NCBI RefSeq assembly: GCF_003634045.1
Contig: NZ_RBIM01000003.1
Span: 170,626-234,625, forward strand
DNA length: 64,000 nucleotides
Direction of reading: 5' to 3'
DNA from: Maricaulis maris
GTDB taxonomy: Bacteria; Pseudomonadota; Alphaproteobacteria; Caulobacterales; Maricaulaceae
The position numbers were made by a program, and so were the translations under genes. Below the pieces are notes generated by a model that had not been told where the DNA came from, searched no databases, and was given only the letters and a program-made list of their open reading frames with translations. This document shows positions 1 to 64,000 of this stretch, in pieces. Within the stretch, counting starts at the first letter, position 1. Each line of letters starts with the position of its first letter.

Positions 1-3
1 TGA

Positions 4-30
4 CCGGGATCGCCATGAAGGCGATCCCGG
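4..30 (-). terminator. Flagellin transcription terminator hairpin
   Basis: A perfect 11-bp inverted repeat (CCGGGATCGCC / GGCGATCCCGG) with a 5-base loop lies 10 bases past the flagellin stop codon. The U-tract expected of an intrinsic terminator would fall outside the window on this strand, so only the stem is seen. Confidence 0.7.
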
Positions 31-40
31 CCGGACGAAC

Positions 41-868
41 TTAGCCGAAGAACGACAGGATGGTCTGCGGCGCCTGGTTGGCAATGGAGAGCGCCTGGAC
101 ACCCAGCTGCTGCTTGACTTGCAGCGACTGGAGCCGTGCGCTTTCCTTGGCCAGGTCGGCGTCGACCAAATTGCCGATCCCCTGCTCCAGCGTATCGGTC
201 AACTTCGACACGAAGGTGTTGTGCACCTCGAGTGACTTCGAAGCCGTACCCAACTTGGCCAGGGACGAGTTGAGGTTGTCGAGAGACGTTTCGATCGTGG
301 CGACAAGCGTAGATGCTTCACCAGCCGTCGCGAAGGAAGCCGCGGCCGCCACCGTCACGACACCACCGGCCAGGGTAAAGTTCTGGTCGGAGATGAGGAT
401 CGTGTTGGTACCGTCCGAGTTGGCCAAAGCCGAAACCGAGGTCACCGTCCCGTTGATCAGGTTGGTGCCATTGAATTCGGCGTTTGAAGTGATCGTGGTG
501 ATCTGGTCACGCAAGGCCTTGAAGTCTTCGTTCAGAGCCGTACGGGAGGCTGCATCAAGCGATGCATCAGATGCCGCGAGCGCCTTTTCCTTCATTTCGA
601 CGAGAATATCGGAAATCGCCTCACCGGCAGCCAGGGCTACGTCGGTGACGGAAGTCGCAAGGTCCAGACTTTGAGAGACCGCGCCATAGCCGACGACCTG
701 TGAGCGCATGCGCTGGGCAATGGCGTAAACGCCACCATTGTCCTTCGCACTGGCCACTTCCAGTCCGGTGTTGATGCGGGTCTGAACCTCGTTCATTTCC
801 ATGTTCGTCTTGTTCAGGTTCTGCAGGGCGATCATCGCCCCAGCGTTGGTGTTTACTGAAAGTGACAT
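41..868 (-). CDS. Flagellin
   Basis: This 275-residue protein is the filament subunit of the polar flagellum, exported by the flagellar type III system. The N-terminal ~130 residues (starting MSLSVNTNAG) and C-terminal ~80 residues (ending QTILSFFG) are the conserved D0/D1 coiled-coil segments. The middle is short and rich in Ser, Thr, Ala and Asn, which is typical of the small glycosylated alphaproteobacterial flagellins. The start at 868 is chosen because GGAGAG sits 7 bases upstream; an upstream ATG at 883 would put that Shine-Dalgarno inside the coding region. A sigma-54 promoter lies upstream, flbT-flaF are the next genes on the same strand, and a flmG-like gene is nearby. Other flagellin copies probably exist elsewhere. 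Confidence 0.95.
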   Translation of the reverse strand: MSLSVNTNAGAMIALQNLNKTNMEMNEVQTRINTGLEVASAKDNGGVYAIAQRMRSQVVGYGAVSQSLDLATSVTDVALAAGEAISDILVEMKEKALAASDASLDAASRTALNEDFKALRDQITTITSNAEFNGTNLINGTVTSVSALANSDGTNTILISDQNFTLAGGVVTVAAAASFATAGEASTLVATIETSLDNLNSSLAKLGTASKSLEVHNTFVSKLTDTLEQGIGNLVDADLAKESARLQSLQVKQQLGVQALSIANQAPQTILSFFG

Positions 869-931
869 TGTTTTGCTCTCCATTCTGGATGCGTTTCAGG
901 CCGAGTTTTTCAGCCGCGAGCGTTTTGCTCG
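869..931 (-). promoter_or_regulatory. Flagellin 5' untranslated leader, possible FlbT target
   Basis: If transcription starts 12 bases after the -12 element, the mRNA has a leader of about 63 nt. The 9-mer GAGCAAAAC occurs twice in it: at the very 5' end (complement of 922-930) and again overlapping the Shine-Dalgarno (complement of 870-878). In Caulobacter, FlbT acts post-transcriptionally on the flagellin leader. That the repeat takes part in this is inference. Confidence 0.5.
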
Positions 932-942
932 CATCAGGTATC

Positions 943-956
943 GCAAACGGCGTGCC
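943..956 (-). promoter_or_regulatory. Sigma-54 (RpoN) promoter of flagellin
   Basis: Read on the minus strand the site is GGCAC-GCCGT-TTGC, matching the -24/-12 consensus GGCAC-N5-TTGC with exact spacing. It lies about 75 bases upstream of the flagellin start. Late flagellar genes of Caulobacter relatives are sigma-54 dependent, which fits. Confidence 0.8.
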
Positions 957-1003
957 GCATTGGACGCGCAATTTAGTCAATGATTTGAATATTTTAGGAT
1001 ATT

Positions 1004-1032
1004 AAAAAAGGCACCTTCCGGAGAAGGTGCCT
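1004..1032 (-). terminator. Intrinsic terminator of flbT-flaF
   Basis: A perfect 9-bp stem (AGGCACCTT / AAGGTGCCT) with a 6-base loop is followed on the minus strand by six T residues. It lies 36 bases past the flaF stop, so the flbT-flaF transcript ends here and flagellin has its own promoter. Confidence 0.9.
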
Positions 1033-1068
1033 GTTCCTGCCTGCCTGTTATTGCCGCCCCGGCAGTTC

Positions 1069-1449
1069 TTACCCTACGGCCTGATCCGCGCCGGCACCGG
1101 CCTGTGGCATCAACCCCTGCATGACGGTCCGGTTGATATCGACCAGATCATCGATCGCTTCGGGATTGCGCATGGCGTGACTGCCGTGTTTGGAGACGAA
1201 GATCGACAGGGAAATGATCGCCGCACGGAGCGCTTCCGGCAGCTGGTTGTCCTGACTGGCGCAGTCGAGCGCCAGATTGCTCCAGACGCGCCGATTCCAG
1301 TCAATGGCCTCGGCCCGGTCACGGACCGCTTCCATGGGGAGCGTCTTGGCGTTCATGAGCGACCGCGTCACCTGGGCAAAGAGCCGGTATTCGGTGGCAC
1401 GGGGATCCTCCGCGCGTGCGGCGGTCTTCTGATAAGCTTGAAAGGACAT
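1069..1449 (-). CDS. flaF: Flagellar biosynthesis regulator FlaF
   Basis: This 126-residue soluble protein begins MSFQAYQKTAARAEDPRATE, characteristic of FlaF. In Caulobacter, FlaF is needed for flagellin synthesis or secretion and works with FlbT, which represses flagellin translation until the hook is complete. The start codon overlaps the flbT stop codon (TGATG), so the two are translationally coupled. The length is typical of the family. An intrinsic terminator follows. The assignment is secure from sequence and neighbours. Confidence 0.93.
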   Translation of the reverse strand: MSFQAYQKTAARAEDPRATEYRLFAQVTRSLMNAKTLPMEAVRDRAEAIDWNRRVWSNLALDCASQDNQLPEALRAAIISLSIFVSKHGSHAMRNPEAIDDLVDINRTVMQGLMPQAGAGADQAVG

Positions 1450-1835
1450 CAGCCCAGCCTCTCGGCTTCGTAGGTCATGAGTTTGCGGCAGCCCAGAAGC
1501 GCCTTGTAATGCTCGCCCGCCATCACATCACGACTGACATTGACACACAGGGCCAGCAATTCCGGCGCCGAGACAACGCCCATGAACTCATTCATGCGCA
1601 GCACGAATTCGTCATAGAGCTTGTCGTCATTCTTGTCGGACAGATACATCATCATGATCGGGAAATAGATCCGCTTCACGGGCGTATCGACATCGGCGGC
1701 TTGCAGGATGTCCTTTTCGCGGAGCACCGAAGCCTTGTTCTGCAGCACAAGATTGGCCCGCCGGTCACCGTTTTCGATAACGGCTCCGTTCAGGACAAAC
1801 TTCTCGCCGGGTTTGAGCGAGATTTTGAGCGGCAT
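1449..1835 (-). CDS. flbT: Flagellin translational repressor FlbT
   Basis: This 128-residue protein starts MPLKISLKPGEKFVLNGAVI, the hallmark of FlbT. In Caulobacter, FlbT promotes decay or repression of flagellin mRNA through its 5' leader before hook assembly is finished. The start at 1835 is preceded by GGAGGG at suitable spacing; the reading frame is open further upstream but shows no flagellar-family sequence there. It is first in an operon with flaF and diverges from the flmG-like gene. The flagellin gene it should control lies immediately downstream. Confidence 0.93.
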   Translation of the reverse strand: MPLKISLKPGEKFVLNGAVIENGDRRANLVLQNKASVLREKDILQAADVDTPVKRIYFPIMMMYLSDKNDDKLYDEFVLRMNEFMGVVSAPELLALCVNVSRDVMAGEHYKALLGCRKLMTYEAERLG

Positions 1836-2002
1836 GGGGTCCCTCCGGTCCACAAGTGAAGCGAGCGATGACGTTCGCGATCTGCAGGTTGGCAATACGG
1901 GGTGAAGAAAAGGTTTCCGTCCCAACTTGTCGGCATCATCGAATATTAGCGAGTTCTTAAAGCGAATCCCCTGCCTTGGCTCACAGAATCGAGGCAGAAT
2001 TG

Positions 2003-3805
2003 ATGAACATGCAGGAAGCCACAGCGCTCGACCTTGATGCGGAAATTTCCGCCGAGGCCGAAATCGAGAAGAACGAAACCCGCGATGCTGTGCCCCTCGG
2101 CGCGCAGGCGGTTCGTGTGGAGGTCCCGGTCGACCGCATGCCGGCCGACCGCCGCCGCATCTATCAAAAGGTCGCCGCGCTTGCCAAACGCGCGATGAAA
2201 ACCTCGGCAGAGGGCGAAAATGTCGCCGCAGCCCGCCTGGCTCACAAGGCTTGGCTTCTCGCGCCCGACATGGCCCTGACCAATCATGTCCTCGGGCTGA
2301 TGCTGTATAATCTGGGACGATTGTCGCGGGCGCTCGATTTTTTCGAGACCGCCTGGAAGATTGATCCCAAGGACGCGGAAATCTACCAGAAACTCGGCCT
2401 TGTCGCCTGGAAGCTCGACATGCTGGAGGCGGCCGAAAAATTCTATCGCCTGCAATACAAGCTCGCGCCGACCGCCGTCGATGCCGCGATCAATCTGGGC
2501 GGCGTGCTGCGCGATGCCGGCAAGTTCGAGGAAGCAATCGAGATTCTGCGCACCGCCATCTATGCGCACCAGGAAAATTATGAACTCTGGAACTCGATGG
2601 GCACCGTCATCAATGACAGTGGTGACCCGATCCAGGCCCGCACCTTCTATGAGGAAGCGCTGCGCCTGAAGCCGGATTATGGCCGCGCCCACAATAACAT
2701 GGCCAATATCCACGAACTGCTCGGTGAACCGGAGCTCGCGATTCCGCATTTCGACGCGGCGCTGAAGGATCCTGCCGACGCGATGGAAGAGGCCACCATG
2801 CGGCACGGCCGGTCGATGGTGCTGCTGGCCGCCGGCCGCATCGAGGAGGGTTGGGCAGCCAATGAGAGCCGCCTCAATCCCAACCGCGCCCAGGCGACCC
2901 TCTTCACCCTGAAAGCGCCTTTCTGGGACGGCACCAACCCACAGCAACTGCGTGGCAAGACCGTCTTGCTGGTCGGTGAGCAAGGGCTTGGCGACGAAGT
3001 CCTCTTCATGAACATCGTCAAGGACATGCTCGAAGCCGTCGGGCCCGATGGCGAGCTGCGGATCGCCTGCGAATACCGCCTGATGCCGCTGGTCAAACGC
3101 TCCTTCCCGCAGGCCGTGGTCGGACACCACATGTCGGCCAATGTCGAAGGCCGTGACGTTCGCGTGGTGCCCAAGCTGGAAGACGGTGCCGATTTCTGGA
3201 CGCCGATGGCCACGCCGCTTCGCGCTTTCCGGAACACGATTGACGACTATCCGGCCGAGGAAGGCTTCCTCACGCCGGACCCGGCGGTGCAGTCCGAGTT
3301 CCGGACCCAGATCGACGGATTTGGCAGCGGGTTGAAAGTCGGCATTCTGTGGAAATCGCTCAATATGAATGCCCGCCGCTCGCGTTTCTTCTCGGCCTTT
3401 GATGCCTGGGAAGGTGTGCTGCGGACGCCCGGTGTCGACTTCATCAATCTGCAATATGGCAAGGTGGCGGACGAATTGGAACTGGCGCGGGAGCGCTTTG
3501 GCGTCACCATCCATCAGCCGACCGATATCGACCTCAAGATGGAGCTCGACAAGGTGGCCGCCTACGCCTCGGCCTGCGACCTCGTGCTCGGCCCGATGAA
3601 TGCGACCTCCAACCTCGCCGCGGCCTGCGGCGGCAAGGTCTGGTTCATCCACGCCCGCTCATCGACCTGGACCCTGCTCGGGACCGACCGGCAGCACTGG
3701 TATCCGCAGACACGCTCCTATTTCGGCAAGGGTTTCCGCGATTGGGACAATACGATGAAGCGCGTCGCCGATGATCTCGCCGCCCTTGCCGGCGCTGCGG
3801 ATTGA
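2003..3805 (+). CDS. flmG: TPR-containing flagellin glycosyltransferase (FlmG-like)
   Basis: This 600-residue soluble protein has two parts. Residues ~60-260 are tandem TPR units (for example around ALDFFETAWKIDPKDAEIY and EAIEILRTAIYAHQENYELW). Residues ~310-595 form a glycosyltransferase domain with GEQGLGDEVLF at its start and a late ATSNLAAACGGKVWF / HWYPQTRSYFG segment. This matches FlmG of Caulobacter, whose TPRs bind flagellin and whose GT domain transfers pseudaminic acid. The ATG at 2003 has GAGG 8 bases upstream; a TTG at 1976 is possible but less likely. It sits beside flagellin and opens the nonulosonate gene run, with a 3-nt gap to pseG. The specific sugar is inferred from the neighbours. 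Confidence 0.85.
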   Translation: MNMQEATALDLDAEISAEAEIEKNETRDAVPLGAQAVRVEVPVDRMPADRRRIYQKVAALAKRAMKTSAEGENVAAARLAHKAWLLAPDMALTNHVLGLMLYNLGRLSRALDFFETAWKIDPKDAEIYQKLGLVAWKLDMLEAAEKFYRLQYKLAPTAVDAAINLGGVLRDAGKFEEAIEILRTAIYAHQENYELWNSMGTVINDSGDPIQARTFYEEALRLKPDYGRAHNNMANIHELLGEPELAIPHFDAALKDPADAMEEATMRHGRSMVLLAAGRIEEGWAANESRLNPNRAQATLFTLKAPFWDGTNPQQLRGKTVLLVGEQGLGDEVLFMNIVKDMLEAVGPDGELRIACEYRLMPLVKRSFPQAVVGHHMSANVEGRDVRVVPKLEDGADFWTPMATPLRAFRNTIDDYPAEEGFLTPDPAVQSEFRTQIDGFGSGLKVGILWKSLNMNARRSRFFSAFDAWEGVLRTPGVDFINLQYGKVADELELARERFGVTIHQPTDIDLKMELDKVAAYASACDLVLGPMNATSNLAAACGGKVWFIHARSSTWTLLGTDRQHWYPQTRSYFGKGFRDWDNTMKRVADDLAALAGAAD

Positions 3806-3808
3806 TTC

Positions 3809-4735
3809 ATGACGGCGCGGTTTGCCATCCGCACTGACGGGTCCACCACCATTGGTCTGGGTCATGTCATGCGCTGCGGCGCCCTGGCCAATGCCCTAGT
3901 CGCCGAGGGCGCGGAACCGCTCTGGCTGACGACGACACCGCAGCACCGGCCCGCCGATCTGGCCCCAGGCATTGAAGTCGTCGTATTGGCCGATGATGAC
4001 GAACTCGGCCCGACACTGGACCGACACGGCATCCGCCATCTCGTCGCCGACTGGAAATTTACCGAAGCGGACCGGGTCGCGGCCCTGCGCGCCGCCGGCC
4101 GGCATGTGAGCCTGATCGGCAATTTCCTGCACGGGGCGGTACCCGACCTGCACGTCCGTCAGGGCTTTCTGCCCGCCCTTTCCCCGTCGGGCGCGGCGGC
4201 ACTGAGCGGTCCGAAATATCTCCTTCTGTCAGATGCTTACCGGGCGCTGCCCACCCGTCAGACCGCCGATCGGGCGAACCGCATCCTGGTCTCGCTGGGC
4301 GGCACGATCACGCCCGTGCTCGACCGTATCCGCGAGCGCTTGGCCGAGACGTTTTCCGGCCTTATCGACTGGCGCGGACCGGCGTCGAACGGCCCCGTGC
4401 CGCCCCTCGCGCAGGCCCTGCGCCAGGCCGATATCGGGATACTGGCCGGTGGCACCACGCTGCACGAAGCGGCAGCGACCGGCCTGCCCACCCTGTGCGT
4501 ACCGATCGCATCCAACCAGCTCGACCGCGCCGAACAGTTCGAGAGCGTCGGCCTCGGCATCAGCCTCAACCCCGACGATCCCGGCTTTGACCGCCAGTTC
4601 GAGGCCGCCCTGGAAACGCTGATGCGCGATGCCGGTCGCCGCGGCGCAATGGCGCGCAATGGTCAGGCACTGGTCGATGGCGATGGCGCCGGACGCGTCG
4701 CCCGCCATCTCATCGGACTGGCGGCGACAGCCTGA
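3809..4735 (+). CDS. pseG: UDP-2,4-diacetamido-2,4,6-trideoxy-beta-L-altropyranose hydrolase (PseG)
   Basis: This 308-residue enzyme has a GT-B-like fold. It removes UDP from the bacillosamine-type precursor in pseudaminic acid synthesis. The N-terminus carries RTDGSTTIGLGHVMRCGALA, the PseG signature, including the His-19 position expected to be catalytic. The C-terminal half carries GGTTLHEAAATGLPTLCVPI and an NQLDRAE nucleotide-binding segment. The gene follows the flmG stop by 3 bases. PseB, PseC and PseH are not in the window and must be encoded elsewhere if the full pathway exists. A legionaminate-type hydrolase (NeuC/LegG) looks different, so PseG is favoured. Confidence 0.85.
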   Translation: MTARFAIRTDGSTTIGLGHVMRCGALANALVAEGAEPLWLTTTPQHRPADLAPGIEVVVLADDDELGPTLDRHGIRHLVADWKFTEADRVAALRAAGRHVSLIGNFLHGAVPDLHVRQGFLPALSPSGAAALSGPKYLLLSDAYRALPTRQTADRANRILVSLGGTITPVLDRIRERLAETFSGLIDWRGPASNGPVPPLAQALRQADIGILAGGTTLHEAAATGLPTLCVPIASNQLDRAEQFESVGLGISLNPDDPGFDRQFEAALETLMRDAGRRGAMARNGQALVDGDGAGRVARHLIGLAATA

Positions 4736-4830
4736 GAATCGCAGTAAATCCTTAAGTCTCAACAGCTCCACTGGACGCTGGCACGGTACTGATTCGCACC
4801 GCCGCCGCGACACAGGAACAGGCGACCGGC

Positions 4831-5805
4831 ATGACCCGCAAATCCGACACTCCCATCGCAGCCGCGCCAGGCGCCGCTCAGGTCTGGCCGAACTTTCTGG
4901 TCATCGGCGCGCCGAAATCCGGCACCACCTCGCTCTACCATTATCTCAGCCAGCATCCCGACGTCTTCCTGTCGAAGGTCCGCAAGGAAGGCCGCTTCTT
5001 TTCCGGGGTCGGGGATGGCTCGGTCTATTGGCCGGACTTCTATCATTTCGACACCGCGCCCGATGTCAGCGACTACCAGGCCCTGTTCGCTGATCATGAC
5101 GGCCAAGCGCGCGTCGGTGACGTGTCGCCGGACTATTACGCCTATGCCCCGATCGCGGCCCGTCGCATCCTGACCTATTGCGGCAGCGGGACGAGAATCA
5201 TCGCCATCCTGCGCAATCCGGTCGACCGGACCTGGTCGCACTATCTGCAGAATGTCCGCCGCGATGCCGAATTTTACTCCTTCGAAAAAGCCCTCGCCGA
5301 CGAACCGCGCCGGATCGCCGCCAATTGGGGGTTTCAGTGGCTCTATGCCGATACTGGCCGCTATGCCGAACGCCTGCGCCAGTATCGCGACCGGTTCGAC
5401 GACGTGCTGATCCTGCTTCAAGACGAGCTCGACCAGGACGGTCCGGGCACGGTGCGGCGGATATTCGAGTTTCTGGAGATCGATGCCGACATCCCTGTCA
5501 CCGTCGAGGCGCGCTACAATACCGGCGGCATTCCACGTGCCAAAATGAGCATATTGGACGGTGCCCATGATGATCGCGACGGGGTGAGTTTTGAAACCCT
5601 GCACGCCGAACTCGTCGCGCCGGTGACCGGCATCGCCGGTGCCACCAGCGCCGACGGCGTCTATCCGCCGATCGATGAGGCCAAGGTCTCGATCCCGCCC
5701 ATGGCCGCCGCGACCCGGGCCCGGCTGCAAGAGAGGTTCGAGCCGGAAATCGTCGCACTGGAAGACCTGCTCGGTCGCTCGCTCGACATGTGGCGGCCCT
5801 CATGA
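4831..5805 (+). CDS. PAPS-dependent sulfotransferase
   Basis: This 324-residue cytosolic protein has the 5'-phosphosulfate loop GAPKSGTTSLYHYL at residues ~26-39 and the 3'-phosphate binding segment ILRNPVDRTWSHYLQN near residue ~127. Both are diagnostic of the sulfotransferase fold related to heparan N-sulfotransferases. It would transfer sulfate from PAPS to a hydroxyl or amino group of a sugar or glycan. Its stop overlaps the start of the ATP-grasp gene (ATGA), and the gene lies inside the flagellin-sugar run, so the acceptor is plausibly the nonulosonic acid, the glycosylated flagellin, or a related surface glycan. The acceptor is inference. A gap of 95 bases separates it from pseG. Confidence 0.85.
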   Translation: MTRKSDTPIAAAPGAAQVWPNFLVIGAPKSGTTSLYHYLSQHPDVFLSKVRKEGRFFSGVGDGSVYWPDFYHFDTAPDVSDYQALFADHDGQARVGDVSPDYYAYAPIAARRILTYCGSGTRIIAILRNPVDRTWSHYLQNVRRDAEFYSFEKALADEPRRIAANWGFQWLYADTGRYAERLRQYRDRFDDVLILLQDELDQDGPGTVRRIFEFLEIDADIPVTVEARYNTGGIPRAKMSILDGAHDDRDGVSFETLHAELVAPVTGIAGATSADGVYPPIDEAKVSIPPMAAATRARLQERFEPEIVALEDLLGRSLDMWRPS

Positions 5806-6854
5806 GCCTGGCCGCACTGACCTCCGGCATATTGGTGACAGGCGTTGGCGCTCCGCCAGGCCTGGGCACGCTGCGCTCGCTGCGCAGCGCCGATCCCGAC
5901 CTCGTCCTGGTCGCCGCCGACACCAATCCACTGGCCGGTGGCTTGTTTGAGCCGGGCACGCAGAGCCAGACCCTGCCCTCCGCCGCCGCCGATCCGGAGG
6001 CCTACCGCAAGACCGTGCGGGCGGTGTGCGAAGCGCGCGGGCTGGACATCATCATTCCCGGCTCGGAAGCCGAAGTCGCGGCGCTGGCGCCGGTCGCGCG
6101 CAGCTGGAGCGCGCAAGGACTGCGCGTGCCGGTGGCCGAGCCGGAGGTGATTGCCTTCGGGATCGACAAGGGCCTGCTGCTCGACCGCGTCAAACAGGTC
6201 GGCCTGCCGCACCCGCAGACCCTGCAACCGTCCAGCGAAGCCGATCTGGCCGACTGGTCCGGCGGCTTTCCCTGTGTGATCAAACCGCGCAGCTCACGCG
6301 GCGCGCGTGGGGTCGGCTATCCCGCCGACGCGAACGAGCTGGCCGCGGCCTGGCGCGAGACGACGGATGCGCATGGCCCCTGCCTGGTCCAGCAACTCAT
6401 CCCCGGCGGTGCCGACACCGTCTACACGATCGGCTCGCTGTGGAATCAGGGCGATCTCGTCGTCTCGACCCTGCACCGAAAGCTCCAGACCAATCCACCG
6501 ACCGGCGGGGTGGCGATTGCTGGCGAGACGGTCGATGACCCTGACTTGATGGCGGCCGGTCTTGCCGTGCTGCAAGCCTCCGGCCCCTGGCACGGCCTTG
6601 CTGCGGTCGAGCTGAAACGCCCGACCCGCGACGCGCCGGCCTTTCTGCTCGAAATCAATCCGCGGATGTGGGGCTTTGGCTATCTGATGACCCTCGCCGG
6701 CCTCAACATCCCGGCCCTGCTGGTGCGCATGCTGGCCGGACGGGAGCACGTGTCCGGCCATATCCCGTCAACCTTTCCGCCTTACGCTCCGACGCGTATG
6801 GTTCGAACCTGGCAGGATATCGAAATCCCGCCGACCGAGGAGACGCGAGCGTGA
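5802..6854 (+). CDS. ATP-grasp carboxylate-amine ligase-like protein
   Basis: This 350-residue protein has an N-terminal Rossmann-like region (ILVTGVGAPPGLGTLRSLR) and an ATP-grasp core: the nucleotide-binding segment CVIKPRSSRGARGVG near residue 160 and the metal-binding EINPRMWGFGY near residue 285. The family joins a carboxylate to an amine or thiol through an acyl-phosphate. The CarB-like subgroup is frequent in surface polysaccharide loci, where it adds amino acids or carbamoyl-type groups. The start at 5802 overlaps the sulfotransferase stop, and its own stop overlaps the next GTG start, so all are co-translated. A carboxylate such as that of a nonulosonic acid is an attractive substrate, but this is inference. 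Confidence 0.8.
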   Translation: MSLAALTSGILVTGVGAPPGLGTLRSLRSADPDLVLVAADTNPLAGGLFEPGTQSQTLPSAAADPEAYRKTVRAVCEARGLDIIIPGSEAEVAALAPVARSWSAQGLRVPVAEPEVIAFGIDKGLLLDRVKQVGLPHPQTLQPSSEADLADWSGGFPCVIKPRSSRGARGVGYPADANELAAAWRETTDAHGPCLVQQLIPGGADTVYTIGSLWNQGDLVVSTLHRKLQTNPPTGGVAIAGETVDDPDLMAAGLAVLQASGPWHGLAAVELKRPTRDAPAFLLEINPRMWGFGYLMTLAGLNIPALLVRMLAGREHVSGHIPSTFPPYAPTRMVRTWQDIEIPPTEETRA

Positions 6855-7579
6855 CCCGAACAGTCGCCGTCATCCAGGCCCGCACCGGATCCAACCGGCT
6901 GCCGGGCAAGATACTCGAGACGCTGCACGATGATGTGTCGCTGCTGGCCTATCAATGCCGCCATCTGCGCCAGATTGACGGGGTCGACGAGCTGGTGATC
7001 GCCACCACGACCAATCCCGATGACGACGCCGTGGTCACCCTGGCCGAGGGCGAAGGCATCCGCGTCTTTCGCGGTTCCGAGGAGGACGTGTTGTCGCGCT
7101 TCCTGCTGGTCGCCGACCAGACGCTCGCCAAGACGCTGGTCCGCATCACCTCGGACAGCCCGTTCCGCGATCCGGCCGTGATCGCCCGCTGCGTCGCCGA
7201 GCACAACGCCCAGGGCGCCGAATACACCCGCCCCAGCGCCGGTCACCTGCCCAAGGGGCTGCGCGCGGAAGTGGTCGAGACCGCCGTGCTGCGTCAGCTC
7301 GATGCCGCCGCCGGGACCACAGCGCGCGACCGCGAACACGTGACCGTCTTCATCCGCGACCATCTCGACCGTTTCCGCTGCCACAATGTGGATTTTCCGG
7401 AGCCGCTGCATCGACCGGATTTCGATGTCTCGGTCGATACGATCGACGATCTCGCCCTCGTACGGGCCCTCTACGCCGCCCTGTCCGAGCGCGACTGGCC
7501 GGTGGACACCGCCCATCTGTGCCGCCTGCACGACGAGACGCATGTGCTCAAATCCATCCTCACCGACCTGGCTTCCTGA
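6851..7579 (+). CDS. Acylneuraminate-type cytidylyltransferase (PseF/SpsF family)
   Basis: This 242-residue enzyme starts at GTG 6851, overlapping the preceding stop by 4 bases. The N-terminus AVIQARTGSNRLPGKIL is the nucleotide-binding signature of CMP-sugar synthetases of the SpsF/PseF group. Later motifs include RITSDSPFRDP and FDVSVDTIDDL. It should activate the nonulosonic acid with CTP to give the CMP-sugar donor used by FlmG. The Caulobacter equivalent is FlmC. It lies between the ATP-grasp gene and neuB with a 3-base gap to the latter. The exact sugar specificity cannot be read from sequence. Confidence 0.82.
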   Translation: MTRTVAVIQARTGSNRLPGKILETLHDDVSLLAYQCRHLRQIDGVDELVIATTTNPDDDAVVTLAEGEGIRVFRGSEEDVLSRFLLVADQTLAKTLVRITSDSPFRDPAVIARCVAEHNAQGAEYTRPSAGHLPKGLRAEVVETAVLRQLDAAAGTTARDREHVTVFIRDHLDRFRCHNVDFPEPLHRPDFDVSVDTIDDLALVRALYAALSERDWPVDTAHLCRLHDETHVLKSILTDLAS

Positions 7580-7582
7580 CCC

Positions 7583-8500
7583 ATGACCCATATCGATGTG
7601 ATTGCCGAAATCGGCTCCAATCATGGCGGCGATCTCGATGAAGCCAAACGCTATGTCGAAGCCTGCGCCAAGGCCGGTGCCGACGTCGTCAAATTCCAGA
7701 CCCTGACCCGCGAGGGCCTGATCGCCCGCTTCGTCAAGGACAGCGACGGCAAGATCGTCGAAAACCCGAAATTCGCCGCCTTCGGCAATGCCGGACTACC
7801 CGATGACTGGCACGCCCCACTGAAAGCCTGCGCCGAGGACAATGGCGTCGAATTCATGTCGACGCCCTTCTCGCTCGCCGCCGTCGAGCTGATGGAGAGC
7901 CTCGGCGTCAAACGCTACAAGATCGCCTCGGGAGACCTGACCTTCACGCCGCTTCTGGAAGCGCTGGGCGCGACGCGCAAACCGCTCATCCTGTCGACCG
8001 GCGCCAGCTATCTCGACGAGGTCGTGCAAGCTGTGAACACGCTGAGCCGGGCCGGTTGCACGCGGCTGACAGTGCTGCACTGCGCCGCCAGCTATCCGCC
8101 GGCCTGGGATGATCTCAACCTGACGGCGATCACCCGCCTGCAGACCGCGCTCGGTCTGGCGGTCGGCCTGTCCGACCACTCACCCGGTGCCATGGCGCCG
8201 ATTGCCGCAGCGGCCCTGGGCGCCGTGGTGATCGAAAAACACGTCACCTTTGACCGCAATACGCCGGGCCCGGACCATCCCTTCGCCATGGAAATGGACG
8301 AGCTGGCCGCCATGATCACCGATCTGCGCAATCTGGAAACCGCGCTCGGCGATGGCGAGAAAAAGCCGGCCGCCAGCGAAATCAACCGCCGCCGCAATCT
8401 GCGCCGCGGCCGCTATGACGCGGCCACCGGCAAGCCGGATGACAACGGGACCGACTGGCTGCGCCCGCAACACGCCCCGGACGATCGCGCGGAATTCTGA
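7583..8500 (+). CDS. neuB: Nonulosonic acid synthase (NeuB/PseI family), short form
   Basis: This 305-residue enzyme condenses phosphoenolpyruvate with a 6-deoxy-diacetamido hexose, or a related sugar, to form a nine-carbon sialic-acid-like sugar. TIM-barrel motifs are intact: AEIGSNHGGDLDEAKRYVE, KFQTLTREGL, FMSTPFS, YKIASGDLT, LSTGASYLDE, GLSDHSPG and IEKHVTFDRNTPGPDHPFAM. Family members are usually ~340-350 residues, ending in a SAF (antifreeze-like) domain that caps the active site of the partner subunit. Here the protein stops about 35 residues after the point where that domain should begin (RRRNLRRGRYDAATG). It is the last gene of the run. Confidence 0.85.
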   Translation: MTHIDVIAEIGSNHGGDLDEAKRYVEACAKAGADVVKFQTLTREGLIARFVKDSDGKIVENPKFAAFGNAGLPDDWHAPLKACAEDNGVEFMSTPFSLAAVELMESLGVKRYKIASGDLTFTPLLEALGATRKPLILSTGASYLDEVVQAVNTLSRAGCTRLTVLHCAASYPPAWDDLNLTAITRLQTALGLAVGLSDHSPGAMAPIAAAALGAVVIEKHVTFDRNTPGPDHPFAMEMDELAAMITDLRNLETALGDGEKKPAASEINRRRNLRRGRYDAATGKPDDNGTDWLRPQHAPDDRAEF

Positions 8501-8809
8501 TCAGTCCATGGGCGCCCACATCTGGATCGTCTCGTACAGATCGTCCCAATCGGGATTGGTGCGCTCGATCAGATTGATTTTCCATTGGCGATGCCAGTTT
8601 TTCAGGCGTTTCTTGCGCTCTATGGCAAAACCGAAATCCTGGTGAAACTCGTACCAGACCAGGCGATTGACCTTGTACTTCCGGGTAAAGGCCGAGCCCT
8701 TGCCTTCCTTGTGCAGCATGATCCGCATCGCGATATTGCCCGTCACGCCGATATAGAGTGTGCCGTTGCGCTGGCTGGCGAGGATGTAGACGCATGGATG
8801 GCGAGCCAT
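8501..8809 (-). CDS. GIY-YIG nuclease superfamily protein
   Basis: This 102-residue protein is a minimal GIY-YIG domain. The core reads CVYILASQRNGTLYIGVTGN (residues ~6-25), followed by RKYKVNRLVWYEFH and ERKKRLKNWHRQWK, typical of the small UvrC-endonuclease-like family found in many copies in alphaproteobacteria. It is convergent with neuB, and the stops are adjacent. The biological role of these stand-alone domains is unknown; DNA repair or mobile-element ancestry is suggested in general. No partner gene is evident here. Confidence 0.85.
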   Translation of the reverse strand: MARHPCVYILASQRNGTLYIGVTGNIAMRIMLHKEGKGSAFTRKYKVNRLVWYEFHQDFGFAIERKKRLKNWHRQWKINLIERTNPDWDDLYETIQMWAPMD

Positions 8810-8880
8810 GCGCGGATTGTAGCTTTTGGCATATCGGCGCGTCCGTGATGCCGGTCATGCGCGCGCATGATTTCCAGCCT

Positions 8881-9004
8881 CTTCCAACCGTCATCCTGAC
8901 GAAGGTCAGGACCCAGATCATAAAGCGAGATGGTGCCCAGGCTGGATAGATCCCGCCTTGGGATCTGGGCCCTGACCTTCGTCAGGGTGACGCTAGTTTG
9001 GAAG
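8881..9004. repeat. Long imperfect inverted repeat
   Basis: The left arm 8881-8919 and right arm 8962-9004 are complementary over about 35 bases (both carry the block CTGACGAAGGTCAGG/CCTGACCTTCGTCAG). The whole could fold into a long hairpin between two convergent or unrelated genes. It resembles the dispersed palindromic intergenic elements of alphaproteobacteria and is similar in design to those at 10845-11343. No coding capacity is apparent between 8810 and 9086. Confidence 0.7.
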
Positions 9005-9042
9005 CACCATTGGAAGAGCCAGAAGCGGCGCAGAAACAAAAA

Positions 9043-9064
9043 AGGGCGCCCGAAGGCGCCCCTT
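9043..9064 (-). terminator. Intrinsic terminator of the cupin gene
   Basis: A GGGCGCC-CGAA-GGCGCCC stem-loop is followed on the minus strand by six T residues, 23 bases past the cupin stop. The plus-strand side also has four T residues, so weak bidirectional action is possible. Confidence 0.85.
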
Positions 9065-9086
9065 TTGTCTCGCTTGTAACCCACCC

Positions 9087-9800
9087 TTACTTCGTCCGGA
9101 TCGCGTCGATCTTCGAAGCCGAGACACCGTCAACAATCGTGCGATTGATCATCGGGTGGTTTTCGTCCTGGGGACCGAAATCACTGTCCGGGTGATAGGC
9201 GATGACCCGCATCTCGCTGTCGGTGGTGCGGAATTTGTGATTGCCCTCATAGGGGATGCGGAACATCACGCCCGGCTCGAGCGGGATGATGCCTTCCGGG
9301 GTCACACATTCGCCGCGCCCGGAGAAGACCACGCCGATCCGGTCGGAGGGGTGGGTGTGCGGGGTCTGGTCGATGCCCGGCGGGAAATAGAGCAGGTTGA
9401 GGCAGGGATCACCCATCTTGACCGGCGCCACCAGCAGGCTGTCGGTACAACCGTCAATGTATTTCAGGCGCCCCTGCGGCTCGACCGGTCCGCCGATCAT
9501 GAAGAAGGCCTGGTGGTATTCGCGGGCCATCACGATGCCGCGGCCACCGGAGACGGTGAGCGCGTTGTTGGCCGAGAAATACATGCCCGCCTGCAGCTTG
9601 AACTGGCCGGACGCGGTGACCAGTGTCGCCTCGCCGTCCTGGACAAAGCCGAAATAGGCCGTATCGACATTGCCCAGTTCCAGCGTCTCGCCGTCCCAGG
9701 CATGCAAGCTCGTCGGGAAGTTGGGATCGCAATCCGCCACTTTCCCGGTCAGCCATTCAAAGGCGTAAAAATTCTGCGTCCGAATCATCCCGTCAGCCAT
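9087..9800 (-). CDS. Cupin-domain protein
   Basis: This 237-residue protein contains a C-terminal cupin barrel with the metal-ligand pattern PHTHPSDRIGVVFSGRG (His-x-His) and a later GNHKF, so it probably binds a metal. The N-terminal half (ENAFEW-like region, ANNALTVSGGRGIVMAREYHQAFFMIGG) may be a second cupin barrel. The start at 9800 (MADGMIRTQNF) has an AGAGG-like site upstream; an alternative Met lies 4 codons in. It is divergent from the MoxR gene. Bicupins cover dioxygenases, isomerases and sugar-binding proteins, and I cannot choose among them. Confidence 0.8.
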   Translation of the reverse strand: MADGMIRTQNFYAFEWLTGKVADCDPNFPTSLHAWDGETLELGNVDTAYFGFVQDGEATLVTASGQFKLQAGMYFSANNALTVSGGRGIVMAREYHQAFFMIGGPVEPQGRLKYIDGCTDSLLVAPVKMGDPCLNLLYFPPGIDQTPHTHPSDRIGVVFSGRGECVTPEGIIPLEPGVMFRIPYEGNHKFRTTDSEMRVIAYHPDSDFGPQDENHPMINRTIVDGVSASKIDAIRTK

Positions 9801-9944
9801 GGCTCGAGCACCTCTTCCATCATGCAAGCACACTCGACGGGATTCGTCTTTACAGTCCCTTAATCGACGCGTGTTGGTGGCGAATACAAAATTAACGGGC
9901 ACTGCCCTCTGGAGACATGCGACCAATCGCGCTAGATCGCTCCC

Positions 9945-10823
9945 ATGCGCTTTGAAGGTACAGATCAGTATGTTGCTGATGGAGAACTGAGCGCCGCGGT
10001 CAACGCCGCGGTGGCTCTCGAGCGTCCGCTCCTCGTCAAGGGTGAGCCGGGCACGGGGAAGACCGAACTGGCCAAACAGGTCGCCCAGGCGATGGGCATG
10101 CCGCTGATCGAGTGGCACATCAAGTCGACGACCAAGGCCCGGCAGGGGCTTTACGAGTATGACGCCGTCGCCCGCCTGCGCGACAGCCAGCTGGGCGATG
10201 ACCGCGTCCACGACATCAATAATTATATCCGCAAGGGCAAGCTGTGGGAGGCCTTTGCGGCGCCCGAGCGCTCGGTCCTGCTGATCGACGAGATCGACAA
10301 GGCCGATATCGAATTCCCCAACGACCTCCTGCAGGAGCTCGACCGGATGGAATTCCATGTCTATGAGACCGGCGAGACCATCACCGCCAAGAATCGCCCG
10401 GTCATCATCATCACCTCGAACAACGAAAAAGAACTGCCGGACGCCTTCCTGCGCCGCTGCTTCTTCCACTTCATCGCCTTCCCAGACGAGGCGACCATGC
10501 GCAGGATTGTCGAGGTCCATTACCCCGGCCTGAAGGGGCGCCTCCTGTCAGAAGCGCTGACGCTCTTCTACCAGATCCGCGATGTCCCCGGCGTCAAGAA
10601 GAAGCCCTCGACCTCGGAACTGCTGGACTGGCTGAAACTCCTCCTCGTCGAGGATATCGACGCCTCCGTCCTGGCCGAACGCGACCCGCGCAAGCTGATC
10701 CCGCCCCTGCACGGCGCGCTGCTGAAGAACGAACAGGACGTGATGCTGTTCGAAAAGCTCTCCTTCATGGTGCGCCGGCCCGGTGGACCGGGTGACGGAC
10801 CGCGGGGTCCGGGCGCGGCTTAG
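9945..10823 (+). CDS. MoxR-family AAA+ ATPase
   Basis: This 292-residue ATPase has Walker A GEPGTGKTELAK (residues ~33-44), Walker B SVLLIDEIDKAD (~107-118), sensor-1 IIITSNNEKELPDAFLRRC and the arginine-finger region. MoxR/RavA-type ATPases remodel or activate enzymes together with a von Willebrand factor A (VWA) protein encoded next door. The best partner candidate here is the CoxE-like VWA gene at 22240, but 11.4 kb of other genes lies between. The C-terminal tail is rich in Gly and Pro (GGPGDGPRGPGAA). No strong Shine-Dalgarno is visible. Confidence 0.9.
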   Translation: MRFEGTDQYVADGELSAAVNAAVALERPLLVKGEPGTGKTELAKQVAQAMGMPLIEWHIKSTTKARQGLYEYDAVARLRDSQLGDDRVHDINNYIRKGKLWEAFAAPERSVLLIDEIDKADIEFPNDLLQELDRMEFHVYETGETITAKNRPVIIITSNNEKELPDAFLRRCFFHFIAFPDEATMRRIVEVHYPGLKGRLLSEALTLFYQIRDVPGVKKKPSTSELLDWLKLLLVEDIDASVLAERDPRKLIPPLHGALLKNEQDVMLFEKLSFMVRRPGGPGDGPRGPGAA

Positions 10824-10844
10824 CTGATCCGCCAACTACCACCC

Positions 10845-10964
10845 CATTTTTCCCGGCCGAAGCCCCGCGAAAGCGGGGCGCAGAGCCGGGACCGACGGGC
10901 CTGACCGGCAAGCGATGAGTCTCCCGTTGGTCCCGGATCGCGCAAACGCGCGTCCGGGAAAAAT
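10845..10964. repeat. Palindromic intergenic element 1
   Basis: The outer arms CATTTTTCCCGG (10845) and CCGGGAAAAATG (to 10964) and the inner arms CCGGGACCGACGGG (10886) and CCCGTTGGTCCCGG (10923) are mutually complementary, and each arm contains its own small GC-rich hairpin. The result is a cruciform-like unit of about 120 bp. It is the first of three in the 661-bp gap 10824-11484, which contains no convincing protein gene apart from a tiny leader ORF. Confidence 0.7.
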
Positions 10965-11047
10965 GTTGGGTGAGGTGAGACTGGTGATCCGTTTTCGGGT
11001 CGAGGCGCCGCGCGCATGCCCCGCCATAAACCTCTTGCCGAGAGGAA

Positions 11048-11128
11048 GCCGTATCCGCTTCTTGAGCTCAAGGGTGAAACCGCGAAGCGGCGGCTGCGCC
11101 GCCCTTGACCTCAAGAGCCGGATACGGC
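11048..11128. repeat. Palindromic intergenic element 2
   Basis: The left arm 11048-11074 (begins GCCGTATCCG, ends CTCAAGGG) and right arm 11102-11128 (begins CCCTTGACC, ends CGGATACGGC) pair over about 24 of 27 bases. The loop contains a further small hairpin (CCGCGAAGCGG). It has the same nested design as element 1 but a different sequence. Confidence 0.7.
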
Positions 11129-11227
11129 CCGCTGGCTGACAAGGGTTCTATGGATCAGGCTGCGCCCGGCGCGGGCAACAAGGTGTGTGCCCTGCTTTTT
11201 TCGACACCGTTTTTCGTGACCCGTCTT

Positions 11228-11343
11228 CACCGTCATCCCACGGTCACGACCGCGTCGTGATCCGGGGGACCTCACCTATCCGTCTGACGGGAAAGCAAAG
11301 GTCCCCCGGATGCCTGCTTCGCAGCCACCGTGGGATGACGGTG
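11228..11343. repeat. Palindromic intergenic element 3
   Basis: The outer arms CACCGTCATCCCACGGT (11228) and ACCGTGGGATGACGGTG (to 11343) are perfectly complementary. The inner arms CCGGGGGACC and GGTCCCCCGG also pair. It is the third nested palindrome in this spacer and probably belongs to a dispersed family. Confidence 0.75.
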
Positions 11344-11397
11344 GATCGCGGACCCAATGGCAGCTATAAAACGGGCCCAACGCAGGAGAGAGCTCAA

Positions 11398-11445
11398 ATG
11401 AACACGCGCGGCTAGTCCGCGCCTGACCGGGAGACCGGAGGCGCG
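11398..11445 (+). promoter_or_regulatory. Candidate leader-peptide attenuator upstream of acetyltransferase
   Basis: A tiny ORF encodes MNTRG-stop (11398-11415) with GGAG about 9 bases upstream. Its 3' half forms one arm of a hairpin GCGCGG-CTAGT-CCGCGC (11406-11422). The right arm of that hairpin is also the left arm of a stronger alternative stem, CGCGCCT-ga-CCGG-GAGA-CCGG-AGGCGCG (11418-11445), followed by TTT. The two structures exclude each other, as in attenuators where ribosome position decides the fold. The acetyltransferase starts 39 bases later. The function is inferred from structure alone. Confidence 0.45.
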
Positions 11446-11484
11446 TTTCGGATACCTGAAACCCCTCACACCCGGAGTCTGTTC

Positions 11485-12159
11485 ATGACTGCCTCGTCCA
11501 AAACGCCTGCTTTCGCTCACCCTGCCCTCGACCCGATGAATGCCGCCCCCATGCCGGCGGCGGCGTCGATGGCCTATCTCAAACCGCTGGTCGCCGATCA
11601 TCCCAAGATCAGCGCCGGCGATTACAGCTATATCCATTCCTTTGACGATCCGGCCCGCTTTGCCGAGACCCAGCTGAAATACGCCTTCGACTTCATCGAG
11701 GACCGTCTCGAGATCGGGAAATTCTGTTCGATCGCGGCGGATGCCAGCTTTGTGCTCAATGGCGGCAATCATTTTGCTGACCGCCTGTCGAGCTATCCCT
11801 TTCCGATCTTCGGATGCTGGGGCGAACCCGACCCGGGTCCCTGGCCGAACAAGGGCGGCATCACGATCGGCCATGATGTGTGGATCGGCTGGGATGCGGT
11901 GATCATGCCCGGGGTGAGCATTGGCCATGGCGCCATCATCGCGGCCAAGTCCGTGATCACCCGCGATGTCGCGCCCTACACGATTGTCGGCGGCAATCCC
12001 GGACAAGTGATCCGCAAACGTCTGCCGGACGTCGATATCGCGCGGCTTCTGGCGCTGGCCTGGTGGGACTGGCCGGTCGAGGCCATCCGCGCCGCTTCGG
12101 ACGCGTTGATGCACGCGGATGTGGACGCGCTGGAGCGGCTTGCGCCGGAGCCGGGATAG
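11485..12159 (+). CDS. Xenobiotic acetyltransferase (Vat/CatB-like, left-handed beta-helix)
   Basis: This 224-residue protein has hexapeptide repeats building a left-handed beta-helix, ending ITIGHDVWIGWDAVIMPGVS, IGHGAIIAAKSVIT and YTIVGGNPGQVIRKR. The middle segment FVLNGGNHFADRLSSYPFPIFG has the His of the streptogramin/chloramphenicol acetyltransferase (Vat/XAT) active site. The family uses acetyl-CoA to modify hydroxyls of antibiotics or sugars. The start at 11485 has CGGAG 9 bases upstream. The leader structure in front is reminiscent of antibiotic-inducible genes. A sugar or cell-envelope substrate is an alternative. Confidence 0.82.
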   Translation: MTASSKTPAFAHPALDPMNAAPMPAAASMAYLKPLVADHPKISAGDYSYIHSFDDPARFAETQLKYAFDFIEDRLEIGKFCSIAADASFVLNGGNHFADRLSSYPFPIFGCWGEPDPGPWPNKGGITIGHDVWIGWDAVIMPGVSIGHGAIIAAKSVITRDVAPYTIVGGNPGQVIRKRLPDVDIARLLALAWWDWPVEAIRAASDALMHADVDALERLAPEPG

Positions 12160-12164
12160 GTCAG

Positions 12165-14165
12165 CTACTTTGGCTGGCGCCTCGTATTCCAGATTATCGC
12201 GCCAAACATGGCCAGGACTGTCGTCAGAATCGCAATGAAAACCGCGACGCCGACGCCGTTTTCGCCGCCGCCGAACACCGCAACCACCGGCGTGTAAATC
12301 TGTTGCATGGTTGCACCTGCGACCAACGGCGCCAAGAGACCGCCAACGAACTGGATCTTGTTGCCATTCCGGCGAATTTTTTCATCCTGCTCGGCTAAAA
12401 CCCGCTGCGTCGTGGCAAGGTTGAACATGTCATCGGTAATTTTCGTCTGATGCTCTTGGAGGGCTGCGATACTTTTCATCACGCCCTCGATCGCACCAGC
12501 CTGATCGCGCATTTCCACGACCGTCGACTGTGCGATCAAACGGCGGATCGACTTCTCCAACTCGTCATAGGCGTTCTTGACCGACGCTATCGAGTGGAAT
12601 TGCGGCGCGACATAACGCGAGATGAATTCGGTATAGGGCTGCCAACCTTCATACGCCCGCACCCGGAGCTCACGCATCCGCTCTTCCAGGTTTTCCTTGT
12701 AGTAGAGTGACTTTTCGATCCGCTTGCTCAGGCCAATTTCGACGCTGTTCGAAATCTCCCCGAATTCGGACAGAAACCGGGCCCGGTCGGCCTGTGGAAC
12801 GTCAGATCCCGCCCCCTGAATTTCGGTCTGCAATTGCTGTATTCGGCGATCCATTTCGCGAATGGTTTCATAGTCCAGCCCGCCCTGGATTCGACTTTCC
12901 CCGCACAGGTGAATTCGTCGCACCAACCGCCCCAACTGGTTTCGGGACGGCCCGGCATAGACCACGAAATAGCGCACTTCCTTCGAGCCGTACGGCGCAC
13001 CCGCCGCATCGCGATTACCCATTGCAGACCCGTAGAGCGCCAGCCCGTCCAGCATCTGGCAGAGGACGGCACCGCCGCCGCGGTAATCCTGAATCCAGTC
13101 ATTGCCGAGACGAAAGCCCAAGATGCGGCTGAACAGGATCGCCCGGCGATTGATGAATTTGGCAAGCCATGACGCCGCGCGCTTGTGAGGGACTTCGTCC
13201 AGATATCCATCGGCATTGATCTCGTCGAAGAACTGGATCTTGTGGCGCGAGTCAGGATCATCGGACACACTGACCTGTACGTCTGATGCAATGACATTCC
13301 GGTCCAGAACATTGCGGCGACGCTTCTGGTGATAGCTCTGCTTCTGCATCTCCAAAGGCTGATCACGAAGCACAAACCCTTTGAACGTCGCCGCATGGGT
13401 GATCCCCGGTACAGACGCGAAAAACTTGATCGGATTGAGAAAACCCTTGTCGTCAAAAAATGACGCCCAGAAACTCACAAAGATCGTCTCGATGTCGGCA
13501 TCGGTGTGCTGCTCGTCAAAACCCTGATCATTGCGTTCGGCAAGGTCCGCTGCGTTTCGCAGTGCCAGCCAACGTTGTTCGAGTTCGCCTCCATGCTCTT
13601 TCTTGTAGATGTCTTCGATGATCGTCAGGACGTCGTGCAGATAGGCCGGTCGCTGCACCGCGTCCGCGTCATTTGCGTCGTCGGCCGGCGCTTTTGCGTC
13701 GTACCGGTCAGCCCCGATGTCGTCGGCCGCATTGATGGCCGGATAGGCACGGATCGAGATCGAAAAATATTCGGAGTGCAGATCGACCAGGAAGTCGTAG
13801 GCGCACCCGTCACCCTGCACACCGATGCATGAGAGCGTCCGGTTATGGAAAACCTTGCTGCCATAGTGGGACGCACTCTTCCGTGCGGCGCGCGCGCATT
13901 CCGCATAGTCGCGCGTAAATCTCGGGTGCGGCTTGTCATCAACATGCGGGACCGAGCCGAGGAACGCATTGATCCGCTCGGTCACATCGGGCGCGGCGTT
14001 GGAACTCCCATCACCTGACTTGTCACCGGCCGCCGCAATATCTGCGTCGTCGTAGCGAAACATGAAGTGCGAAATCAGTGCCGGCGTGTTCAACAAGAAA
14101 CTTGGCCGACGGTGCGGCAAGTCGAACGCAAGCGTATCCGTCGGTTCACGACGTCTATAGGACAT
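12165..14165 (-). CDS. Large membrane-anchored protein of unknown function
   Basis: This 666-residue protein matches no family I recognise. Residues ~1-420 appear soluble and mixed alpha/beta. Residues ~435-600 are strongly helical, with coiled-coil character (around REMDRRIQQLQTEIQG and IAALQEHQTKITDDMF). The C-terminus has two membrane spans (GGLLAPLVAGATMQQIYTPVVA and VFIAILTTVLAMFGAIIW) and a short basic tail. Long helices ending in two spans recall CorA-type channels, but the GMN signature is absent. The start at 14165 follows a GGGGGGA Shine-Dalgarno. The gene is convergent with the acetyltransferase (5-base gap), stands alone, and has less regular codon use than its neighbours, which suggests acquisition. 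Confidence 0.8.
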   Translation of the reverse strand: MSYRRREPTDTLAFDLPHRRPSFLLNTPALISHFMFRYDDADIAAAGDKSGDGSSNAAPDVTERINAFLGSVPHVDDKPHPRFTRDYAECARAARKSASHYGSKVFHNRTLSCIGVQGDGCAYDFLVDLHSEYFSISIRAYPAINAADDIGADRYDAKAPADDANDADAVQRPAYLHDVLTIIEDIYKKEHGGELEQRWLALRNAADLAERNDQGFDEQHTDADIETIFVSFWASFFDDKGFLNPIKFFASVPGITHAATFKGFVLRDQPLEMQKQSYHQKRRRNVLDRNVIASDVQVSVSDDPDSRHKIQFFDEINADGYLDEVPHKRAASWLAKFINRRAILFSRILGFRLGNDWIQDYRGGGAVLCQMLDGLALYGSAMGNRDAAGAPYGSKEVRYFVVYAGPSRNQLGRLVRRIHLCGESRIQGGLDYETIREMDRRIQQLQTEIQGAGSDVPQADRARFLSEFGEISNSVEIGLSKRIEKSLYYKENLEERMRELRVRAYEGWQPYTEFISRYVAPQFHSIASVKNAYDELEKSIRRLIAQSTVVEMRDQAGAIEGVMKSIAALQEHQTKITDDMFNLATTQRVLAEQDEKIRRNGNKIQFVGGLLAPLVAGATMQQIYTPVVAVFGGGENGVGVAVFIAILTTVLAMFGAIIWNTRRQPK

Positions 14166-14372
14166 GCATCCCCCCAATTAATGTCCGACGTCGCCAGCCT
14201 TTTTTGGCACAGCCAAATGGTGCGCCTGTCTGTGTCATCGTCCCCACGGCATAGAACATCACGTCGGACTCCTGAATACAACCTCAGACACGGTTTCATC
14301 TCTCCCCCTCCTGTCCGTGTATCGCCCGCCATGCCTGGCCAGGGTCCGCATGCGGTGGTCTGCTGCATTAAA

Positions 14373-14397
14373 ATCAGAAACTGTTTCTGTTTCTGAT
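14373..14397. promoter_or_regulatory. Palindromic operator candidate upstream of beta-helix/cytochrome operon
   Basis: A perfect 9-bp inverted repeat (ATCAGAAAC / GTTTCTGAT) with a 7-base spacer contains an overlapping inner palindrome AGAAACTGTTTCT. It lies 98 bases before the lipoprotein start, in an AT-richer stretch of the 329-bp divergent spacer 14166-14494. A second pair of complementary blocks (GTCCGACGT near 14183, ACGTCGGAC near 14262) is also present there. The binding protein is unknown. Confidence 0.4.
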
Positions 14398-14494
14398 TGT
14401 GCAACTGGTCGGGATATGAAAATTTGTGGCACAACGGAGAAACGAACAGCGGCGGTCGCAGGACATGCCCGCGGACGACAGTCGGGAGAGCATT

Positions 14495-15730
14495 ATGAAA
14501 ACGACGGGATATCTGATCGCGGCCTTGTCCGCCCTGGCGTTGGGCGCCTGCGGCAATGGCGACACATCACGCGATGTGTCCGGGGCCAATGCCGAGTACC
14601 AAGCGACGCTGCTGGAACAGCTCATCGACGCCCAGCCGGGCGATGTGATCGAGATTCCGGCCGGCGTTTACAGCTTTGACCGCTCCTTGAGCCTCAATGT
14701 CGACAACGTCACCATTCGCGGCGCCGGCATGGACGAGACCATTCTGTCCTTCCAGGGCCAGGTCGCAGGCGCCGAAGGCCTGATCGTCAATGCCAATGGT
14801 TTCACACTGGAAGACCTCGCCATCGAGGACACGATCGGTGACGGCCTGAAAGTGAATGGCGGCGAGAACATCATCATTCGTGGCGTGCGCGTCGAATGGA
14901 CCAATGGCTATGCCACCGAAAACGGCGCCTACGGCATCTATCCGGTGCAGACAACGAATGTGCTGGTCGAGAACACCGTCGCGATCGGCGCGTCGGATGC
15001 CGGTATCTATGTCGGCCAGTCGCGCAATGTGATCGTCCGCAACAGCCGTGCCGAATACAATGTCGCCGGGATCGAGATCGAGAATTGCATCGGCGCCGAT
15101 GTCTACGGCAACACCGCCACCAACAATACCGGCGGCATCCTGGTCTTCAACATGCCGAACCTGCCGCAGCCGGGCTATCACACCCGCGTCTACGACAATG
15201 ACGTGTTCGCCAACAATACCGAGAATTTCGGCCATGCCGGCACGCCGGTGGCCAGCGTTCCGGCCGGTTCGGGCATTGTCATCAACTCGAATGACCAGGT
15301 CGAGATCTTCAACAATCGTATCTCCGACAACAACACCGCCAACATCATCATCTCCAGCCTGCATTCGACCGGCTATTCGGATTACTCCGTGCAGACCGAT
15401 TTCGATCCCTATCCGGAAACGATCTGGATCCATGACAACATCTATTCCGGTGGTGGTACCTCGCCCGACGGGCTCGACCTGACGGCACTGAAAATCGCCC
15501 TGTTCGGTCTCAATGGCGCCCTGCCCGACGTCCTGTTCGATGGCTATGTCGACACCGCGAAGATGGTGGACGGCGCCATGCCGGACGCCTTGCGCATCTG
15601 TGTTGCCGACGAGGTCGACGTGCTCAATGCCGACGGTCCCAACGGGTATGACTCGCCACGGGTCGACACCGAGGCCTTCCGTTGCACGCTCGACAGCCTT
15701 TCGGGCGTCGAACTGGCGCTCGCCGATTAA
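14495..15730 (+). CDS. Parallel beta-helix repeat lipoprotein
   Basis: This 411-residue protein starts MKTTGYLIAALSALALGAC, a lipoprotein signal with lipobox LGAC. It is followed by a right-handed parallel beta-helix spanning residues ~45-300 (repeating turns such as NIIIRGVRVEW, NVLVENTVAIG, NVIVRNSRAEY and GADVYGNTATN). The family corresponds to the beta-helix proteins always found beside a diheme cytochrome of the HNE_0200/SO2930 type. The function of the pair is unknown. The start at 14495 has GGGAGAG 5 bases upstream. The cytochrome gene follows after a 42-base gap, so an operon is likely. Polysaccharide binding or lysis would suit the fold, but no catalytic residues can be assigned. Confidence 0.85.
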   Translation: MKTTGYLIAALSALALGACGNGDTSRDVSGANAEYQATLLEQLIDAQPGDVIEIPAGVYSFDRSLSLNVDNVTIRGAGMDETILSFQGQVAGAEGLIVNANGFTLEDLAIEDTIGDGLKVNGGENIIIRGVRVEWTNGYATENGAYGIYPVQTTNVLVENTVAIGASDAGIYVGQSRNVIVRNSRAEYNVAGIEIENCIGADVYGNTATNNTGGILVFNMPNLPQPGYHTRVYDNDVFANNTENFGHAGTPVASVPAGSGIVINSNDQVEIFNNRISDNNTANIIISSLHSTGYSDYSVQTDFDPYPETIWIHDNIYSGGGTSPDGLDLTALKIALFGLNGALPDVLFDGYVDTAKMVDGAMPDALRICVADEVDVLNADGPNGYDSPRVDTEAFRCTLDSLSGVELALAD

Positions 15731-15772
15731 ATCGGAACACGTGTGGGTATGGGTGTGAGTTTGACTGTGACG

Positions 15773-16897
15773 ATGAATCCGATGCGCGGCCTTGTGCTGA
15801 TCCTGGTCGGCCTGCTGGCCGCGTGCTCGCAGAATGCACCAACGCCGCAATTCCATGCTGACGACAATCCCCGGCTGCTCTCCGAATGGGGACAGCTGGG
15901 CATCGTCGGCGCGGAGCTGCGCACCGGTGCCGGTGTCGTCACCTATGATCTCAACACCCCGCTCTTCACCGACTACGCCCTCAAACTGCGCACCATCTGG
16001 ATGCCCGAGGGCGTGTCGGCCGATTATCGTGAGAATGATGTGCTCGACTTCCCGGTCGGCACGGTCATCACCAAGACCTTCTACTATGCCAGCGCCGGCG
16101 GGCCGGACCGGGTCTCGCGCGGTGACGGCCATGCCTTGGTCACCGCGGACGGCCATCTCGACCTCGACGCGGTGCAATTGATCGAGACCCGCATTCTGGT
16201 GCGCCGTGAAAACGGCTGGGCGGCCCTGCCCTATCGCTGGAATGAGGATCAGACCGAGGCCGTCCTGCTGCGCTATGGCGACGTCATCCCCCTGCAGATG
16301 ATTGACGCCGACGGCAGCGAGACCGGGTTCAATTATGTCATGCCGGACGTTAATCAGTGCGCCAGCTGCCATGCCCCGGATTCCAACACGCGGATTATCT
16401 CGCCGATCGGTCCGAAACCGCGCCATATCAACCGTGATTTCGACTATCCCGACGGCACGCGAAACCAGCTCGATCACCTGACGGCTATCGGCTATCTGAC
16501 CGGCGCGCCGCAGGCGGATACCGCGCCCCGCAATGCCGATTGGGCCGATATCAACGCCAGCCTGGAAGCCCGCGCCCGCGCATATCTGGACGCCAATTGC
16601 TCACATTGCCACAGCCCGGTCGGGCCGGCCGACACGTCCGGGCTGAACCTTGAACCCGACATCGCCCACGGCCCAGCTTTGGGCATCTGCAAACTGCCGA
16701 TCGCGGCCGGTTCGGGAACCGGCGATCGCCGTCATGACATCGTTCCGGGCGCGCCCGACGAATCGATCCTGCTCTTCCGCCTCGACAATGTGCAACCGGA
16801 CGAAATGATGCCGGAAGTCGGCCGCTCGACCATCCACACGGAAGGTGTTGAGTTGATCCGGGCCTGGATTGAAAGCCTGCCCGGCGATTGCAACTGA
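15773..16897 (+). CDS. Diheme c-type cytochrome lipoprotein (SO2930/HNE_0200 family)
   Basis: This 374-residue protein has an N-terminal lipoprotein signal (GLVLILVGLLAACS). Two heme c motifs are seen: CASCH near residue ~195 (NQCASCHAPDS) and CSHCH near ~275 (NCSHCHSPVG). Methionines such as EMMPEVGRS near the C-terminus may supply axial ligands. Members occur only next to the beta-helix protein found just upstream. Periplasmic electron transfer or peroxidase-like chemistry is plausible but unproven. Several in-frame starts exist (GTG 15743, ATG 15749, ATG 15773); 15773 gives the best signal peptide, although no clear Shine-Dalgarno is visible. The stop abuts the convergent TetR gene. Confidence 0.85.
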   Translation: MNPMRGLVLILVGLLAACSQNAPTPQFHADDNPRLLSEWGQLGIVGAELRTGAGVVTYDLNTPLFTDYALKLRTIWMPEGVSADYRENDVLDFPVGTVITKTFYYASAGGPDRVSRGDGHALVTADGHLDLDAVQLIETRILVRRENGWAALPYRWNEDQTEAVLLRYGDVIPLQMIDADGSETGFNYVMPDVNQCASCHAPDSNTRIISPIGPKPRHINRDFDYPDGTRNQLDHLTAIGYLTGAPQADTAPRNADWADINASLEARARAYLDANCSHCHSPVGPADTSGLNLEPDIAHGPALGICKLPIAAGSGTGDRRHDIVPGAPDESILLFRLDNVQPDEMMPEVGRSTIHTEGVELIRAWIESLPGDCN

Positions 16898-17539
16898 TCA
16901 GTCGAGATAGGGCGCCAGATAGCGCTGCAGCGCCATCAGGGTTTCATTGAAATAGGTTTCCGCCTGTTCCGGCCGGTCACGCGTGGCGAATATCAGGACT
17001 TCGGCGGCGCAATAGAATTCGACCGTCAAACGGGCCACCACATCCGGGTCGCCATCATGAAATCCGTCCATCCCCTTGTGCCAGCGATGGGACAGTACTG
17101 CTGCGAGACGAACGTTCCAGCGTTCGCGGACAACGCGCAATTCGGGCGTTGTCAGGGTCAGCTGGAAGACCGCACCATAGGACGGATTGCCTGAGACCAG
17201 CTGCCGCAAGCCGTTCAGCATGCCAAACACGCTGATCCGCCAGTCCTGCTCCTCGGGATCTTCCAGAATTTTCGAGACGATGCCCTCGGCCTCGAGCATG
17301 AATTCGTCGAGAATGGTGCAGTGGATGGCGTAGATGTTGGGAAAATAGCGGTAGACGGAACTCACCGGAACGCCGGCCTGGGCGGCCACGCTGGAGGTCG
17401 TGATCGCGTCGACCCCGTCATGCTCCAGCAGGTATTTGGTCGCCGCAACGATCTTCGTGATTCGTTCCTGGGACCGCTTCTGCCTCGGGGCAGCGCGTCG
17501 CTCCAGGTCGATATTTTCCGTCGGGGCTCGCTCGTTCAC
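16898..17539 (-). CDS. TetR/AcrR-family transcriptional regulator
   Basis: This 213-residue regulator has an N-terminal helix-turn-helix: RITKIVAATKYLLEHDGVDA then TSSVAAQAGVPVSSVYRYFPN, with the canonical TetR recognition helix ending YRYF. The remaining ~150 residues form the helical ligand/dimer domain. A GTG start at 17539 is preferred because AGG precedes it at good spacing; the frame is open to 17593. It is divergent from a TonB receptor gene with a 23-bp inverted repeat between them, so it probably represses that receptor and itself in response to the transported compound or a product of it. Confidence 0.88.
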   Translation of the reverse strand: MNERAPTENIDLERRAAPRQKRSQERITKIVAATKYLLEHDGVDAITTSSVAAQAGVPVSSVYRYFPNIYAIHCTILDEFMLEAEGIVSKILEDPEEQDWRISVFGMLNGLRQLVSGNPSYGAVFQLTLTTPELRVVRERWNVRLAAVLSHRWHKGMDGFHDGDPDVVARLTVEFYCAAEVLIFATRDRPEQAETYFNETLMALQRYLAPYLD

Positions 17540-17631
17540 ATTCTGCCTCGTTGAAATCACATTGCAATTTCGCACATCAAGGCGGCAAGGCAAGTGTGAC
17601 CCATTTGCGTCGCGCCGCGATCTTCCACCGC

Positions 17632-17654
17632 TTCAAGCAAGACCATCGCTTGAA
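17632..17654. promoter_or_regulatory. TetR operator candidate
   Basis: A perfect 7-bp inverted repeat, TTCAAGC-N9-GCTTGAA, lies in the divergent spacer between the TetR gene and the TonB receptor, 129 bases before the receptor start. Size and placement suit a TetR-family operator. Binding by this TetR is inferred. Confidence 0.5.
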
Positions 17655-17782
17655 TAACTGAAAAAAATTCTGTTTCGTTTAATTAGGTCTCCGGACGGGG
17701 ATTCCAAGGGGAAAATCGGCAGAACACGCAATTGTCAGCGCGCGTCAGGCCGGAAATGGGTCAAAGGCCCAGCGGAGGAAAC

Positions 17783-20212
17783 ATGAAAATGACCATATCG
17801 GCCAAACGTCGCGGCTTCCGGTACCTGCTCGCCTCGACGGCGGCCTGCATCGCGGTTGCCCCCGCACTCGCACAGGGCGCCGACACGGATGAAGACGTCA
17901 TCGTCGTCACCGCACAGCAGCGCGCCCAGTCCTCCCAGGACGTGCCGATTTCCCTGCAAGTGCTGGACAGTGAGTTCATCGACGCGCTCGCCGCCGACGA
18001 TATGGGCGATCTGGAAGCCTTCGTGCCGGGCCTCGACGTCTCCAATGGCAGCCCGACCCAGCCGCGCTATTCAATCCGCGGCATCACGACCAGTGATTTC
18101 GGCGTCGGTACCGATCCGGCGGTCGGCATTTATGTTGACGGCATCTATGCAGCGCGGTCAGGCGCATCCTTGCTGGCCTTCAACGATATCGAGCGCATCG
18201 AGGTCCTGAAGGGGCCGCAGGGCACGCTGTTCGGTCGCAACTCGGCGGCCGGTGCGGTCTCGATCATCACGCGCGAGCCGAGCGACGAGCTTGAGGGCCG
18301 CGTCGCCGTCCGCATGGGCAGCAATAACCGCACGCGCACCGAGGCGATGATCAACATCCCGATCACCGACACGCTCGCCGTTCGCGCCAACTTCCTCGGC
18401 AACAAGGCCGATGGCTGGCTGACCGACGACGTCACCGGCGAGGATTATGGCCGCGACGACGCCTCGGCCGACCGCATCACCGTGCGCTGGAACGCCACGC
18501 CGTCGACCGAGATCCTGCTGCGCCACAGCCGTGACAGTATCGACCAGGACGCCCGCCCGGCGATCGGCATTGTCGACCTGCCGGCCTATCCCGGCACGCC
18601 CCCGCTTCCGGTCGATACGGACGCCTATCTTGATCCGTTCAGCGCCCCGATCCGAAACGACGTCGTGTTCAACCGCGAAGCCCGCGACCTGGCCGAGACC
18701 ACGCTGACCATCCGCCAGGATATCGGCGCGATGACGCTGACCTCGCTGACCTCCTATCGCGAATTTGACACGATGAACCGCGAGGACGAGGACGGCACCA
18801 ACCGGATCGACACCTATTTCGACACCAATAATGTCGAAGACAATGAAGCCTTCTACCAGGAATTCCGCCTCGCCGGCACCAATGGCCCGGTCGATTGGCT
18901 GATCGGTGCCAGCTATTATGACGAGACCGCGATCCAGGCCTCCGAGACCTTCACCTTCACCGATACCGTGAACACGGTGCTGGGCAATATCGGTGCGGGC
19001 ACACCCTTCACCGATCTGGAATACGGCCTATTGGTTCCTTTCGACCTGCCCTTCACCATGCTCGGCCATTCCTGGTCCGAGATCATGAGCAATCAGGGCG
19101 AGTTCACGGCCCGCGCTGTCTATGCCGACATGATCTGGTCGGTGACCGACCGGATGAACCTGTCGGTCGGCCTGCGTTATACCGAGGATGAGAAGACCTT
19201 CCAGTGGACCAATGGTGGCCGCCAGGCCGACAGTCTGGACCAGACGCTTGCGGCCCTCGACGGGGCCGGCATTCTCGGTCTCGCCGGTGCCTCGCCGACC
19301 GACTTCCAGTTCGACTTTGTCTTTGACCTGTCACCGCTCGGCGGCGTGGCGTGCGACAATGGCGTCAATGTCGCCGAAGGCGTGGCCTGCGTCATGGAAG
19401 ACAGCTGGAACAATCTCAGCCCGCGCGTCGTCGTCGACTACCAGTTGACCGACAATGTCATGATCTATGGCTCGTTCAGTGAGGGCTACAAGGCCGGCGG
19501 CTACAATTCGGTTGAAGTCGGCTCGCGCTTCGAGAACGAGACCGTGACCAGCTGGGAATTCGGCTTCAAGTCGGACTTCATCAATCCGGACCTCATCTTC
19601 AACATGTCGGCCTTCTCCTATGTCTATGAGGACAAGCAGTCGATCCGCCTGGTCGTGCCGACCGGTGGCGGCGTGCCGCAATACCTGGTCCAGACCTCCG
19701 ATGACGAGGCCATCGGCGTCGATATCGAACTCGATTGGGCGGCAACCGACGCCCTGCGCCTGCGCGGCAATGCGCAATGGCTCGACTCCACCCACAAGCG
19801 TCGCATTGACAGCAATGGGGCGGACCTGGCCGGGGAGCCGACAGGCCAACCCTTCTGGAACATCTCGGTCGGTGCCGACTATGTGTTTGACTTGGCCGGC
19901 AATGGCGAGCTGACGCTCCAAGCCAACCACGCCTATCGGGGAGAAAGCCGCTGCAACAGCCAGTCAGTGCTTCAGGGCACGTGTGGCGGTTATGACGCCT
20001 TCGCCACCGGCGAGGCCCGCAACCGCACTGACCTTCGAGCCCGCTGGACGGCTCCGAACGAGAACCTGACGATCAGCGCCTTCGTCAACAATGTGTTCGA
20101 CAACCAGTATGTCGAGGGCGTCAACAATATCACGGCGAGCACGCTGGGCACGCCCTTCGCTTCGATCTCGCGGCCGCGGGTATGGGGGGTGGAGTTCGGT
20201 TACGACTTCTAG
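17783..20212 (+). CDS. TonB-dependent receptor
   Basis: This 809-residue outer-membrane receptor has a signal peptide ending near ALAQG. It continues with a TonB-box-like DEDVIVVTAQQR and a plug domain (QDVPISLQVLDSEFIDAL, GTDPAVGIYVDGIYAAR, VLKGPQGTLFGRNSAAGAVS). The beta-barrel runs to a terminal aromatic residue (RVWGVEFGYDF). The plug motif GPQGTLFGRN is that of the large Caulobacterales/Sphingomonadales receptor group, which takes up diverse carbohydrates, aromatics or chelates. The ATG at 17783 has GGAGG 7 bases upstream. It is divergent from the TetR gene and followed by a terminator. The ligand is unknown. Confidence 0.92.
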   Translation: MKMTISAKRRGFRYLLASTAACIAVAPALAQGADTDEDVIVVTAQQRAQSSQDVPISLQVLDSEFIDALAADDMGDLEAFVPGLDVSNGSPTQPRYSIRGITTSDFGVGTDPAVGIYVDGIYAARSGASLLAFNDIERIEVLKGPQGTLFGRNSAAGAVSIITREPSDELEGRVAVRMGSNNRTRTEAMINIPITDTLAVRANFLGNKADGWLTDDVTGEDYGRDDASADRITVRWNATPSTEILLRHSRDSIDQDARPAIGIVDLPAYPGTPPLPVDTDAYLDPFSAPIRNDVVFNREARDLAETTLTIRQDIGAMTLTSLTSYREFDTMNREDEDGTNRIDTYFDTNNVEDNEAFYQEFRLAGTNGPVDWLIGASYYDETAIQASETFTFTDTVNTVLGNIGAGTPFTDLEYGLLVPFDLPFTMLGHSWSEIMSNQGEFTARAVYADMIWSVTDRMNLSVGLRYTEDEKTFQWTNGGRQADSLDQTLAALDGAGILGLAGASPTDFQFDFVFDLSPLGGVACDNGVNVAEGVACVMEDSWNNLSPRVVVDYQLTDNVMIYGSFSEGYKAGGYNSVEVGSRFENETVTSWEFGFKSDFINPDLIFNMSAFSYVYEDKQSIRLVVPTGGGVPQYLVQTSDDEAIGVDIELDWAATDALRLRGNAQWLDSTHKRRIDSNGADLAGEPTGQPFWNISVGADYVFDLAGNGELTLQANHAYRGESRCNSQSVLQGTCGGYDAFATGEARNRTDLRARWTAPNENLTISAFVNNVFDNQYVEGVNNITASTLGTPFASISRPRVWGVEFGYDF

Positions 20213-20234
20213 TCACGATCTCCATTGCGGCTGG

Positions 20235-20271
20235 ACGGCCTCGCCCTCTTGGGCGGGGCCGTTTGCGTTTT
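20235..20271 (+). terminator. Terminator of TonB receptor gene
   Basis: The stem ACGGCCtCGCCC-TCTT-GGGCGgGGCCGT is followed by TTTGCGTTTT, 23 bases past the stop codon. One internal mismatch is present. Confidence 0.75.
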
Positions 20272-20296
20272 GGGTGGTTGGCAGGCGCGCTCGACT

Positions 20297-20368
20297 TATC
20301 CGCGTACGGAGATAAAGCAAACTTATCCTCGAACGCGGATATTGCATATTTATCCGCGTTCGCGTATA
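20297..20368. promoter_or_regulatory. Three phased HipB operators
   Basis: Three 18-bp sites lie exactly 27 bp apart: 20297-20314 (TATCC-N8-AGATA), 20324-20341 (TATCC-N8-GGATA, a perfect match to the known HipB operator form TATCC-N8-GGATA) and 20351-20368 (TATCC-N8-GTATA). The last ends 20 bases before the hipB start. The array should autorepress the operon through HipB or HipAB. Spacing and sequence are seen directly; the role is by homology to the E. coli hip operators. Confidence 0.8.
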
Positions 20369-20388
20369 TCGGTTATTGGAGACACACC

Positions 20389-20634
20389 ATGACCATACGC
20401 GACACCAAACAGCTCGGCGCCGCGCTCCAGCGGGAGCGAAAGCGCCAAGGCCTGACCCAGACACAACTCGCCGGCAAAGCCGGTCTGCGTCAGCAGACCA
20501 TTTCGGCCGTTGAGGGCGGCAAGCCGCGCTCAGAGCTTCAGGTCATCTTCGACATCATGGCGGCGCTTGGCCTTGAAGTGTCGCTGAAGCCTCGAGCCGG
20601 CAACAACACACCGAGCCTTGAAGAGCTGTTCTGA
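20389..20634 (+). CDS. hipB: HipB-like antitoxin / operon repressor
   Basis: This 81-residue protein is one Xre-type helix-turn-helix domain (residues ~8-62: KQLGAALQRERKRQGLTQ, TQLAGKAGLRQQTISAVEGG) with a short tail ending PSLEELF. It binds operator DNA and neutralises HipA. The start at 20389 has TGGAGA upstream. The stop overlaps the hipA start (TGATG), so antitoxin and kinase are coupled. Three phased operators precede it. Length and organisation are typical of hipBA modules. Confidence 0.92.
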   Translation: MTIRDTKQLGAALQRERKRQGLTQTQLAGKAGLRQQTISAVEGGKPRSELQVIFDIMAALGLEVSLKPRAGNNTPSLEELF

Positions 20635-21965
20635 TGGGCCGAAAGCGCCGATCCAGCGTCCTGACGGTGGCCTTGAATGGCCGCATTGTCGGCAAGCTTG
20701 CGCGCGCCGCTGACGGCGCGACACGGTTTGACTACGCCAAGGAATGGCTGGATTGGGAATATGCGATCGCGGTCTCGCGATCCATGCCGCTTGTGGACCG
20801 CCCCTTCACCGGTCTGCCGGTGCGGGCGGTGTTCGACAACCTGCTCCCCGATGATGACCGCATCCGCGCCCGGATCGCCGCCAGGGTCGGGGCCGAGGGC
20901 ACCGACGCCGTCTCCATGCTGGCCGCGCTTGGCCGCGATTGCGTCGGAGCGCTGCAATTCCTCACCGAAGACATGCCCCCCGCACCACCCGGGCCGCCAG
21001 AGGGTGAACCGATCAGCGATCAGGAGATCGCCGCGCGAATTCGGTCTTTGAGCCTTGCGCCGCTTGGCATGCGTGGCGGCGATGACGGATTCCGGATTTC
21101 GCTGGCGGGCGCGCAGGAGAAAACAGCGCTTCTCTATCATGATGGCCAGTGGCTGCTGCCTGTCGGCACCACACCCACCACGCATATCCTCAAGCCGCAA
21201 ATCGGCACGGTCCAAACCGCCGATGGCGAGGTGGACATGACGGACAGTGTGCAGAACGAGCATGTCTGCATGGCATTGTGCCGGGCCCTTGGCCTGGCCG
21301 TTGCGCCGACTGAGATCCTGAGACTGGATGACGACCTTCTGGTCCTGAGCATTGAACGGTTTGACCGCCGACTTGACAGCAAGGGTCGCCTCTTGCGGCT
21401 CCCCCAGGAAGACATGTGCCAAGCGCTCGGCATCCCACCGACCGGCAAATACGAAGGCGATGGCGGCCCCGGTATCGGCGATTGCCTTGATGTCCTGAAG
21501 TCGAGCGATGCACCGGATGACGACCGGCGCGCTTTCATGAAGGCCCAGATCGTTTTCTGGTTGATCGGCGCGACAGACGGACATGCGAAGAATTTCTCAC
21601 TGCATCCGGGGCCACAGGGACGTTTCAGGCTGGCGCCGCTTTACGACATCCTCTCCACCCAGTGGCAACATGACCGCCAGCAAATACCGCGCAATGCCTT
21701 CCGGCTCGCAATGGCGGTCGGCGACAGGCGGCAGTACAAGATGGCAAGGATCGCTCCGCGCCATTTCGAGCAATCCGCCAAGCTTGCCGGCTTCCCGCTG
21801 CCAGCCCTCCATGAAGAGATGGCCGCGATCATGGCTCAGCTTCCCAAGGCGATTGAGACGGTTCAGAAATCTCTCGACCCGTCAGTGCCCGATGCGATGT
21901 TTGAGGCGATCACAAGGGCGGCGCAGCGCCGGGCCGAAGAGCTGGCGACCTGTCTCGGCAATTGA
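20634..21965 (+). CDS. hipA: HipA-family serine/threonine protein kinase toxin
   Basis: This 443-residue kinase has an N-terminal HipA_N subdomain (LTVALNGRIVGKL, RAVFDNLLPDDD). Core motifs are FRISLAGAQEKTALL (phosphate loop), HILKPQI (ATP lysine), ATDGHAKNFSLH (catalytic Asp and metal Asn) and RLAPLYDILST (metal-binding Asp). E. coli HipA phosphorylates glutamyl-tRNA synthetase and induces persistence. HipA homologues of alphaproteobacteria can phosphorylate other aminoacyl-tRNA synthetases, so the target here is open. All active-site motifs look intact. It is coupled to hipB and lies within the accessory block that splits the MoxR and VWA genes. Confidence 0.93.
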   Translation: MGRKRRSSVLTVALNGRIVGKLARAADGATRFDYAKEWLDWEYAIAVSRSMPLVDRPFTGLPVRAVFDNLLPDDDRIRARIAARVGAEGTDAVSMLAALGRDCVGALQFLTEDMPPAPPGPPEGEPISDQEIAARIRSLSLAPLGMRGGDDGFRISLAGAQEKTALLYHDGQWLLPVGTTPTTHILKPQIGTVQTADGEVDMTDSVQNEHVCMALCRALGLAVAPTEILRLDDDLLVLSIERFDRRLDSKGRLLRLPQEDMCQALGIPPTGKYEGDGGPGIGDCLDVLKSSDAPDDDRRAFMKAQIVFWLIGATDGHAKNFSLHPGPQGRFRLAPLYDILSTQWQHDRQQIPRNAFRLAMAVGDRRQYKMARIAPRHFEQSAKLAGFPLPALHEEMAAIMAQLPKAIETVQKSLDPSVPDAMFEAITRAAQRRAEELATCLGN

Positions 21966-22239
21966 CCCGCATAACCGCCGCCCCGCCTGCTGCCCAACGC
22001 CTGGCGCGGCGCCACTCATGCGGGCGCGTCGGACAGCAGGCCGCATCCGGTACTTCAGCGCCGGAAATATGGCGTGTGTCTTCGCTTATAGCGGATTCCG
22101 GCGCCGGGCGCGGCGTCATGACCGCGAGCAGGTCCGAAACGCAGGATACAAGCGCCTTTATCCCCACAAGCGCCAGCTGCGATCCGCCAATCCGCACACC
22201 CACCCTTCCCTGCCACACGAACCCCGCTAGATTGGGCTC

Positions 22240-23415
22240 ATGCTGCACCATTTCTTCACCGAACTCCGCGCCGCCAAAATCCCTGTCACCACACGGGAAT
22301 ACCTGACCTTGCTCGAGGCCCTCGACAAGGGCGTCATCGAGCCGGAAATCAAGCATTTCTACTCGGTCAGCCGCGCCGCGCTGGTGAAGGACGAGAAGGA
22401 TTTCGACAAGTTCGACATGGTGTTCGGGCATGTCTTCAAAGGCGTGGAAATGCTCTCCCAGATGTTCGAGGACAAGGAAATCCCGGACGAATGGCTGCAG
22501 GCGATGATGAAGCGCATGCTCACCGAGGAAGAGATGGCCGAGCTCAAGGCCCTGCCCTTTGACGAGCTGATGGAAACCCTCAAGAAGCGCCTGGAAGAAC
22601 AGGAAAAACGCCATGAGGGCGGCAACAAGTGGATCGGCACGGGCGGCACCTCGCCCTTCGGTCATTCCGGCTACAACCCGTCCGGCGTCCGCATCGGTGG
22701 CGAGAGCCAGAACAAGCGCGCCGCCAAGGTCTGGGAACAGCGCCGCTACAAGGATCTCGATGGTGAGCGCGAACTGGGCACGCGCAATCTGAAAGTCGCC
22801 CTGCGCCGCCTGCGCAAATTTGCCCGTGACGGGGCCCGCGAGGAACTTGATCTGGGCGAGACGATCGACGCCACTGCCAAGCAGGGCTGGCTCGATGTCA
22901 TCATGCGGCCGGAGCGCCGCAATGCGATCAAGGTGCTCGCCCTGTTCGATGTCGGCGGGTCGATGGACCCGCATGTCCGGCTTTGCGAGGAGCTCTTCTC
23001 GGCCGCCCGCACGACCTTCAAGAACCTCGAATATTTCTACTTCCACAACTGCCCCTATGAGGGCGTGTGGCGGTCAAACCTGCGGCGCCGAACCGAGACC
23101 GTGCCGACCCTCGATGTGATGCACAAATACCCGGCCGACTGGAAGGTCATCCTGGTCGGCGACGCCGCCATGGCGCCTTATGAGATCACCCATGATGGCG
23201 GTTCGGTCGAGCATTGGAATGAGGAGGCCGGTGCGGTCTGGCTGCAGCGCATCGTCGACACCTGGCCGCACCTGATCTGGATCAATCCGACACCGGAAAA
23301 ATGGTGGGAGCACTCCTACTCCACCCGCCTCGTCCAGGACATTATCGGCGCCGACCGCATGTTCCCGCTGACGCTTGAGGGCGTCGATGCGGCGATGAAG
23401 GAATTGGCGCGTTAG
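22240..23415 (+). CDS. CoxE-like VWA-domain protein
   Basis: This 391-residue protein has a helical N-terminal half (residues ~1-220; HFFTELRAAKIPVTTREYL) and a C-terminal VWA domain. The metal-site motif appears as ALFDVGGSMDPHVRLCEELF near residue ~238, with Gly where the usual DxSxS has its first Ser. The family works with MoxR AAA ATPases, as in CoxD/CoxE maturation of the CO dehydrogenase active site. Its expected partner is the ATPase at 9945. The two are normally adjacent, but here an 11.4-kb block intervenes. The 274-bp gap upstream (21966-22239) holds no recognisable feature. Confidence 0.87.
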   Translation: MLHHFFTELRAAKIPVTTREYLTLLEALDKGVIEPEIKHFYSVSRAALVKDEKDFDKFDMVFGHVFKGVEMLSQMFEDKEIPDEWLQAMMKRMLTEEEMAELKALPFDELMETLKKRLEEQEKRHEGGNKWIGTGGTSPFGHSGYNPSGVRIGGESQNKRAAKVWEQRRYKDLDGERELGTRNLKVALRRLRKFARDGAREELDLGETIDATAKQGWLDVIMRPERRNAIKVLALFDVGGSMDPHVRLCEELFSAARTTFKNLEYFYFHNCPYEGVWRSNLRRRTETVPTLDVMHKYPADWKVILVGDAAMAPYEITHDGGSVEHWNEEAGAVWLQRIVDTWPHLIWINPTPEKWWEHSYSTRLVQDIIGADRMFPLTLEGVDAAMKELAR

Positions 23416-23503
23416 GGCGCATCGTCCGGGTCCTTTCAGCATGACGACCGACAGACATCGCTCGGATCATTTCTGCGAATGAGTCTCAAAACAAATTGAC
23501 TCT

Positions 23504-23522
23504 GCAAATCACTCTCATTATC
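23504..23522. promoter_or_regulatory. Fur box candidate
   Basis: The 19-mer GCAAATCACTCTCATTATC matches the Fur consensus in 14 of 19 positions on the opposite strand. It lies 38 bases before the siderophore receptor start, in an AT-rich stretch. A related half (TGCGAATGAGTCTC at 23474-23487) is nearby. This would repress iron-uptake genes when iron is plentiful. Confidence 0.5.
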
Positions 23523-23559
23523 ACACACCCCAGTTCAGTGCTTTGAGTGGGGACACTTC

Positions 23560-25716
23560 ATGTTGCGTTTCAATACATTACGGCGCCCGGCGCCGATCGC
23601 GTTCGCTTGCCTGGCGAGCACCGCCCTGACCGGCCTCGCCGCGCCGTCCTCGGTGCTCGCACAGGATGCCGACGAGACCGAGGACGTCGTCGTCGTACAC
23701 GGTGTACTGGGCCGCTATTCGGCCACCAAATCAGACACGCCGGTCATCGAGACGCCGCGCTCGGTCTCCATCGAAACCCTCGACCAGATTCTCGATCGCG
23801 GCGGCGTCGACCTGTCGGACGCCTATCTCTATTCCGCCGGCGTGATCGGCGACACTTACGGCATCTCGACCCGCGTCGACTCGGTCCAGGTGCGCGGCCT
23901 GCGCGCGCCGGAATACCGCGACAGCCTGCAGGCGCTGTTCGGCAGCTACAACAATACCCGTTCCGACATCTACACCATCGAACAGGTCGAAATCCTGCGC
24001 GGCCCGTCGGCCATTCTCTATGGCCAGGGCTCGCCGGGCGGGATCGTGAATGTGGTGTCGAAAACACCCGAGGATGAATTCTCCGGCGAGATCGTCGGCG
24101 AGGTCGGCAATCACGACCGCTATCAGCTGGCCGCCGACTTCACCGGCCCGCTGGACGCCGACGGCACCTGGCTCTATCGCGGCATCGGTGTGTGGCGCGA
24201 GACCGGGACCCAGATCGACCATATTGATGAAGAGGCGATCACGCTGGCACCGTCGCTCACCTTCGCGCCGGGGCCCGACACGCGCCTGTCCGCTATCGTC
24301 ACATATCAGGACATCAACGCCGCAGCTGCGTCACAATTCCTGCCCATTCATGGCACGCTTCTGCCCGGTCCTGACGGTCGACACTTCGACGCCAATGTCT
24401 TCACCGGCGAACCGGACTTCGACCGCTACGACACCGAGTCGGTTTCGCTCACCCTGCTCGCCGAGCACCGGGTGAACGCGAATCTCCAGCTGGAAGCGAC
24501 GGTGCGCCGGACCGAGAGCGAAGCGGACTATCGCCAGGCCTGGATTTCCTTCATCGGCGGCGACCGCCACATCCGCAATCCCGATGGCAGCCTCTATCGC
24601 GACGGCTACATGCCGCGCACCTTCTACGCCTCGCAGGCCAGTTCGGAACAGACCGCGGCGGACATGCGCGCAAGACTGGATTTCGAGACCGGCGCCTTCA
24701 GCCACAAAGTTCTCGGCGGCCTGCAATACCAGGACGTGACAACGGATAATGACAGCGCCTACCTGTTCGCCATCGGTCTGGACTTCGCCACCGGCCTGCC
24801 GGACGCCCCCTATGGCGACAGCTTCTGGTTCAACCCCTACGCCCCGTCCTATGGCGCCTATCCGTCGGACGCGATCATCGACGCCTACATGTCGGATTCG
24901 CCCGAGAGCCGGACGCAGAGCACCGGTCTCTACCTCCACGACCAGATCGAGCACGGCAGCTGGCTCGCCACGGTCGGCCTGCGGAGTGACTGGGTCGAGA
25001 CGGATACCGGCTCGGCAACCCAGGACGACGACAAGCTCTCAACCAGCTTCGCACTGATGTACCGCTTCGACATCGGGCTGAACCCCTATGTCAGCTATGC
25101 GGAAAGCTTTGAGCCGGTCATCGGTACCGCATTCGACGGCTCGGCCTACGAGCCCCAGGAGGGCCGCCAATACGAGATCGGCGTGAAGTACCAGCCGCCG
25201 GGCAGCCGTTCGCTGGTCACCCTCTCCTGGTTCGACATCGAACAGTCCAACCTGCTGACCGCCGATCCCGCCCATCCGGGCTTCCAGATCCAGGCGGGCG
25301 TGGTGACCATTACCGGGTTTGAAGTGGAAGCCGCCTGGTACTGGGACACCGTGTCGCTGGATGTCAGTGCCAGCCAGCTCGAGACCGAAACCCTTGACGG
25401 CTATCAGCTCGCCTCCATCCCGGAAGTGCAGGCCTCGGCCTGGCTGGGCTGGCAGCCGACCGGCGCCTGGTCCGGTTTCCGGGCTGGCGCCGGTGTGCGC
25501 CATGTCGGCGAAAGCCAGAACGGGACCGACAGCCTGGAAACCCCTTCCTACACCCTGGTCGATGCGATGATCGGCTATGAGATGGATGCGTGGAATTTCG
25601 GCCTGCACGCCTCCAACCTTTTCGACGAAGCGTATTTCGCGACCTGCCTGTCCCGCGGCGACTGCTTCGTGGGTGAGGACCGCACCGTGGTGGCCCGGGC
25701 GGCGCGCCGCTTCTGA
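23560..25716 (+). CDS. TonB-dependent siderophore receptor
   Basis: This 718-residue outer-membrane receptor has a signal peptide ending near SSVLAQD and a TonB-box-like segment, ETEDVVVVHG. The plug has SDTPVIETPRSVSIETLDQIL and QVEILRGPSAILYGQGSPGG, which is the FhuA/FpvA/FoxA siderophore-receptor signature. The C-terminus ends in Phe (VVARAARRF). Its operon context agrees: a small membrane protein and a PepSY-TM protein follow, as in siderophore uptake-reduction loci. A Fur-box-like site precedes it. Which siderophore it binds cannot be told. No siderophore synthesis genes are in the window. Confidence 0.92.
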   Translation: MLRFNTLRRPAPIAFACLASTALTGLAAPSSVLAQDADETEDVVVVHGVLGRYSATKSDTPVIETPRSVSIETLDQILDRGGVDLSDAYLYSAGVIGDTYGISTRVDSVQVRGLRAPEYRDSLQALFGSYNNTRSDIYTIEQVEILRGPSAILYGQGSPGGIVNVVSKTPEDEFSGEIVGEVGNHDRYQLAADFTGPLDADGTWLYRGIGVWRETGTQIDHIDEEAITLAPSLTFAPGPDTRLSAIVTYQDINAAAASQFLPIHGTLLPGPDGRHFDANVFTGEPDFDRYDTESVSLTLLAEHRVNANLQLEATVRRTESEADYRQAWISFIGGDRHIRNPDGSLYRDGYMPRTFYASQASSEQTAADMRARLDFETGAFSHKVLGGLQYQDVTTDNDSAYLFAIGLDFATGLPDAPYGDSFWFNPYAPSYGAYPSDAIIDAYMSDSPESRTQSTGLYLHDQIEHGSWLATVGLRSDWVETDTGSATQDDDKLSTSFALMYRFDIGLNPYVSYAESFEPVIGTAFDGSAYEPQEGRQYEIGVKYQPPGSRSLVTLSWFDIEQSNLLTADPAHPGFQIQAGVVTITGFEVEAAWYWDTVSLDVSASQLETETLDGYQLASIPEVQASAWLGWQPTGAWSGFRAGAGVRHVGESQNGTDSLETPSYTLVDAMIGYEMDAWNFGLHASNLFDEAYFATCLSRGDCFVGEDRTVVARAARRF

Positions 25717-25746
25717 CCGACGCCGCCCCCCAGACGGCGTTGCGTG

Positions 25747-25785
25747 CGGGTGCCGGGCCGCTGCCGAGTGGCGGTCCGGCACCCG
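25747..25785 (+). terminator. Strong hairpin between receptor and downstream membrane genes
   Basis: A perfect 10-bp stem, CGGGTGCCGG / CCGGCACCCG, encloses an inner CCGC/GCGG stem. No T-run follows, so it may be a partial terminator or an mRNA-stabilising element that sets the receptor:inner-membrane protein ratio. Confidence 0.5.
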
Positions 25786-25812
25786 ATTATTGACGAGGAT
25801 GGAGATCAAACC

Positions 25813-26391
25813 ATGGCGTATGCCGCCGCAATCTGGATCCTGCTGTCGATCGGCGCCGGGCTGTTCGGTGCCCTTGTGCTCCGGCAGGCCTGGAAGCGCC
25901 GCCAGGAGCCGCATCGGCTTCTGATCGCGCTCGGCTGGCTTGCACTGCTGGCCGCCGTCCTGGCCTGGCTGCCCGTCGGCCTGCCGGTCTATGGCGTCGT
26001 CCTGGGCATGCTTGTCATCCAGTGCCTCGCCCTCATGGTGGTTTTCTGGCGTACAGGCTGGACGGGACCGCCACCGGCGGAGCCTCGACGACCGGCCGCC
26101 CCGCAGCCCGCCCGCGCCTGGCGTCGCGGACTGCGAGGCACTGCCGTCACCCTGCTGGCCGGCCCCCTCGCCCTGCTGGGCGCCGTGGCGCTTTCTCTCA
26201 TCCTGTTCGCGCTAGCCGGACAGGCCGGCTGGAGCGAGGCCAACCGTCTTGCCCTCTTCCTGTTCGCCGTCCCCATCCTGTGGAGCGCGCTCGCCACCCT
26301 GGCCGTTCTCGACCTGAAACTGCGTCTTCGCGCGCTCGGACTGGTCCTGCCGGTGGTGCTCGGCGGCGTCCTTATCGCCGTGACTGTCTAG
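25813..26391 (+). CDS. Small multi-span membrane protein of siderophore locus
   Basis: This 192-residue protein has six likely membrane spans: two near residues 3-22 and 34-52, then one near 55-80, followed by a Pro/Arg-rich loop (EPRRPAAPQPARAWRR) and about three more in the C-terminal half. I recognise no enzyme motif. Small proteins of this layout (DUF3649/DUF3325-type) commonly sit between a siderophore receptor and a PepSY-TM protein, and they probably help the latter. The start at 25813 has GGAG 8 bases upstream. The PepSY gene follows after 9 bases. Confidence 0.75.
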   Translation: MAYAAAIWILLSIGAGLFGALVLRQAWKRRQEPHRLLIALGWLALLAAVLAWLPVGLPVYGVVLGMLVIQCLALMVVFWRTGWTGPPPAEPRRPAAPQPARAWRRGLRGTAVTLLAGPLALLGAVALSLILFALAGQAGWSEANRLALFLFAVPILWSALATLAVLDLKLRLRALGLVLPVVLGGVLIAVTV

Positions 26392-26400
26392 GAGACGACC

Positions 26401-27900
26401 ATGACCGCCCTGCCCTGGCCGAAAATGCCCGCCCGTCTCGTCGCCCGCATGCTGTCCGGCCACACTGCGCTGGGCCTTGCCCTGTCGGCGCTGCTCTACA
26501 TTGTTTGCCTGAGCGGCACGCTCGTCGTCTTTCACAATGAGTTCTCGCGCTGGGAACAGCCCGGCATCACGGAGATCGAGGCCGTCACGCCGCAAACCAT
26601 CCAGACCCTGCTGGAAAACGTGCTCGGGCGCCTGGAAGAAACGCCGGACCAGGTCACCCTGGTCCTGCCGACGCCGGATGTTCCGCGGCTTGTTGCCGGT
26701 GCCGGCGAGGACTATTGGGTCGCCGGAGCCGACGGCACGCTGGGCGAACCGGTCGCCCACCCCTTCTCGGAATTCCTCGTCACGCTGCACATGTATCTTC
26801 ACCTGCCGGCGATCGCGGGGATCACGCTGGTCGGCCTGCTCGGCGTCATGATGCTGGGGCTGGTCCTGACCGGCTTCCTGGCCCATCCGCGGATCTTCCG
26901 CGATGCCTTCCAGTTCCGTCGCGGCAAGAGCGCCAGGCTCGGCGAAACCGATTTACACAACCGGCTGTCGGTCTGGGCCGCGCCCTTCCACATCACAATC
27001 GCGCTGACCGGCGCCCTTCTGGGCCTGGCAACGATCGGGGCCTATGCGCTCGCGCTGGTCTTTCACGACGGTGACTTCGAAGCCGTCTTCCCGCCCATTT
27101 TCGGAGGCGAAACGGAAACCGGGCCGGCGCCGGACGGGGTCGCCGATGTGGCGACCGCCTACCGCAACTTCCAGGCCGAACGTCCGGACCTCACCGCATG
27201 GCTGATCTATGTCAACGGCCCCGGGACCGAGGCGCAGAATATCGAAATCCTGACCCAGGTGCCGGGCCAGCTCGCCTATTTCGACGGCGTCCAGTTCGAC
27301 GCCGCCGGTACCATGATCGGCGCGACCGGGATGAGCGACGGTGAAGCCGGACAGAAAATAGCCGCTGCGGTCTATTCCCTGCATTTCGGTTGGTTCGGCG
27401 GCCTGCCGGTGAAGTTCGCCTATCTGGCCCTGGGCCTCGCCCTGACAGCTGTGTGCGCCTCCGGATTCACGCTGTGGCTGATCAAGCGACGGGAGAAGGG
27501 TCGCCCCTCTCCGCGCCTTGAGCGGGCCTGGATCGCTGTGGTGTGGGGCGCACCGGCCGTGCTGGCCGCGACCCTGCTTGGCGCCGTGAGCGGTGTCATG
27601 GCCGAGGCGGTGCTGATCCCCTTCCACTGGCTCGCCCTGGCTGGCCTGATCGTGCTGGCCATGCTGTTCGGCAGCGCCCGCCACTGGTCACGTGCGCTGC
27701 GGCTGGCGGCCGGCGCGCTGACCCTTGCCGGGTTGGCGGTGCACCATGCCGTCAATGCCGGACAGTACCAGGGCGAAGCCTCCTGGGGTGTCAGCGCAGG
27801 ACTGGCGGTCACAGCACTGATCCTGCTGGCAAGCACGCGTCCGTGGACATGGAGACCGGCGGGCGGCGGAACGACGACCGGGCCGGTGCAGGTGGGCTAG
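26401..27900 (+). CDS. PepSY-associated TM-helix protein (siderophore-iron reductase/uptake partner)
   Basis: This 499-residue inner-membrane protein has the PepSY_TM pattern. A first span (LALSALLYIVCLSGTLVVF) is followed by FHNEFSRWEQP and a periplasmic domain, then HMYLHLPAIAGITLVGLLGVMML with conserved His, then LHNRLSVWAAPFHITIALTG, then a late SLHFGWFGGLPVKFAYLALGLALT. Conserved His residues in spans 2-4 suggest heme or metal binding. Homologues (PiuB/FsrB type) are induced by iron limitation and act in reduction of ferric siderophores. It is co-transcribed with the receptor upstream. It overlaps the convergent GST gene by 4 bases. Confidence 0.88.
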   Translation: MTALPWPKMPARLVARMLSGHTALGLALSALLYIVCLSGTLVVFHNEFSRWEQPGITEIEAVTPQTIQTLLENVLGRLEETPDQVTLVLPTPDVPRLVAGAGEDYWVAGADGTLGEPVAHPFSEFLVTLHMYLHLPAIAGITLVGLLGVMMLGLVLTGFLAHPRIFRDAFQFRRGKSARLGETDLHNRLSVWAAPFHITIALTGALLGLATIGAYALALVFHDGDFEAVFPPIFGGETETGPAPDGVADVATAYRNFQAERPDLTAWLIYVNGPGTEAQNIEILTQVPGQLAYFDGVQFDAAGTMIGATGMSDGEAGQKIAAAVYSLHFGWFGGLPVKFAYLALGLALTAVCASGFTLWLIKRREKGRPSPRLERAWIAVVWGAPAVLAATLLGAVSGVMAEAVLIPFHWLALAGLIVLAMLFGSARHWSRALRLAAGALTLAGLAVHHAVNAGQYQGEASWGVSAGLAVTALILLASTRPWTWRPAGGGTTTGPVQVG

Positions 27901-28520
27901 CCCGGCACCGTCACCCGCCCTTCATCATAGTCCAGCTCCAGCTCGCTCTCGACCCGCGCGATCCAGCCGCGCACGCCGAGGAACTCGTCGAGGTCGAAAC
28001 CGCCCTCATCGGCGACGCGGGTATAAGCGACCAGGGCGATATCGGCGAGGGTAAGCTGGTCACGGACGATGAAGTCGCGCGACAGGAGCCGCATCTCCAT
28101 CACACCGAGCGCCCGCCGCCCCTTGGCCATGAGCTGCGGATCGATGGCGTCCTCGGACATGTGCTGGAAGGCTTTCTGGAAACGTCGCACGGCAATGAAG
28201 GGTTCATGGCTGTATTGTTCCCAGAACATCCATTCGAGCATTTTGGCATGGTCGAACGGGTCGGCCGGAATGAGCGCCGAGCCGGCCGCCAGATGGATGA
28301 TGATGGCGTTCGACTGGGCCAGGATGCGGCCATCCTCGCGTTCCAGGCACGGCACCTGGCCGGCCGGGTTGATGGCCAGGAAGTCGTCGGTCCGGGTCTC
28401 GCCCTTCACCACATTGACCTCGTGCCAGTCATAGGGGATGGCGAGCCGGTCGGCGGTCCACTTCACCTTGAGGCAGTTGCCACTGTGGCGATCACCATAA
28501 ATACGGACTGGCTGGGTCAT
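27897..28520 (-). CDS. Glutathione S-transferase family protein
   Basis: This 207-residue protein has an N-terminal thioredoxin fold (RIYGDRHSGNCLKVKWTAD, NPAGQVPCLEREDGRILAQSNAII) and a C-terminal helical domain (QLTLADIALVAYTRVADEGGFDL). The cis-Pro (VPCLE) and the Gln/Ser glutathione contacts (QSNAI) are present; the catalytic residue is probably Ser in DRHSGN. The start at 28520 follows AAGGGAG at 7 bases. Substrates are unknown; detoxification is likely. It stands alone between convergent and divergent neighbours. Confidence 0.9.
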   Translation of the reverse strand: MTQPVRIYGDRHSGNCLKVKWTADRLAIPYDWHEVNVVKGETRTDDFLAINPAGQVPCLEREDGRILAQSNAIIIHLAAGSALIPADPFDHAKMLEWMFWEQYSHEPFIAVRRFQKAFQHMSEDAIDPQLMAKGRRALGVMEMRLLSRDFIVRDQLTLADIALVAYTRVADEGGFDLDEFLGVRGWIARVESELELDYDEGRVTVPG

Positions 28521-28709
28521 GCGACGACTCCCTTGCATCTTTCCGCAGCATAACGCCACCGGCGGCAAGCGCGAGTGATGAATGCGTGTCGCGCGCAGCG
28601 AGTGCCCGGCATTCGCCCGCGCATGTTGGTCAAGCTGTGACAGTCCGCCGCTTGGGCCGCGCACCGAGGCCGCTTATAAGAAGCGAAACGAACACAGGTA
28701 TTCGCCCGC

Positions 28710-29036
28710 ATGAACACCCAGACCCGACCCGGCATCACCCCGCCCGAATCCTGCCAGACCATGCAGGAGGTCCGCGAAGGCGTCGACGCGCTGGACCGCG
28801 AACTGGTGGCCTTGGTCGCGCAACGCGCCCGCTATATGGAAGCCGCGGCCCGTATCAAGCCGAGCCGGGATGTGGTCCGCGATGAATGGCGGATCAATGA
28901 TGTAATCTCGAAGGTAAGCGCCGAGGCAAAAAGCCACGGCCTCGCGGTGGAGATCGCCGAGCCGGTCTGGCGCGAACTTGTCGAACGCTCGATTGCCTAT
29001 GAGTTCAGTGTCTGGGACGCGACGCGCGAGGCCTGA
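28710..29036 (+). CDS. Chorismate mutase type II (AroQ/PchB-like)
   Basis: This 108-residue helical protein carries the AroQ pattern: MQEVREGVDALDRELVALVA, QRARYMEAAARIK (the Arg/Lys active-site residues) and DEWRINDVISKVSAEAKSHG, ending with an ALxxE-like WRELVERSIAYEFS. The family converts chorismate to prephenate. A close branch (PchB) removes pyruvate from isochorismate to make salicylate. The ESCQTMQEVR beginning and the spacing RIKPSRDVVRDEWR resemble PchB-like members. No partner salicylate or siderophore genes are adjacent, so mutase activity is the safer call. Confidence 0.82.
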   Translation: MNTQTRPGITPPESCQTMQEVREGVDALDRELVALVAQRARYMEAAARIKPSRDVVRDEWRINDVISKVSAEAKSHGLAVEIAEPVWRELVERSIAYEFSVWDATREA

Positions 29037-29375
29037 TCAGTCGGCGGCGGCAAAGGCCAGTTCGGTCTCACGAAAGCAGCGCTCGACCGCGAGTCGGGCG
29101 CCGGGCCAGGCCGTTTCGGCCTCACCTTCAACGGCGTCGCAAATATCGGCCAGAGCAAAGGCGCCCACACCGCGCGCGGCACCCTTGAGGGTGTGACAGG
29201 CGGCGCGCCAGCTGGCCGGATCGGCCGGCGCCTCCATGATCGCGAGGCAACGCCGCGCCTGGTCACACATCAAGCCGAGCAATTCATCACGAAGCGCGGC
29301 ATCCCCGCCGGTATAGCGGGCGAGGTGAGCCGCATCGAAGAGCGGCGCATTGGTGGATTTCATGGCAGCAATCAT
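29037..29375 (-). CDS. Hpt (histidine phosphotransfer) domain protein
   Basis: This 112-residue single-domain protein has the phosphoacceptor motif ACHTLKGAARGVGA near residue ~60 (His is the acceptor). It is preceded by ALRDELLGLMCDQARRCLAIM and followed by LADICDAVEGEAE, the classic Hpt four-helix bundle. It would shuttle phosphate between a hybrid histidine kinase and a response regulator encoded elsewhere. It is convergent with chorismate mutase with no gap. AGGA lies upstream of the start at 29375. Confidence 0.85.
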   Translation of the reverse strand: MIAAMKSTNAPLFDAAHLARYTGGDAALRDELLGLMCDQARRCLAIMEAPADPASWRAACHTLKGAARGVGAFALADICDAVEGEAETAWPGARLAVERCFRETELAFAAAD

Positions 29376-29518
29376 AGCCCATTCCTAGCGTCAGCGCCTT
29401 AACACCCTCCTTAATTTTCGTGCCCGGCAAGGGCGATCGCTCATCTTGGTGAATACAGCGTTCACATTCCCGTCAGGCGCGAAATGTCAGATTTTCAGCT
29501 GCAAAACGGGAGGATCAA

Positions 29519-29929
29519 ATGCTGAAATCTGTCAAAATGATCGCCTGCGGCCTGGCGCTGACCATGGGGGCTGGCGGCCTTGCCAGCGCCATGACGGCGC
29601 CCGCTATCGCTCCGGCGAGCGACATCAAGCTCGTCGCTGAGAACGGCGAAAAGCGCCTGCAGCGACGCCATCACCCTCGCCGCCATGGCTATCGCGATCG
29701 CCGAACTTCGCGGGACCATCACGACTATCGTCGCGGACACCGCAATGACTACCGCAATGCCCGCCGCCACGCCTCACGGTGCTGGAGCGAGAACCAGCGC
29801 TCACACTATCGTGGCCGCCCGGCCGTGGTATCGGTCCGGGTGTGCCGGGATCGCCATGGTCGGACCCATGCGGTGCGCGGATCGACGCGACTGGTCCGCT
29901 ATCTCCGCGGCCATCGCCGGCACTGGTAA
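29519..29929 (+). CDS. Small exported Arg/His-rich protein
   Basis: This 136-residue protein has a clear signal peptide (MLKSVKMIACGLALTMGAGG, cleavage near ASA). The mature part has a very high content of Arg, His and Tyr (RRHHPRRHGYRDRRTSRDHH and similar). The C-terminal 40 residues (VVSVRVCRDRHGRTHAVRGS) look more ordered, with two Cys at positions ~88 and ~109. A good GGGAGG lies 6 bases upstream, supporting translation. No family is recognised. Binding of anionic surface polymers, DNA or metal is possible. Confidence 0.65.
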   Translation: MLKSVKMIACGLALTMGAGGLASAMTAPAIAPASDIKLVAENGEKRLQRRHHPRRHGYRDRRTSRDHHDYRRGHRNDYRNARRHASRCWSENQRSHYRGRPAVVSVRVCRDRHGRTHAVRGSTRLVRYLRGHRRHW

Positions 29930-29997
29930 GCCTTGCCAAGCTTCCGCTTGAAGACGGGGCGGCGGCGCGATATTTCTCTCCTTGAGGGAGAATGATC

Positions 29998-31128
29998 ATG
30001 TCCAACCGCCGCACCTGCCACCTGTTTGCCGCCGGTTCCGCCCTGGCATTGCTGACCGCCGCCTGTTCGCCGTCGGGCGAGCCGGAAGCCGGCGCCTCAG
30101 ACAGCGCCGGATCCGCGGCGATGCCAGGCAACAGCGACACGACAGCATCGGCAATGACCGACACACGCCCGGCCGATGACGTCACGCCGCCCGCCGACAG
30201 CCGCGAACTGGCGGCCATCGACATGCAGGAATGGGACGTGCCCTGGGAGGGACGTCCGCGCGACCCGTACACGCTGGATGGCGAGACCGTCTGGTTCGTC
30301 GGCCAGGCCAACTCCTATATCGGCCGTCTTGACGTCGCGACCGGCGAGATGAGCCGCGTCGATCTGCGCGAAGGTGCCGGTCCGCACAATCTCATCGTCC
30401 ATCCTGACGGACGGATCTGGTATGCCGGCAATCGCGATGCCCATATCGGCATCTATGATCCTGCCAGCGGCGCGTTCGACTATGTCGAGACACCACCGGA
30501 CACCGTCGCTGATCCGCACACCCAGATTTTCGACGATGCCGGCCATGTCTGGTTTTCCAGCCAGCGCAGCAATTCGGTCAGCCGCCTCAACATGGAGAGC
30601 CGCGAACTCGATGTGGTGATGGTGCCAACCGACTCGGCGCGCCCCTATGGCATCAAGATCGCGCCCGACGGCACGATCTGGGTCGCCCTGTTCGGTACCA
30701 GCAAGCTGGCATCAATCGATCCGGACACGCTGGTCCTGACCGAGCATGACCTACCGCGCGACAGCGCCCGGCCGCGCCGTCTCGATATCACCTCCGACGG
30801 CCGCATCTGGTATGGCGATTATGCCGATGGTTTCCTCGGCGTGCTCGACCCGTCCGACGGCTCGATCCGTGAATGGGCCATGCCGTCCGGTGCCAACGCC
30901 CGCCCCTATGCGCTGGCCGTTGATGGCCAGGACCGGGTCTGGTTCGTCGAAACCGGCGTCGATCCCAACTGGTTTGTCGGTTTCGACCCGGCGAGCGAGA
31001 CCTTCTTCTCGATCACCGGCATCCCGTCCGGCGGCGGCGTCGTGCGGCACATGCATTACCTGCCATCAACCGGCGATATCTGGTTCGGTAGCGATATGGG
31101 AACCATCGGCCGCGCCTCGGTGGAATAG
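29998..31128 (+). CDS. Vgb-like beta-propeller lipoprotein
   Basis: This 376-residue protein starts MSNRRTCHLFAAGSALALLT with lipobox LTAAC, then an acidic Ser/Ala-rich linker, then repeated propeller blades (GEMSRVDLREGAGPHNLIVH, DGRIWYAGNRDAHIGIYDP, AGHVWFSSQRSNSVSRLN, DGTIWVALFGTSKLASIDP, DGRIWYGDYADGFLGVLDP). The blade pattern is that of virginiamycin B lyase and related SMP-30/NHL propellers. Whether the lyase His/Glu residues are conserved I cannot verify, so an antibiotic lyase call would be premature. The ATG at 29998 suits the GAGGGA upstream better than the one at 29992. Confidence 0.82.
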   Translation: MSNRRTCHLFAAGSALALLTAACSPSGEPEAGASDSAGSAAMPGNSDTTASAMTDTRPADDVTPPADSRELAAIDMQEWDVPWEGRPRDPYTLDGETVWFVGQANSYIGRLDVATGEMSRVDLREGAGPHNLIVHPDGRIWYAGNRDAHIGIYDPASGAFDYVETPPDTVADPHTQIFDDAGHVWFSSQRSNSVSRLNMESRELDVVMVPTDSARPYGIKIAPDGTIWVALFGTSKLASIDPDTLVLTEHDLPRDSARPRRLDITSDGRIWYGDYADGFLGVLDPSDGSIREWAMPSGANARPYALAVDGQDRVWFVETGVDPNWFVGFDPASETFFSITGIPSGGGVVRHMHYLPSTGDIWFGSDMGTIGRASVE

Positions 31129-31136
31129 CCCGGCCA

Positions 31137-31183
31137 ATTGCACCTGCCGGCACCGGCAATCCGGCATGGCCGGCATGTGCAAT
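31137..31183 (+). terminator. Hairpin after the Vgb-like gene
   Basis: The arms ATTGCAC..GCCGG and CCGGC..GTGCAAT pair over 12 bases with a 2-base internal loop. The hairpin lies 8 bases past the stop and before the tRNA. It has no strong T-run, so terminator function is only likely. Confidence 0.5.
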
Positions 31184-31246
31184 CGGGCAAATGAATGGCT
31201 TGCTTTTGTCCCGCGGACGCGTATTTTCCGCCGCTTCCCAACCGGC

Positions 31247-31322
<76 letters not shown>

Positions 31323-31501
31323 ATAGTTTCAAAGACTTAATCGGTTGTAATGGGCCGATCGTCAACCTAGAGAAAGTCAACGTTGACTTCTTTTAGAATA
31401 CGGCCCCATAAGTCATTGAATCTGCTTTAAGCTTTATAGATCCGACAAACACTCAAAAGTGAGTCCCTCTGGGGCGAAGCACGATTGCGTCGGAACAAAT
31501 T

Positions 31502-32431
31502 TCATCCATCCTGTCGGACGTTTTCAGCATTAAAGTACGTGAGGTACTCACGTTCCACCTCGACGCCCTCGAACGGGATTGGGCTGTTCATCGGCAGCTT
31601 CTTGCCCGCAACGAACTCACGAAATCCAGTTACCGTGAACACGTATTTGGCATCGATCATCTTGTCGAAGAACACCCGACCTTCTCCGCCAAAATAAATC
31701 TTCAAGCTGATCGAAGCAGCAAAGTCGTTCGGTGGCTCGTAGATCTGAAGCTTCCCGGTCCTGAACGTACATTGCGAATTTGGCTTACCGTCGCAGTCGG
31801 ACGAGGAATACCTCTCAGATTTTGCTTGGGGGGACTGCCCACAAACCTCCCACTTGGGATCTCGTATTTTGACGTTCATTTTCAGGCGTGACCGGTTCTC
31901 GATCTTTACCCTCAACTCGAAATCATAGCCGTGCGCAGTTGGAAACACCCCTAGCGTTGCTCCGACTGGTCGCACATGCTGGTTGAAAGTTGGATCGTCG
32001 CCAGACTGCCCGCCCCTTGCAATTGCACGGAGAGCGTCTGACTTGGACTGCGAAATGACATCGAGACCAACTGAGGCGGTCTTGGTTGAAGAGCCCGTTT
32101 GTTTGGCTTTGCTCTTGGTCTTTGGCGGAGTTGTGGGCGCCACTGCCGCAGTTTCACCACTCGTTGGAACAAACCGACGCTTGCGCGCATCATAGAATGC
32201 CACTCGAACACTTAGGCACGCCTGAAGCCATTCCGGTCGCCAACCTTTTTCCCACTTTGGTTGCCACCATACTCCCCATACGGCAGCTGCTAAACTGACG
32301 ACACAACACAGCACGATGACACTTATGCCGACCGCTTGTGGCAATTCAGACCAAGTCATGCCTACCACCGTTGGTAGAACGACGATTAGGGCACCGGCAA
32401 TGATTTTTGGCCAAACCTTGGACTGATTCAT
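31502..32431 (-). CDS. Membrane protein of unknown function, cargo of tRNA-Lys mini-island
   Basis: This 309-residue protein has two N-terminal membrane spans (IIAGALIVVLPTVVGMTW and GISVIVLCCVVSLAAAVWGVW), then a Trp-rich juxtamembrane stretch (QPKWEKGWRPEWLQ), a low-complexity Thr/Lys linker (TTPPKTKSKAKQTGSST) and a ~170-residue C-terminal domain that looks beta-rich (GYDFELRVKIENRSRLKMNVK; FAASISLKIYFGGEGRVFF). No family is recognised. It is the only gene between the att repeats. The start could be ATG 32431 or TTG 32452, and neither has a strong Shine-Dalgarno. Codon use and composition differ from the surrounding chromosome. A host-protection role is only a guess from location. Confidence 0.75.
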   Translation of the reverse strand: MNQSKVWPKIIAGALIVVLPTVVGMTWSELPQAVGISVIVLCCVVSLAAAVWGVWWQPKWEKGWRPEWLQACLSVRVAFYDARKRRFVPTSGETAAVAPTTPPKTKSKAKQTGSSTKTASVGLDVISQSKSDALRAIARGGQSGDDPTFNQHVRPVGATLGVFPTAHGYDFELRVKIENRSRLKMNVKIRDPKWEVCGQSPQAKSERYSSSDCDGKPNSQCTFRTGKLQIYEPPNDFAASISLKIYFGGEGRVFFDKMIDAKYVFTVTGFREFVAGKKLPMNSPIPFEGVEVEREYLTYFNAENVRQDG

Positions 32432-32613
32432 ACGAGCAATCTGCACGGGCAAGTTCAGTTTGTGGAGTCGCGGTCAAAATCATCGCGCTACATAAAGCAT
32501 CAGGATGCGCAGGCCGGACTGATTGCCTGGACGTTGCGTTGGGGGTACCTAACATTGACAATCCCTTGTACCTCGTTGACTTTTATCCCATTGAAATTAT
32601 GAGATCGAATGGC

Positions 32614-32660
32614 GACTCTTAATCAGCGGGTCCTAGGTTCGAATCCTAGTGGGCGCACCA
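32614..32660 (+). repeat. att site copy 2 (tRNA-Lys 3' fragment)
   Basis: This is the right copy of the 47-bp direct repeat. No D-arm or 5' acceptor strand precedes it, so it is not a second tRNA gene but the right attachment scar of the mini-island. It lies in the 348-bp gap 32432-32779 that otherwise holds only the upstream region of the next gene. Confidence 0.92.
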
Positions 32661-32779
32661 TTTTCCCCAAGACATCAACGCCAGACGCCACGCGCCTGTG
32701 GCATTGACCGCGTGGTCCGTCTGAGACGACTGTGCCGTTGCGTGGACGTCGGTCGACGCCGCATCTTCAGGAGCCGAAT

Positions 32780-33907
32780 TTGCCCCCGTCCCTCCGCCTG
32801 CCCGCCCTCGCCCTCTTTGTCACCTGTCTCGGCCTGCTCGCGGGATGTGCCAGCGCGCCGGCGCATTTGCCGATTGTGGATCCGGGCAGTGCCAACGGGC
32901 GTAGCGAGACGATCCTGATTGCGACGACGCGGGTGCCCAGCCCGGATCCGGATATCCGCCTGACCACGCTGCGCGGCGAGTTGTCCTTTGCCCGCGCTGA
33001 TGTCTGGGTTCCGGCCAACCGGCTGGCCGGCGAGATCAACTATCCCTCGGCGCGGGTCGACCCGCGGCGCGAGTTCGCCTTGACCGGATATCAGCCGGAT
33101 ATCGGACGCCGCGAGTTTTCAGCCCTGCTCGACCGGCAATTGAGCGCCCTGCCCCTAGTCGAGCGACAGGTCTTCGTCTTCGTGCACGGCTTCAACACGC
33201 CCTATTCGGACGGGCTTTATCTGAACGCCCAGATCCTCAATGATTTCGGGGTGAACACCGTGGCCGTGCATTATGCCTGGCCGTCGGCCGGCCAGATCAC
33301 GGCCTATCTGCACGATCGCGACAGCGCGCAATTTGCCCGCGACGGGCTGGCAGACCTGCTTGAAACCGTCGCCAACAGCCCTTCCGTCTCAGTCACGATC
33401 CTGGCCCATTCGATGGGGGCGCTGGTGACCATGGAAGCGATGCGGCAACTGTCCCTGCAAGGGCGCACCGACATCCTGGCCAAGATTGACCCGGTCATCC
33501 TAGCGTCGCCGGATATCGATTATGACGTGTTTTTGAACCAGCTCGCCGCGATCAATCCACCGCCCCGGCACATGACGGTCGTGGTCTCGAACCGCGATCA
33601 GGCGCTGCTGGTGTCAGACACGCTGAGCGGCGGCGGCCGCGCCCGGCTGGGCATAGGCGCCCGCCAGGACGCCCTGATCGAACGCGGCATCGCCATCCTC
33701 GATCTGAGCGAGCTCACCGATGGCACGCTGATCGGGCATACCGACTTCGCAGCCTCCCAGACCCTGATGCAACTCGCCGCCAGCGGAGCCCTCAGTCATG
33801 CCTTCAACGGCGAAACCTCGCAGGACCGTATCGCCGCACCGAGCAGCCTCGCGAACATCGCCGGTCGCATCATCCGCCTGCCGCTACGCGCCCTGGGCGA
33901 GAATTAG
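32780..33907 (+). CDS. Alpha/beta-hydrolase lipoprotein (DUF900 family)
   Basis: This 375-residue protein starts at TTG 32780, set by AGGAG 7 bases upstream, giving MPPSLRLPALALFVTCLGLL with lipobox LLAGC. The hydrolase core shows VFVFVHGFNTPYSDGLYLNAQ (oxyanion region), AVHYAWPSAGQ and nucleophile elbow ILAHSMGALVTMEA, then SPDIDYDVFLNQ with the acidic residue and a late His region (IGHTDFAAS). DUF900 members are esterase-like and envelope-associated, with unknown substrates. It is the first chromosomal gene right of the mini-island. Confidence 0.85.
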   Translation: MPPSLRLPALALFVTCLGLLAGCASAPAHLPIVDPGSANGRSETILIATTRVPSPDPDIRLTTLRGELSFARADVWVPANRLAGEINYPSARVDPRREFALTGYQPDIGRREFSALLDRQLSALPLVERQVFVFVHGFNTPYSDGLYLNAQILNDFGVNTVAVHYAWPSAGQITAYLHDRDSAQFARDGLADLLETVANSPSVSVTILAHSMGALVTMEAMRQLSLQGRTDILAKIDPVILASPDIDYDVFLNQLAAINPPPRHMTVVVSNRDQALLVSDTLSGGGRARLGIGARQDALIERGIAILDLSELTDGTLIGHTDFAASQTLMQLAASGALSHAFNGETSQDRIAAPSSLANIAGRIIRLPLRALGEN

Positions 33908-33934
33908 GGACGGAAACCGGACCCCAAAAACTAA

Positions 33935-33970
33935 AGCGCCCGGACCGAGGGGGGAGAGGGTCCGGGCGCT
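33935..33970 (-). terminator. Terminator after chemoreceptor gene
   Basis: A perfect 12-bp stem (AGCGCCCGGACC / GGTCCGGGCGCT) with a 12-base loop is followed on the minus strand by TTTAGTTTTTGGGG. It lies between two convergent genes and may serve both. Confidence 0.8.
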
Positions 33971-34002
33971 CATGTTGCAAGGCGACATCAAGGGGGGAGA
34001 GA

Positions 34003-35706
34003 TCAGCCGGCCTCGCGAACCTCGGTGAGGAAGGTTTCAACGGTGGAATTCAGTTTCTCGGCTCGTTCGGAGACGGTCCGCACGGCACGCAGCACGTCCT
34101 GCGAGGCGTCGCCGGTCTGACGGGCCGAGCGGGACACCACATCGACATTGTCGGAGACGGCACGGGCGCTGGTCGCGGCATGCGAGACAGAACTCGAAAT
34201 CTCGCGGGTCGAGGCACTCTGCTCTTCCGCAGCAGCGGCAATCGCCGAAGCCGAACGGGAGATTTCGCCGACAGCGCGGGTCACGTCCTCGATCGAGGCG
34301 GAAGACGAGGCGGCTGCCTCCTGGATCGCCTGGATCTGGTCGCGGATATCATCCGTGGCCTTGGCGGTCTGGGCGGCGAGCGACTTGACCTCGGAAGCGA
34401 CAACCGCAAAGCCCTTGCCGGCTTCGCCAGCGCGGGCGGCCTCAATGGTGGCGTTCAGGGCCAGCAGGTTGGTCTGCTCGGAAATATCATTGATCAGCTG
34501 CACCACATTGCCGATCTCCTGCGCAGCCGCACCGAGATTGTCGACGACGGCGCGGACCGACTTGGCCCGTTCATCGGCCTGGCTGGCCATGTCGGAGGAG
34601 CCCTGGATCTGCTGAGTGACTTCGGCAATCGAGGCCGTCAGCTCTTCAGACGCCGCCGCAACAGACTCGACATTGGCCGAGGCTTGGGCGGCGGATGACG
34701 CCATCTGGCCGGACTGTTCCGAGCCTTCGGTCGCGGCCTGCGACAGCTGCTCGGCGATCGCCGACATCGAGGAACAGGCCTCATTGACTTCGCCCAGCAT
34801 CGACATGACCTCGGCATCAAATGCCTGGGCCAGATCATTGAGCTTGGCGGCGCGGCGCTCATTGGCTTCGGCCTGGGCGCGCTGTTCTTTTTCAAGTTCC
34901 TCGGCCTGCAGGCCCTTCTCGCGGAAGCGGCGCAGGCTTTCGACCACGGCACCCAATTCGTCCGAGCGTTCCAGAGCGCCGATATCGAGCGAATAATCAC
35001 CGTCAGCCAGGGCCTCGGTCGCGGCTGCGATCTTGCGCACCGAAACCGAGATCTGGCGTCCGAACAGGACGGCCAGGGCAATCAGGGCGATGCCGACACC
35101 AATGGTCAGCCCGATGAACATGATGATGGAGTTGCGCACTGCGGCTTGCGTTGCTTCGGCATCCATGCGGGCCAGGGAGGCCCCTTCCATGGCGAGGCCA
35201 TCCAGATCAGCACTGATCTCCGCAAAAACCGCGTCAAAGGGCTGGAGGAAGGCAACCGAGCTGGCAAAATCGAGTTCCAGCATCTGGCCGACGAAATCAA
35301 GCGCATCGCGATAAAGGGCGAGCTGTTCGACAAGGCTGTCAAACGTGTCCGTCCCCGCCGCGATGTCGGCGCCGGAGCTTTGGAGCTGGCTGATCCGGGC
35401 AGACAGGCCGTCAACACGGGTGCTGACGGCGTCAAACTCCGCCATCACATCAATCGAATTGCCGGCGGCCTGGGCCGTCACGACAGCGAGCACTTCGCTG
35501 TTGATGGTCTGGAGTTCGGATTTCAGGTCAGTGAGTTCGAGCGCGGCATTCATCTCCCGCATCGCACGTTGCTGACTGGCCGACCCGTCCTGCAGCGACC
35601 AGGCGCCCAATCCGGCAACCGCAATCAGCGCAATGATGGCTGCGATCGGCGCAACCGCAAAGGATTGCGCGATGGTCAGCTTGAAGAGTGAAGAGGCCTT
35701 GCCCAT
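34003..35706 (-). CDS. Methyl-accepting chemotaxis protein
   Basis: This 567-residue chemoreceptor has a first span near residues 15-37 ([20 protein letters not shown]) and a ~150-residue periplasmic helical sensor. The second span is near 190-212 ([22 protein letters not shown]). A HAMP domain ([21 protein letters not shown]) and the signalling hairpin follow, with the invariant tip [21 protein letters not shown]. The start at 35706 has GGGAGA 6 bases upstream; the frame extends further but without a signal. The C-terminus lacks a CheR-tethering pentapeptide. The ligand is unknown. Confidence 0.93.
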
Positions 35707-35826
35707 TGTAGTCTCCCAATTGACATCACCGGTGGCGGTTTTGTCGTCAGGCCGAGAATCCGCCCGAATCGCTGAAGTCAGGGTTAACGCCCCGGCACCG
35801 TTCAGTGCCGGGGCGCTCATTTCATA

Positions 35827-37842
35827 TTAGAAGCTGCTCGACAGACCGAACCAGACGCGGCTTTCCGACTGGGCGTTGGCGGTGGTCGCCTCGCCGTCGC
35901 CGAAATTGGCATTCTGGGCGTTCAGCGACACAGCGATATGGTCGTTGAAGCGATAGCCGGCGCGGAAGGAAACGGCGACATAATCGTCGATCGCAACCTG
36001 GGTCGGCAGGCCGAAGACCGGCTGCAGCGGCGACGTGGTTTCTGACACATAGTTCACGAACCCATCGACGCTCAGCTTGTCGCCGGTCCAACCGACATGG
36101 CCGTTGAACAGGTGAGCCGGGGTCGCATTCTCGAAGTCCTGGACATGGCCAAGACCGAACGTGCCATCCAGATCGTCTTCAGTCTGCTGGTACGTATAGT
36201 TCGCATCCCAGTTCCAATTGCCTTCCGGATCGCCGGCGAGGCCAAATTCGAAACCGGTCGTCGTGGTGTCGCCGCGGTTATCGAACAGGAGGGTCGGGAT
36301 CGTGACGGTCGGCGGCAGCAGGTCCGGGAAGAGTCCGAACTGGCCCCGCACGTCCGACGTGTCCTGCATGAACACAGCGGCACGCATGTCGATGGTCGGC
36401 GTCAGGCTACGGTCATAAGCGACCTCATAGCTGTCGACGATAGACGGTACCATGTCCGGATTGCCCGACAGGATGAGCGGGTTGCCCCCCACGGTTGTCT
36501 GCAGGGTGAAGCCGATGTCAAAGGAGGTCGGTGCCTGGATGCCACGCCCCGCCATGAAGCGCATCGTGCCGCCGAAGGACGGACGCCAGACCAGCGCCGC
36601 ATTGTAGGAGAACTCTTCAAACGACACCGAATAGTCGTCCTGCGTGAAGCTGTAGAAGCCTCCCGGCGCGCCATCACGACTCCAGTCGACGCTGTCATAG
36701 CGCCCGGCAAGTGTGAGGTCCCAAGCGTTGGAGAACTTGTGGTTCCACATCACCGAGAAGGCCATCGACTCATAACCGAAATCGCCATTGCCCGGATCCG
36801 GGAAGGACGCGGTCTGGCCGTCGCGGAACTCGGCGCCAATGCGGACGGTGTTGTTGGTGCCGACCTTGAACAGGTCCTGGATGCGGAAGGTCGTCAGCTC
36901 GGCGCTGAGCGGACCGAAGGAATAGGCGATCTCGCTTTCATTGCGGTAAGCGAGAGCCGTGATGACACCATAATCGGTATCAGCTTCCAGCTCGGCCTTG
37001 TAGGAGCGCAACTCGTACAGGGCGCGAGCAGAAGAATAGACCGACGTCATTTCCGACTGGTCGACATTGGTGAAAGTCGCTTCCGCCGTCAGGCTGACCT
37101 TGTCGGTCAGGGAAAAACGACCTTCGATGGCACCGGTTTCACGGTGAAAGTCCTGCAGGGCGAGCGGCTGGGCCTCGATGGCGTTGTCACCCGCCGGCAG
37201 TTCGGAGGTCTCGGCATTGCCATAGCTGACCCGTACGGCAGCGCGGTCACCGAACTGGCGTGCCGCCACGAAAGCGGCGTTGAAACCGCCATCGGTTTCG
37301 ACATTCACGCGCGCCGTGGCGTAGTCGCCATGCTGCGGGTTGCGGGTGATGATATTGACCACACCGGACACCGCATTGAAGCCGTAGAGAGCCGACTGGG
37401 CACCCTTGACGACTTCGATCTGCTGGATTTCCTCAAGCTGGACCGGAAGCGTCGACCAAGCGGTGTAGCCATAGCTGTCGAGATAGACTTCACGACCGTT
37501 TACCAGCACCAGCAGGCGCGGCGAGTAAGGTGTGGCAGCGCCACGGATCGAGATCTGGCCATCGCCATAACCATAGCGGTTGTAATCAATACCGGCATAG
37601 TGGCGCAGGATGCCCGGAATATCGTACTCCGGGAAACGCTCGATATCGCCCTGGGTGATGATGATCATCGTCGCAGGAACGTCGGACGCGCGCTGCGGAG
37701 CCCCTGTGGCGCCAGCGGTCACCGGCTCGCCGAACAGGTCGCTCATGGCGGTATAGTCGAGCGACTGGGCAGCAGTCGCGGCGGAGAAACCGACGCTCAG
37801 CGCAAGCACCGAGATCGACGTCGTGAGGAATTGGGTCTTCAT
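35827..37842 (-). CDS. TonB-dependent receptor paired with YfiR-like protein
   Basis: This 671-residue receptor has a signal peptide ending near ATAAQ and a plug with ASDVPATMIIITQGDIERFPE, ISIRGAATPYSPRLLVLVNG and IEVVKGAQSALYGFNAVSGVVN. The barrel ends in Phe (WFGLSSSF). The plug motifs (DIPGILRHYAGID, LLVLVNGREVYLD) place it near BtuB/CirA-like and vitamin/colicin-type receptors. The start at 37842 has GAGAG upstream. A YfiR-like gene lies 31 bases upstream on the same strand, so the two should be co-transcribed. The ligand is unknown. Confidence 0.9.
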   Translation of the reverse strand: MKTQFLTTSISVLALSVGFSAATAAQSLDYTAMSDLFGEPVTAGATGAPQRASDVPATMIIITQGDIERFPEYDIPGILRHYAGIDYNRYGYGDGQISIRGAATPYSPRLLVLVNGREVYLDSYGYTAWSTLPVQLEEIQQIEVVKGAQSALYGFNAVSGVVNIITRNPQHGDYATARVNVETDGGFNAAFVAARQFGDRAAVRVSYGNAETSELPAGDNAIEAQPLALQDFHRETGAIEGRFSLTDKVSLTAEATFTNVDQSEMTSVYSSARALYELRSYKAELEADTDYGVITALAYRNESEIAYSFGPLSAELTTFRIQDLFKVGTNNTVRIGAEFRDGQTASFPDPGNGDFGYESMAFSVMWNHKFSNAWDLTLAGRYDSVDWSRDGAPGGFYSFTQDDYSVSFEEFSYNAALVWRPSFGGTMRFMAGRGIQAPTSFDIGFTLQTTVGGNPLILSGNPDMVPSIVDSYEVAYDRSLTPTIDMRAAVFMQDTSDVRGQFGLFPDLLPPTVTIPTLLFDNRGDTTTTGFEFGLAGDPEGNWNWDANYTYQQTEDDLDGTFGLGHVQDFENATPAHLFNGHVGWTGDKLSVDGFVNYVSETTSPLQPVFGLPTQVAIDDYVAVSFRAGYRFNDHIAVSLNAQNANFGDGEATTANAQSESRVWFGLSSSF

Positions 37843-37873
37843 GGTAGCTACTCTCTCAAATCTCGGATTACGC

Positions 37874-38383
37874 TTAGATTTCTTCAATCATCATGGCGAA
37901 GGCGGCGGCGAAGGAGACCGACGAGCTGTCGGACGCGCCGCGATTGACCACGATGCGCACGGACGGCGCGCTCTGGACGCCCATCACGCAACGAGCGCTT
38001 TCGACACAGCTCATATCGGTGGACACGGTCATCACGCCTGCGGAGCTTGCGGCACCGAAGACGCCGGCATCACCGGCAGCCGAACCGAGCAGGACAGCCG
38101 CGTCAGCGCCGCTGATCGAACCCGTGTCAGCCATCGGGACAAGGCGGGCATTGAGCGTGACCCGGCCCGCCGAAAGGCCGCCGGACATCGCAGACGCGAG
38201 CGCCTGCGCTTCGCCTTCGCTGGCCGGATCGAACACGATCGCGACGGTGCGGTCGGAACCGCTGGCGCCTTCAACAAAGCCCAGTGCGCGACCGATCACT
38301 TCCAGATCGCGCTGCGTCGTCTCGGCCATGGCTGGCGTTGTCATGAGAAGGCCGGCCAGAGCCGGCAAAATGATTTTGTGCAT
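37874..38383 (-). CDS. YfiR/DUF4154-like periplasmic protein
   Basis: This 169-residue protein has a signal peptide (MHKIILPALAGLLMTTPAMA) and a mature domain with alternating beta/alpha (RTVAIVFDPASEGEAQALAS; DAAVLLGSAAGDAGVFGAAS). A conserved-looking end, VRIVVNRGASDSSSVSFAAA then MMIEEI, resembles the YfiR/HmsC family, which represses the diguanylate cyclase YfiN in Pseudomonas. Two Cys (SCVESARC) may form a disulfide, as in YfiR. No cyclase is adjacent; instead a TonB receptor follows. A GTG at 38392 is an alternative start. The family call is moderate. Confidence 0.6.
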   Translation of the reverse strand: MHKIILPALAGLLMTTPAMAETTQRDLEVIGRALGFVEGASGSDRTVAIVFDPASEGEAQALASAMSGGLSAGRVTLNARLVPMADTGSISGADAAVLLGSAAGDAGVFGAASSAGVMTVSTDMSCVESARCVMGVQSAPSVRIVVNRGASDSSSVSFAAAFAMMIEEI

Positions 38384-38478
38384 TGGGGACACCCCGTCCT
38401 GTTCCTATGTCACCGCAGTGCGGCGTATGGGGTCCACCTAGGGGATGGGTATTAACCACGACTTTCGTCCGGGTAATT

Positions 38479-38504
38479 GGATATTACCAATACTTGTAAT
38501 ATCC
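38479..38504. promoter_or_regulatory. 26-bp perfect palindrome, operator candidate
   Basis: GGATATTAC-N8-GTAATATCC lies in the AT-rich divergent spacer 38384-38668, between the YfiR-like/TonB-receptor operon and the PqiA-like gene. The 9-bp perfect arms and dyad symmetry suit a dimeric regulator. No regulator gene is adjacent, so the binder is unknown. Confidence 0.55.
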
Positions 38505-38668
38505 TATGACCATGGCGGTGAGCCAAAAACTGTTCCTGAAAAGTAAATACTGAATGCCGGTTGCCGCAAAAATTTCAAGTATAGCGCCGTCGGAGGCTGC
38601 GGTATCGGGTGCCGCAAATCTGCGCGACCTGCCGTTTTTTGGCCTCCTTCCTCGCGCTGGTATGATGG

Positions 38669-39169
38669 ATGGTGGCGCGAAATAACTCCCGACCCGATTC
38701 CCTGGCGACCGGATTGCTGCTTCTCGCCAGCGTCCTGCTCGTGCCCGGATTGACACTTCCGGCACTGGAAACACGACATCTCGGCCTCTGGGGTGACGCT
38801 CACTCCATCCTGTCGCTCGGCCTGTCGCTGCTCAGCGCACAGGAATGGTTGCTCGCGCTGACGGTGCTGACCTTCTCGGTCGGCTTTCCCTTCGCCAAGC
38901 TCGGCTGGATGTGGCGATTGCAACTATCCCACCCGGCGTCAGACGCCGTCACTGAACCTCGCGCGCTGCGATGGCTGGAGCGGTTGGGAAAATGGTCGAT
39001 GGCCGATGTGCTGGTGATCGCGCTGGTCGTGTTCAGCCTGCGTGGCAATCTCCTACTCGAAGCGAGACCGCTGATCGGCGCCTTCTGTTTTGCCCTGTCG
39101 ACAATCCTGGCCATGCTGGCAGCCGGACGCATTGCCGCTGCGGCCCGCCCGCCGAGCCGCGTCGCCTAG
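38669..39169 (+). CDS. Paraquat-inducible protein A (PqiA)-like membrane protein
   Basis: This 166-residue protein has four membrane spans. It contains the PqiA-family signature LERLGKWSMADVLVIALVVF and an earlier SVGFPFAKLGWMW. Canonical PqiA has two such units; this is a single-unit form without the N-terminal zinc-binding cysteines. PqiA works with PqiB MCE proteins in lipid transport between membranes. Here the gene is separate from the MCE operon at 44.9-48.4 kb. Its stop overlaps the convergent MarR gene by 4 bases. A weak Shine-Dalgarno makes the start uncertain. Confidence 0.75.
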   Translation: MVARNNSRPDSLATGLLLLASVLLVPGLTLPALETRHLGLWGDAHSILSLGLSLLSAQEWLLALTVLTFSVGFPFAKLGWMWRLQLSHPASDAVTEPRALRWLERLGKWSMADVLVIALVVFSLRGNLLLEARPLIGAFCFALSTILAMLAAGRIAAAARPPSRVA

Positions 39170-39645
39170 TCAGGGGTCGGGGCGGACAACAGTTCAGCGG
39201 CGCGATGGCGCAGCTTGTCGAGCACAACAGCCAGCACCGCGATCTCGGCTTCATCGAGCCCGGTCAGGAGATCGGCTTCAGCGCCCAGCGCCACCGGCGT
39301 GATCTCGCGATAAATCTGGTGACCGGCCGCGGTCAGGCGAAGATCGCGCGAACGCCGGTCCGCCTTGCGCTCGGCCCGGTCGACGAGACCGCGGTCCACC
39401 AGTGCCTTCACGGCCCGGCTCACCGACACCTTGTCCATCGCGGCAATGTCGGACAGGGATTGCGCCGTCATCGGTTCGGCCTCTCCCAGCAAGGCAATGA
39501 CGCGCCATTCCCAGATCGTCAGCCCGAACCGGTCCTGATAGGCACGCGCCACCAGGCGACTGACCTGATTGGAGGTCACGGCGAGGCTGTAAGGCATGAA
39601 ATCGCGCAGGCTCAGTGCAGGCGGGGTGGCGTTCGGATCGGTCAT
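39166..39645 (-). CDS. MarR-family transcriptional regulator
   Basis: This 159-residue winged-helix regulator has FGLTIWEWRVIALLGEAEPMTAQ, LSDIAAMDKVSVSRAVKALV (recognition helix) and LVDRAERKADRRSRDLRLTAAG (the wing), followed by the dimerisation helix. MarR proteins commonly sense phenolic or aromatic acids. It is divergent from an FAH-family hydrolase and a zeta-GST isomerase, and a palindrome lies in the 84-bp spacer, so it likely controls that pair. An ATG two codons further upstream (39651) is equally possible. Confidence 0.88.
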   Translation of the reverse strand: MTDPNATPPALSLRDFMPYSLAVTSNQVSRLVARAYQDRFGLTIWEWRVIALLGEAEPMTAQSLSDIAAMDKVSVSRAVKALVDRGLVDRAERKADRRSRDLRLTAAGHQIYREITPVALGAEADLLTGLDEAEIAVLAVVLDKLRHRAAELLSAPTPD

Positions 39646-39715
39646 GCCCATGAGGTGCCGGATGCCGGCGGCAGCTGCAAGGCGTTTGTTGGCTCGACGG
39701 CGCGCCACCGGTTCG

Positions 39716-39727
39716 GCTATCGATAGC
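39716..39727. promoter_or_regulatory. Palindrome at the FAH gene start, MarR operator candidate
   Basis: GCTATCGATAGC is a perfect 12-bp palindrome ending 2 bases before the ATG of the FAH-family gene, in the divergent spacer with marR. A repressor bound here could block elongation or the ribosome-binding region. It is short, so chance occurrence is possible. Confidence 0.35.
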
Positions 39728-39729
39728 GC

Positions 39730-40374
39730 ATGACGGATCTCATAGCTGCCCCCGCCCCGCCCCGACTTGCCATTGATGGCGACAGCCGGACCTTTCCGGT
39801 CGCCCGGATATTCTGCATCGGCCGCAATTATGCCGACCACGCCAAGGAAATGGGCGAAGCCGCCGAGGCGATCTTCTTTACCAAGCCGGCCAGCGCCGTA
39901 TCGACAGCGGCCGGCCTGCCCTACCCGACCGAAACCGCGGACCTGCACCATGAAGTCGAGCTGGTCCTCGCCCTCGGCGAAGGCGGTGCCATCATCGCCT
40001 GCGGTACCGGTGTCGACCTGACCAAGCGCGATCTCCAGTCCCGGCTCAAGGCCAAGTCGGCCCCGTGGGAAATCGCCAAGGGTTTTGATGCCTCGGCCCC
40101 GATGGGCAAACTCAAACTCGGCCCACCACCGGCAACCGGCACGATCAGCCTGTCGGTCAATGGCGGCATGCGCCAGTCCGGTGATCTCGGACAGATGATC
40201 CTGCCTCCGGCGGCACTGCTCGCCGAACTCAGCCGCTATTTCACCCTGGGCGCGGGCGACCTCATCTTCACTGGCACACCGGCCGGCGTCAGCGCACTGC
40301 ATCCCGGCGACACGGTTGCGGCGCGGATCGACGGCCTGCCACCGCTCGATTTTGCCCTCACCGAACGGAGCTAG
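39730..40374 (+). CDS. Fumarylacetoacetate hydrolase family protein (fumarylpyruvate hydrolase-like)
   Basis: This 214-residue enzyme has the compact FAH core: RIFCIGRNYADHAKEMGEAAE, FFTKPASAV, LHHEVELVLALGEGG (the metal-binding Glu pair), WEIAKGFDASAPMG and GDLIFTGTPAGVSAL. The short single-domain form matches fumarylpyruvate hydrolases/acylpyruvases (NagK/YcgM type), which finish gentisate degradation, rather than the ~420-residue tyrosine-pathway enzyme. The neighbouring zeta-GST would supply the trans isomer. MarR is divergent. Gentisate dioxygenase is not in the window. Confidence 0.85.
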   Translation: MTDLIAAPAPPRLAIDGDSRTFPVARIFCIGRNYADHAKEMGEAAEAIFFTKPASAVSTAAGLPYPTETADLHHEVELVLALGEGGAIIACGTGVDLTKRDLQSRLKAKSAPWEIAKGFDASAPMGKLKLGPPPATGTISLSVNGGMRQSGDLGQMILPPAALLAELSRYFTLGAGDLIFTGTPAGVSALHPGDTVAARIDGLPPLDFALTERS

Positions 40375-40381
40375 CAGCGCC

Positions 40382-41029
40382 ATGACCACGACACTCTACG
40401 GCTATTGGCGCTCAAGCGCCGCTTACCGGCTTCGCATCGCGCTCAATCTGAAGGACGTTTCCTACCAGCAGGTGGCCGTCAATCTGAAAGAGGGCGAACA
40501 GGCGGGCGCCGACTGGCTCGCGATCCAGCCACAGGGCCTGGTGCCGGTGCTCGAACATGGGGGCGACCGCCTGCTGCAATCGCCCGCCATCCTCGAATGG
40601 ATCGACGAAACCTGGCCCGACCCCGCCTTCCTGCCGCGCGACGCTGCCGAACGCTGCCGGATCCGCGGCTGGGCGTCGATTATCGGCTGCGACATCCACC
40701 CGCTGCAGAATTTGCGCGTCCTGAAAGCCGTCGCCGGCGATCTCGGCCAGGGCCCCGAGGGCATGAAGGCCTGGGCGCAACGCTGGATGACGTCCGGTTT
40801 GGATGCCCTCGAGACCTTGGTCAGGGCGGCGCCGCGAACCGGTGAATATCTCGGCGGCCAGCGGCCGGGTCTGGCTGACATCTATCTGGTTCCGCAGGCC
40901 TATAATGCCCGCCGATGGGGTCTCGACATGGCCGACTGGCCTGCTCTTGCAGCGGCGGACGCCGCCTGCCGCGCCCTGCCGGCTTTCGACGCTGCGGCGC
41001 CGGAGCGGCAGCCCGACGCGGAAAACTAG
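40382..41029 (+). CDS. Maleylacetoacetate/maleylpyruvate isomerase (zeta-class GST)
   Basis: This 215-residue protein has the bacterial zeta-GST start LYGYWRSSAAYRLRIALNLK (catalytic Ser-Ser; the Cys of the eukaryotic SSC motif is Ala, as in many bacteria). It also has NPQG-like IQPQGLVPVLE, LQSPAILEWIDE and IGCDIHPLQNLRVL, plus the C-terminal GQRPGLADIYLVPQ. It isomerises maleylacetoacetate or maleylpyruvate to the fumaryl form using glutathione. It follows the hydrolase by 7 bases in one operon. Which of the two substrates is used depends on the upstream pathway, which is not visible. Confidence 0.88.
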   Translation: MTTTLYGYWRSSAAYRLRIALNLKDVSYQQVAVNLKEGEQAGADWLAIQPQGLVPVLEHGGDRLLQSPAILEWIDETWPDPAFLPRDAAERCRIRGWASIIGCDIHPLQNLRVLKAVAGDLGQGPEGMKAWAQRWMTSGLDALETLVRAAPRTGEYLGGQRPGLADIYLVPQAYNARRWGLDMADWPALAAADAACRALPAFDAAAPERQPDAEN

Positions 41030-42195
41030 CGCCGCAGCCGCGCGAAGCGGCGATGGGCCAAGCCCTCCAACGCCCATTCAACCGGGCCGACCCGCAAATG
41101 GCGGTCACACAGCCAAATCAGTCCGGCTTGCACAAGGGCGAGTCCGATCCCCATGGCAAACAAGCCAAGCGGGCCGATCCGGCCAAACAGGGCCACACCC
41201 GGCAGGCCGGAAAAGATCAGGGTCAGCACGATGATCTGGCCGACCACGACACTGAGCCAGAGATGGCCGGCGCGGATGAGCAGTAGCTGCAACGCCTCTC
41301 CGAGCCGAAACCGGACCGCCAAAACCACCAGCGCCGCATAGCCCCAGGCCGTCAGCATCGCCCCGGTGGCGTGTGCCGCCACGCCCTGACCGGTCTGTGA
41401 CGGCGCGAAATCGGTGCTCAGTGCGTGCAAGGCCGCCCAGCCATTGAGCGGCAGGCCGATGCCGAGCGCGATCGCGGCGCTGAGAACCAGCGGCATGACC
41501 GGCCAGCGTCCCGACCAGAAACCGCGCTCGACCAATTCCATGCCCAGCAAGACAAAACCCAAAACGCCGCCGCCCAGAAAAAACATCTCGACCATGTGGA
41601 ACTGGAGGGCGGTCGCCATATTGCCCGGCAAGCGCGCCAGGAAGCCGGCCTGGTGGCTCGCCTCGATGGCGGCGATCCGGGTGTTGTCGAGGCCCAGCAG
41701 GTCAGCCAGAGCCATCGTGTCCGGCAGCAAGGCGGTGATCCCGGCGCCGGCGAGCAGGATCAGGAAAGACCCGCCAATCAATGCGCCGAGAGTCATCCAG
41801 CGGGTCGCCGGCTGCAGCGCCCGCATCGGACGCGCAATCATGCCGGCCAGCGCCATTACGGTCAAAAGCTCGCCATGCCAGAACAGATAGGCCGCCATCA
41901 GACCGAGCAGGCACATCCAGCCGAGCGAACCGCGCCCGCCGACATCCAGGCCCAGCGCCAGGGCTGAACCGAACAGGACGAGCAGCAATATGTTGAACAC
42001 CCAGGCAGTAAATGTCTGGCCAAGCCACCACACCACACGGTCGGCCGGACCGGGGTCCGCGGTTTGCAGCGGCAGGATGTCGGCAGCCGGCCAGACATGG
42101 GCAAAGCCGGCCAGGTTGGCGAACAGCAGGCCGAAGACGGTGAGGCCGAGCATGATCAGGACGCCCGCTTCCTCGCTCTCACTGGCCTCGTCCAT
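41026..42195 (-). CDS. DUF418 (YeiB-like) membrane protein
   Basis: This 389-residue protein has about ten membrane spans. It opens LIMLGLTVFGLLFANLAGF (the family usually has a GxALLGI.xxN motif here). A block FTAWVFNILLLVLFGSALAL follows, and the C-terminal half holds the DUF418 core (HATGAMLTAWGYAALVVL, AGHLWLSVVVGQIIVLTL, LFAMGIGLALVQAGLIWLCD, GPVEWALEGL). The family resembles acyltransferase-type membrane enzymes, but no function is established. The ATG at 42231 is a possible longer start. The stop overlaps the convergent isomerase stop. Confidence 0.8.
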   Translation of the reverse strand: MDEASESEEAGVLIMLGLTVFGLLFANLAGFAHVWPAADILPLQTADPGPADRVVWWLGQTFTAWVFNILLLVLFGSALALGLDVGGRGSLGWMCLLGLMAAYLFWHGELLTVMALAGMIARPMRALQPATRWMTLGALIGGSFLILLAGAGITALLPDTMALADLLGLDNTRIAAIEASHQAGFLARLPGNMATALQFHMVEMFFLGGGVLGFVLLGMELVERGFWSGRWPVMPLVLSAAIALGIGLPLNGWAALHALSTDFAPSQTGQGVAAHATGAMLTAWGYAALVVLAVRFRLGEALQLLLIRAGHLWLSVVVGQIIVLTLIFSGLPGVALFGRIGPLGLFAMGIGLALVQAGLIWLCDRHLRVGPVEWALEGLAHRRFARLRR

Positions 42196-42338
42196 GCCTG
42201 CCCCCGCGGGGCGTCGCCCCATTTTTGCCATCTTCTTACCAAGTCTTCACGAACTTCCCATGTTTCGTGAATTGCCCTCACCGTATGCAGGTACTAGGCA
42301 CATGTTCAACACATTCAGGATCCGGGGACGCCCCTGAA

Positions 42339-42608
42339 ATGGTCGAGTTTCTTATCGCGCTCATCGAATGGTTCGCCGTCATGGCCCTGTCCTCGATCGG
42401 GATCGAGGCGTCAGGGTCCGCACACTGCGGCACTGATCCGACCGCGCGTCCGGCCGAATACCGCGAAGCGGTGTTGTTGGTAAACGGTTCCGATGGCAAG
42501 TCCGGCTGGGTTCCCGCCCGCGGCGATGGCTGCGCCCAGTGGATGCCGATCCGCGACCCGCGCGAGACGCCGGAATTGCTGTCGCCACCGTTGATCTACA
42601 ACAGCTGA
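42339..42608 (+). CDS. Possible small protein
   Basis: An 89-residue frame beginning MVEFLIALIEWFAVMALSS has a short hydrophobic N-terminus and a polar remainder with two Cys (SAHCGTD, GDGCAQW). GGGGAC lies about 11 bases upstream. No homologue is recognised. It fills part of the 632-bp gap between two confident genes, and codon use looks ordinary, so it may be real but could be chance. The rest of the gap (42609-42827) holds nothing I recognise. Confidence 0.4.
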   Translation: MVEFLIALIEWFAVMALSSIGIEASGSAHCGTDPTARPAEYREAVLLVNGSDGKSGWVPARGDGCAQWMPIRDPRETPELLSPPLIYNS

Positions 42609-42827
42609 CACGCCCGATCCGCCGTCAATCCACACGACCTTTCCGCTGCAAATATTGAATTTGCATAGATTATCTGTGTGCCTCGCGCGCATCTCCCCCT
42701 ATTCTCTGTCATAATATCCAGCTCCGGCAGGCGTGCGCGCGCGCTGGCCGGAGGCCGATTGCAGCCAGCCAGGCCCGAAATGACCGAGACCAGACACGAC
42801 CACAAGATCGAACTCGCGGAGATGACC

Positions 42828-44822
42828 ATGGCCGACGAGGACAGCACAACGCCGATTGCCGAGACCGGCAGCAAGGCGCTGACCGCGCCCGCCGCACCGG
42901 AAGCCAATTCGGCCGAGGCACCGCCGCGCGGCGGCAATTGGCTGGTCTGGTTGGGCAATTGTTTTGCCCTGTGCTGGGTCGGCGGCGCCAGCGCCTATCT
43001 GTGGGCCTATCTCGGCATTCAGTCGCTCGACGCGCTTGGCCGCTACAGCTTCGGCCAGCTGACCGGCCTGTCGGTTTTCGCCCTCCTGCCCGCCCTGATC
43101 TTCATCATCGCCGGCATGATGGCGCGCGAGATCGTTCGCAGCTCGGCCAATACCCGCCGTGTCGAACTGGCCATCCGCAAGCTCGCCGAACCGGCGCAAT
43201 ATGCCCGCCATGAAGTCCAGACCCTGTCGGATGCTGTGTCCGGCGAGGTTGAACGGATCAACTCCGCGCTGGAAAGCGCCCTCGCCCGGCTGGCGGCGAT
43301 GGAAGAAGTGATCAGCCATCACGCGGAATCGCTGGAACAATCCGCCACCGACGCCCGCGACCGGACCGAACACCTGCTCAAGGGCCTGCGCACCGAACGC
43401 CTGCGGCTCGGCGAAGTGTCGGAATCGCTCGACGACAAGGCGGCCCTGATCGCAGCGGCGATTTCCGATCAATCCAAAATGGTCGCCGCCGCCGCCGAGC
43501 TGGCGGCCAGCCAGGCCTCTGACAGCGAACGCCGCATCCGCGCCAGCGTCGAAGACCTCAACTCGGCCGGCAGCGCCGTCACCGAGCGCAGCGATGCCGC
43601 CGCCCTGGTCATTTCCGAGCGCACCACGCATTTGCGCGAGCTGTCCGACGGTCTCAAGGAGCGTTCGGAAAACCTCGATGCCGCGTATGTGAAGCACCGC
43701 CAACGCCTCGCCGATGCTGGCGAAGCCCTGCGCAAGGAACAGGAAAAGATTGCCGCCGCCCTCGACTTCCACAAGGCCGAGTTGGAAGTCATGGCCTCGA
43801 CCGCGCGCGACGGCGCTGATGCGCTCAATTCCGCCGCGTCGAACGGAGCGGTCGCCTTCCGCGAAGCCGTGGAGGCCGCGATTGAACGGGCTGATGGCAT
43901 GGCCGGCCGCGTCCGGGCCGAAACCGAAAGCGCCGCGCAGGAACACGAGTCGGCATTGGCGCGCCTGATCGCGTCGGCCCAGGAGGCAAAGTCTGTCTCC
44001 GATGCCGCCATCGACGCGATCGAGGCCCAGGCCGATATCGTCGCCAGCAAGGTCGAACAGACCAATGAGGCCGCCTATGAGGCCGCCCGCCGTTCCGATG
44101 AGGCCTTCGAATTGCGCCTCGCCGAAGCCGACAAGCTGACCAAGCGCGCCTCGGTCGCTGCCGACGAAGCCGCCGACTCGGTACGCCGCCGGCTCGAGTC
44201 CGTATTGGCAACGGCCCGCTCGGAAACCCAGACCGTCGAACGTCATATTGATGCCATGACCGAACGCCTCGCGGAAATGCCCGGCATGGCGCGTGATCGC
44301 GCCCAAGAGGCCGCCGACACGCTGCGCCGAGGACTGGAAGGCCTCAATGCGGCGGCCATGGCCGCGGCCGAGGAAGCCCAGGAAATCGATGCCGCCTTCC
44401 AGGCGCGCATTCGCCAGAACTATGAATTGCTGTCGGACTTCATGCTGCGCATGGGTTCGGTCGCCGGCGGACGCCGGGCGCCGGACCTCGGCACCAACGA
44501 ACTGCCCGACCCTCTGGCCGGACGCAAGTCACGCCGTTCCGCATCCGAACCGGCCCAGCCGACCGACACGGACAGCGACGCCGTCTCCGATGACGATGAC
44601 ATGAAGCGCCCGCTCGGCCATTCCGAAGCCTCGACCCAGCCGCGTGCCGACAATGCGGTCGGTTTCCCCGAACGTGGTGGACGGCGCAGCAGCGGCGCCA
44701 GCAGCGAGCCGGGTTGGCGCTGGAAGGACCTGCTCTCATCCATGCCCGACGAGGACGACGCCCCGGCCCCGAAACGCGGCCGCCGCGCCCCCAAGGATGA
44801 GGACGGCTCGGGCGACAGCTGA
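42828..44822 (+). CDS. Large coiled-coil membrane protein (TipN-like candidate)
   Basis: This 664-residue protein has an acidic/Pro-rich N-terminus, two membrane spans at ~40-62 and ~78-100 (LGNCFALCWVGGASAYLWAY; LTGLSVFALLPALIFIIAGM), then ~450 residues of nearly continuous heptad-like coiled coil (Ala, Glu and Arg rich). A disordered charged tail contains GWRWKDLLSSMP near the end. This layout resembles TipN, the Caulobacter polarity factor marking the new pole and placing the flagellum. Sequence identity cannot be judged here. The start at 42828 has GGAG 6 bases upstream; an ATG at 42780 is an alternative. Confidence 0.6.
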   Translation: MADEDSTTPIAETGSKALTAPAAPEANSAEAPPRGGNWLVWLGNCFALCWVGGASAYLWAYLGIQSLDALGRYSFGQLTGLSVFALLPALIFIIAGMMAREIVRSSANTRRVELAIRKLAEPAQYARHEVQTLSDAVSGEVERINSALESALARLAAMEEVISHHAESLEQSATDARDRTEHLLKGLRTERLRLGEVSESLDDKAALIAAAISDQSKMVAAAAELAASQASDSERRIRASVEDLNSAGSAVTERSDAAALVISERTTHLRELSDGLKERSENLDAAYVKHRQRLADAGEALRKEQEKIAAALDFHKAELEVMASTARDGADALNSAASNGAVAFREAVEAAIERADGMAGRVRAETESAAQEHESALARLIASAQEAKSVSDAAIDAIEAQADIVASKVEQTNEAAYEAARRSDEAFELRLAEADKLTKRASVAADEAADSVRRRLESVLATARSETQTVERHIDAMTERLAEMPGMARDRAQEAADTLRRGLEGLNAAAMAAAEEAQEIDAAFQARIRQNYELLSDFMLRMGSVAGGRRAPDLGTNELPDPLAGRKSRRSASEPAQPTDTDSDAVSDDDDMKRPLGHSEASTQPRADNAVGFPERGGRRSSGASSEPGWRWKDLLSSMPDEDDAPAPKRGRRAPKDEDGSGDS

Positions 44823-44861
44823 GCCGCCTGATACCGGACTGAAATTCGTTGCCTGACTGTA

Positions 44862-44892
44862 GCCCTGAAGCCCTGAAGCCCTGAAGCCCTGA
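44862..44892. repeat. 8-bp tandem repeat
   Basis: Four consecutive copies of GCCCTGAA (the last truncated to GCCCTGA) lie between the stops of two convergent genes. Such short tandem arrays can vary in copy number by slippage, but here no coding region would be affected. Confidence 0.9.
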
Positions 44893-44896
44893 CAGC

Positions 44897-45526
44897 TTAG
44901 TCGGCGGACGACGCCGTTCGGATCGCCGTCCAATCGGCGATTTCCTGACCGGTTTGTCGTGTTGCCTGGTCGAAAGCGGCGACGATGCTTGAGGTCCGGT
45001 TGGCGCTGGCTCGCACGTCCGCAGTGACGACACGGGCGCCGGCAAATCGGCGGCCATGTTCGGCAACCAGGCGCGCAGCGATACGCACGCGCACCAGCGG
45101 CGGCGCATCGACGCCGTGATCATAGACAGCCTCGAACTCCTGCATGTCCAGACGCAGCTCATAATCGGCGCGAACACCGTCATCGGCCCGGGTCGGGGCG
45201 AGCTGGTTATTGTTGGCGTTGAAAGTATCAATCACCAATGTTTGCAGCAGACGCGGCGCCGGCGAAATCCAGCGCGCGCCGCTGATATAGGCGAGGCTGA
45301 CCCCGTCCTGCATGATCGCGATCTGGTCGCCGGACAGGCCCCGCGGCGCATTCGGCGTATCGATCTCGATGATCACCCAGTTCTCGCCCGCCAGTTCGGC
45401 CGGTTCCGGTGATGACAGGCGATAGACATTGACCGGCTCGGACTCGGGCAACAGGGAGACACAGGCCGACACCGACAAGGCGGTCAGCCCGGCCAGGGCG
45501 GCTCGGATAAAGCGGGATCCGCTCAT
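44897..45526 (-). CDS. ABC-type transport auxiliary lipoprotein (PqiC/LptE-like)
   Basis: This 209-residue protein has a lipoprotein signal (RAALAGLTALSVSACVSLLP) and the auxiliary-lipoprotein core: NVYRLSSPEP, WVIIEIDTPNAPRGLSGDQI, ISGARWISPAPRLLQTLVID, and YELRLDMQEFEAVYDHG. The family gives an outer-membrane end to MCE lipid transporters (PqiC). It is last in the mlaE-mlaF-mlaD operon, with its start overlapping the mlaD stop by 4 bases (ATGA). Confidence 0.88.
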   Translation of the reverse strand: MSGSRFIRAALAGLTALSVSACVSLLPESEPVNVYRLSSPEPAELAGENWVIIEIDTPNAPRGLSGDQIAIMQDGVSLAYISGARWISPAPRLLQTLVIDTFNANNNQLAPTRADDGVRADYELRLDMQEFEAVYDHGVDAPPLVRVRIAARLVAEHGRRFAGARVVTADVRASANRTSSIVAAFDQATRQTGQEIADWTAIRTASSAD

Positions 45527-46473
45527 TGCGGCACCTCCACGGTTTCGCGGGGCGCTCCGGCAATGAAGCCGCCCGGATTGCTTTCAACTTCCGACGTGAT
45601 CCGCTCGAGCGAAGCGACGACGCGCCGCAAGTCGGAGAGTGTCCGGTTGAGGTCCTCGATGCCGCTGTCGGCGAGGCTTTCCAGCGCCGGTTGCAGGGTC
45701 AGGACGATCTGGTTGGTATCCGCCGCCGCCTGGTTCACTGCCATGGCAGCAAGCGTCGTCTCATTGGTGGCCAGCGTCATCTCATTGTTGAGGAAGGCTT
45801 CGGCCGTAACGCCGAATTGCTGTAGCGAGGCCGCAGCTTCCGACATGTCCTGAGCTGCCGTGTCAATACTGCCCAAGGTGCGACGCATGTCCGCGATCAA
45901 CGCCTCTTCCTCGGACAGACGCTCGGTAATCTCGCGCAGATTGGTCAGGGTTGCCGAGACCTCACCGACATTCTGCTCGCTGAGCAGGGCCGTCAGCCGG
46001 AACAGGGCTGTCTGGGCCGCATCAAGCACATCTTCGGACCCTTCAACCAGACCTTCCAGCTGCGCCCGGCGCGCGAAGATGCGCGGCGGCGGCCGACCGG
46101 CCTCGCTGCGCAGGCGCTCTGCCTCCGGCGTGCCACCGGTGATCAGGATATAGGACAGGCCGGTCAGGCCCTGCGGCTCGAGCTGGGCGAAACTGTCGAC
46201 CCGGACCGGTGTCTGGGCGAGCACCTGGATGCGCGCAATAACCCGGCTCTGATCATCCAGCTCCAGCTCGGTCACCTCGCCGACCTGGATGCCGTTGAAG
46301 CGGACCTCCCCGCTTTCGCGCAAGCCACGCACCGGGCCGTCGAACACGATGTCATAGACGGCATAGTCCTCGTCGAAGGAGACCTTGCCGAGCCACAGGG
46401 CGAAGAAGCCGCCAGCCGCCAGAAGGAGTACCGCGAACAGGCCGACCAGGGCGTGATGGGCTTTGGTTTCCAT
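45523..46473 (-). CDS. mlaD: MCE-domain lipid-binding protein (MlaD-like)
   Basis: This 316-residue protein has an N-terminal span (HALVGLFAVLLLAAGGFFAL). One MCE domain follows (VYDIVFDGPVRGLRESGEVRFNGIQVGEV and GLTGLSYILITGG), and the C-terminal ~170 residues form a long helical region (SATLTNLREITERLSEEEAL). It forms a hexameric ring that passes phospholipids across the periplasm. MlaD of E. coli is shorter (183 residues); this longer-tailed form is common in alphaproteobacteria and may form a tube. It lies in an operon with ATPase, permease and lipoprotein. Confidence 0.9.
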   Translation of the reverse strand: METKAHHALVGLFAVLLLAAGGFFALWLGKVSFDEDYAVYDIVFDGPVRGLRESGEVRFNGIQVGEVTELELDDQSRVIARIQVLAQTPVRVDSFAQLEPQGLTGLSYILITGGTPEAERLRSEAGRPPPRIFARRAQLEGLVEGSEDVLDAAQTALFRLTALLSEQNVGEVSATLTNLREITERLSEEEALIADMRRTLGSIDTAAQDMSEAAASLQQFGVTAEAFLNNEMTLATNETTLAAMAVNQAAADTNQIVLTLQPALESLADSGIEDLNRTLSDLRRVVASLERITSEVESNPGGFIAGAPRETVEVPQ

Positions 46474-46476
46474 GTC

Positions 46477-47250
46477 CTAATTCTCCTTGCCGGCCAGCGC
46501 GGCGCGACCGCGCGGCCCGTGGAAGTATTCCTTGATCCAAGGGTGCGGGTTGTTCAACAAGTCCCTGATTGGCGCCACCGCTTCAACCCGCTTGTCGGCC
46601 AAAACGGCCACCCGGTCGCAAATCGAGTACAGACTGTCGAGGTCGTGTGTGATCATGACCACAGTCAGGCCCAGCGCTTGCGACAATTCCAGGATGAGAT
46701 TGTCGAAGGCCGCCGCGCCGATCGGATCGAGTCCGGCGGTCGGTTCGTCGAGGAACAGGATTTCCGGGTCCAGCGCCAGCGCGCGCGCCAGGGCGGCACG
46801 CTTGCGCATACCGCCCGACAATTCCGACGGGAAACGGTCAGCCGCGCTCGGGTCGAGACCGGCCAGGCCAATCTTCATGCCGGCGATCTCTTCCATCAGC
46901 GAGACCGGCATATCGATATGTTCGCGCAGCGGCGCCATCACGTTTTCGAGCACGGAAAGCGAGGTGAACAGGGCACCGTTCTGGAACAGGACGCCGAGGC
47001 GGCTATCGATCTGCCGGCGCTCACGCTCCGACATCTCCGCCAAGCGTTGGCCATTGAGCAGGATTTCGCCACCCTCGGGCTGTTTGAGGCCGAGAATGGT
47101 GTTGAGCAATACGGTCTTGCCGGTGCCGGAGCCGCCGACAATGCCCAGAATTTCGCCACGCCGGATATCGAGATCGAGATGCTCATGCACCACATGAGGC
47201 CCGAAGGCGCTGCGCAGATTGCGCACCGAGATGAGGATGTCGTCGCTCAA
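46477..47250 (-). CDS. mlaF: Lipid-transport ABC ATPase (MlaF-like)
   Basis: This 257-residue ATPase has Walker A GIVGGSGTGKTVLLN, Q-loop NGALFTSLSV, ABC signature LSGGMRKRAALARALALD, Walker B EILFLDEPTAGLD and switch His in VVMITHDLDSL. The signature LSGGMRKR is that of the MlaF/Mkl group that powers MCE transporters. The start is TTG 47250, overlapping the permease stop by 4 bases (TTGA). Three bases separate it from mlaD. Confidence 0.93.
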   Translation of the reverse strand: MSDDILISVRNLRSAFGPHVVHEHLDLDIRRGEILGIVGGSGTGKTVLLNTILGLKQPEGGEILLNGQRLAEMSERERRQIDSRLGVLFQNGALFTSLSVLENVMAPLREHIDMPVSLMEEIAGMKIGLAGLDPSAADRFPSELSGGMRKRAALARALALDPEILFLDEPTAGLDPIGAAAFDNLILELSQALGLTVVMITHDLDSLYSICDRVAVLADKRVEAVAPIRDLLNNPHPWIKEYFHGPRGRAALAGKEN

Positions 47251-48401
47251 ATCCCCAACTCCAGATACATCATGGCAAACAGGGCTTCGAGCACGATCAC
47301 TGCAAAGATCGACTGCACGACGGAGGCGGTCACGCGGCGACCGAGCGACTCGACATCGCCCTGCACCTGCATGCCCTGACGACAGCCAATGATCGCGACG
47401 ACCAGGCCGAAGACCGGCGCTTTCGACATGCCGACCCAGAAATGACTGATATCCAGTTCGGAATGCAGGCGCGTGAAAAAGAGCGCCGGCGAGATATCCT
47501 GCGCCGTCCAGGCGACCAGCATGCCACCGAAAATCCCTGCCACCATGGCCCCGAAGGTCAACAAGGGCGCCATCAGCACACAGGCGACGACGCGCGGCAG
47601 GACCAGCGCTTCAAACGGATCAAGGCCGAGCACGCGCATGGCGTCGACTTCCTGTTGCATCTTCATGGCGCCGATCGAGGCGGTGAAGGCACTGTCAGAG
47701 CGGCCGGCCAACATGATGGCGGTGATCAGCACGCCAAATTCGCGCAACACCGAAATCCCCACCAATTCCACCGTAAACACGGAGAAACCGACGCTTTGCA
47801 ACAGGTTGGCGCCCATGAAGGCAACCACGGCACCGATGAAAAACGACAGGACGGCGACGATCGGCAGCGCGTTGACACCGACCTCCTCCATGGCCCAGAC
47901 GGTCGGTGTGAGACGAAAACGCCAAGGCTGGACGAAACACGTCAGACCGGTGGTCAATGTCTTGCCGAAAAAGGCAAACGTGTCGACCGCTTCCTGATAG
48001 GCGGCTTCCAGCCCGGCCCCGATCCGCGCCATCGCCTTCATGAAACCGAAGGTCCGGACCTCTTCAGGGCCGCAAACCTGGGTGCGCAACCGCACTTCCT
48101 CGATCAGGCGACGGGCGGTGCGGTGAATGCCGACAAAATGAAAATCCGCATCGGGTGTCGGGCAGCGCCGCGTGGCGCGCCCCAGTAGATAAGCGCCCGC
48201 CGTATCGACCCGGCCGAGATGGGTGAGGTCGACAATGATGTCACAGGGATCATTGGAGGTTTCAACAGCGCGGATTGCGCTGTCATGCCGCCCGATGGTG
48301 TCGACGACCCAATCGCCATGGGGTTCAAGGATCGTGCGGCCGCCTTGCTCGCGCACAACCAGTTCGGCGCTCGCCGATGATTCGTCCCGCATTCCCCTCA
48401 T
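47247..48401 (-). CDS. mlaE: STAS-fused lipid-transport permease (MlaE-like)
   Basis: This 384-residue protein joins an N-terminal STAS-like domain (residues ~5-120, with IIVDLTHLGRVDTAGAYLLG resembling MlaB) to an MlaE permease: VNALPIVAVLSFFIGAVVAFMG, ELVGISVLREFGVLITAIMLAGRSDSAFTASIGAMKMQQEVDAM, and about five spans. Fusion of MlaB- and MlaE-type domains explains the absence of a separate mlaB gene. The start at 48401 has AGGA upstream. It lies 10 bases after the MFS gene stop. Confidence 0.92.
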   Translation of the reverse strand: MRGMRDESSASAELVVREQGGRTILEPHGDWVVDTIGRHDSAIRAVETSNDPCDIIVDLTHLGRVDTAGAYLLGRATRRCPTPDADFHFVGIHRTARRLIEEVRLRTQVCGPEEVRTFGFMKAMARIGAGLEAAYQEAVDTFAFFGKTLTTGLTCFVQPWRFRLTPTVWAMEEVGVNALPIVAVLSFFIGAVVAFMGANLLQSVGFSVFTVELVGISVLREFGVLITAIMLAGRSDSAFTASIGAMKMQQEVDAMRVLGLDPFEALVLPRVVACVLMAPLLTFGAMVAGIFGGMLVAWTAQDISPALFFTRLHSELDISHFWVGMSKAPVFGLVVAIIGCRQGMQVQGDVESLGRRVTASVVQSIFAVIVLEALFAMMYLELGI

Positions 48402-48411
48402 GGCCCCGATC

Positions 48412-49584
48412 CTAGTCGATATCTTTCTGCGGCGGGAGTGAAGAAACATGATGCAACAAAAAGGCCGCACCCAGTCCCAACAGCCCCGGCAGCATCATGA
48501 ACGCGAAACCGGCTATGCCGAATTGCGCGAAGGCATAGCCCGACACGGTCGACATCGCTGCCAGTATGATCCCGCCGGACAAGGCGGAATTGAGGCCTTG
48601 TGACAAGGCCGTCTGGTCGTCCGGCATGTCCTGCGCCGTAAAGCGCAGGAAGCCGACATAGGTGGCGGCGAAGGTGAGTGCGTGCAAGGCCTGCAGCGGA
48701 AACAAGGCCCAGAGTGGTGGTGACAGCGCCGTCAATCCCCAGCGTACCAGCGAGGCCGCGCCGCCGATCATCATCAGTTTGGCCGGGCTGAGCCGGCCCA
48801 GAAATCCACGCCCGGACAGCCACAGGAAGGCGATTTCGAAGGCCACCGCAAAGGCCCACAGCGCACCAATCATGGCACCGCTGATCCCGGCCGCCGACCA
48901 GGCATTGGCGGACACGACGTAGTAGAAGGCATGACCGGACTGGGTCAGGGCGGAGGCCGCCAGCGCCAGACCCAGCGGCCCGGCGAGCAGGCGGGCCAGG
49001 CGTTTCCACTCGTCCGGGCGCGGTATGTATGCCGTCGGGCGGTGCCCCGGCGGCAACCAGGCTGCCGCCAGCGCCATCAAGCCGCCGGCGATGATCATCC
49101 AGGCCAACACACTTTCCGTCCCGGTCCGGTCGATCAGCGCCCCGGCGGTGAAATTGGCCACAATGAACAGGGCCGACCCGAAGGCGCGGACCGGACCGAA
49201 CTCGAACGCATGGTCACGCGCCGCCCGGATGGCGAAGGCGTCAGTCACCGGGATCTGGCCAAACACCAGCGCCCCGGTGGCAAAGGACAGGATCAGCAAG
49301 ACCCAAGGCGTCGAGACCGGCAGGTGCAGCGCAAAGACAATCACGCTTCCAATCGCAAAAGCGAGAATGGGATCACGATGGCGCACCGCCCGGTCAGCCC
49401 AGCGCGCACCGATCGGCGAGACCAGGGTGCGCCCGATCATGCCGGCCGCCAGGATCCAGCCGATCCATTCCGGCGACAGGCCGCGCCCGTCCAGCCAGCG
49501 CGGGAAGTAGGGCAGGAAGGCGCCGAACATCAGATAGAAGGCGCCGTAATAGGTCGCAAAGCGCAGGGCTGTTGGTTTCACCAT
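48412..49584 (-). CDS. MFS transporter (HcaT/PPP-like group)
   Basis: This 390-residue protein with twelve spans has YYGAFYLMFGAFLPYFPRWLDGRGLSPEWIG at its N-terminus, the pattern of the MFS_1-like family that includes the putative phenylpropionate transporter HcaT. A later R-rich loop (GARWADRAVRHRDP) matches the A-loop. The substrate is unknown. The start at 49584 has AGGA upstream. It precedes the mla genes by 10 bases and is divergent from the glycosyltransferase. A link to lipid transport is possible but not shown. Confidence 0.85.
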   Translation of the reverse strand: MVKPTALRFATYYGAFYLMFGAFLPYFPRWLDGRGLSPEWIGWILAAGMIGRTLVSPIGARWADRAVRHRDPILAFAIGSVIVFALHLPVSTPWVLLILSFATGALVFGQIPVTDAFAIRAARDHAFEFGPVRAFGSALFIVANFTAGALIDRTGTESVLAWMIIAGGLMALAAAWLPPGHRPTAYIPRPDEWKRLARLLAGPLGLALAASALTQSGHAFYYVVSANAWSAAGISGAMIGALWAFAVAFEIAFLWLSGRGFLGRLSPAKLMMIGGAASLVRWGLTALSPPLWALFPLQALHALTFAATYVGFLRFTAQDMPDDQTALSQGLNSALSGGIILAAMSTVSGYAFAQFGIAGFAFMMLPGLLGLGAAFLLHHVSSLPPQKDID

Positions 49585-49729
49585 TCCATCATCCTGTCGG
49601 CCCGCCCCCGGGAAACGCCCCTCGGGTCCGGCTTCGCTGCAGCGCCGCATTTCCGGCAAGACGCGCTTGGCGAACAATGTTCACTTCTATAGGTTCGCCG
49701 TTCAATTGCCACTGCCGGAATCACGCGTC

Positions 49730-51025
49730 ATGGATGGACATAGCCTTGTTTCCACACCGATGGAAAAGGAGAGTGACGACACGCCGGTCCGACCGCTGCG
49801 CGTTCTTGTCACCGGCTATCGTTCGCATCCCCATGTCGGCGGACAGGGTGTCTATCTTCGCGAGCTGACACGGTCACTGACCGCGCTCGGACATCAGGTC
49901 TCGGTCGCCTCGGGTCCGCCCTATCCCGAGCTCGACCCAAGGATCACGCTGCACGAACTGCCCTCCCTGGACCTGTTTGCCGAAGCCAACGCCTTCCTCG
50001 CCTTGCGCCCCCGCCACCTCACATCCTGGGCCGACCTGTCAGAATGGCTGGCGCACAACTCGGGGGCCTTCGGCGAACTCTACGCCTTCGGACGCCGGCT
50101 CGAACGCTTCGTGAAAGCTCATGAAGGCGAGTTCGATGTCATCCATGACAACCAGACCCTTGCCACACCGATGTTGCGCATCAATGCCCACATTCCGGTG
50201 ATCACGACACTGCATCACCCGATCGCAATCGACCGCGATTATGCGATCGCAGCCGGACGCAAATGGTGGGAACGACTTTTGACGCGGCGCTGGTATCGCT
50301 TCATCGGCATGCAGGCCAAGACGGCCCGGGCCCTGCCCCGGCACCTGGCCGTCTCTGACGCCGCGCGCCAGACCCACGCTCAACGCTATGGTGTCGATGC
50401 CGAACGTGTGCGGGTGGCCTTCAACGGGCTCGACCATGGCACATTCCGGCCGGACAACGCGGTACCGCGCGAAACCGGGCTGATCGTGACCACCGCCAGC
50501 GCCGATGTGCCGATCAAGGGATTGGACGTGCTGATTGAAGCGCTGGCGCGGGTCGCCGCAGCGCGGCCGGCGGCACGGCTGCACATTATCGGCACGCTGC
50601 GCGACGGTCCGGCCAAGCGGATGCTGGCCACACACGGCCTGTCCGACCGGGTGACCACCTCCTCCGACCTGACACGGGCCGAAGTCGCCGCGCTCTACCA
50701 CCGCGCCCATATCGTCGCCTGCCCGGCCCGGTTTGAAGGCTTCGGCTTTCCCGCCGCCGAAGCCATGGCTTGCGGCGCGGCCGTGGTCGCCAGCGATGGC
50801 GGCGCCCTGCCGGAAGTGGTCGGAGAAGCCGGCCTTGTCTCACCAGCCGGTGATGCCGGCGCGATGGCCGCAAATCTGGCCCGCCTGCTCGATGACCCGA
50901 ACGCCGCGCGCCAGCTGGGCGAGCAGGCCGCCATCCGTGCGCGCCAGGAATTCGACTGGTCGAAACACGCCCTTGCTGCCTCACATCTTTATGTCGAGGC
51001 GCTGGCCGAACAGGGCAGGACCTGA
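49730..51025 (+). CDS. Group 1 glycosyltransferase (GT4)
   Basis: This 431-residue GT-B enzyme has an N-terminal acceptor domain (RVLVTGYRSHPHVGGQGVYLRELTRSL with the HVGG loop) and VITTLHHPIAIDRD. The donor domain has RVRVAFNGLDHGTFRPD, the catalytic block ARFEGFGFPAAEAMACGAAVVASDGGALPEVV and the usual EX7E pair. ATG 49730 is chosen; ATG 49760 and TTG 49667 are alternatives. The two following genes are spaced by 3 and -1 bases, so the trio is one operon. Acceptor and sugar are not known. Confidence 0.88.
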   Translation: MDGHSLVSTPMEKESDDTPVRPLRVLVTGYRSHPHVGGQGVYLRELTRSLTALGHQVSVASGPPYPELDPRITLHELPSLDLFAEANAFLALRPRHLTSWADLSEWLAHNSGAFGELYAFGRRLERFVKAHEGEFDVIHDNQTLATPMLRINAHIPVITTLHHPIAIDRDYAIAAGRKWWERLLTRRWYRFIGMQAKTARALPRHLAVSDAARQTHAQRYGVDAERVRVAFNGLDHGTFRPDNAVPRETGLIVTTASADVPIKGLDVLIEALARVAAARPAARLHIIGTLRDGPAKRMLATHGLSDRVTTSSDLTRAEVAALYHRAHIVACPARFEGFGFPAAEAMACGAAVVASDGGALPEVVGEAGLVSPAGDAGAMAANLARLLDDPNAARQLGEQAAIRARQEFDWSKHALAASHLYVEALAEQGRT

Positions 51026-51028
51026 TCG

Positions 51029-51748
51029 ATGCAAACCATCCGGACTGACTACCTGGCGCTCCAGCCAGGCATGCGCGTACTTGATCTGGGCTGCGGCCAG
51101 GGTCGCCACATGCATGGGCTGTATTGGGACGAGACCCCGGTCTCCGCGGTCGGGCTGGACCTGTGTTACGACGACGTCGTCATCGCGCTGGACAAGTTTT
51201 TTGAACTACCGCCGCCCGACCCCGCCTCACCGCTGCGCAATGCCGTTCTGACGGCAGGAACCGGCGAGAAACTGCCCTTCCCCGACAACACATTTGATCG
51301 CGTGATCTGTTCGGAGGTGCTGGAACACGTGCCCGACCCCGAGCTTTTCCTCGCCGAGATCCGCCGGGTTCTGAAACCCGACGGCATCTTCGCAGCCTCG
51401 GTACCGCGCTACTGGACCGAAGCGATCTGCTGGTGGTTGTCGGTGGGATACCAGAACTCACCGGGCGGCCATGTCCGCATCTTCCGCTCCGACGCGCTCA
51501 AGCGCGATGTCGAGAAACACGGGTTTCGCCGCTTCCACAGGCATTGGGCCCACGCCCTGCACAGCCCCTATTGGTGGCTGCGCTGCGCGCTTTGGGACAA
51601 GCAGGAAGACAGCCGCCTGGTTGCCCTCTATCGACGTTTCCTGGAATGGGACCTGATCAAGCGCCCCTGGCTGACGCGGGCGATGGAATGGGTTCTGGAT
51701 CCGGCCTTGGGCAAGTCCGTCGTCATGTATTTCAGGAAGACAAGCTGA
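51029..51748 (+). CDS. Class I SAM-dependent methyltransferase
   Basis: This 239-residue protein has motif I VLDLGCGQGRHMHGLYW near residue 16, then GLDLCYDDVV, LPFPDNTFDRVICSEVLEHVPDP (motif II region) and VLKPDGIFAASVP. It fits the ubiE-like/methyltransf_11 group. The C-terminal 80 residues are aromatic and basic and may bind a membrane or lipid. It lies between the GT4 gene and the cyclase-fold gene, whose start overlaps its stop (TGATG). It probably methylates the same product the others build. Confidence 0.9.
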   Translation: MQTIRTDYLALQPGMRVLDLGCGQGRHMHGLYWDETPVSAVGLDLCYDDVVIALDKFFELPPPDPASPLRNAVLTAGTGEKLPFPDNTFDRVICSEVLEHVPDPELFLAEIRRVLKPDGIFAASVPRYWTEAICWWLSVGYQNSPGGHVRIFRSDALKRDVEKHGFRRFHRHWAHALHSPYWWLRCALWDKQEDSRLVALYRRFLEWDLIKRPWLTRAMEWVLDPALGKSVVMYFRKTS

Positions 51749-52845
51749 TGAGCCAATTGGTCGATATCCGGGCCTGCGCCGACCATATCGCCACGCTGCA
51801 ACGTACCGACGGCACCATCCCGTGGATCGAGGCGGGTGTATGGGACGCCTGGAATCACGGAGAAGCGGCCATGGGCCTGGCCATTGCCGGCCGCGAGGCC
51901 GAGACCGTGCGCGCCCTGACCGCCCTGATGGATCGCCAGGAGACCGATGGCGGCTGGACCGGCGATCTGGGAGCCTCGGTCCCGCTCGACGACGCCAATC
52001 GACGCCTCGTTCCCGGCACGCCAAAGACCGCACGGGACACCAATTTCACCGGCTATGTCGCGGTCACCGTCCTGCGCAGCCTGCTGGCCCTGAAAGCGCT
52101 CGACACCCTGCCGCGCTACTGGCCGATGATCGAAGCCGCGATGGAATTCGTGCTCGCCCACCAGACCGCACATGGCGACATTGTCTGGCGCGCCCGCGGC
52201 GACGAACAGACCCTGACCGAGATCGACAGTTTACGAGCCGGCAATGCCAGCCTCTACAAGGCGTTGGAGTGCGCCTGTCTGATGGGGCGCCGCCTCGGCA
52301 AGCCGGTCGGGGCCTGGCTCGAAGCCCGGCGCCGGATCGGTGCTGCCCTGCGCGAGAATGATGCCCGCTTCGACCGCAAGGGCACCGACCGGCGCGGTTT
52401 CGCGATGGACTGGTATTATCCGGCCCTTGCCGGTGTCCTGCCGACCGATATCGGACGTGCTCGCCTCTATGCCCGCTGGACAGAGTTTGTGGAACCGGGC
52501 CTGGGCTGCCGCTGCGTCTCGCACGAGCCCTGGGTCACCGCGGCCGAGACGGCCGAGCTGGCCATGGCCTGCCAAGCAGTCGGCAAGCGCGAGCAAGCCC
52601 GCGAGCTGATCGCCAATCTGGCGCCATTGATCGCCCACGATGGTGGCTACTGGATGGGCTGGCAGTTCGAGGAATCAATAATCTGGCCACGCGAGCGCCC
52701 GTCCTGGACGTCCGGCGCGCTGATCATGGCGGCCGACGCGATCGAGGGGTTGAGCCGCGGCAGCGACCTCCTGGTGGCCAACCACCTGCCGGAGTATCCG
52801 GCGCCTAAAGCCGCCGCAAAACTTCCAGCGTTCCTGTACGCCTGA
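51748..52845 (+). CDS. Prenyltransferase/squalene-cyclase-fold protein
   Basis: This 365-residue protein has alpha/alpha-toroid repeats with QW-like elements: LQRTDGTIPWIEAGVWDAWNH, MDRQETDGGWTGDLG (Q-x3-G-x-W) and LIAHDGGYWMGWQFEE. I see no DxDD motif of class II cyclases, so terpene cyclisation is uncertain. Such single-toroid proteins also bind polyprenyl or peptide ligands. It is translationally coupled to the methyltransferase and follows a GT4 gene. Its 3' end overlaps a convergent methyltransferase gene by 41 bases. Confidence 0.75.
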   Translation: MSQLVDIRACADHIATLQRTDGTIPWIEAGVWDAWNHGEAAMGLAIAGREAETVRALTALMDRQETDGGWTGDLGASVPLDDANRRLVPGTPKTARDTNFTGYVAVTVLRSLLALKALDTLPRYWPMIEAAMEFVLAHQTAHGDIVWRARGDEQTLTEIDSLRAGNASLYKALECACLMGRRLGKPVGAWLEARRRIGAALRENDARFDRKGTDRRGFAMDWYYPALAGVLPTDIGRARLYARWTEFVEPGLGCRCVSHEPWVTAAETAELAMACQAVGKREQARELIANLAPLIAHDGGYWMGWQFEESIIWPRERPSWTSGALIMAADAIEGLSRGSDLLVANHLPEYPAPKAAAKLPAFLYA

Positions 52846-53407
52846 CGGTCTCGAACAGGCCCGAGGCACAAGCCAGTTTCCAGATCTCGTAGGGTGGTCG
52901 TCCGCCGTCTGCCGGATTGGGGAAAACATCGTGGATTGCCAGGACACCGCCGGCAACAACGCGGCCTGCCCAGCCCCGATAATCGGCCAGGGCGGCGTCC
53001 ATCGAGTGCCCGCCATCGATGAAGACCATGCCGAGCGGTGTGGTCCAGTTGGCCGCAATCACCGCCGAGCGCCCGACCAGCGGGATCACACAGTCTTCCA
53101 GCTCACCCCGGAACAGGGTCTCGCGCAGGGCCGGCAGGGTTTCGACTGCACCGAGCTTGGCGTTGAACAGGTCGGGGTCGTGATATTCCTCGCCCGGTTG
53201 GTGCTCTTCGGAGCCGCGGTGATGGTCGAGCGTGTAGAGGATCGTTCCGGCCTCGCGTGCAGCCGGCCCAAGATAGAGCGCCGACTTGCCGCAATAGGAC
53301 CCGATTTCGAGCACCGGGCCGAGACGCCCGGCGACCCTTGCAAGGTCGGCCAGCTCACGCCCTTCCTCGGGATCGAGAAAGCCTTTCACCTCATCAGGAT
53401 GGATCAT
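52805..53407 (-). CDS. Class I SAM-dependent methyltransferase (cephalosporin-hydroxylase/MT24-like)
   Basis: This 200-residue protein has ELADLARVAGRLGPVLEIGSYCGKSALYLG (motif I), TLDHHRGSEEHQPG, then GMVFIDGGHSMDAALADYRGW and VLAIHDVFPNPADGGRPPYE, the pattern of the MT24/CmcI-type group. That group methylates sugars or other small molecules in surface and secondary-metabolite loci. The start overlaps the stop of the lipoprotein gene upstream (TGATG). The stop lies inside the convergent cyclase-fold gene. Confidence 0.85.
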   Translation of the reverse strand: MIHPDEVKGFLDPEEGRELADLARVAGRLGPVLEIGSYCGKSALYLGPAAREAGTILYTLDHHRGSEEHQPGEEYHDPDLFNAKLGAVETLPALRETLFRGELEDCVIPLVGRSAVIAANWTTPLGMVFIDGGHSMDAALADYRGWAGRVVAGGVLAIHDVFPNPADGGRPPYEIWKLACASGLFETVRRTGTLEVLRRL

Positions 53408-54063
53408 CAGGAAATCGACGGGTTTCGCATCTGGCGACGCAGATCCGCCAGCTCGTCGGCACGGTCGCGAAGATCATTGACCCGCAGGGCCAGCAGATCA
53501 CGCTCGACACGCAGACCGGCAAGCACCGCCGCATCATGATGCGTGGTCAGTTCCAGCAAGGCCGCTTCAAACACGGATTGCGCGGTCTGGGCGTGGGTCA
53601 TCGCGGTTTCGACGGCACCGAGTGCATCGGTGACATCGGACCGGCGCAAACCCGTCCCGGTGGTCAACAGGCGGCGCGAAGCGGCGTCAATGGCCGCCGC
53701 ACCTTGCCAGGTTTCCACGAGGTCGGCGCGGATGATGTCCACTGCCTGGATATCAGCAGGATCGATCCCGGCGACCTGGAGATAAAGGGTCAATCCGTCC
53801 GGCGCGGCCTCACCCGACTGGCCGGCCAGCTGGTTCATCCAGCGCATGGCCGTGTCCATGGTGCTGGCTTCGCGGACAAGGCCGCGATCTTCCAGCTGAT
53901 CGGCAAAATCGTCAACGGCATCGTCAAGCTCGCGATGCGCCGGGGTGACCAGGGCTCCGCTGCCCGGCAGACTCGATGCGGCTATGGATATCGGCGCACT
54001 GGCGCAAGCAGAGGCAAGACTGCAAAAACAGATGGCTAGCACGGCTCGCCGGAATGCGCTCAT
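53407..54063 (-). CDS. Helical lipoprotein of unknown function
   Basis: This 218-residue protein has a lipoprotein signal (RAVLAICFCSLASAC) and a mature part that is mostly helical and Ala/Asp/Arg rich, ending in a coiled coil (RVERDLLALRVNDLRDRADEL). It contains no motif I know. It is translationally coupled to the methyltransferase downstream (TGATG). The start at 54063 is chosen for its signal peptide; the frame is open to 54099. Its coupling to an enzyme gene suggests an envelope role in the same pathway. Confidence 0.75.
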   Translation of the reverse strand: MSAFRRAVLAICFCSLASACASAPISIAASSLPGSGALVTPAHRELDDAVDDFADQLEDRGLVREASTMDTAMRWMNQLAGQSGEAAPDGLTLYLQVAGIDPADIQAVDIIRADLVETWQGAAAIDAASRRLLTTGTGLRRSDVTDALGAVETAMTHAQTAQSVFEAALLELTTHHDAAVLAGLRVERDLLALRVNDLRDRADELADLRRQMRNPSIS

Positions 54064-54181
54064 CACACAGAATATCCCAAGATCGATTGTCAGCCCCAAA
54101 CCGGAACGGACGATACAGAGCGAAGGCCTTCTAGGCTATGGTTTATTGTGTTTAAGACTGGCTAACGGCACAGTGTCCACC

Positions 54182-55147
54182 ATGGATGCCTCTTACTCCC
54201 GACGGCTTCTCTATCCGCCCATCCGGCCCTTGCAGGCTTCGCGACTGGCGGTCGGCGACGGCCACGACCTTTATGTCGAGGAATGCGGACGCCCGGACGG
54301 GCTGCCGGTTGTCACCCTGCATGGTGGTCCTGGCGGCGGCGCCTCACCGGCCCTGCGCCGGTTTTTCGACCCGCGCCGCTACCGCGTCATCCTGTTCGAC
54401 CAGCGTGGTTGCGGCCGCTCGACGCCGCATGGCGGGCTTGAAGCCAACACCACCGCTGACCTGATCGACGATATCGAACGCATCCGGGTGGCGATGGGGA
54501 TCGAAAAATGGGTCGTGTTCGGCGGGTCCTGGGGTGCAACGCTGGCGCTGGCCTATGCCCGCGCCCATCCCGACCGCTGTATCGGCCTTATCCTGCGCGG
54601 CATCTTCACCTGCACCCGGCGCGAGCTCGACTGGTTCTACAAGGACGGCGCCAACATGCTGTTCCCGGACGCGTGGGAACGGCTGGTTGATCCGCTCAGC
54701 CCGGAAGAGCGGGGTGACATCATCCGCGCCTATTACGAGCGCTTGGCCGAGCCCGACATTATCCGGCGCCGTCCCGACGCCCTCGCTTGGTCGCGCTGGG
54801 AAAGCGCCCTGATTTCGATGACAGGCGATCCGTCAGCCCCACTGGCCGATCCGGTCCGCGCCGACGCCCTGGCCCGGTTGGAAAGCCACTACTTCTTCCA
54901 CAAGGGCTTCTTCGAGCGTGACGGCGAACTGATCGAGGATGCCGGGATATACAATCACCTGCCGGGCGTCATCGTGCAGGGGCGCTATGACGTGGTCACG
55001 CCGCCGCAAACAGCATGGAGCCTCGCCCGGGCATGGCCGCGAGCGAGGCTCCAGATGATTGGCGATGCCGGCCATGCGGCCGGCGAGCCGGGCGTGGTCG
55101 ACGCGCTGGTGCGCGCGACCGACGCCTTTGCCGGCAAGTTCGGTTAG
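54182..55147 (+). CDS. pip: Proline iminopeptidase
   Basis: This 321-residue alpha/beta hydrolase of peptidase family S33 cleaves N-terminal proline. Motifs are VTLHGGPGGGASPALRRFFDP (oxyanion HGGPGG), ILFDQRGCGRSTPHG, nucleophile GGSWGATLALAYA, and late QGRYDVVTPP (Asp) with DAGHAAGE (His). The length is typical. The Shine-Dalgarno before ATG 54182 is weak. It stands alone, and its stop overlaps that of the convergent transporter. Confidence 0.92.
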   Translation: MDASYSRRLLYPPIRPLQASRLAVGDGHDLYVEECGRPDGLPVVTLHGGPGGGASPALRRFFDPRRYRVILFDQRGCGRSTPHGGLEANTTADLIDDIERIRVAMGIEKWVVFGGSWGATLALAYARAHPDRCIGLILRGIFTCTRRELDWFYKDGANMLFPDAWERLVDPLSPEERGDIIRAYYERLAEPDIIRRRPDALAWSRWESALISMTGDPSAPLADPVRADALARLESHYFFHKGFFERDGELIEDAGIYNHLPGVIVQGRYDVVTPPQTAWSLARAWPRARLQMIGDAGHAAGEPGVVDALVRATDAFAGKFG

Positions 55148-56496
55148 CCCAGCCCCAGCATCGAGCCGAAGGCGCCGCCATTGAACTTGGCATCCAGGCC
55201 CAACAGCAGGATGAAGCCGATTGCCGGCGGAACAACATACTTCACACAGAAGTGGAAGAAGGCGAACAGCCCGTTCGAGGCATGGCTCAGCTCGTCACGC
55301 ATCAGCGAGCGCGGGATCACCCAGCCGGCAAACACCGCCACCAGCAGACCGCCCAGCGGAAGCAGGAAGCTGCCCGACAGCCAGTCGACAAAGAGACCGC
55401 CAAAGTCCGACGACCACACCGCACCGGCACCGATCATGAAGGCGAAGAAGCCGAGCAACCAGGCCGCAGTCGGACGCGAGAACGAGGTGTTCTCCTCAAG
55501 GAAGGCCACAGTCCCTTCCAGCAGCGAGATCGAGGACGTGATCGCCGCGATGAAGGCCAGCGCAAAGAAGGCGCCACCGATGATGTTGCCTGCGGGCATG
55601 TCGGCGAAGACCGCCGGCAGGGCGGTGAAGATCAGGCCCAGACCCGCAGCCGGATCGATACCCACCATGAAGACGATCGGGAAAATCATCAGACCGGCGA
55701 TCAGCGCGACCAGCGTATCGGCCGAGGCAATCATGATCGCGGACGAGCCGATATTGGTGTCCTTGGACAGGTAGGAGCCGTAGGTGATCATGATGGCCGA
55801 AGCGACAGAGACCGAGAAGAAGGCCTGGCCGAGCGCGGCAACGAAAGTCTGCCCGGTCACCGCCGAGAAGTCCGGTGTGAACAGGTAGGCAATTGCTTCA
55901 GAGGCGGCACCGGTGGCCAGCGAATAGATGGTCAGGCCGATCAGCATCACGAAGAAGAGCGGCATCAATATGGTCGCAACCTGTTCGATTCCGCCTTTCA
56001 GGCCGCGCGCCACGATCAGCACGGTGATAATCATGAAGCCGGCATGCCAGGCCAGCTGGGTGAACTCACCCTGGTAGAAGAGATTGGCGCCGTCAGGCTG
56101 CGAGAAACCGCCGACAAAGCCGGATGCCGAATAGGCCATGACCTGGCCGGCGATCACCGAATAAGTGGTCAGGATCAGGAAACCACCCGCCGTACAGACC
56201 CAACCGACAATCGCCCAATTGGCGGACTTGCCGGCTTCCTGGGCCATTTTGCGAGTCGAGGAGATGGCCGATTGCTGGGCGTGGCGACCGATGGCGATTT
56301 CAGCCATCAGGACCGGCAGCGCGAACAGGGCCACACAACCGATATAGATCAGCACAAAGGCCGAGCCGCCATTGTCACCCGTCTGGAACGGGAAGCGCCA
56401 GAGATTGCCGAGACCGACCGCGGAGCCAACCGCGGCAAGAATGAATGCGAAACGCGACGACCAATGCGCGTGCTGACCGGCTGGTATTGCCGCCAT
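55144..56496 (-). CDS. Sodium-dependent transporter (neurotransmitter:Na+ symporter family)
   Basis: This 450-residue protein has about eleven to twelve spans and the family's unwound first helix, FILAAVGSAVGLGNLWRFPFQTGDNGGSAFVLIY, which makes the substrate and Na+ sites. It also has ALGQAFFSVSVASAIMITYGSYL (span 6) and SSISLLEGTVAFLEE. Bacterial members (LeuT, MhsT, TnaT) import amino acids. AGGGGAG lies 6 bases before the start at 56496. It follows rodA on the same strand after 120 bases and is probably a separate transcript. Confidence 0.92.
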   Translation of the reverse strand: MAAIPAGQHAHWSSRFAFILAAVGSAVGLGNLWRFPFQTGDNGGSAFVLIYIGCVALFALPVLMAEIAIGRHAQQSAISSTRKMAQEAGKSANWAIVGWVCTAGGFLILTTYSVIAGQVMAYSASGFVGGFSQPDGANLFYQGEFTQLAWHAGFMIITVLIVARGLKGGIEQVATILMPLFFVMLIGLTIYSLATGAASEAIAYLFTPDFSAVTGQTFVAALGQAFFSVSVASAIMITYGSYLSKDTNIGSSAIMIASADTLVALIAGLMIFPIVFMVGIDPAAGLGLIFTALPAVFADMPAGNIIGGAFFALAFIAAITSSISLLEGTVAFLEENTSFSRPTAAWLLGFFAFMIGAGAVWSSDFGGLFVDWLSGSFLLPLGGLLVAVFAGWVIPRSLMRDELSHASNGLFAFFHFCVKYVVPPAIGFILLLGLDAKFNGGAFGSMLGLG

Positions 56497-56615
56497 GAGA
56501 CTCTCCCCTGAAACTGAACGCGAAAGCGCGTCCACCCCTTACTGAATTGCCGCGCACACTTCCCCAACCGGCCCAGCCGGTCAAGCGCGCGACGTTGTTG
56601 CAGTGCGGCGCAGGA

Positions 56616-57773
56616 TCAGCCGAACAGGCCGGCTCCGCGCGGCGGTTCGGCATTGCGATGGATGTGCGCGCCCAGGATGAGGCCGAAGCCCGCCATCACC
56701 GCCAGCACCACGGTTCCGCCATAGGAGATCAGCGGCAGCGGCACACCGACCACGGGCAGCAAGCGCGACACCATGCCGATATTGATAAACACGTAGGAGG
56801 CGAACGTCGTTATCACGCCGATCGTCATGAGGCGCAGGAAGGGCGATTTGCAGCTGATCGCGATGATCACGCCCTGGGCCATGATCAGGGCATTCACTGC
56901 CAGCACGGCGATGCCGCCGACAAAACCGAACTCTTCGCCCAGCGCCGTGAAGATGTAGTCAGTCTGCATCTCCGGCAGATAGCCCAGTTTCGACTGGGTC
57001 CCCTCGAGAAAACCCTTGCCCGTCATCCCGCCGGAACCAAGCGTGATCACCGCCTGGTTGGGGTGGTAATTGATGCCCAACGGGTCGAAGTCCGGGTTGA
57101 GGAAGGCGTGCACCCGATCCATCTGATACTCGGCCAGGATGTTTTCCAGCCCGTACAGCCCGATACCGACGATACCGGCCAGTCCGACGCCGCCAACCAC
57201 CAGTATGAACCACCAGCTCAGGCCGGCCATGAAGATGACCATGACGCCGGTCGCCGCCAGCAAGAGCGTCGTGCCAAGGTCCGGCTGCCCGACAATCAGG
57301 GCGGCAGGTGCACCAATGATCAACAAGGGTGGCAGCAGGCCGGAAATCGTCGTCACCTTGTCATCCGGCAAGTCGTGGTAGAAGCGGGCCAGGGCCAAAA
57401 CCAGCGCCAGCTTCATGATCTCGGCCGGCTGCATGCGTATCGGCCCGAGGTCGACCCAACGCTGCGCCCCGTTGATGGTCACACCATTTACTTCGACCAA
57501 TACCAGAAGGATCAGTGCCACCACATAGACCGGATAGGCGACGCCCATCCAGAACCGCGGTGGAAACATCGCAATGACCATCATGCCGGCAAAGCCGAGC
57601 GCAAACCGGACGGCATGATTGATCGCCCACGGCTCCCAGCTGCCGCCGCCGACCGAGTACAGCATGCCGACGCCGGCCGCCCCGAGCAGGACAAGAAGCA
57701 GGACCAGCGTCCAGTTCAACTCCATCATCTTGCCGGGAAGGTCGCGCGGAACGCTCTCGCGGAATACCGCCAT
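56616..57773 (-). CDS. rodA: Rod-shape SEDS peptidoglycan glycosyltransferase RodA
   Basis: This 385-residue polytopic protein polymerises glycan strands from lipid II in the elongasome. SEDS motifs are GGGSWEPWAINHAVRF, RWVDLGPIRMQPAEIMKL, GQPDLGTTLLL, NPNQ-like NYHPNQAVITLGSGGMTGKGF, the TDYIFTALGEEFGF block with the catalytic Asp region, and LPVVGVPLPLISYGGT. The start overlaps the mrdA stop (TGATG), so PBP2 and RodA are made together as expected for a functional pair. Confidence 0.95.
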   Translation of the reverse strand: MAVFRESVPRDLPGKMMELNWTLVLLLVLLGAAGVGMLYSVGGGSWEPWAINHAVRFALGFAGMMVIAMFPPRFWMGVAYPVYVVALILLVLVEVNGVTINGAQRWVDLGPIRMQPAEIMKLALVLALARFYHDLPDDKVTTISGLLPPLLIIGAPAALIVGQPDLGTTLLLAATGVMVIFMAGLSWWFILVVGGVGLAGIVGIGLYGLENILAEYQMDRVHAFLNPDFDPLGINYHPNQAVITLGSGGMTGKGFLEGTQSKLGYLPEMQTDYIFTALGEEFGFVGGIAVLAVNALIMAQGVIIAISCKSPFLRLMTIGVITTFASYVFINIGMVSRLLPVVGVPLPLISYGGTVVLAVMAGFGLILGAHIHRNAEPPRGAGLFG

Positions 57774-59647
57774 CAGGCGCCTCCCGGACGGGCATTGCCG
57801 ACATCGGCAAACACGCCGGCCCGGCTTGATGGATCACGGGCGACCACGCGGCGAAGAATATCGCGGGCCGGCCGGGTCGCCGCCGAGGAGCCCCCGCCAT
57901 GTTCGATCACCACGACGCAGGCATATTTGGGGCGGTCCGCCGGGGCATAACACATGAAAAGCCCGTGATCGCGCAGGCGCCAGGGCAGGTCCTGCTGGCT
58001 GCGAACGCCGGCCTCCCGCTCCGCCGCAGTGATCGAATAGACCTGAGCGGTGCCGGTTTTTCCGGCCATCTCGATATCGCCAAGACCGAGACCGCCAAGC
58101 GAGTAGGATGTGCCGCCGGGTTCTTCGACCACGGCCCGCAGACCGTCGCGGACACTGGTGAGCGCCGCGTCGTCAACGCCGATATGCGCCGCCGGCGGCA
58201 TCATCGCATTGCGGTAGAGTGTCGGTGAGACCGCCCGCCCGGACGCGACCCGTGCCGTCATCACGGCCAATTGCAAGGGCGATGCGGTGACGAAGCCCTG
58301 CCCGATGCCGGTGTTATAGGTGTCGCCGGTCGACCAGCCCTGATCATAGCGGGCCCGTTTCCAGGCGGGATTGGGCATGGTGCCACGACGTACCCCGGCA
58401 ATGCCGATGTCGAATTGTTCGCCGATCCCGAAGCGGGTCGCCATTGCGTGCAGGCGATCAATGCCGAGGCGTTCGGCAATCTGGTAAAAGAAGATGTCGC
58501 AGGAGGTCTTGACCGCATCACGCAGATTGACCGGGCCGTGGCCACGCGGTCGCCAGCAGTGGAATTCACGATTTCCCAGCCGTACCGAACCGGTGCAATT
58601 GATCCGCTCGGTCGGCGGCACGACACCGTGTTCCAGCGCGGCGGCCGCCACCACGGCCTTGAAGGTCGAACCCGGCGGATACGTGCCCTGGATCGACTTC
58701 TGGAACAGCGGGTTGTGGTCATTCTCACGGAGCGCCGCATAATCCGCCGAGGAAATCCCGCCAACGAAGAGGTTCGGGTCGAAGCTCGGTGTCGACACCA
58801 GGGCGATCAACTCGCCGGTATTGACGTCCATCACCACCGCCGACCCGCTTTCCGGATTGAGACGCTCATGGGCGTAGCGCTGGATGTCGGCATCCAGTGT
58901 CAGCACCACATCGCGCCCCGCAACCGGCTGGGTTGATTGCTCGGGCAGTTCGCGGATCACCCGCCCCCGCGCATTGACCTCGGTCTTCAATGCCCCCGCC
59001 TGTCCACGCAGATCCGCCTCCCGCGCGATCTCGACGCCGGTCTTGCCGACCCGGAAGCCCGGATGCCGCAGCAGACGTTCAGCGTCGCGCGGATTATTGG
59101 CGATGTCCTCGTCATTGGGCGGCTGCACATAGCCGATCACATGCGCGAATGAGGGGCCATAGGTGTAGGAGCGGACTTCGCCGACATCCGGCGTGACGCC
59201 GGCAAGGTCCGGCGCATTGAGATTGATCGAGGCAAAAGTGTGCCAGTCGAGATCGTCGGCGACCGTGATGGCGTGAAAGCTGCGCTGGCTGCGGGCCGTC
59301 CGCAGGATCCGTTCGCGCTCATAATCTCTGAGCGGCAGGAAGGGCTGGAGACGATCAAGGGCCGAGGCGACATCGCCCGACTGTTCGGGCACCAGGAGCA
59401 CCCGGTAGCTGTCGCGGTTATCCGCGACCGCAACACCGAACCGATCCAGGATGCGTCCGCGCGAGGGTGGCAGGAGATTGAAATTGAACTGGTTGTCTTC
59501 CGACATCAGCCGGTAGCGCTCGGTCTCCAGGACCTGCAATGAATACAGGCGCGCGCCAAGACCGAGAAAGGCCAGCCCGCCCGCGCCTGCCATCAGCAAG
59601 GCGCGCCGCGTGAATTTCAGATCCTGTTCCTGTCGGTCGGCACGCAT
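57773..59647 (-). CDS. mrdA: Penicillin-binding protein 2
   Basis: This 624-residue class B transpeptidase is the partner of RodA. It has an N-terminal span (RRALLMAGAGGLAFLGLGARL), a pedestal domain (NLLPPSRGRILDRFGVAVADN) and a transpeptidase domain with catalytic PPGSTFKAVVAAA (SxxK), TSCDIFFYQIAE (SxD variant of SxN, usual for PBP2) and EMAGKTGTAQV (KTG). The length is normal. The start follows mreD by 12 bases. The five-gene order mreB-mreC-mreD-mrdA-rodA is complete. Confidence 0.95.
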   Translation of the reverse strand: MRADRQEQDLKFTRRALLMAGAGGLAFLGLGARLYSLQVLETERYRLMSEDNQFNFNLLPPSRGRILDRFGVAVADNRDSYRVLLVPEQSGDVASALDRLQPFLPLRDYERERILRTARSQRSFHAITVADDLDWHTFASINLNAPDLAGVTPDVGEVRSYTYGPSFAHVIGYVQPPNDEDIANNPRDAERLLRHPGFRVGKTGVEIAREADLRGQAGALKTEVNARGRVIRELPEQSTQPVAGRDVVLTLDADIQRYAHERLNPESGSAVVMDVNTGELIALVSTPSFDPNLFVGGISSADYAALRENDHNPLFQKSIQGTYPPGSTFKAVVAAAALEHGVVPPTERINCTGSVRLGNREFHCWRPRGHGPVNLRDAVKTSCDIFFYQIAERLGIDRLHAMATRFGIGEQFDIGIAGVRRGTMPNPAWKRARYDQGWSTGDTYNTGIGQGFVTASPLQLAVMTARVASGRAVSPTLYRNAMMPPAAHIGVDDAALTSVRDGLRAVVEEPGGTSYSLGGLGLGDIEMAGKTGTAQVYSITAAEREAGVRSQQDLPWRLRDHGLFMCYAPADRPKYACVVVIEHGGGSSAATRPARDILRRVVARDPSSRAGVFADVGNARPGGA

Positions 59648-59659
59648 GAGGTCTTGTCG

Positions 59660-60181
59660 TCACCCTCCGATGAAGCCGGAACCGCGTGACCGTCGGCGAC
59701 GAAGCACCAGATAGGCCGGAAGCGGGAACATCAGGATGGAAGCGATGATCTCGATGATCAATGGCTGCAGGTCGGCCATCTGTTCGAGCGCAAAGCTGCC
59801 AGCGGCAAAGGCGATACCGTGCGCCAGCAGCAAGGTCGCGCCGAAACGCAGCAGCACCGGCGGCAGATCGCGCGGCATGCCGTCCTCACCGCGAAAGCGG
59901 AAGACCGAGATCGCAACCAGATAGGACAGCGCCCACACGCCCATCGGCGCACCGGTCAAAAGGTCCTGGGTCAGACCGATGGCGAAAACCGCAATCGGCG
60001 GCATGAATTGCGGACGGACACCGGACCAGAGGAAAATCGCCATCAGGGTCCAGGTCGGCATGATGGTCAGCCCGTCGACCAAGCGCGTCGGCGAGGCCTG
60101 CACGATCAACGCCACCAGGACAGAGAGGATGCAGCCCGTCGCCGCCAGCCAGGGGGAAGTGCGTTCAGTCGGCTTTCTCAC
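59660..60181 (-). CDS. mreD: Rod shape-determining protein MreD
   Basis: This 173-residue inner-membrane protein with five or six spans has the MreD pattern: PTRLVDGLTIMPTWTLMAIFLWSG near the N-terminus and FAIGLTQDLLTGAPMGVWALSYLVA. It links MreC to the elongation complex. It starts at GTG 60181, overlapping the mreC stop by 4 bases (GTGA). Length and gene order make the call secure. Confidence 0.92.
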   Translation of the reverse strand: MRKPTERTSPWLAATGCILSVLVALIVQASPTRLVDGLTIMPTWTLMAIFLWSGVRPQFMPPIAVFAIGLTQDLLTGAPMGVWALSYLVAISVFRFRGEDGMPRDLPPVLLRFGATLLLAHGIAFAAGSFALEQMADLQPLIIEIIASILMFPLPAYLVLRRRRSRGSGFIGG

Positions 60182-61182
60182 AGGGCCTCCTCCGTCGCAT
60201 TTCCATCGCCGCCAGACGCCGGTGCCCGGTCGACTTCCTCGCCGGCTTCTTCGTCGGCATCTTCGTCCGGGTCTTGGTTGGCGCCGGCATCAACCGCTGT
60301 CGGCGGGAATTGCGTTGGCGTGACCGGCTCGATTTCCTGATCCGGTGGCGTCACCCGTTCGTACGGCCAGACCCAGACGAAATCGACCGGCGCCTGGTCG
60401 GAATAAAGCCGCACTCGCCAGCCGCCCTCGCGCGTCGCCACGGCCTCGCCGACCGGCAGGCCGCGCGGCAGGATGCCGTCATCGCCCGATGAGACGATGC
60501 GGTCACCGGCCTGGATATCCGGTGCCCGGCCGACATAGTCGAGACGGGGAAATTCGGAATTATCGCCGACCAGGATGGCGCGCGCATTGGAGCGATCGGC
60601 CATCACCGGCACGCGGCTGTTGAGGTCGGTCAGCAGGAGGACGCGGGCCGAGCGGCGGCCGGTCTCGTAGACCCGCCCGACCAGCCCGTAGAGATTGATC
60701 ACCGGATAACCGTCCTGGATGCCAGCGTCGCTGCCGCGTCCGATGAGGCGGGCGCGCACGAAAGGCCCGCGCGGATCGGCAACCGTCCAGGCCCCGATCC
60801 GGTCCTCGATGGCAGCGCTTTCCACGTCCAGCGCGTCTTCATAGACCTCGATCCGGTCGCGCTGGCGATAGGCAAGGTCTTCCCAGTAGCGCGCTTCGAT
60901 CAATTGCTGGCGAAGTTGGGCGTTTTCCTCGACCAGCTCACCCTGGCGGCGCCAATAGGGACCGATATTCTTGATCCCGCGCAGCGGCTGGGCGACAAGG
61001 TCGAGCAAGGGCGCCGAGACATCGGTGAAACCGGCCCGGAAACTGGCAAAGGGCGCAGAACGGGAAGCCGGACGATCAAAGGCGATCAACGCGCCGGAAA
61101 TGACGAGAAGGGCAATGAACAGCGTTCGCGAAAAGCGTACGCCCTGCTCCGCATCCTGTCGTGTCGAGCGTCGCGACGCCAA
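60178..61182 (-). CDS. mreC: Rod shape-determining protein MreC
   Basis: This 334-residue protein has one N-terminal span (LFIALLVISGALIAF), a coiled coil (YWRRQGELVEENAQLRQQLIEARYWEDLAY) and the double beta-barrel with DPRGPFVRARLIGRGSDAGIQ, LTDLNSRVPVMAD and DRIVSSGDDGILPRGLPVGE. MreC activates PBP2. The acidic, Pro-rich tail after residue ~275 extends beyond the E. coli protein, which is common in alphaproteobacteria. It starts at TTG 61182 with AGGAG 8 bases upstream. Confidence 0.93.
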   Translation of the reverse strand: MASRRSTRQDAEQGVRFSRTLFIALLVISGALIAFDRPASRSAPFASFRAGFTDVSAPLLDLVAQPLRGIKNIGPYWRRQGELVEENAQLRQQLIEARYWEDLAYRQRDRIEVYEDALDVESAAIEDRIGAWTVADPRGPFVRARLIGRGSDAGIQDGYPVINLYGLVGRVYETGRRSARVLLLTDLNSRVPVMADRSNARAILVGDNSEFPRLDYVGRAPDIQAGDRIVSSGDDGILPRGLPVGEAVATREGGWRVRLYSDQAPVDFVWVWPYERVTPPDQEIEPVTPTQFPPTAVDAGANQDPDEDADEEAGEEVDRAPASGGDGNATEEAL

Positions 61183-61218
61183 CGCCTCACTCCTTCTCCC
61201 CCGTCAATCAGGCGGAGA

Positions 61219-62379
<1,161 letters not shown>

Positions 62380-62429
62380 TTACCAGTCTTTGGGACACCT
62401 GCGCGGATCTTGACGCTTGTCGGCCCCGA

Positions 62430-63170
62430 TTACGGCCCTTTGACGGCGTCATCGGCGTCCAGCGCAGCGGGCACCCGATTGCGCCGCAACCAGATGCGCG
62501 CCACCAGCATGATCCCGATCCAGGCAAGCGCCGCCCCCGCGAAGGCAATGCCCAGCAGGATGCTGCCCCCGGTGATCATCGAGCGGATGCTCTCGCCCAT
62601 CAGCGCAACGATGAGAATCTTGGGTGCCGACCCCAGCGCCGTGCCGACGGCAAAAGCCCAGTACGGCGTCCGCGCCACGCCGAAACCCATATTGACGACG
62701 ATGAAAGGACCGGACGGGACCCAGCGCACCACCATCGAGGCCAGCAAGCCATTGCGGCCGATGAAGTCGGAGATCTTGTTGGCCCAGTCGCCGCCGTAAC
62801 GCTTGAGGATATCGGCGCCGAAATAACGCCCGACGACATAATTGACCGCTGCCGAGCACTGGGTCGCGATGAAGGCATAAATCGCGCCATTCGTCGGCCC
62901 GAAGGCGACCAACGCAGCGGCCATCAATCCAAACTGTGGCGCCCCGAGAAAGGACAGGACCGTGAAGACCAGGATGGTCAGCGGCAGGGCATACCATTGG
63001 CTCGCCGACGCTTCGAACCAGCTGCCGGCAGCACCGGGTTCGATATCGAGCACAAAACGCCCGAGCAGGAAGACAAGGGCCACAATGACGAAGAGCCCGA
63101 CCGAAACGCCGACGGCGCGCGCCGCGCGCGCATCCATGCGCAGGAGGAAGTCGGTCAGTCTGTTCAACAA
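62430..63170 (-). CDS. TVP38/TMEM64 (VTT-domain) membrane protein
   Basis: This 246-residue protein with about six spans contains the VTT/SNARE-associated core: LSFLGAPQFGLMAAALVAFGPTNGAIYAF, NYVVGRYFGADILKRYGG, and FIGRNGLLASMVVRWVPSGPFIVVNMGFGVARTPYWAFAVGTALG. Members are lipid scramblase-like or undecaprenyl-phosphate-related flippases (DedA superfamily). A role near cell-wall genes would fit lipid carrier recycling, but that is inference. Start TTG 63170 or ATG 63137 is uncertain. Confidence 0.85.
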   Translation of the reverse strand: MLNRLTDFLLRMDARAARAVGVSVGLFVIVALVFLLGRFVLDIEPGAAGSWFEASASQWYALPLTILVFTVLSFLGAPQFGLMAAALVAFGPTNGAIYAFIATQCSAAVNYVVGRYFGADILKRYGGDWANKISDFIGRNGLLASMVVRWVPSGPFIVVNMGFGVARTPYWAFAVGTALGSAPKILIVALMGESIRSMITGGSILLGIAFAGAALAWIGIMLVARIWLRRNRVPAALDADDAVKGP

Positions 63171-63230
63171 AGCGTGGACCCGGTCAAAACGGCAAGGCCC
63201 CTAACTAAGCACGCTTTGTGCCACGGGCAA

Positions 63231-63755
63231 TCACGCAGCGCCGTTTTCACCGTCAACCTGGTGGCCGGCCATGTCGACGGTTTCGCCTGATGCAATGGCC
63301 GCCAGTTTGGCGCGCTGGATCGCGAGAACACCGAGCTGTTCGTCGAGCACTTTGAGGATGTCGCGCGCTTCTTCCTGGTCGATCCGCCCCGGCGAACGCT
63401 CGGTTTCGCTCAGGCTTTCCATGATGGCGGAGATGTTGCGCGCATTGCGACGGCTGGCTTCACCGGCGAGCGCGAGCCAGTTGGCGTCATCCGCCTTGGT
63501 GATCGGCAGGAAAATACCGCCGGCCAGGGCCGCGAGATGCTGCGCCGCGGCCGAGGCCCCGGACTCGGTCAATTTGGCGATCCGGGCGTAGGAAATTTCA
63601 TTGGTCGAGTCCGGATCGGCCAGCGCATAGACACGGGTTCGGCTGAGATCGAGCAGCTCCATGACAGAGGGAATGCCGCCGACTTCCTCGAAGACCCGCG
63701 CCACAACTTCCTTGGGTTCGCCATATCGCCGAACTTTGACCGGATTGAATGCCAT
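63231..63755 (-). CDS. Small HTH-containing protein of unknown function
   Basis: This 174-residue protein starts MAFNPVKVRRYGEPKEVVAR. A helix-turn-helix is suggested at ~22-50 (VFEEVGGIPSVMELLDLSRTRVYALADP), and the rest is helical, including SGASAAAQHLAALAGGIFLP and a C-terminal helix pair (EEARDILKVLDEQLGVLAIQRAK). It resembles phage CII/regulatory-type proteins that carry a repressor-like HTH followed by an oligomerisation helix. No phage gene is nearby. GGGGGCG lies upstream of the start at 63755. Confidence 0.65.
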   Translation of the reverse strand: MAFNPVKVRRYGEPKEVVARVFEEVGGIPSVMELLDLSRTRVYALADPDSTNEISYARIAKLTESGASAAAQHLAALAGGIFLPITKADDANWLALAGEASRRNARNISAIMESLSETERSPGRIDQEEARDILKVLDEQLGVLAIQRAKLAAIASGETVDMAGHQVDGENGAA

Positions 63756-63818
63756 TTCACGCCCCCGCACGCGATTCTTGTTCTGAATATACCTATTACA
63801 GGTGGCACGGCTTGTTGG

Positions 63819-64000
63819 CTATTTCGTGGCACCGTAAATCCGTCTGCGCAAGTCAGCACCGACGGCCTCGATCGGCAGGTCCCGGTCGGCGGCCCGTTCG
63901 GCCTTCATGGCGTCACCGGCCTCATAGGTCTCGACCCATTTGCGCGCAAACCGGTCGGACTCAATATCGGCCATGGCAGCATCAAAGACGGATTTGAGCT
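63819..64000 (-). CDS. ilvC: Ketol-acid reductoisomerase, C-terminal fragment (runs off window)
   Basis: The last 60 codons of a minus-strand gene continue past the window edge. The visible end includes ADIESDRFARKWVETYEAG, RDLPIEAVGADLRRRIYG and terminal ATK. The FA..W...Y.AG segment and the later P-IE-VG--LR pattern match the C-terminal helical domain of IlvC (valine/isoleucine synthesis). Only a tail is visible, so the call is moderate. Confidence 0.55.
   Translation of the reverse strand, partial: LKSVFDAAMADIESDRFARKWVETYEAGDAMKAERAADRDLPIEAVGADLRRRIYGATK

Follow-up and report, generated by a model that had tools for sequence, protein, structure and literature searches.

The analyzed 64,000-nt stretch of Maricaulis maris (NZ_RBIM01000003.1, in the following called the window) contains a flagellin nonulosonate operon in which a sulfotransferase (ST) and an ATP-grasp ligase (in the following, the ligase) are embedded and conserved, a finding that we regard as supported. 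Because ST and ligase stand where an acetyl enzyme would be expected, beside flagellin genes, the flagella probably carry an unusual sulfated and acylated relative of sialic acid. It is highly probable that the island serves flagellin.

Organization and conservation of the gene run

The six genes reported by the initial annotation at 2003-8500 were all confirmed on the plus strand (Table 1). The tight coupling described there holds in part: an ATGA overlap (5802-5805) joins ST and ligase and a GTGA overlap (6851-6854) joins ligase and cytidylyltransferase, but a 95-nt gap (4736-4830) separates ST from pseG, and no overlap couples these two.

Table 1. Genes of the flagellin nonulosonate island in the window.
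Feature	Position	Strand	Characteristics
One of the three island flagellins; presumed acceptor	41..883	-	Assigned by sequence and place
FlaF	1069..1449	-	Assigned by sequence and place
FlbT	1449..1925	-	Assigned by sequence and place
FlmG-like protein	2003..3805	+	600 aa; N-terminal TPR domain and C-terminal part; presumed flagellin glycosyltransferase
PseG-like UDP-sugar hydrolase, divergent	3809..4735	+	308 aa; TIGR03590 8.4e-25
PAPS-type sulfotransferase (ST)	4831..5805	+	324 aa; PF13469 5.8e-13, PF00685 1.2e-9, both above cut-off
ATP-grasp carboxylate-amine ligase	5802..6854	+	350 aa; NF009402 2.3e-37, below cut-off
CMP-sugar synthetase, CTP_transf_3 family	6851..7579	+	242 aa; PF02348 3.6e-23; KdsB-like by weak matches
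NeuB-family nonulosonate synthase without full SAF (antifreeze-like) domain	7583..8500	+	305 aa; PF03102 1.5e-81

For the survey of relatives, a sample of 299 genomes of the order was used, 13 of which hold a ligase orthologue (12 Maricaulis and one Oceanicaulis, G063). Relatives belong to Maricaulis, and the five-gene run is colinear in 12/12 sampled Maricaulis and in the Oceanicaulis genome. All 13 genomes with ST and ligase orthologues hold both between PseG and NeuB, and in none of the 13 do the two genes occur without nonulosonate genes, the case named as refuting by the initial annotation. The other 286 of the 299 genomes gave no match near the orthologue score for ST or ligase. The complete run was also found on two further Maricaulis contigs (L124, L128), while on another (L125) it is broken by the contig end; M. 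salignorans, M. parjimensis and M. alexandrii are named strains with the run. Across the 13 genomes ST, ligase, cytidylyltransferase and NeuB show 52-91% identity. The dN/dS of these four genes was 0.07-0.19 in four of five genome pairs (dS > 0.3) and 0.15-0.32 in the fifth (dS < 0.1). Colinearity in 13/13 genomes, this identity and the low dN/dS place the five-gene arrangement beyond chance. Since the 12 Maricaulis genomes represent a single lineage, the colinearity counts as at most two independent events. Viral relatives were confirmed in no case for the ligase, and no PHROG was found for ST, ligase, cytidylyltransferase or NeuB.

In the genome of the window, PseB and PseC are encoded upstream, ending 4.0 kb and 2.8 kb before its first base (499 bits, cut-off 407.75, and 469 bits, cut-off 423.5, respectively); three flagellins, FlaG, FlaF and FlbT lie between them and FlmG. 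PseB and PseC equivalogs above cut-off are present in the same island in 13/13 genomes, and weaker matches to both models also occur on other contigs. A legionaminic pathway was rejected for this island because its PseB and PseC pass the equivalog cut-offs.

The later sugar enzymes stay below their equivalog cut-offs. The PseG-like protein reaches 87.9 bits with TIGR03590 (cut-off 153.55). For the cytidylyltransferase the earlier label "PseF-like" was generous, as it reaches only 19.2 bits with TIGR03584 (cut-off 205.7) and is no PseF equivalog. This model separates little here, since the canonical cassette of one Maricaulis genome (G054) also gave no TIGR03584 match at E <= 1e-5. KdsB models match the cytidylyltransferase with 17-41 bits, all below cut-off, and 6oew is a solved relative. 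NeuB scores nearer to NeuB_NnaB (287 bits, cut-off 399.65) than to PseI (243.8 bits, cut-off 340.25). It shows no SAF match in the Pfam search and is thus no PseI equivalog with SAF. The alignment revealed that its SAF end is shortened: 13/13 orthologues have 301-310 aa against 346-367 aa in 35/35 full-length comparators. The short NeuBs form one clade with a support of 100/100, the attachment point of which is unsure, as the tree warns of long branches meeting. In the second cassette of G054, PseG, PseH and PseI all exceed their cut-offs (214, 132 and 475 bits), unlike PseG and NeuB of the window.

The FlmG-like protein contains TPR families by Pfam, and its C-terminal half matched no GT family at E <= 0.01. 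Along most of the sequence it is 39-45% identical to a protein located at most 0.8 kb from pseH in 8/8 genomes searched in another genus of the order (g25, family f3), which was chosen because PseH matches were found there. This placement resembles the flmG-flmH arrangement of C. crescentus (PMC7591256).

A candidate substitute for PseH

PseH, searched with TIGR03585 at E <= 1e-10, was not found in 10/12 Maricaulis, including the genome of the window, nor in Oceanicaulis G063. Both matches among the 13 genomes (2/12 Maricaulis) exceed the cut-off of the model and adjoin a second, canonical pseI in a separate ordinary Pse cassette. A second Pse cassette is present in three Maricaulis (G054, G138, G088), and its PseH or formyltransferase could also feed the island pathway.

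The position of the ligase was compared with 33 further nonulosonate loci in the family (31/31 other NeuB-bearing family genomes and the second cassette of G138), some of them away from flagellin genes. Candidate acyl enzymes near PseG/PseI were GNAT proteins (7, plus 6 weak), formyltransferases (2, plus 1 weak), hexapeptide transferases (5, plus 1 weak) and other ATP-grasp proteins (4, plus 2 weak); none was found near PseG/PseI in 5/33 loci. The genus of G063 includes three of the four other ATP-grasp loci (G178, G208, G252) and two genomes with PseH (G044, G083), and thus contains three solutions to the acyl step. All four clear other ATP-grasp loci keep a full-length NeuB (353, 351, 351 and 346 aa), so ligase-type acylation does not in itself entail loss of the SAF domain.

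The ligase stays below the cut-offs of its profiles (NF009402, 128.5 bits against 218; PF02655, 21.9 against 23.2; PF15632, 25.5 against 29.1). Its AlphaFold model (pLDDT 85.6) is an ATP-grasp fold with conserved ligand residues. The best fold matches are carbamoyl phosphate synthetase, the L-amino acid ligases 3vot and 4wd3, and 2pn1. K161, E270, E284 and N286, which we take to be nucleotide and metal ligands, are invariant in 13/13 genomes. The best solved relative by sequence is 8evy with 27 bits, and the search found no close homologue of known function. Relatives of the ligase were dropped as a guide to function: in a survey of 72 loci, with neighbours identified by tblastn with the window proteins, 59 loci, mostly from haloarchaea, gave no match to ST, PseG or NeuB, with the exception of a NeuB at L192; five of these (L157, L160, L166, L177, L187) have PseB- or PseC-like genes only. 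Among 337 genomes the ligase matched three at E <= 1e-25, its own included, and the other two gave no match to ST, PseG or NeuB. The initial annotation had placed ligase and ST outside the known pseudaminic acid pathway. Both are indeed embedded and conserved in the nonulosonate operon, but substitution for PseH is a better reading of the ligase than an extra decoration. We lean slightly towards this replacement.

An unrecognised acetyltransferase encoded elsewhere might instead yield ordinary Pse5Ac7Ac, with ligase and ST decorating later, e.g., by an amide at another position and a sulfate at O4 or O8. This is unlikely, although it is the strongest competitor. PseH is commonly missing, TIGR03585 being matched at E <= 1e-10 in only 52/117 NeuB-bearing genomes of the sample. 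In C. crescentus the acetyl step seems redundant, as loss of flmH and two paralogues does not phenocopy neuB or flmG mutants (PMC7591256). Both points suggest that an unrecognised acetyltransferase may serve. Weak GNAT matches are indeed present in 13/13 genomes, but the two in the genome of the window are nearest to the ArsN1 and RimJ models (both below those cut-offs). Moreover, Pse5Ac7Ac would offer no free amine to a carboxylate-amine ligase, and between pseG and neuB the ligase occupies the place of pseH or its likely substitutes in relatives, which argues for the ligase as PseH substitute.

The sulfotransferase and its substrate

ST matches PF13469 and PF00685 (Sulfotransfer_1/3) above cut-off. 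By sequence and by fold the nearest solved structure is 3rnl, followed by heparan sulfate 3-O- and N-sulfotransferases. The fold is nearest to carbohydrate sulfotransferases, in a model that is only fair (pLDDT 71.9). K29, E53, R128 and S136 are invariant in 13/13 genomes, and E53 aligns with the Glu of the 3-OST "ephff" stretch. K29, R128 and S136 presumably belong to the PAPS loops, with E53 as catalytic base. APS kinase is present in 12 of the 13 genomes and was not found in the remaining one (G093). ST is likely to sulfate the flagellin glycan.

Sulfation of a free amine, either of the sugar or of an amino acid that the ligase has attached, as by heparan N-sulfotransferase, is rather improbable. 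PseC leaves an amine and PseH was not recognised, and the fold search places N-sulfotransferase domains (8ccy, 8cd0, 1nst) among the 3-O-sulfotransferases; yet the latter match ST equally well or better, and the title of the best match, 3rnl, names no substrate.

It is still less probable that ST and ligase serve another surface glycan and owe their place in the operon to chance or to regulatory needs. The gap before ST would give room for a separate transcription start, but promoter-like sites do not exceed chance (sigma-54-like sites in the window, 72 found and 74 expected; sigma-70-like sites in 1-9900, 3 found and 2.0 expected). ST distances do correlate least with those of the other run genes (r 0.76-0.86, against 0.83-0.95 for other pairs), although the overlaps join ST to ligase and cytidylyltransferase, the gene order is kept in a second genus, and in the 299 genomes each of the two orthologues was found only together with the other.

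Amidation of the C1 carboxylate is very unlikely: ATP-grasp enzymes activate carboxylates and a nonulosonic acid has one, but the position of the ligase points to an amine, and CMP activation and transfer normally use the free C1 acid.

Proposed pathway and comparison with described glycans

From gene content and order we infer the following steps. PseB and PseC would convert UDP-GlcNAc to UDP-4-amino-4,6-dideoxy-L-AltNAc. The ligase, in place of PseH with acetyl-CoA, would acylate the 4-amine; the acyl donor would be a carboxylic acid that the enzyme activates to its acyl phosphate, with an amino acid as our first guess. The PseG variant would take off UDP, NeuB, lacking most of SAF, would join the bulkier sugar to PEP, and the cytidylyltransferase would form the CMP donor. 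ST may put sulfate on the sugar or on the acyl group, at a point in the order that is likewise conditional, and FlmG would move the product onto flagellin. As a whole, this explanation, with a PseH-replacing ligase, sulfation by ST and transfer of a modified pseudaminic-type sugar by FlmG, is tentative and stands slightly below even.

The FlmG system of C. crescentus, already rebuilt in E. coli, resembles the island in its TPR-type FlmG, the PseB, PseC, PseG and NeuB steps and flagellin as acceptor (PMC7591256). The island differs by ST and ligase within the run, by a NeuB that has lost the greater part of SAF and by a PseH that was not recognised in 10/12 Maricaulis.

In S. oneidensis, flagellin carries a mono-N-acetyl pseudaminic acid (274 Da) and a moiety of 236-264 Da, and the sfm operon contains a 290-aa NeuB and an ATP-grasp gene (PMC3765264). 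The sfmABCDE genes are like the island in combining a short NeuB with ATP-grasp in one operon needed for flagellin modification, without a clear PseH, for a core of mono-N-acetyl pseudaminic type with a large moiety. They are unlike it in another ATP-grasp domain type, in a TPP enzyme, a reductase and a methyltransferase, and in MAF proteins instead of FlmG; the passages on the sfm operon name no sulfotransferase (PMC3765264). For S. oneidensis one could imagine that the acyl part comes from a second nonulosonate synthase; this was rejected here, as 8/12 Maricaulis have one NeuB only.

That no flagellin glycan with both sulfate and amino-acyl group is described, as previously claimed, is only just true. 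In the type B glycan of C. difficile 027 flagellin, Fuc3N bears an amide of taurine (sulfonate)-Ala-Gly (PMC5207245), and the ATP-grasp gene CDR20291_0245 is among the genes suggested for it (PMC5207246). Like the proposed glycan, it is a flagellin amino sugar bearing an amino acid in amide linkage and an acidic sulfur group. It differs as Fuc3N is no nonulosonic acid and the sulfonate comes from taurine; the word sulfotransferase is absent from that report (PMC5207245). Leg5GluNMe7Ac, an amino-acyl nonulosonic acid, is found on C. botulinum flagellin (PMC5207245, PMC13317340). It also comes near, being a flagellin nonulosonic acid with an amino-acid-derived amide, but is of legionaminic type with the amide at C5 and is described without sulfate. 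Treponema denticola flagella reportedly bear a nonulosonic acid of 450 Da whose trihydroxy-methoxy-hexanoyl group is, as in the proposed glycan, an acyl group larger than acetyl; it is not known to carry sulfate. Literature searches returned no nonulosonic acid with both sulfate and acyl group, and exact-phrase searches of open-access literature returned no sulfated nonulosonic acid and no sulfated flagellin.

Flagellin nonulosonic acids are exposed on the outermost organelle, a contact point for phages and other cells. It is possible, and more speculative than the pathway itself, that Maricaulis uses an ATP-dependent ligase, with an amino acid or similar acid, for the acetyl-CoA step, together with a dedicated ST and a synthase that lost the greater part of SAF to accommodate the sugar, and that the N-acyl group of pseudaminic acid is exchangeable within the family, with acetyl, formyl, hexapeptide-type acyl and amino-acyl as variants. 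If true, the island would provide enzymes for a bacterial sulfated nonulosonic acid and add an alternative chemistry to the N-acylation commonly credited to PseH. It would also offer a natural NeuB minus most of its SAF end, which would help in learning the purpose of this domain.

Organization of the gene run

The genome carrying the window is 3.57 Mb in size, the window is located on its contig C3, and Maricaulis belongs to the family Maricaulaceae in the NCBI taxonomy. Six genes form a run, and the initial annotation was right about them: a FlmG-like protein, a PseG-like protein, a PAPS-type sulfotransferase, an ATP-grasp ligase, a cytidylyltransferase and NeuB, in this order. The tight coupling described there holds for the sulfotransferase and the ligase, which share an ATGA, and for the ligase and the cytidylyltransferase, which share a GTGA, but not for PseG and the sulfotransferase, which are separated by 95 nt. 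FlmG and PseG lie 3 nt apart, as do the cytidylyltransferase and NeuB. Three flagellins, FlaG, FlaF and FlbT (labels assigned by eye) are located upstream of the run on the opposite strand. PseC and PseB precede this flagellin block and end 2.8 and 4.0 kb ahead of the window, so the island also contains steps 1 and 2 of the pseudaminic acid pathway.

A sigma-54-like site with one mismatch is found about 60 nt ahead of a flagellin start; the number of such sites in the window is that expected by chance. A GIY-YIG protein (PF01541) follows NeuB tail to tail, and a relative was picked close to the island in 4 of 11 other Maricaulis maps. Elsewhere in the window, a predicted secreted repeat protein just precedes a protein with two CxxCH haem-binding motifs (both by eye).

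Coordinates of the run and of further features in the window and in other loci
Feature	Sequence	Position	Strand
FlmG-like to NeuB (six genes)	window	2003-8500	+
Sulfotransferase	window	4831-5805	+
Shared ATGA	window	5802-5805	+
ATP-grasp ligase	window	5802-6854	+
Shared GTGA	window	6851-6854	+
Sigma-54-like site	window	943-957	-
GIY-YIG protein	window	8501-8809	-
Secreted repeat protein	window	14426-15730	
Protein with two CxxCH motifs	window	15743-16897	+
Second Pse cassette, M. salignorans	L100	13847-16759	-
Second NeuB, G103	C23	211731-212453	
Other ATP-grasp ligase	L231	8253-9485	-
PylC-like ATP-grasp and HAD hydrolase	L244	8599-10229	-
Ligase relative and NeuB	L192	7559-9208	+

Conservation of the run

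The initial annotation had suggested looking for the gene set in relatives, and it was found in 13 of the 299 sampled genomes of the order, always colinear according to 20-kb maps and tblastn. Automatic mapping missed one to three genes of the run in five of these genomes, where an overlapping antisense frame hid them; they were placed by tblastn. The ligase has matches in 31 genomes of the sample at E ≤ 1e-15, of which only 13 are at the level of orthologues (at least 373 bits; best non-orthologue in the sample, 76 bits). The sulfotransferase matches 20 genomes at E ≤ 1e-20; the same 13 score at least 345 bits and the next 125 bits. These genomes are all 12 sampled Maricaulis and one Oceanicaulis (G063). 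The run is real and conserved, and the same gene order in 13/13 supports the earlier proposal that sulfotransferase, ligase and nonulosonate genes belong to a shared pathway.

A two-peptide-pattern search over 84,980 species yielded 72 loci, 13 of which are this operon. Three operon loci (L124, L125, L128) come from contigs not represented among the 13 genomes; L125 is cut by a contig end inside the cytidylyltransferase. Over five genome pairs, dN/dS was 0.08-0.15 for the sulfotransferase and 0.09-0.18 for the ligase. Pairwise distances among the 13 genomes agree between genes when the sulfotransferase is left out (r 0.83-0.95), and those of the sulfotransferase agree least (r 0.76-0.86). Because 12 of the 13 genomes represent a single genus, independent cases are few, and the conservation is deep within one lineage plus one further genus. 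A distant relative of the ligase-NeuB pairing occurs in a gammaproteobacterial MAG (L192), in which a ligase relative with its middle missing shares an ATGA overlap with a full-length NeuB.

Sulfotransferase and ATP-grasp ligase

The closest fold to the sulfotransferase model (pLDDT 71.9) is 3rnl, followed by heparan sulfate 3-O-sulfotransferases and N-sulfotransferase domains, and sequence comparison gives the same nearest relatives. Residues K29, E53, R128 and S136 are invariant. APS kinase is required for PAPS. It was found in 12 of the 13 genomes with the run; no match was obtained in the genome of G093, where the sulfotransferase is intact, possibly owing to an assembly gap. The fold of the ligase model (pLDDT 85.6) resembles those of carbamoyl phosphate synthetase, L-amino acid ligases, 2pn1 and numerous further ATP-grasp enzymes, with TM scores of 0.53-0.70 among the 50 matches listed. 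At the level of the predicted model, this search settles the ATP-grasp fold, not the substrate.

Proposed replacement of PseH

PseB and PseC exceed the equivalog cut-offs in all 13 genomes, but PseH, responsible for the acetyl step, in only two. At the laxer E ≤ 1e-10, PseH is still found in 2 of 12 Maricaulis and not in G063. Both Maricaulis matches adjoin a second neuB. In G054 (L095), a set of cytidylyltransferase, PseG, PseH and PseI is inserted between FlmG and the variant PseG, and in G138 (L247) a set of this kind is located on another contig. The G054 set clears the PseG, PseH and PseI cut-offs; PseG and NeuB of the window fall short. In the second Pse cassette of M. salignorans (G088), a gene located between PseG and PseI encodes a formyltransferase (PF00551), which suggests N-formyl pseudaminic acid as the predicted product. 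The second NeuB of G103, on another contig, has the top score of the whole sample (328 bits) and a PseC-model match 2.5 kb away; it may represent another nonulosonate pathway. Ordinary Pse cassettes thus coexist with the variant cassette within Maricaulis.

For comparison, we analyzed 33 further nonulosonate loci of the family, some of them not beside flagellin genes. They cover every other NeuB-bearing genome of the family (31 genomes; G083 contributes two loci, G218 one of its two), and the second cassette of G138 was added. To identify the enzymes encoded near PseG/PseI, tblastn was run with reference proteins drawn from the loci themselves; ten of these references were checked with Pfam. 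A GNAT PseH was assigned in 7 clear and 6 weak cases (40-52 bits), a hexapeptide transferase in 5 and 1, an ATP-grasp enzyme of another kind in 4 and 2 (88-92 bits) and a formyltransferase in 2 and 1, respectively; no candidate acyl enzyme was found there in 5 of 33 loci. Three of the clear ATP-grasp cases are of one type and the fourth is PylC-like, adjoining a HAD gene. The only enzyme of the three-locus type scanned with Pfam (G178) gives CPSase/ATP-grasp matches, with an L-amino-acid-ligase C-terminal match of 19.8 bits, below the 29.4 cut-off. Within the genus of G063, PseH occurs in G044 and G083, the other ATP-grasp type in G178, G208 and G252, and sulfotransferase plus ligase in G063.

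Three genomes of the Oceanicaulis-like genus (L231, L232, L233) have a different ATP-grasp ligase by PseI, PseG and a cytidylyltransferase; it is 410 aa long in L231. FlmG adjoins this group in L231 and L232. In a further genus of the family (L244), a PylC-like ATP-grasp gene and a HAD hydrolase accompany PseG, PseI and a NeuA-like gene. In one genus of family f3, picked because PseH matches occurred there, the FlmG homologue is no more than 0.8 kb from pseH in all 8 genomes searched.

Since gene order puts the ligase where acyl enzymes sit in relatives, its position suggests that it may substitute for PseH. TIGR03585 is matched at E ≤ 1e-10 in only 52 of 117 NeuB-bearing sampled genomes (tally by eye); PseH absence is therefore common among them, which weakens the argument from position. 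That PseH is absent from the recognisable genes and its place is occupied is the more telling point, which the initial annotation had missed.

Shortened NeuB

The variant NeuB has 301-310 residues in 13/13 genomes, compared with 346-367 in 35/35 comparators from the same set of loci, and forms a single clade (support 100/100). Of two proteins scanned with Pfam, the SAF domain was present in the canonical PseI of G054 and not found in the NeuB of the window, where R294-P295, an invariant Arg-Pro pair, is retained in what is left of SAF. In N. meningitidis NeuB, an arginine in the antifreeze-like domain holds the N-acetyl group. Substrate binding in this enzyme involves residues that the partner subunit contributes through its antifreeze-like domain (PMC7591256). 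A reduced SAF domain could, as a guess, be compatible with a bulkier N-substituent. NeuB is full length at the other ATP-grasp loci (G178, G208, G252, G218), which argues against a simple tie of SAF loss to the ligase.

Relation to known systems

The nearest known system is FlmG of C. crescentus with its Pse genes (PMC7591256), and the nearest precedent is sfm of S. oneidensis, which combines a short NeuB and a mono-N-acetyl core with an ATP-grasp gene (PMC3765264). Geobacillus has flagellin islands (types II-IV) that keep four other Pse genes without PseH, and formyltransferases are present in islands of this kind (PMC5109656, PMC4875605). C. difficile 027 flagellin carries a taurine-containing peptide amide-linked to Fuc3N (PMC5207245); the genes proposed for this glycan include an ATP-grasp gene (PMC5207246). 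C. botulinum has legionaminic acid with an amino-acyl group (PMC5207245). Exact-phrase searches of the open-access literature found neither a sulfated nonulosonic acid nor a sulfated flagellin. The retrieved open-access passages that combine ATP-grasp, sulfotransferase or carbamoyl phosphate synthase with pseudaminic or nonulosonic acid contain no description of the run's combination. Maricaulis is named together with flagellin and glycosylation in one open-access paper (PMC9266447). The claim that a flagellin sugar both sulfated and amino-acylated would be new is nearly right; amide-bearing flagellin sugars as such are known from the two clostridia. The run is a previously undescribed form of flagellin nonulosonate glycosylation, with a chemistry predicted from its genes.
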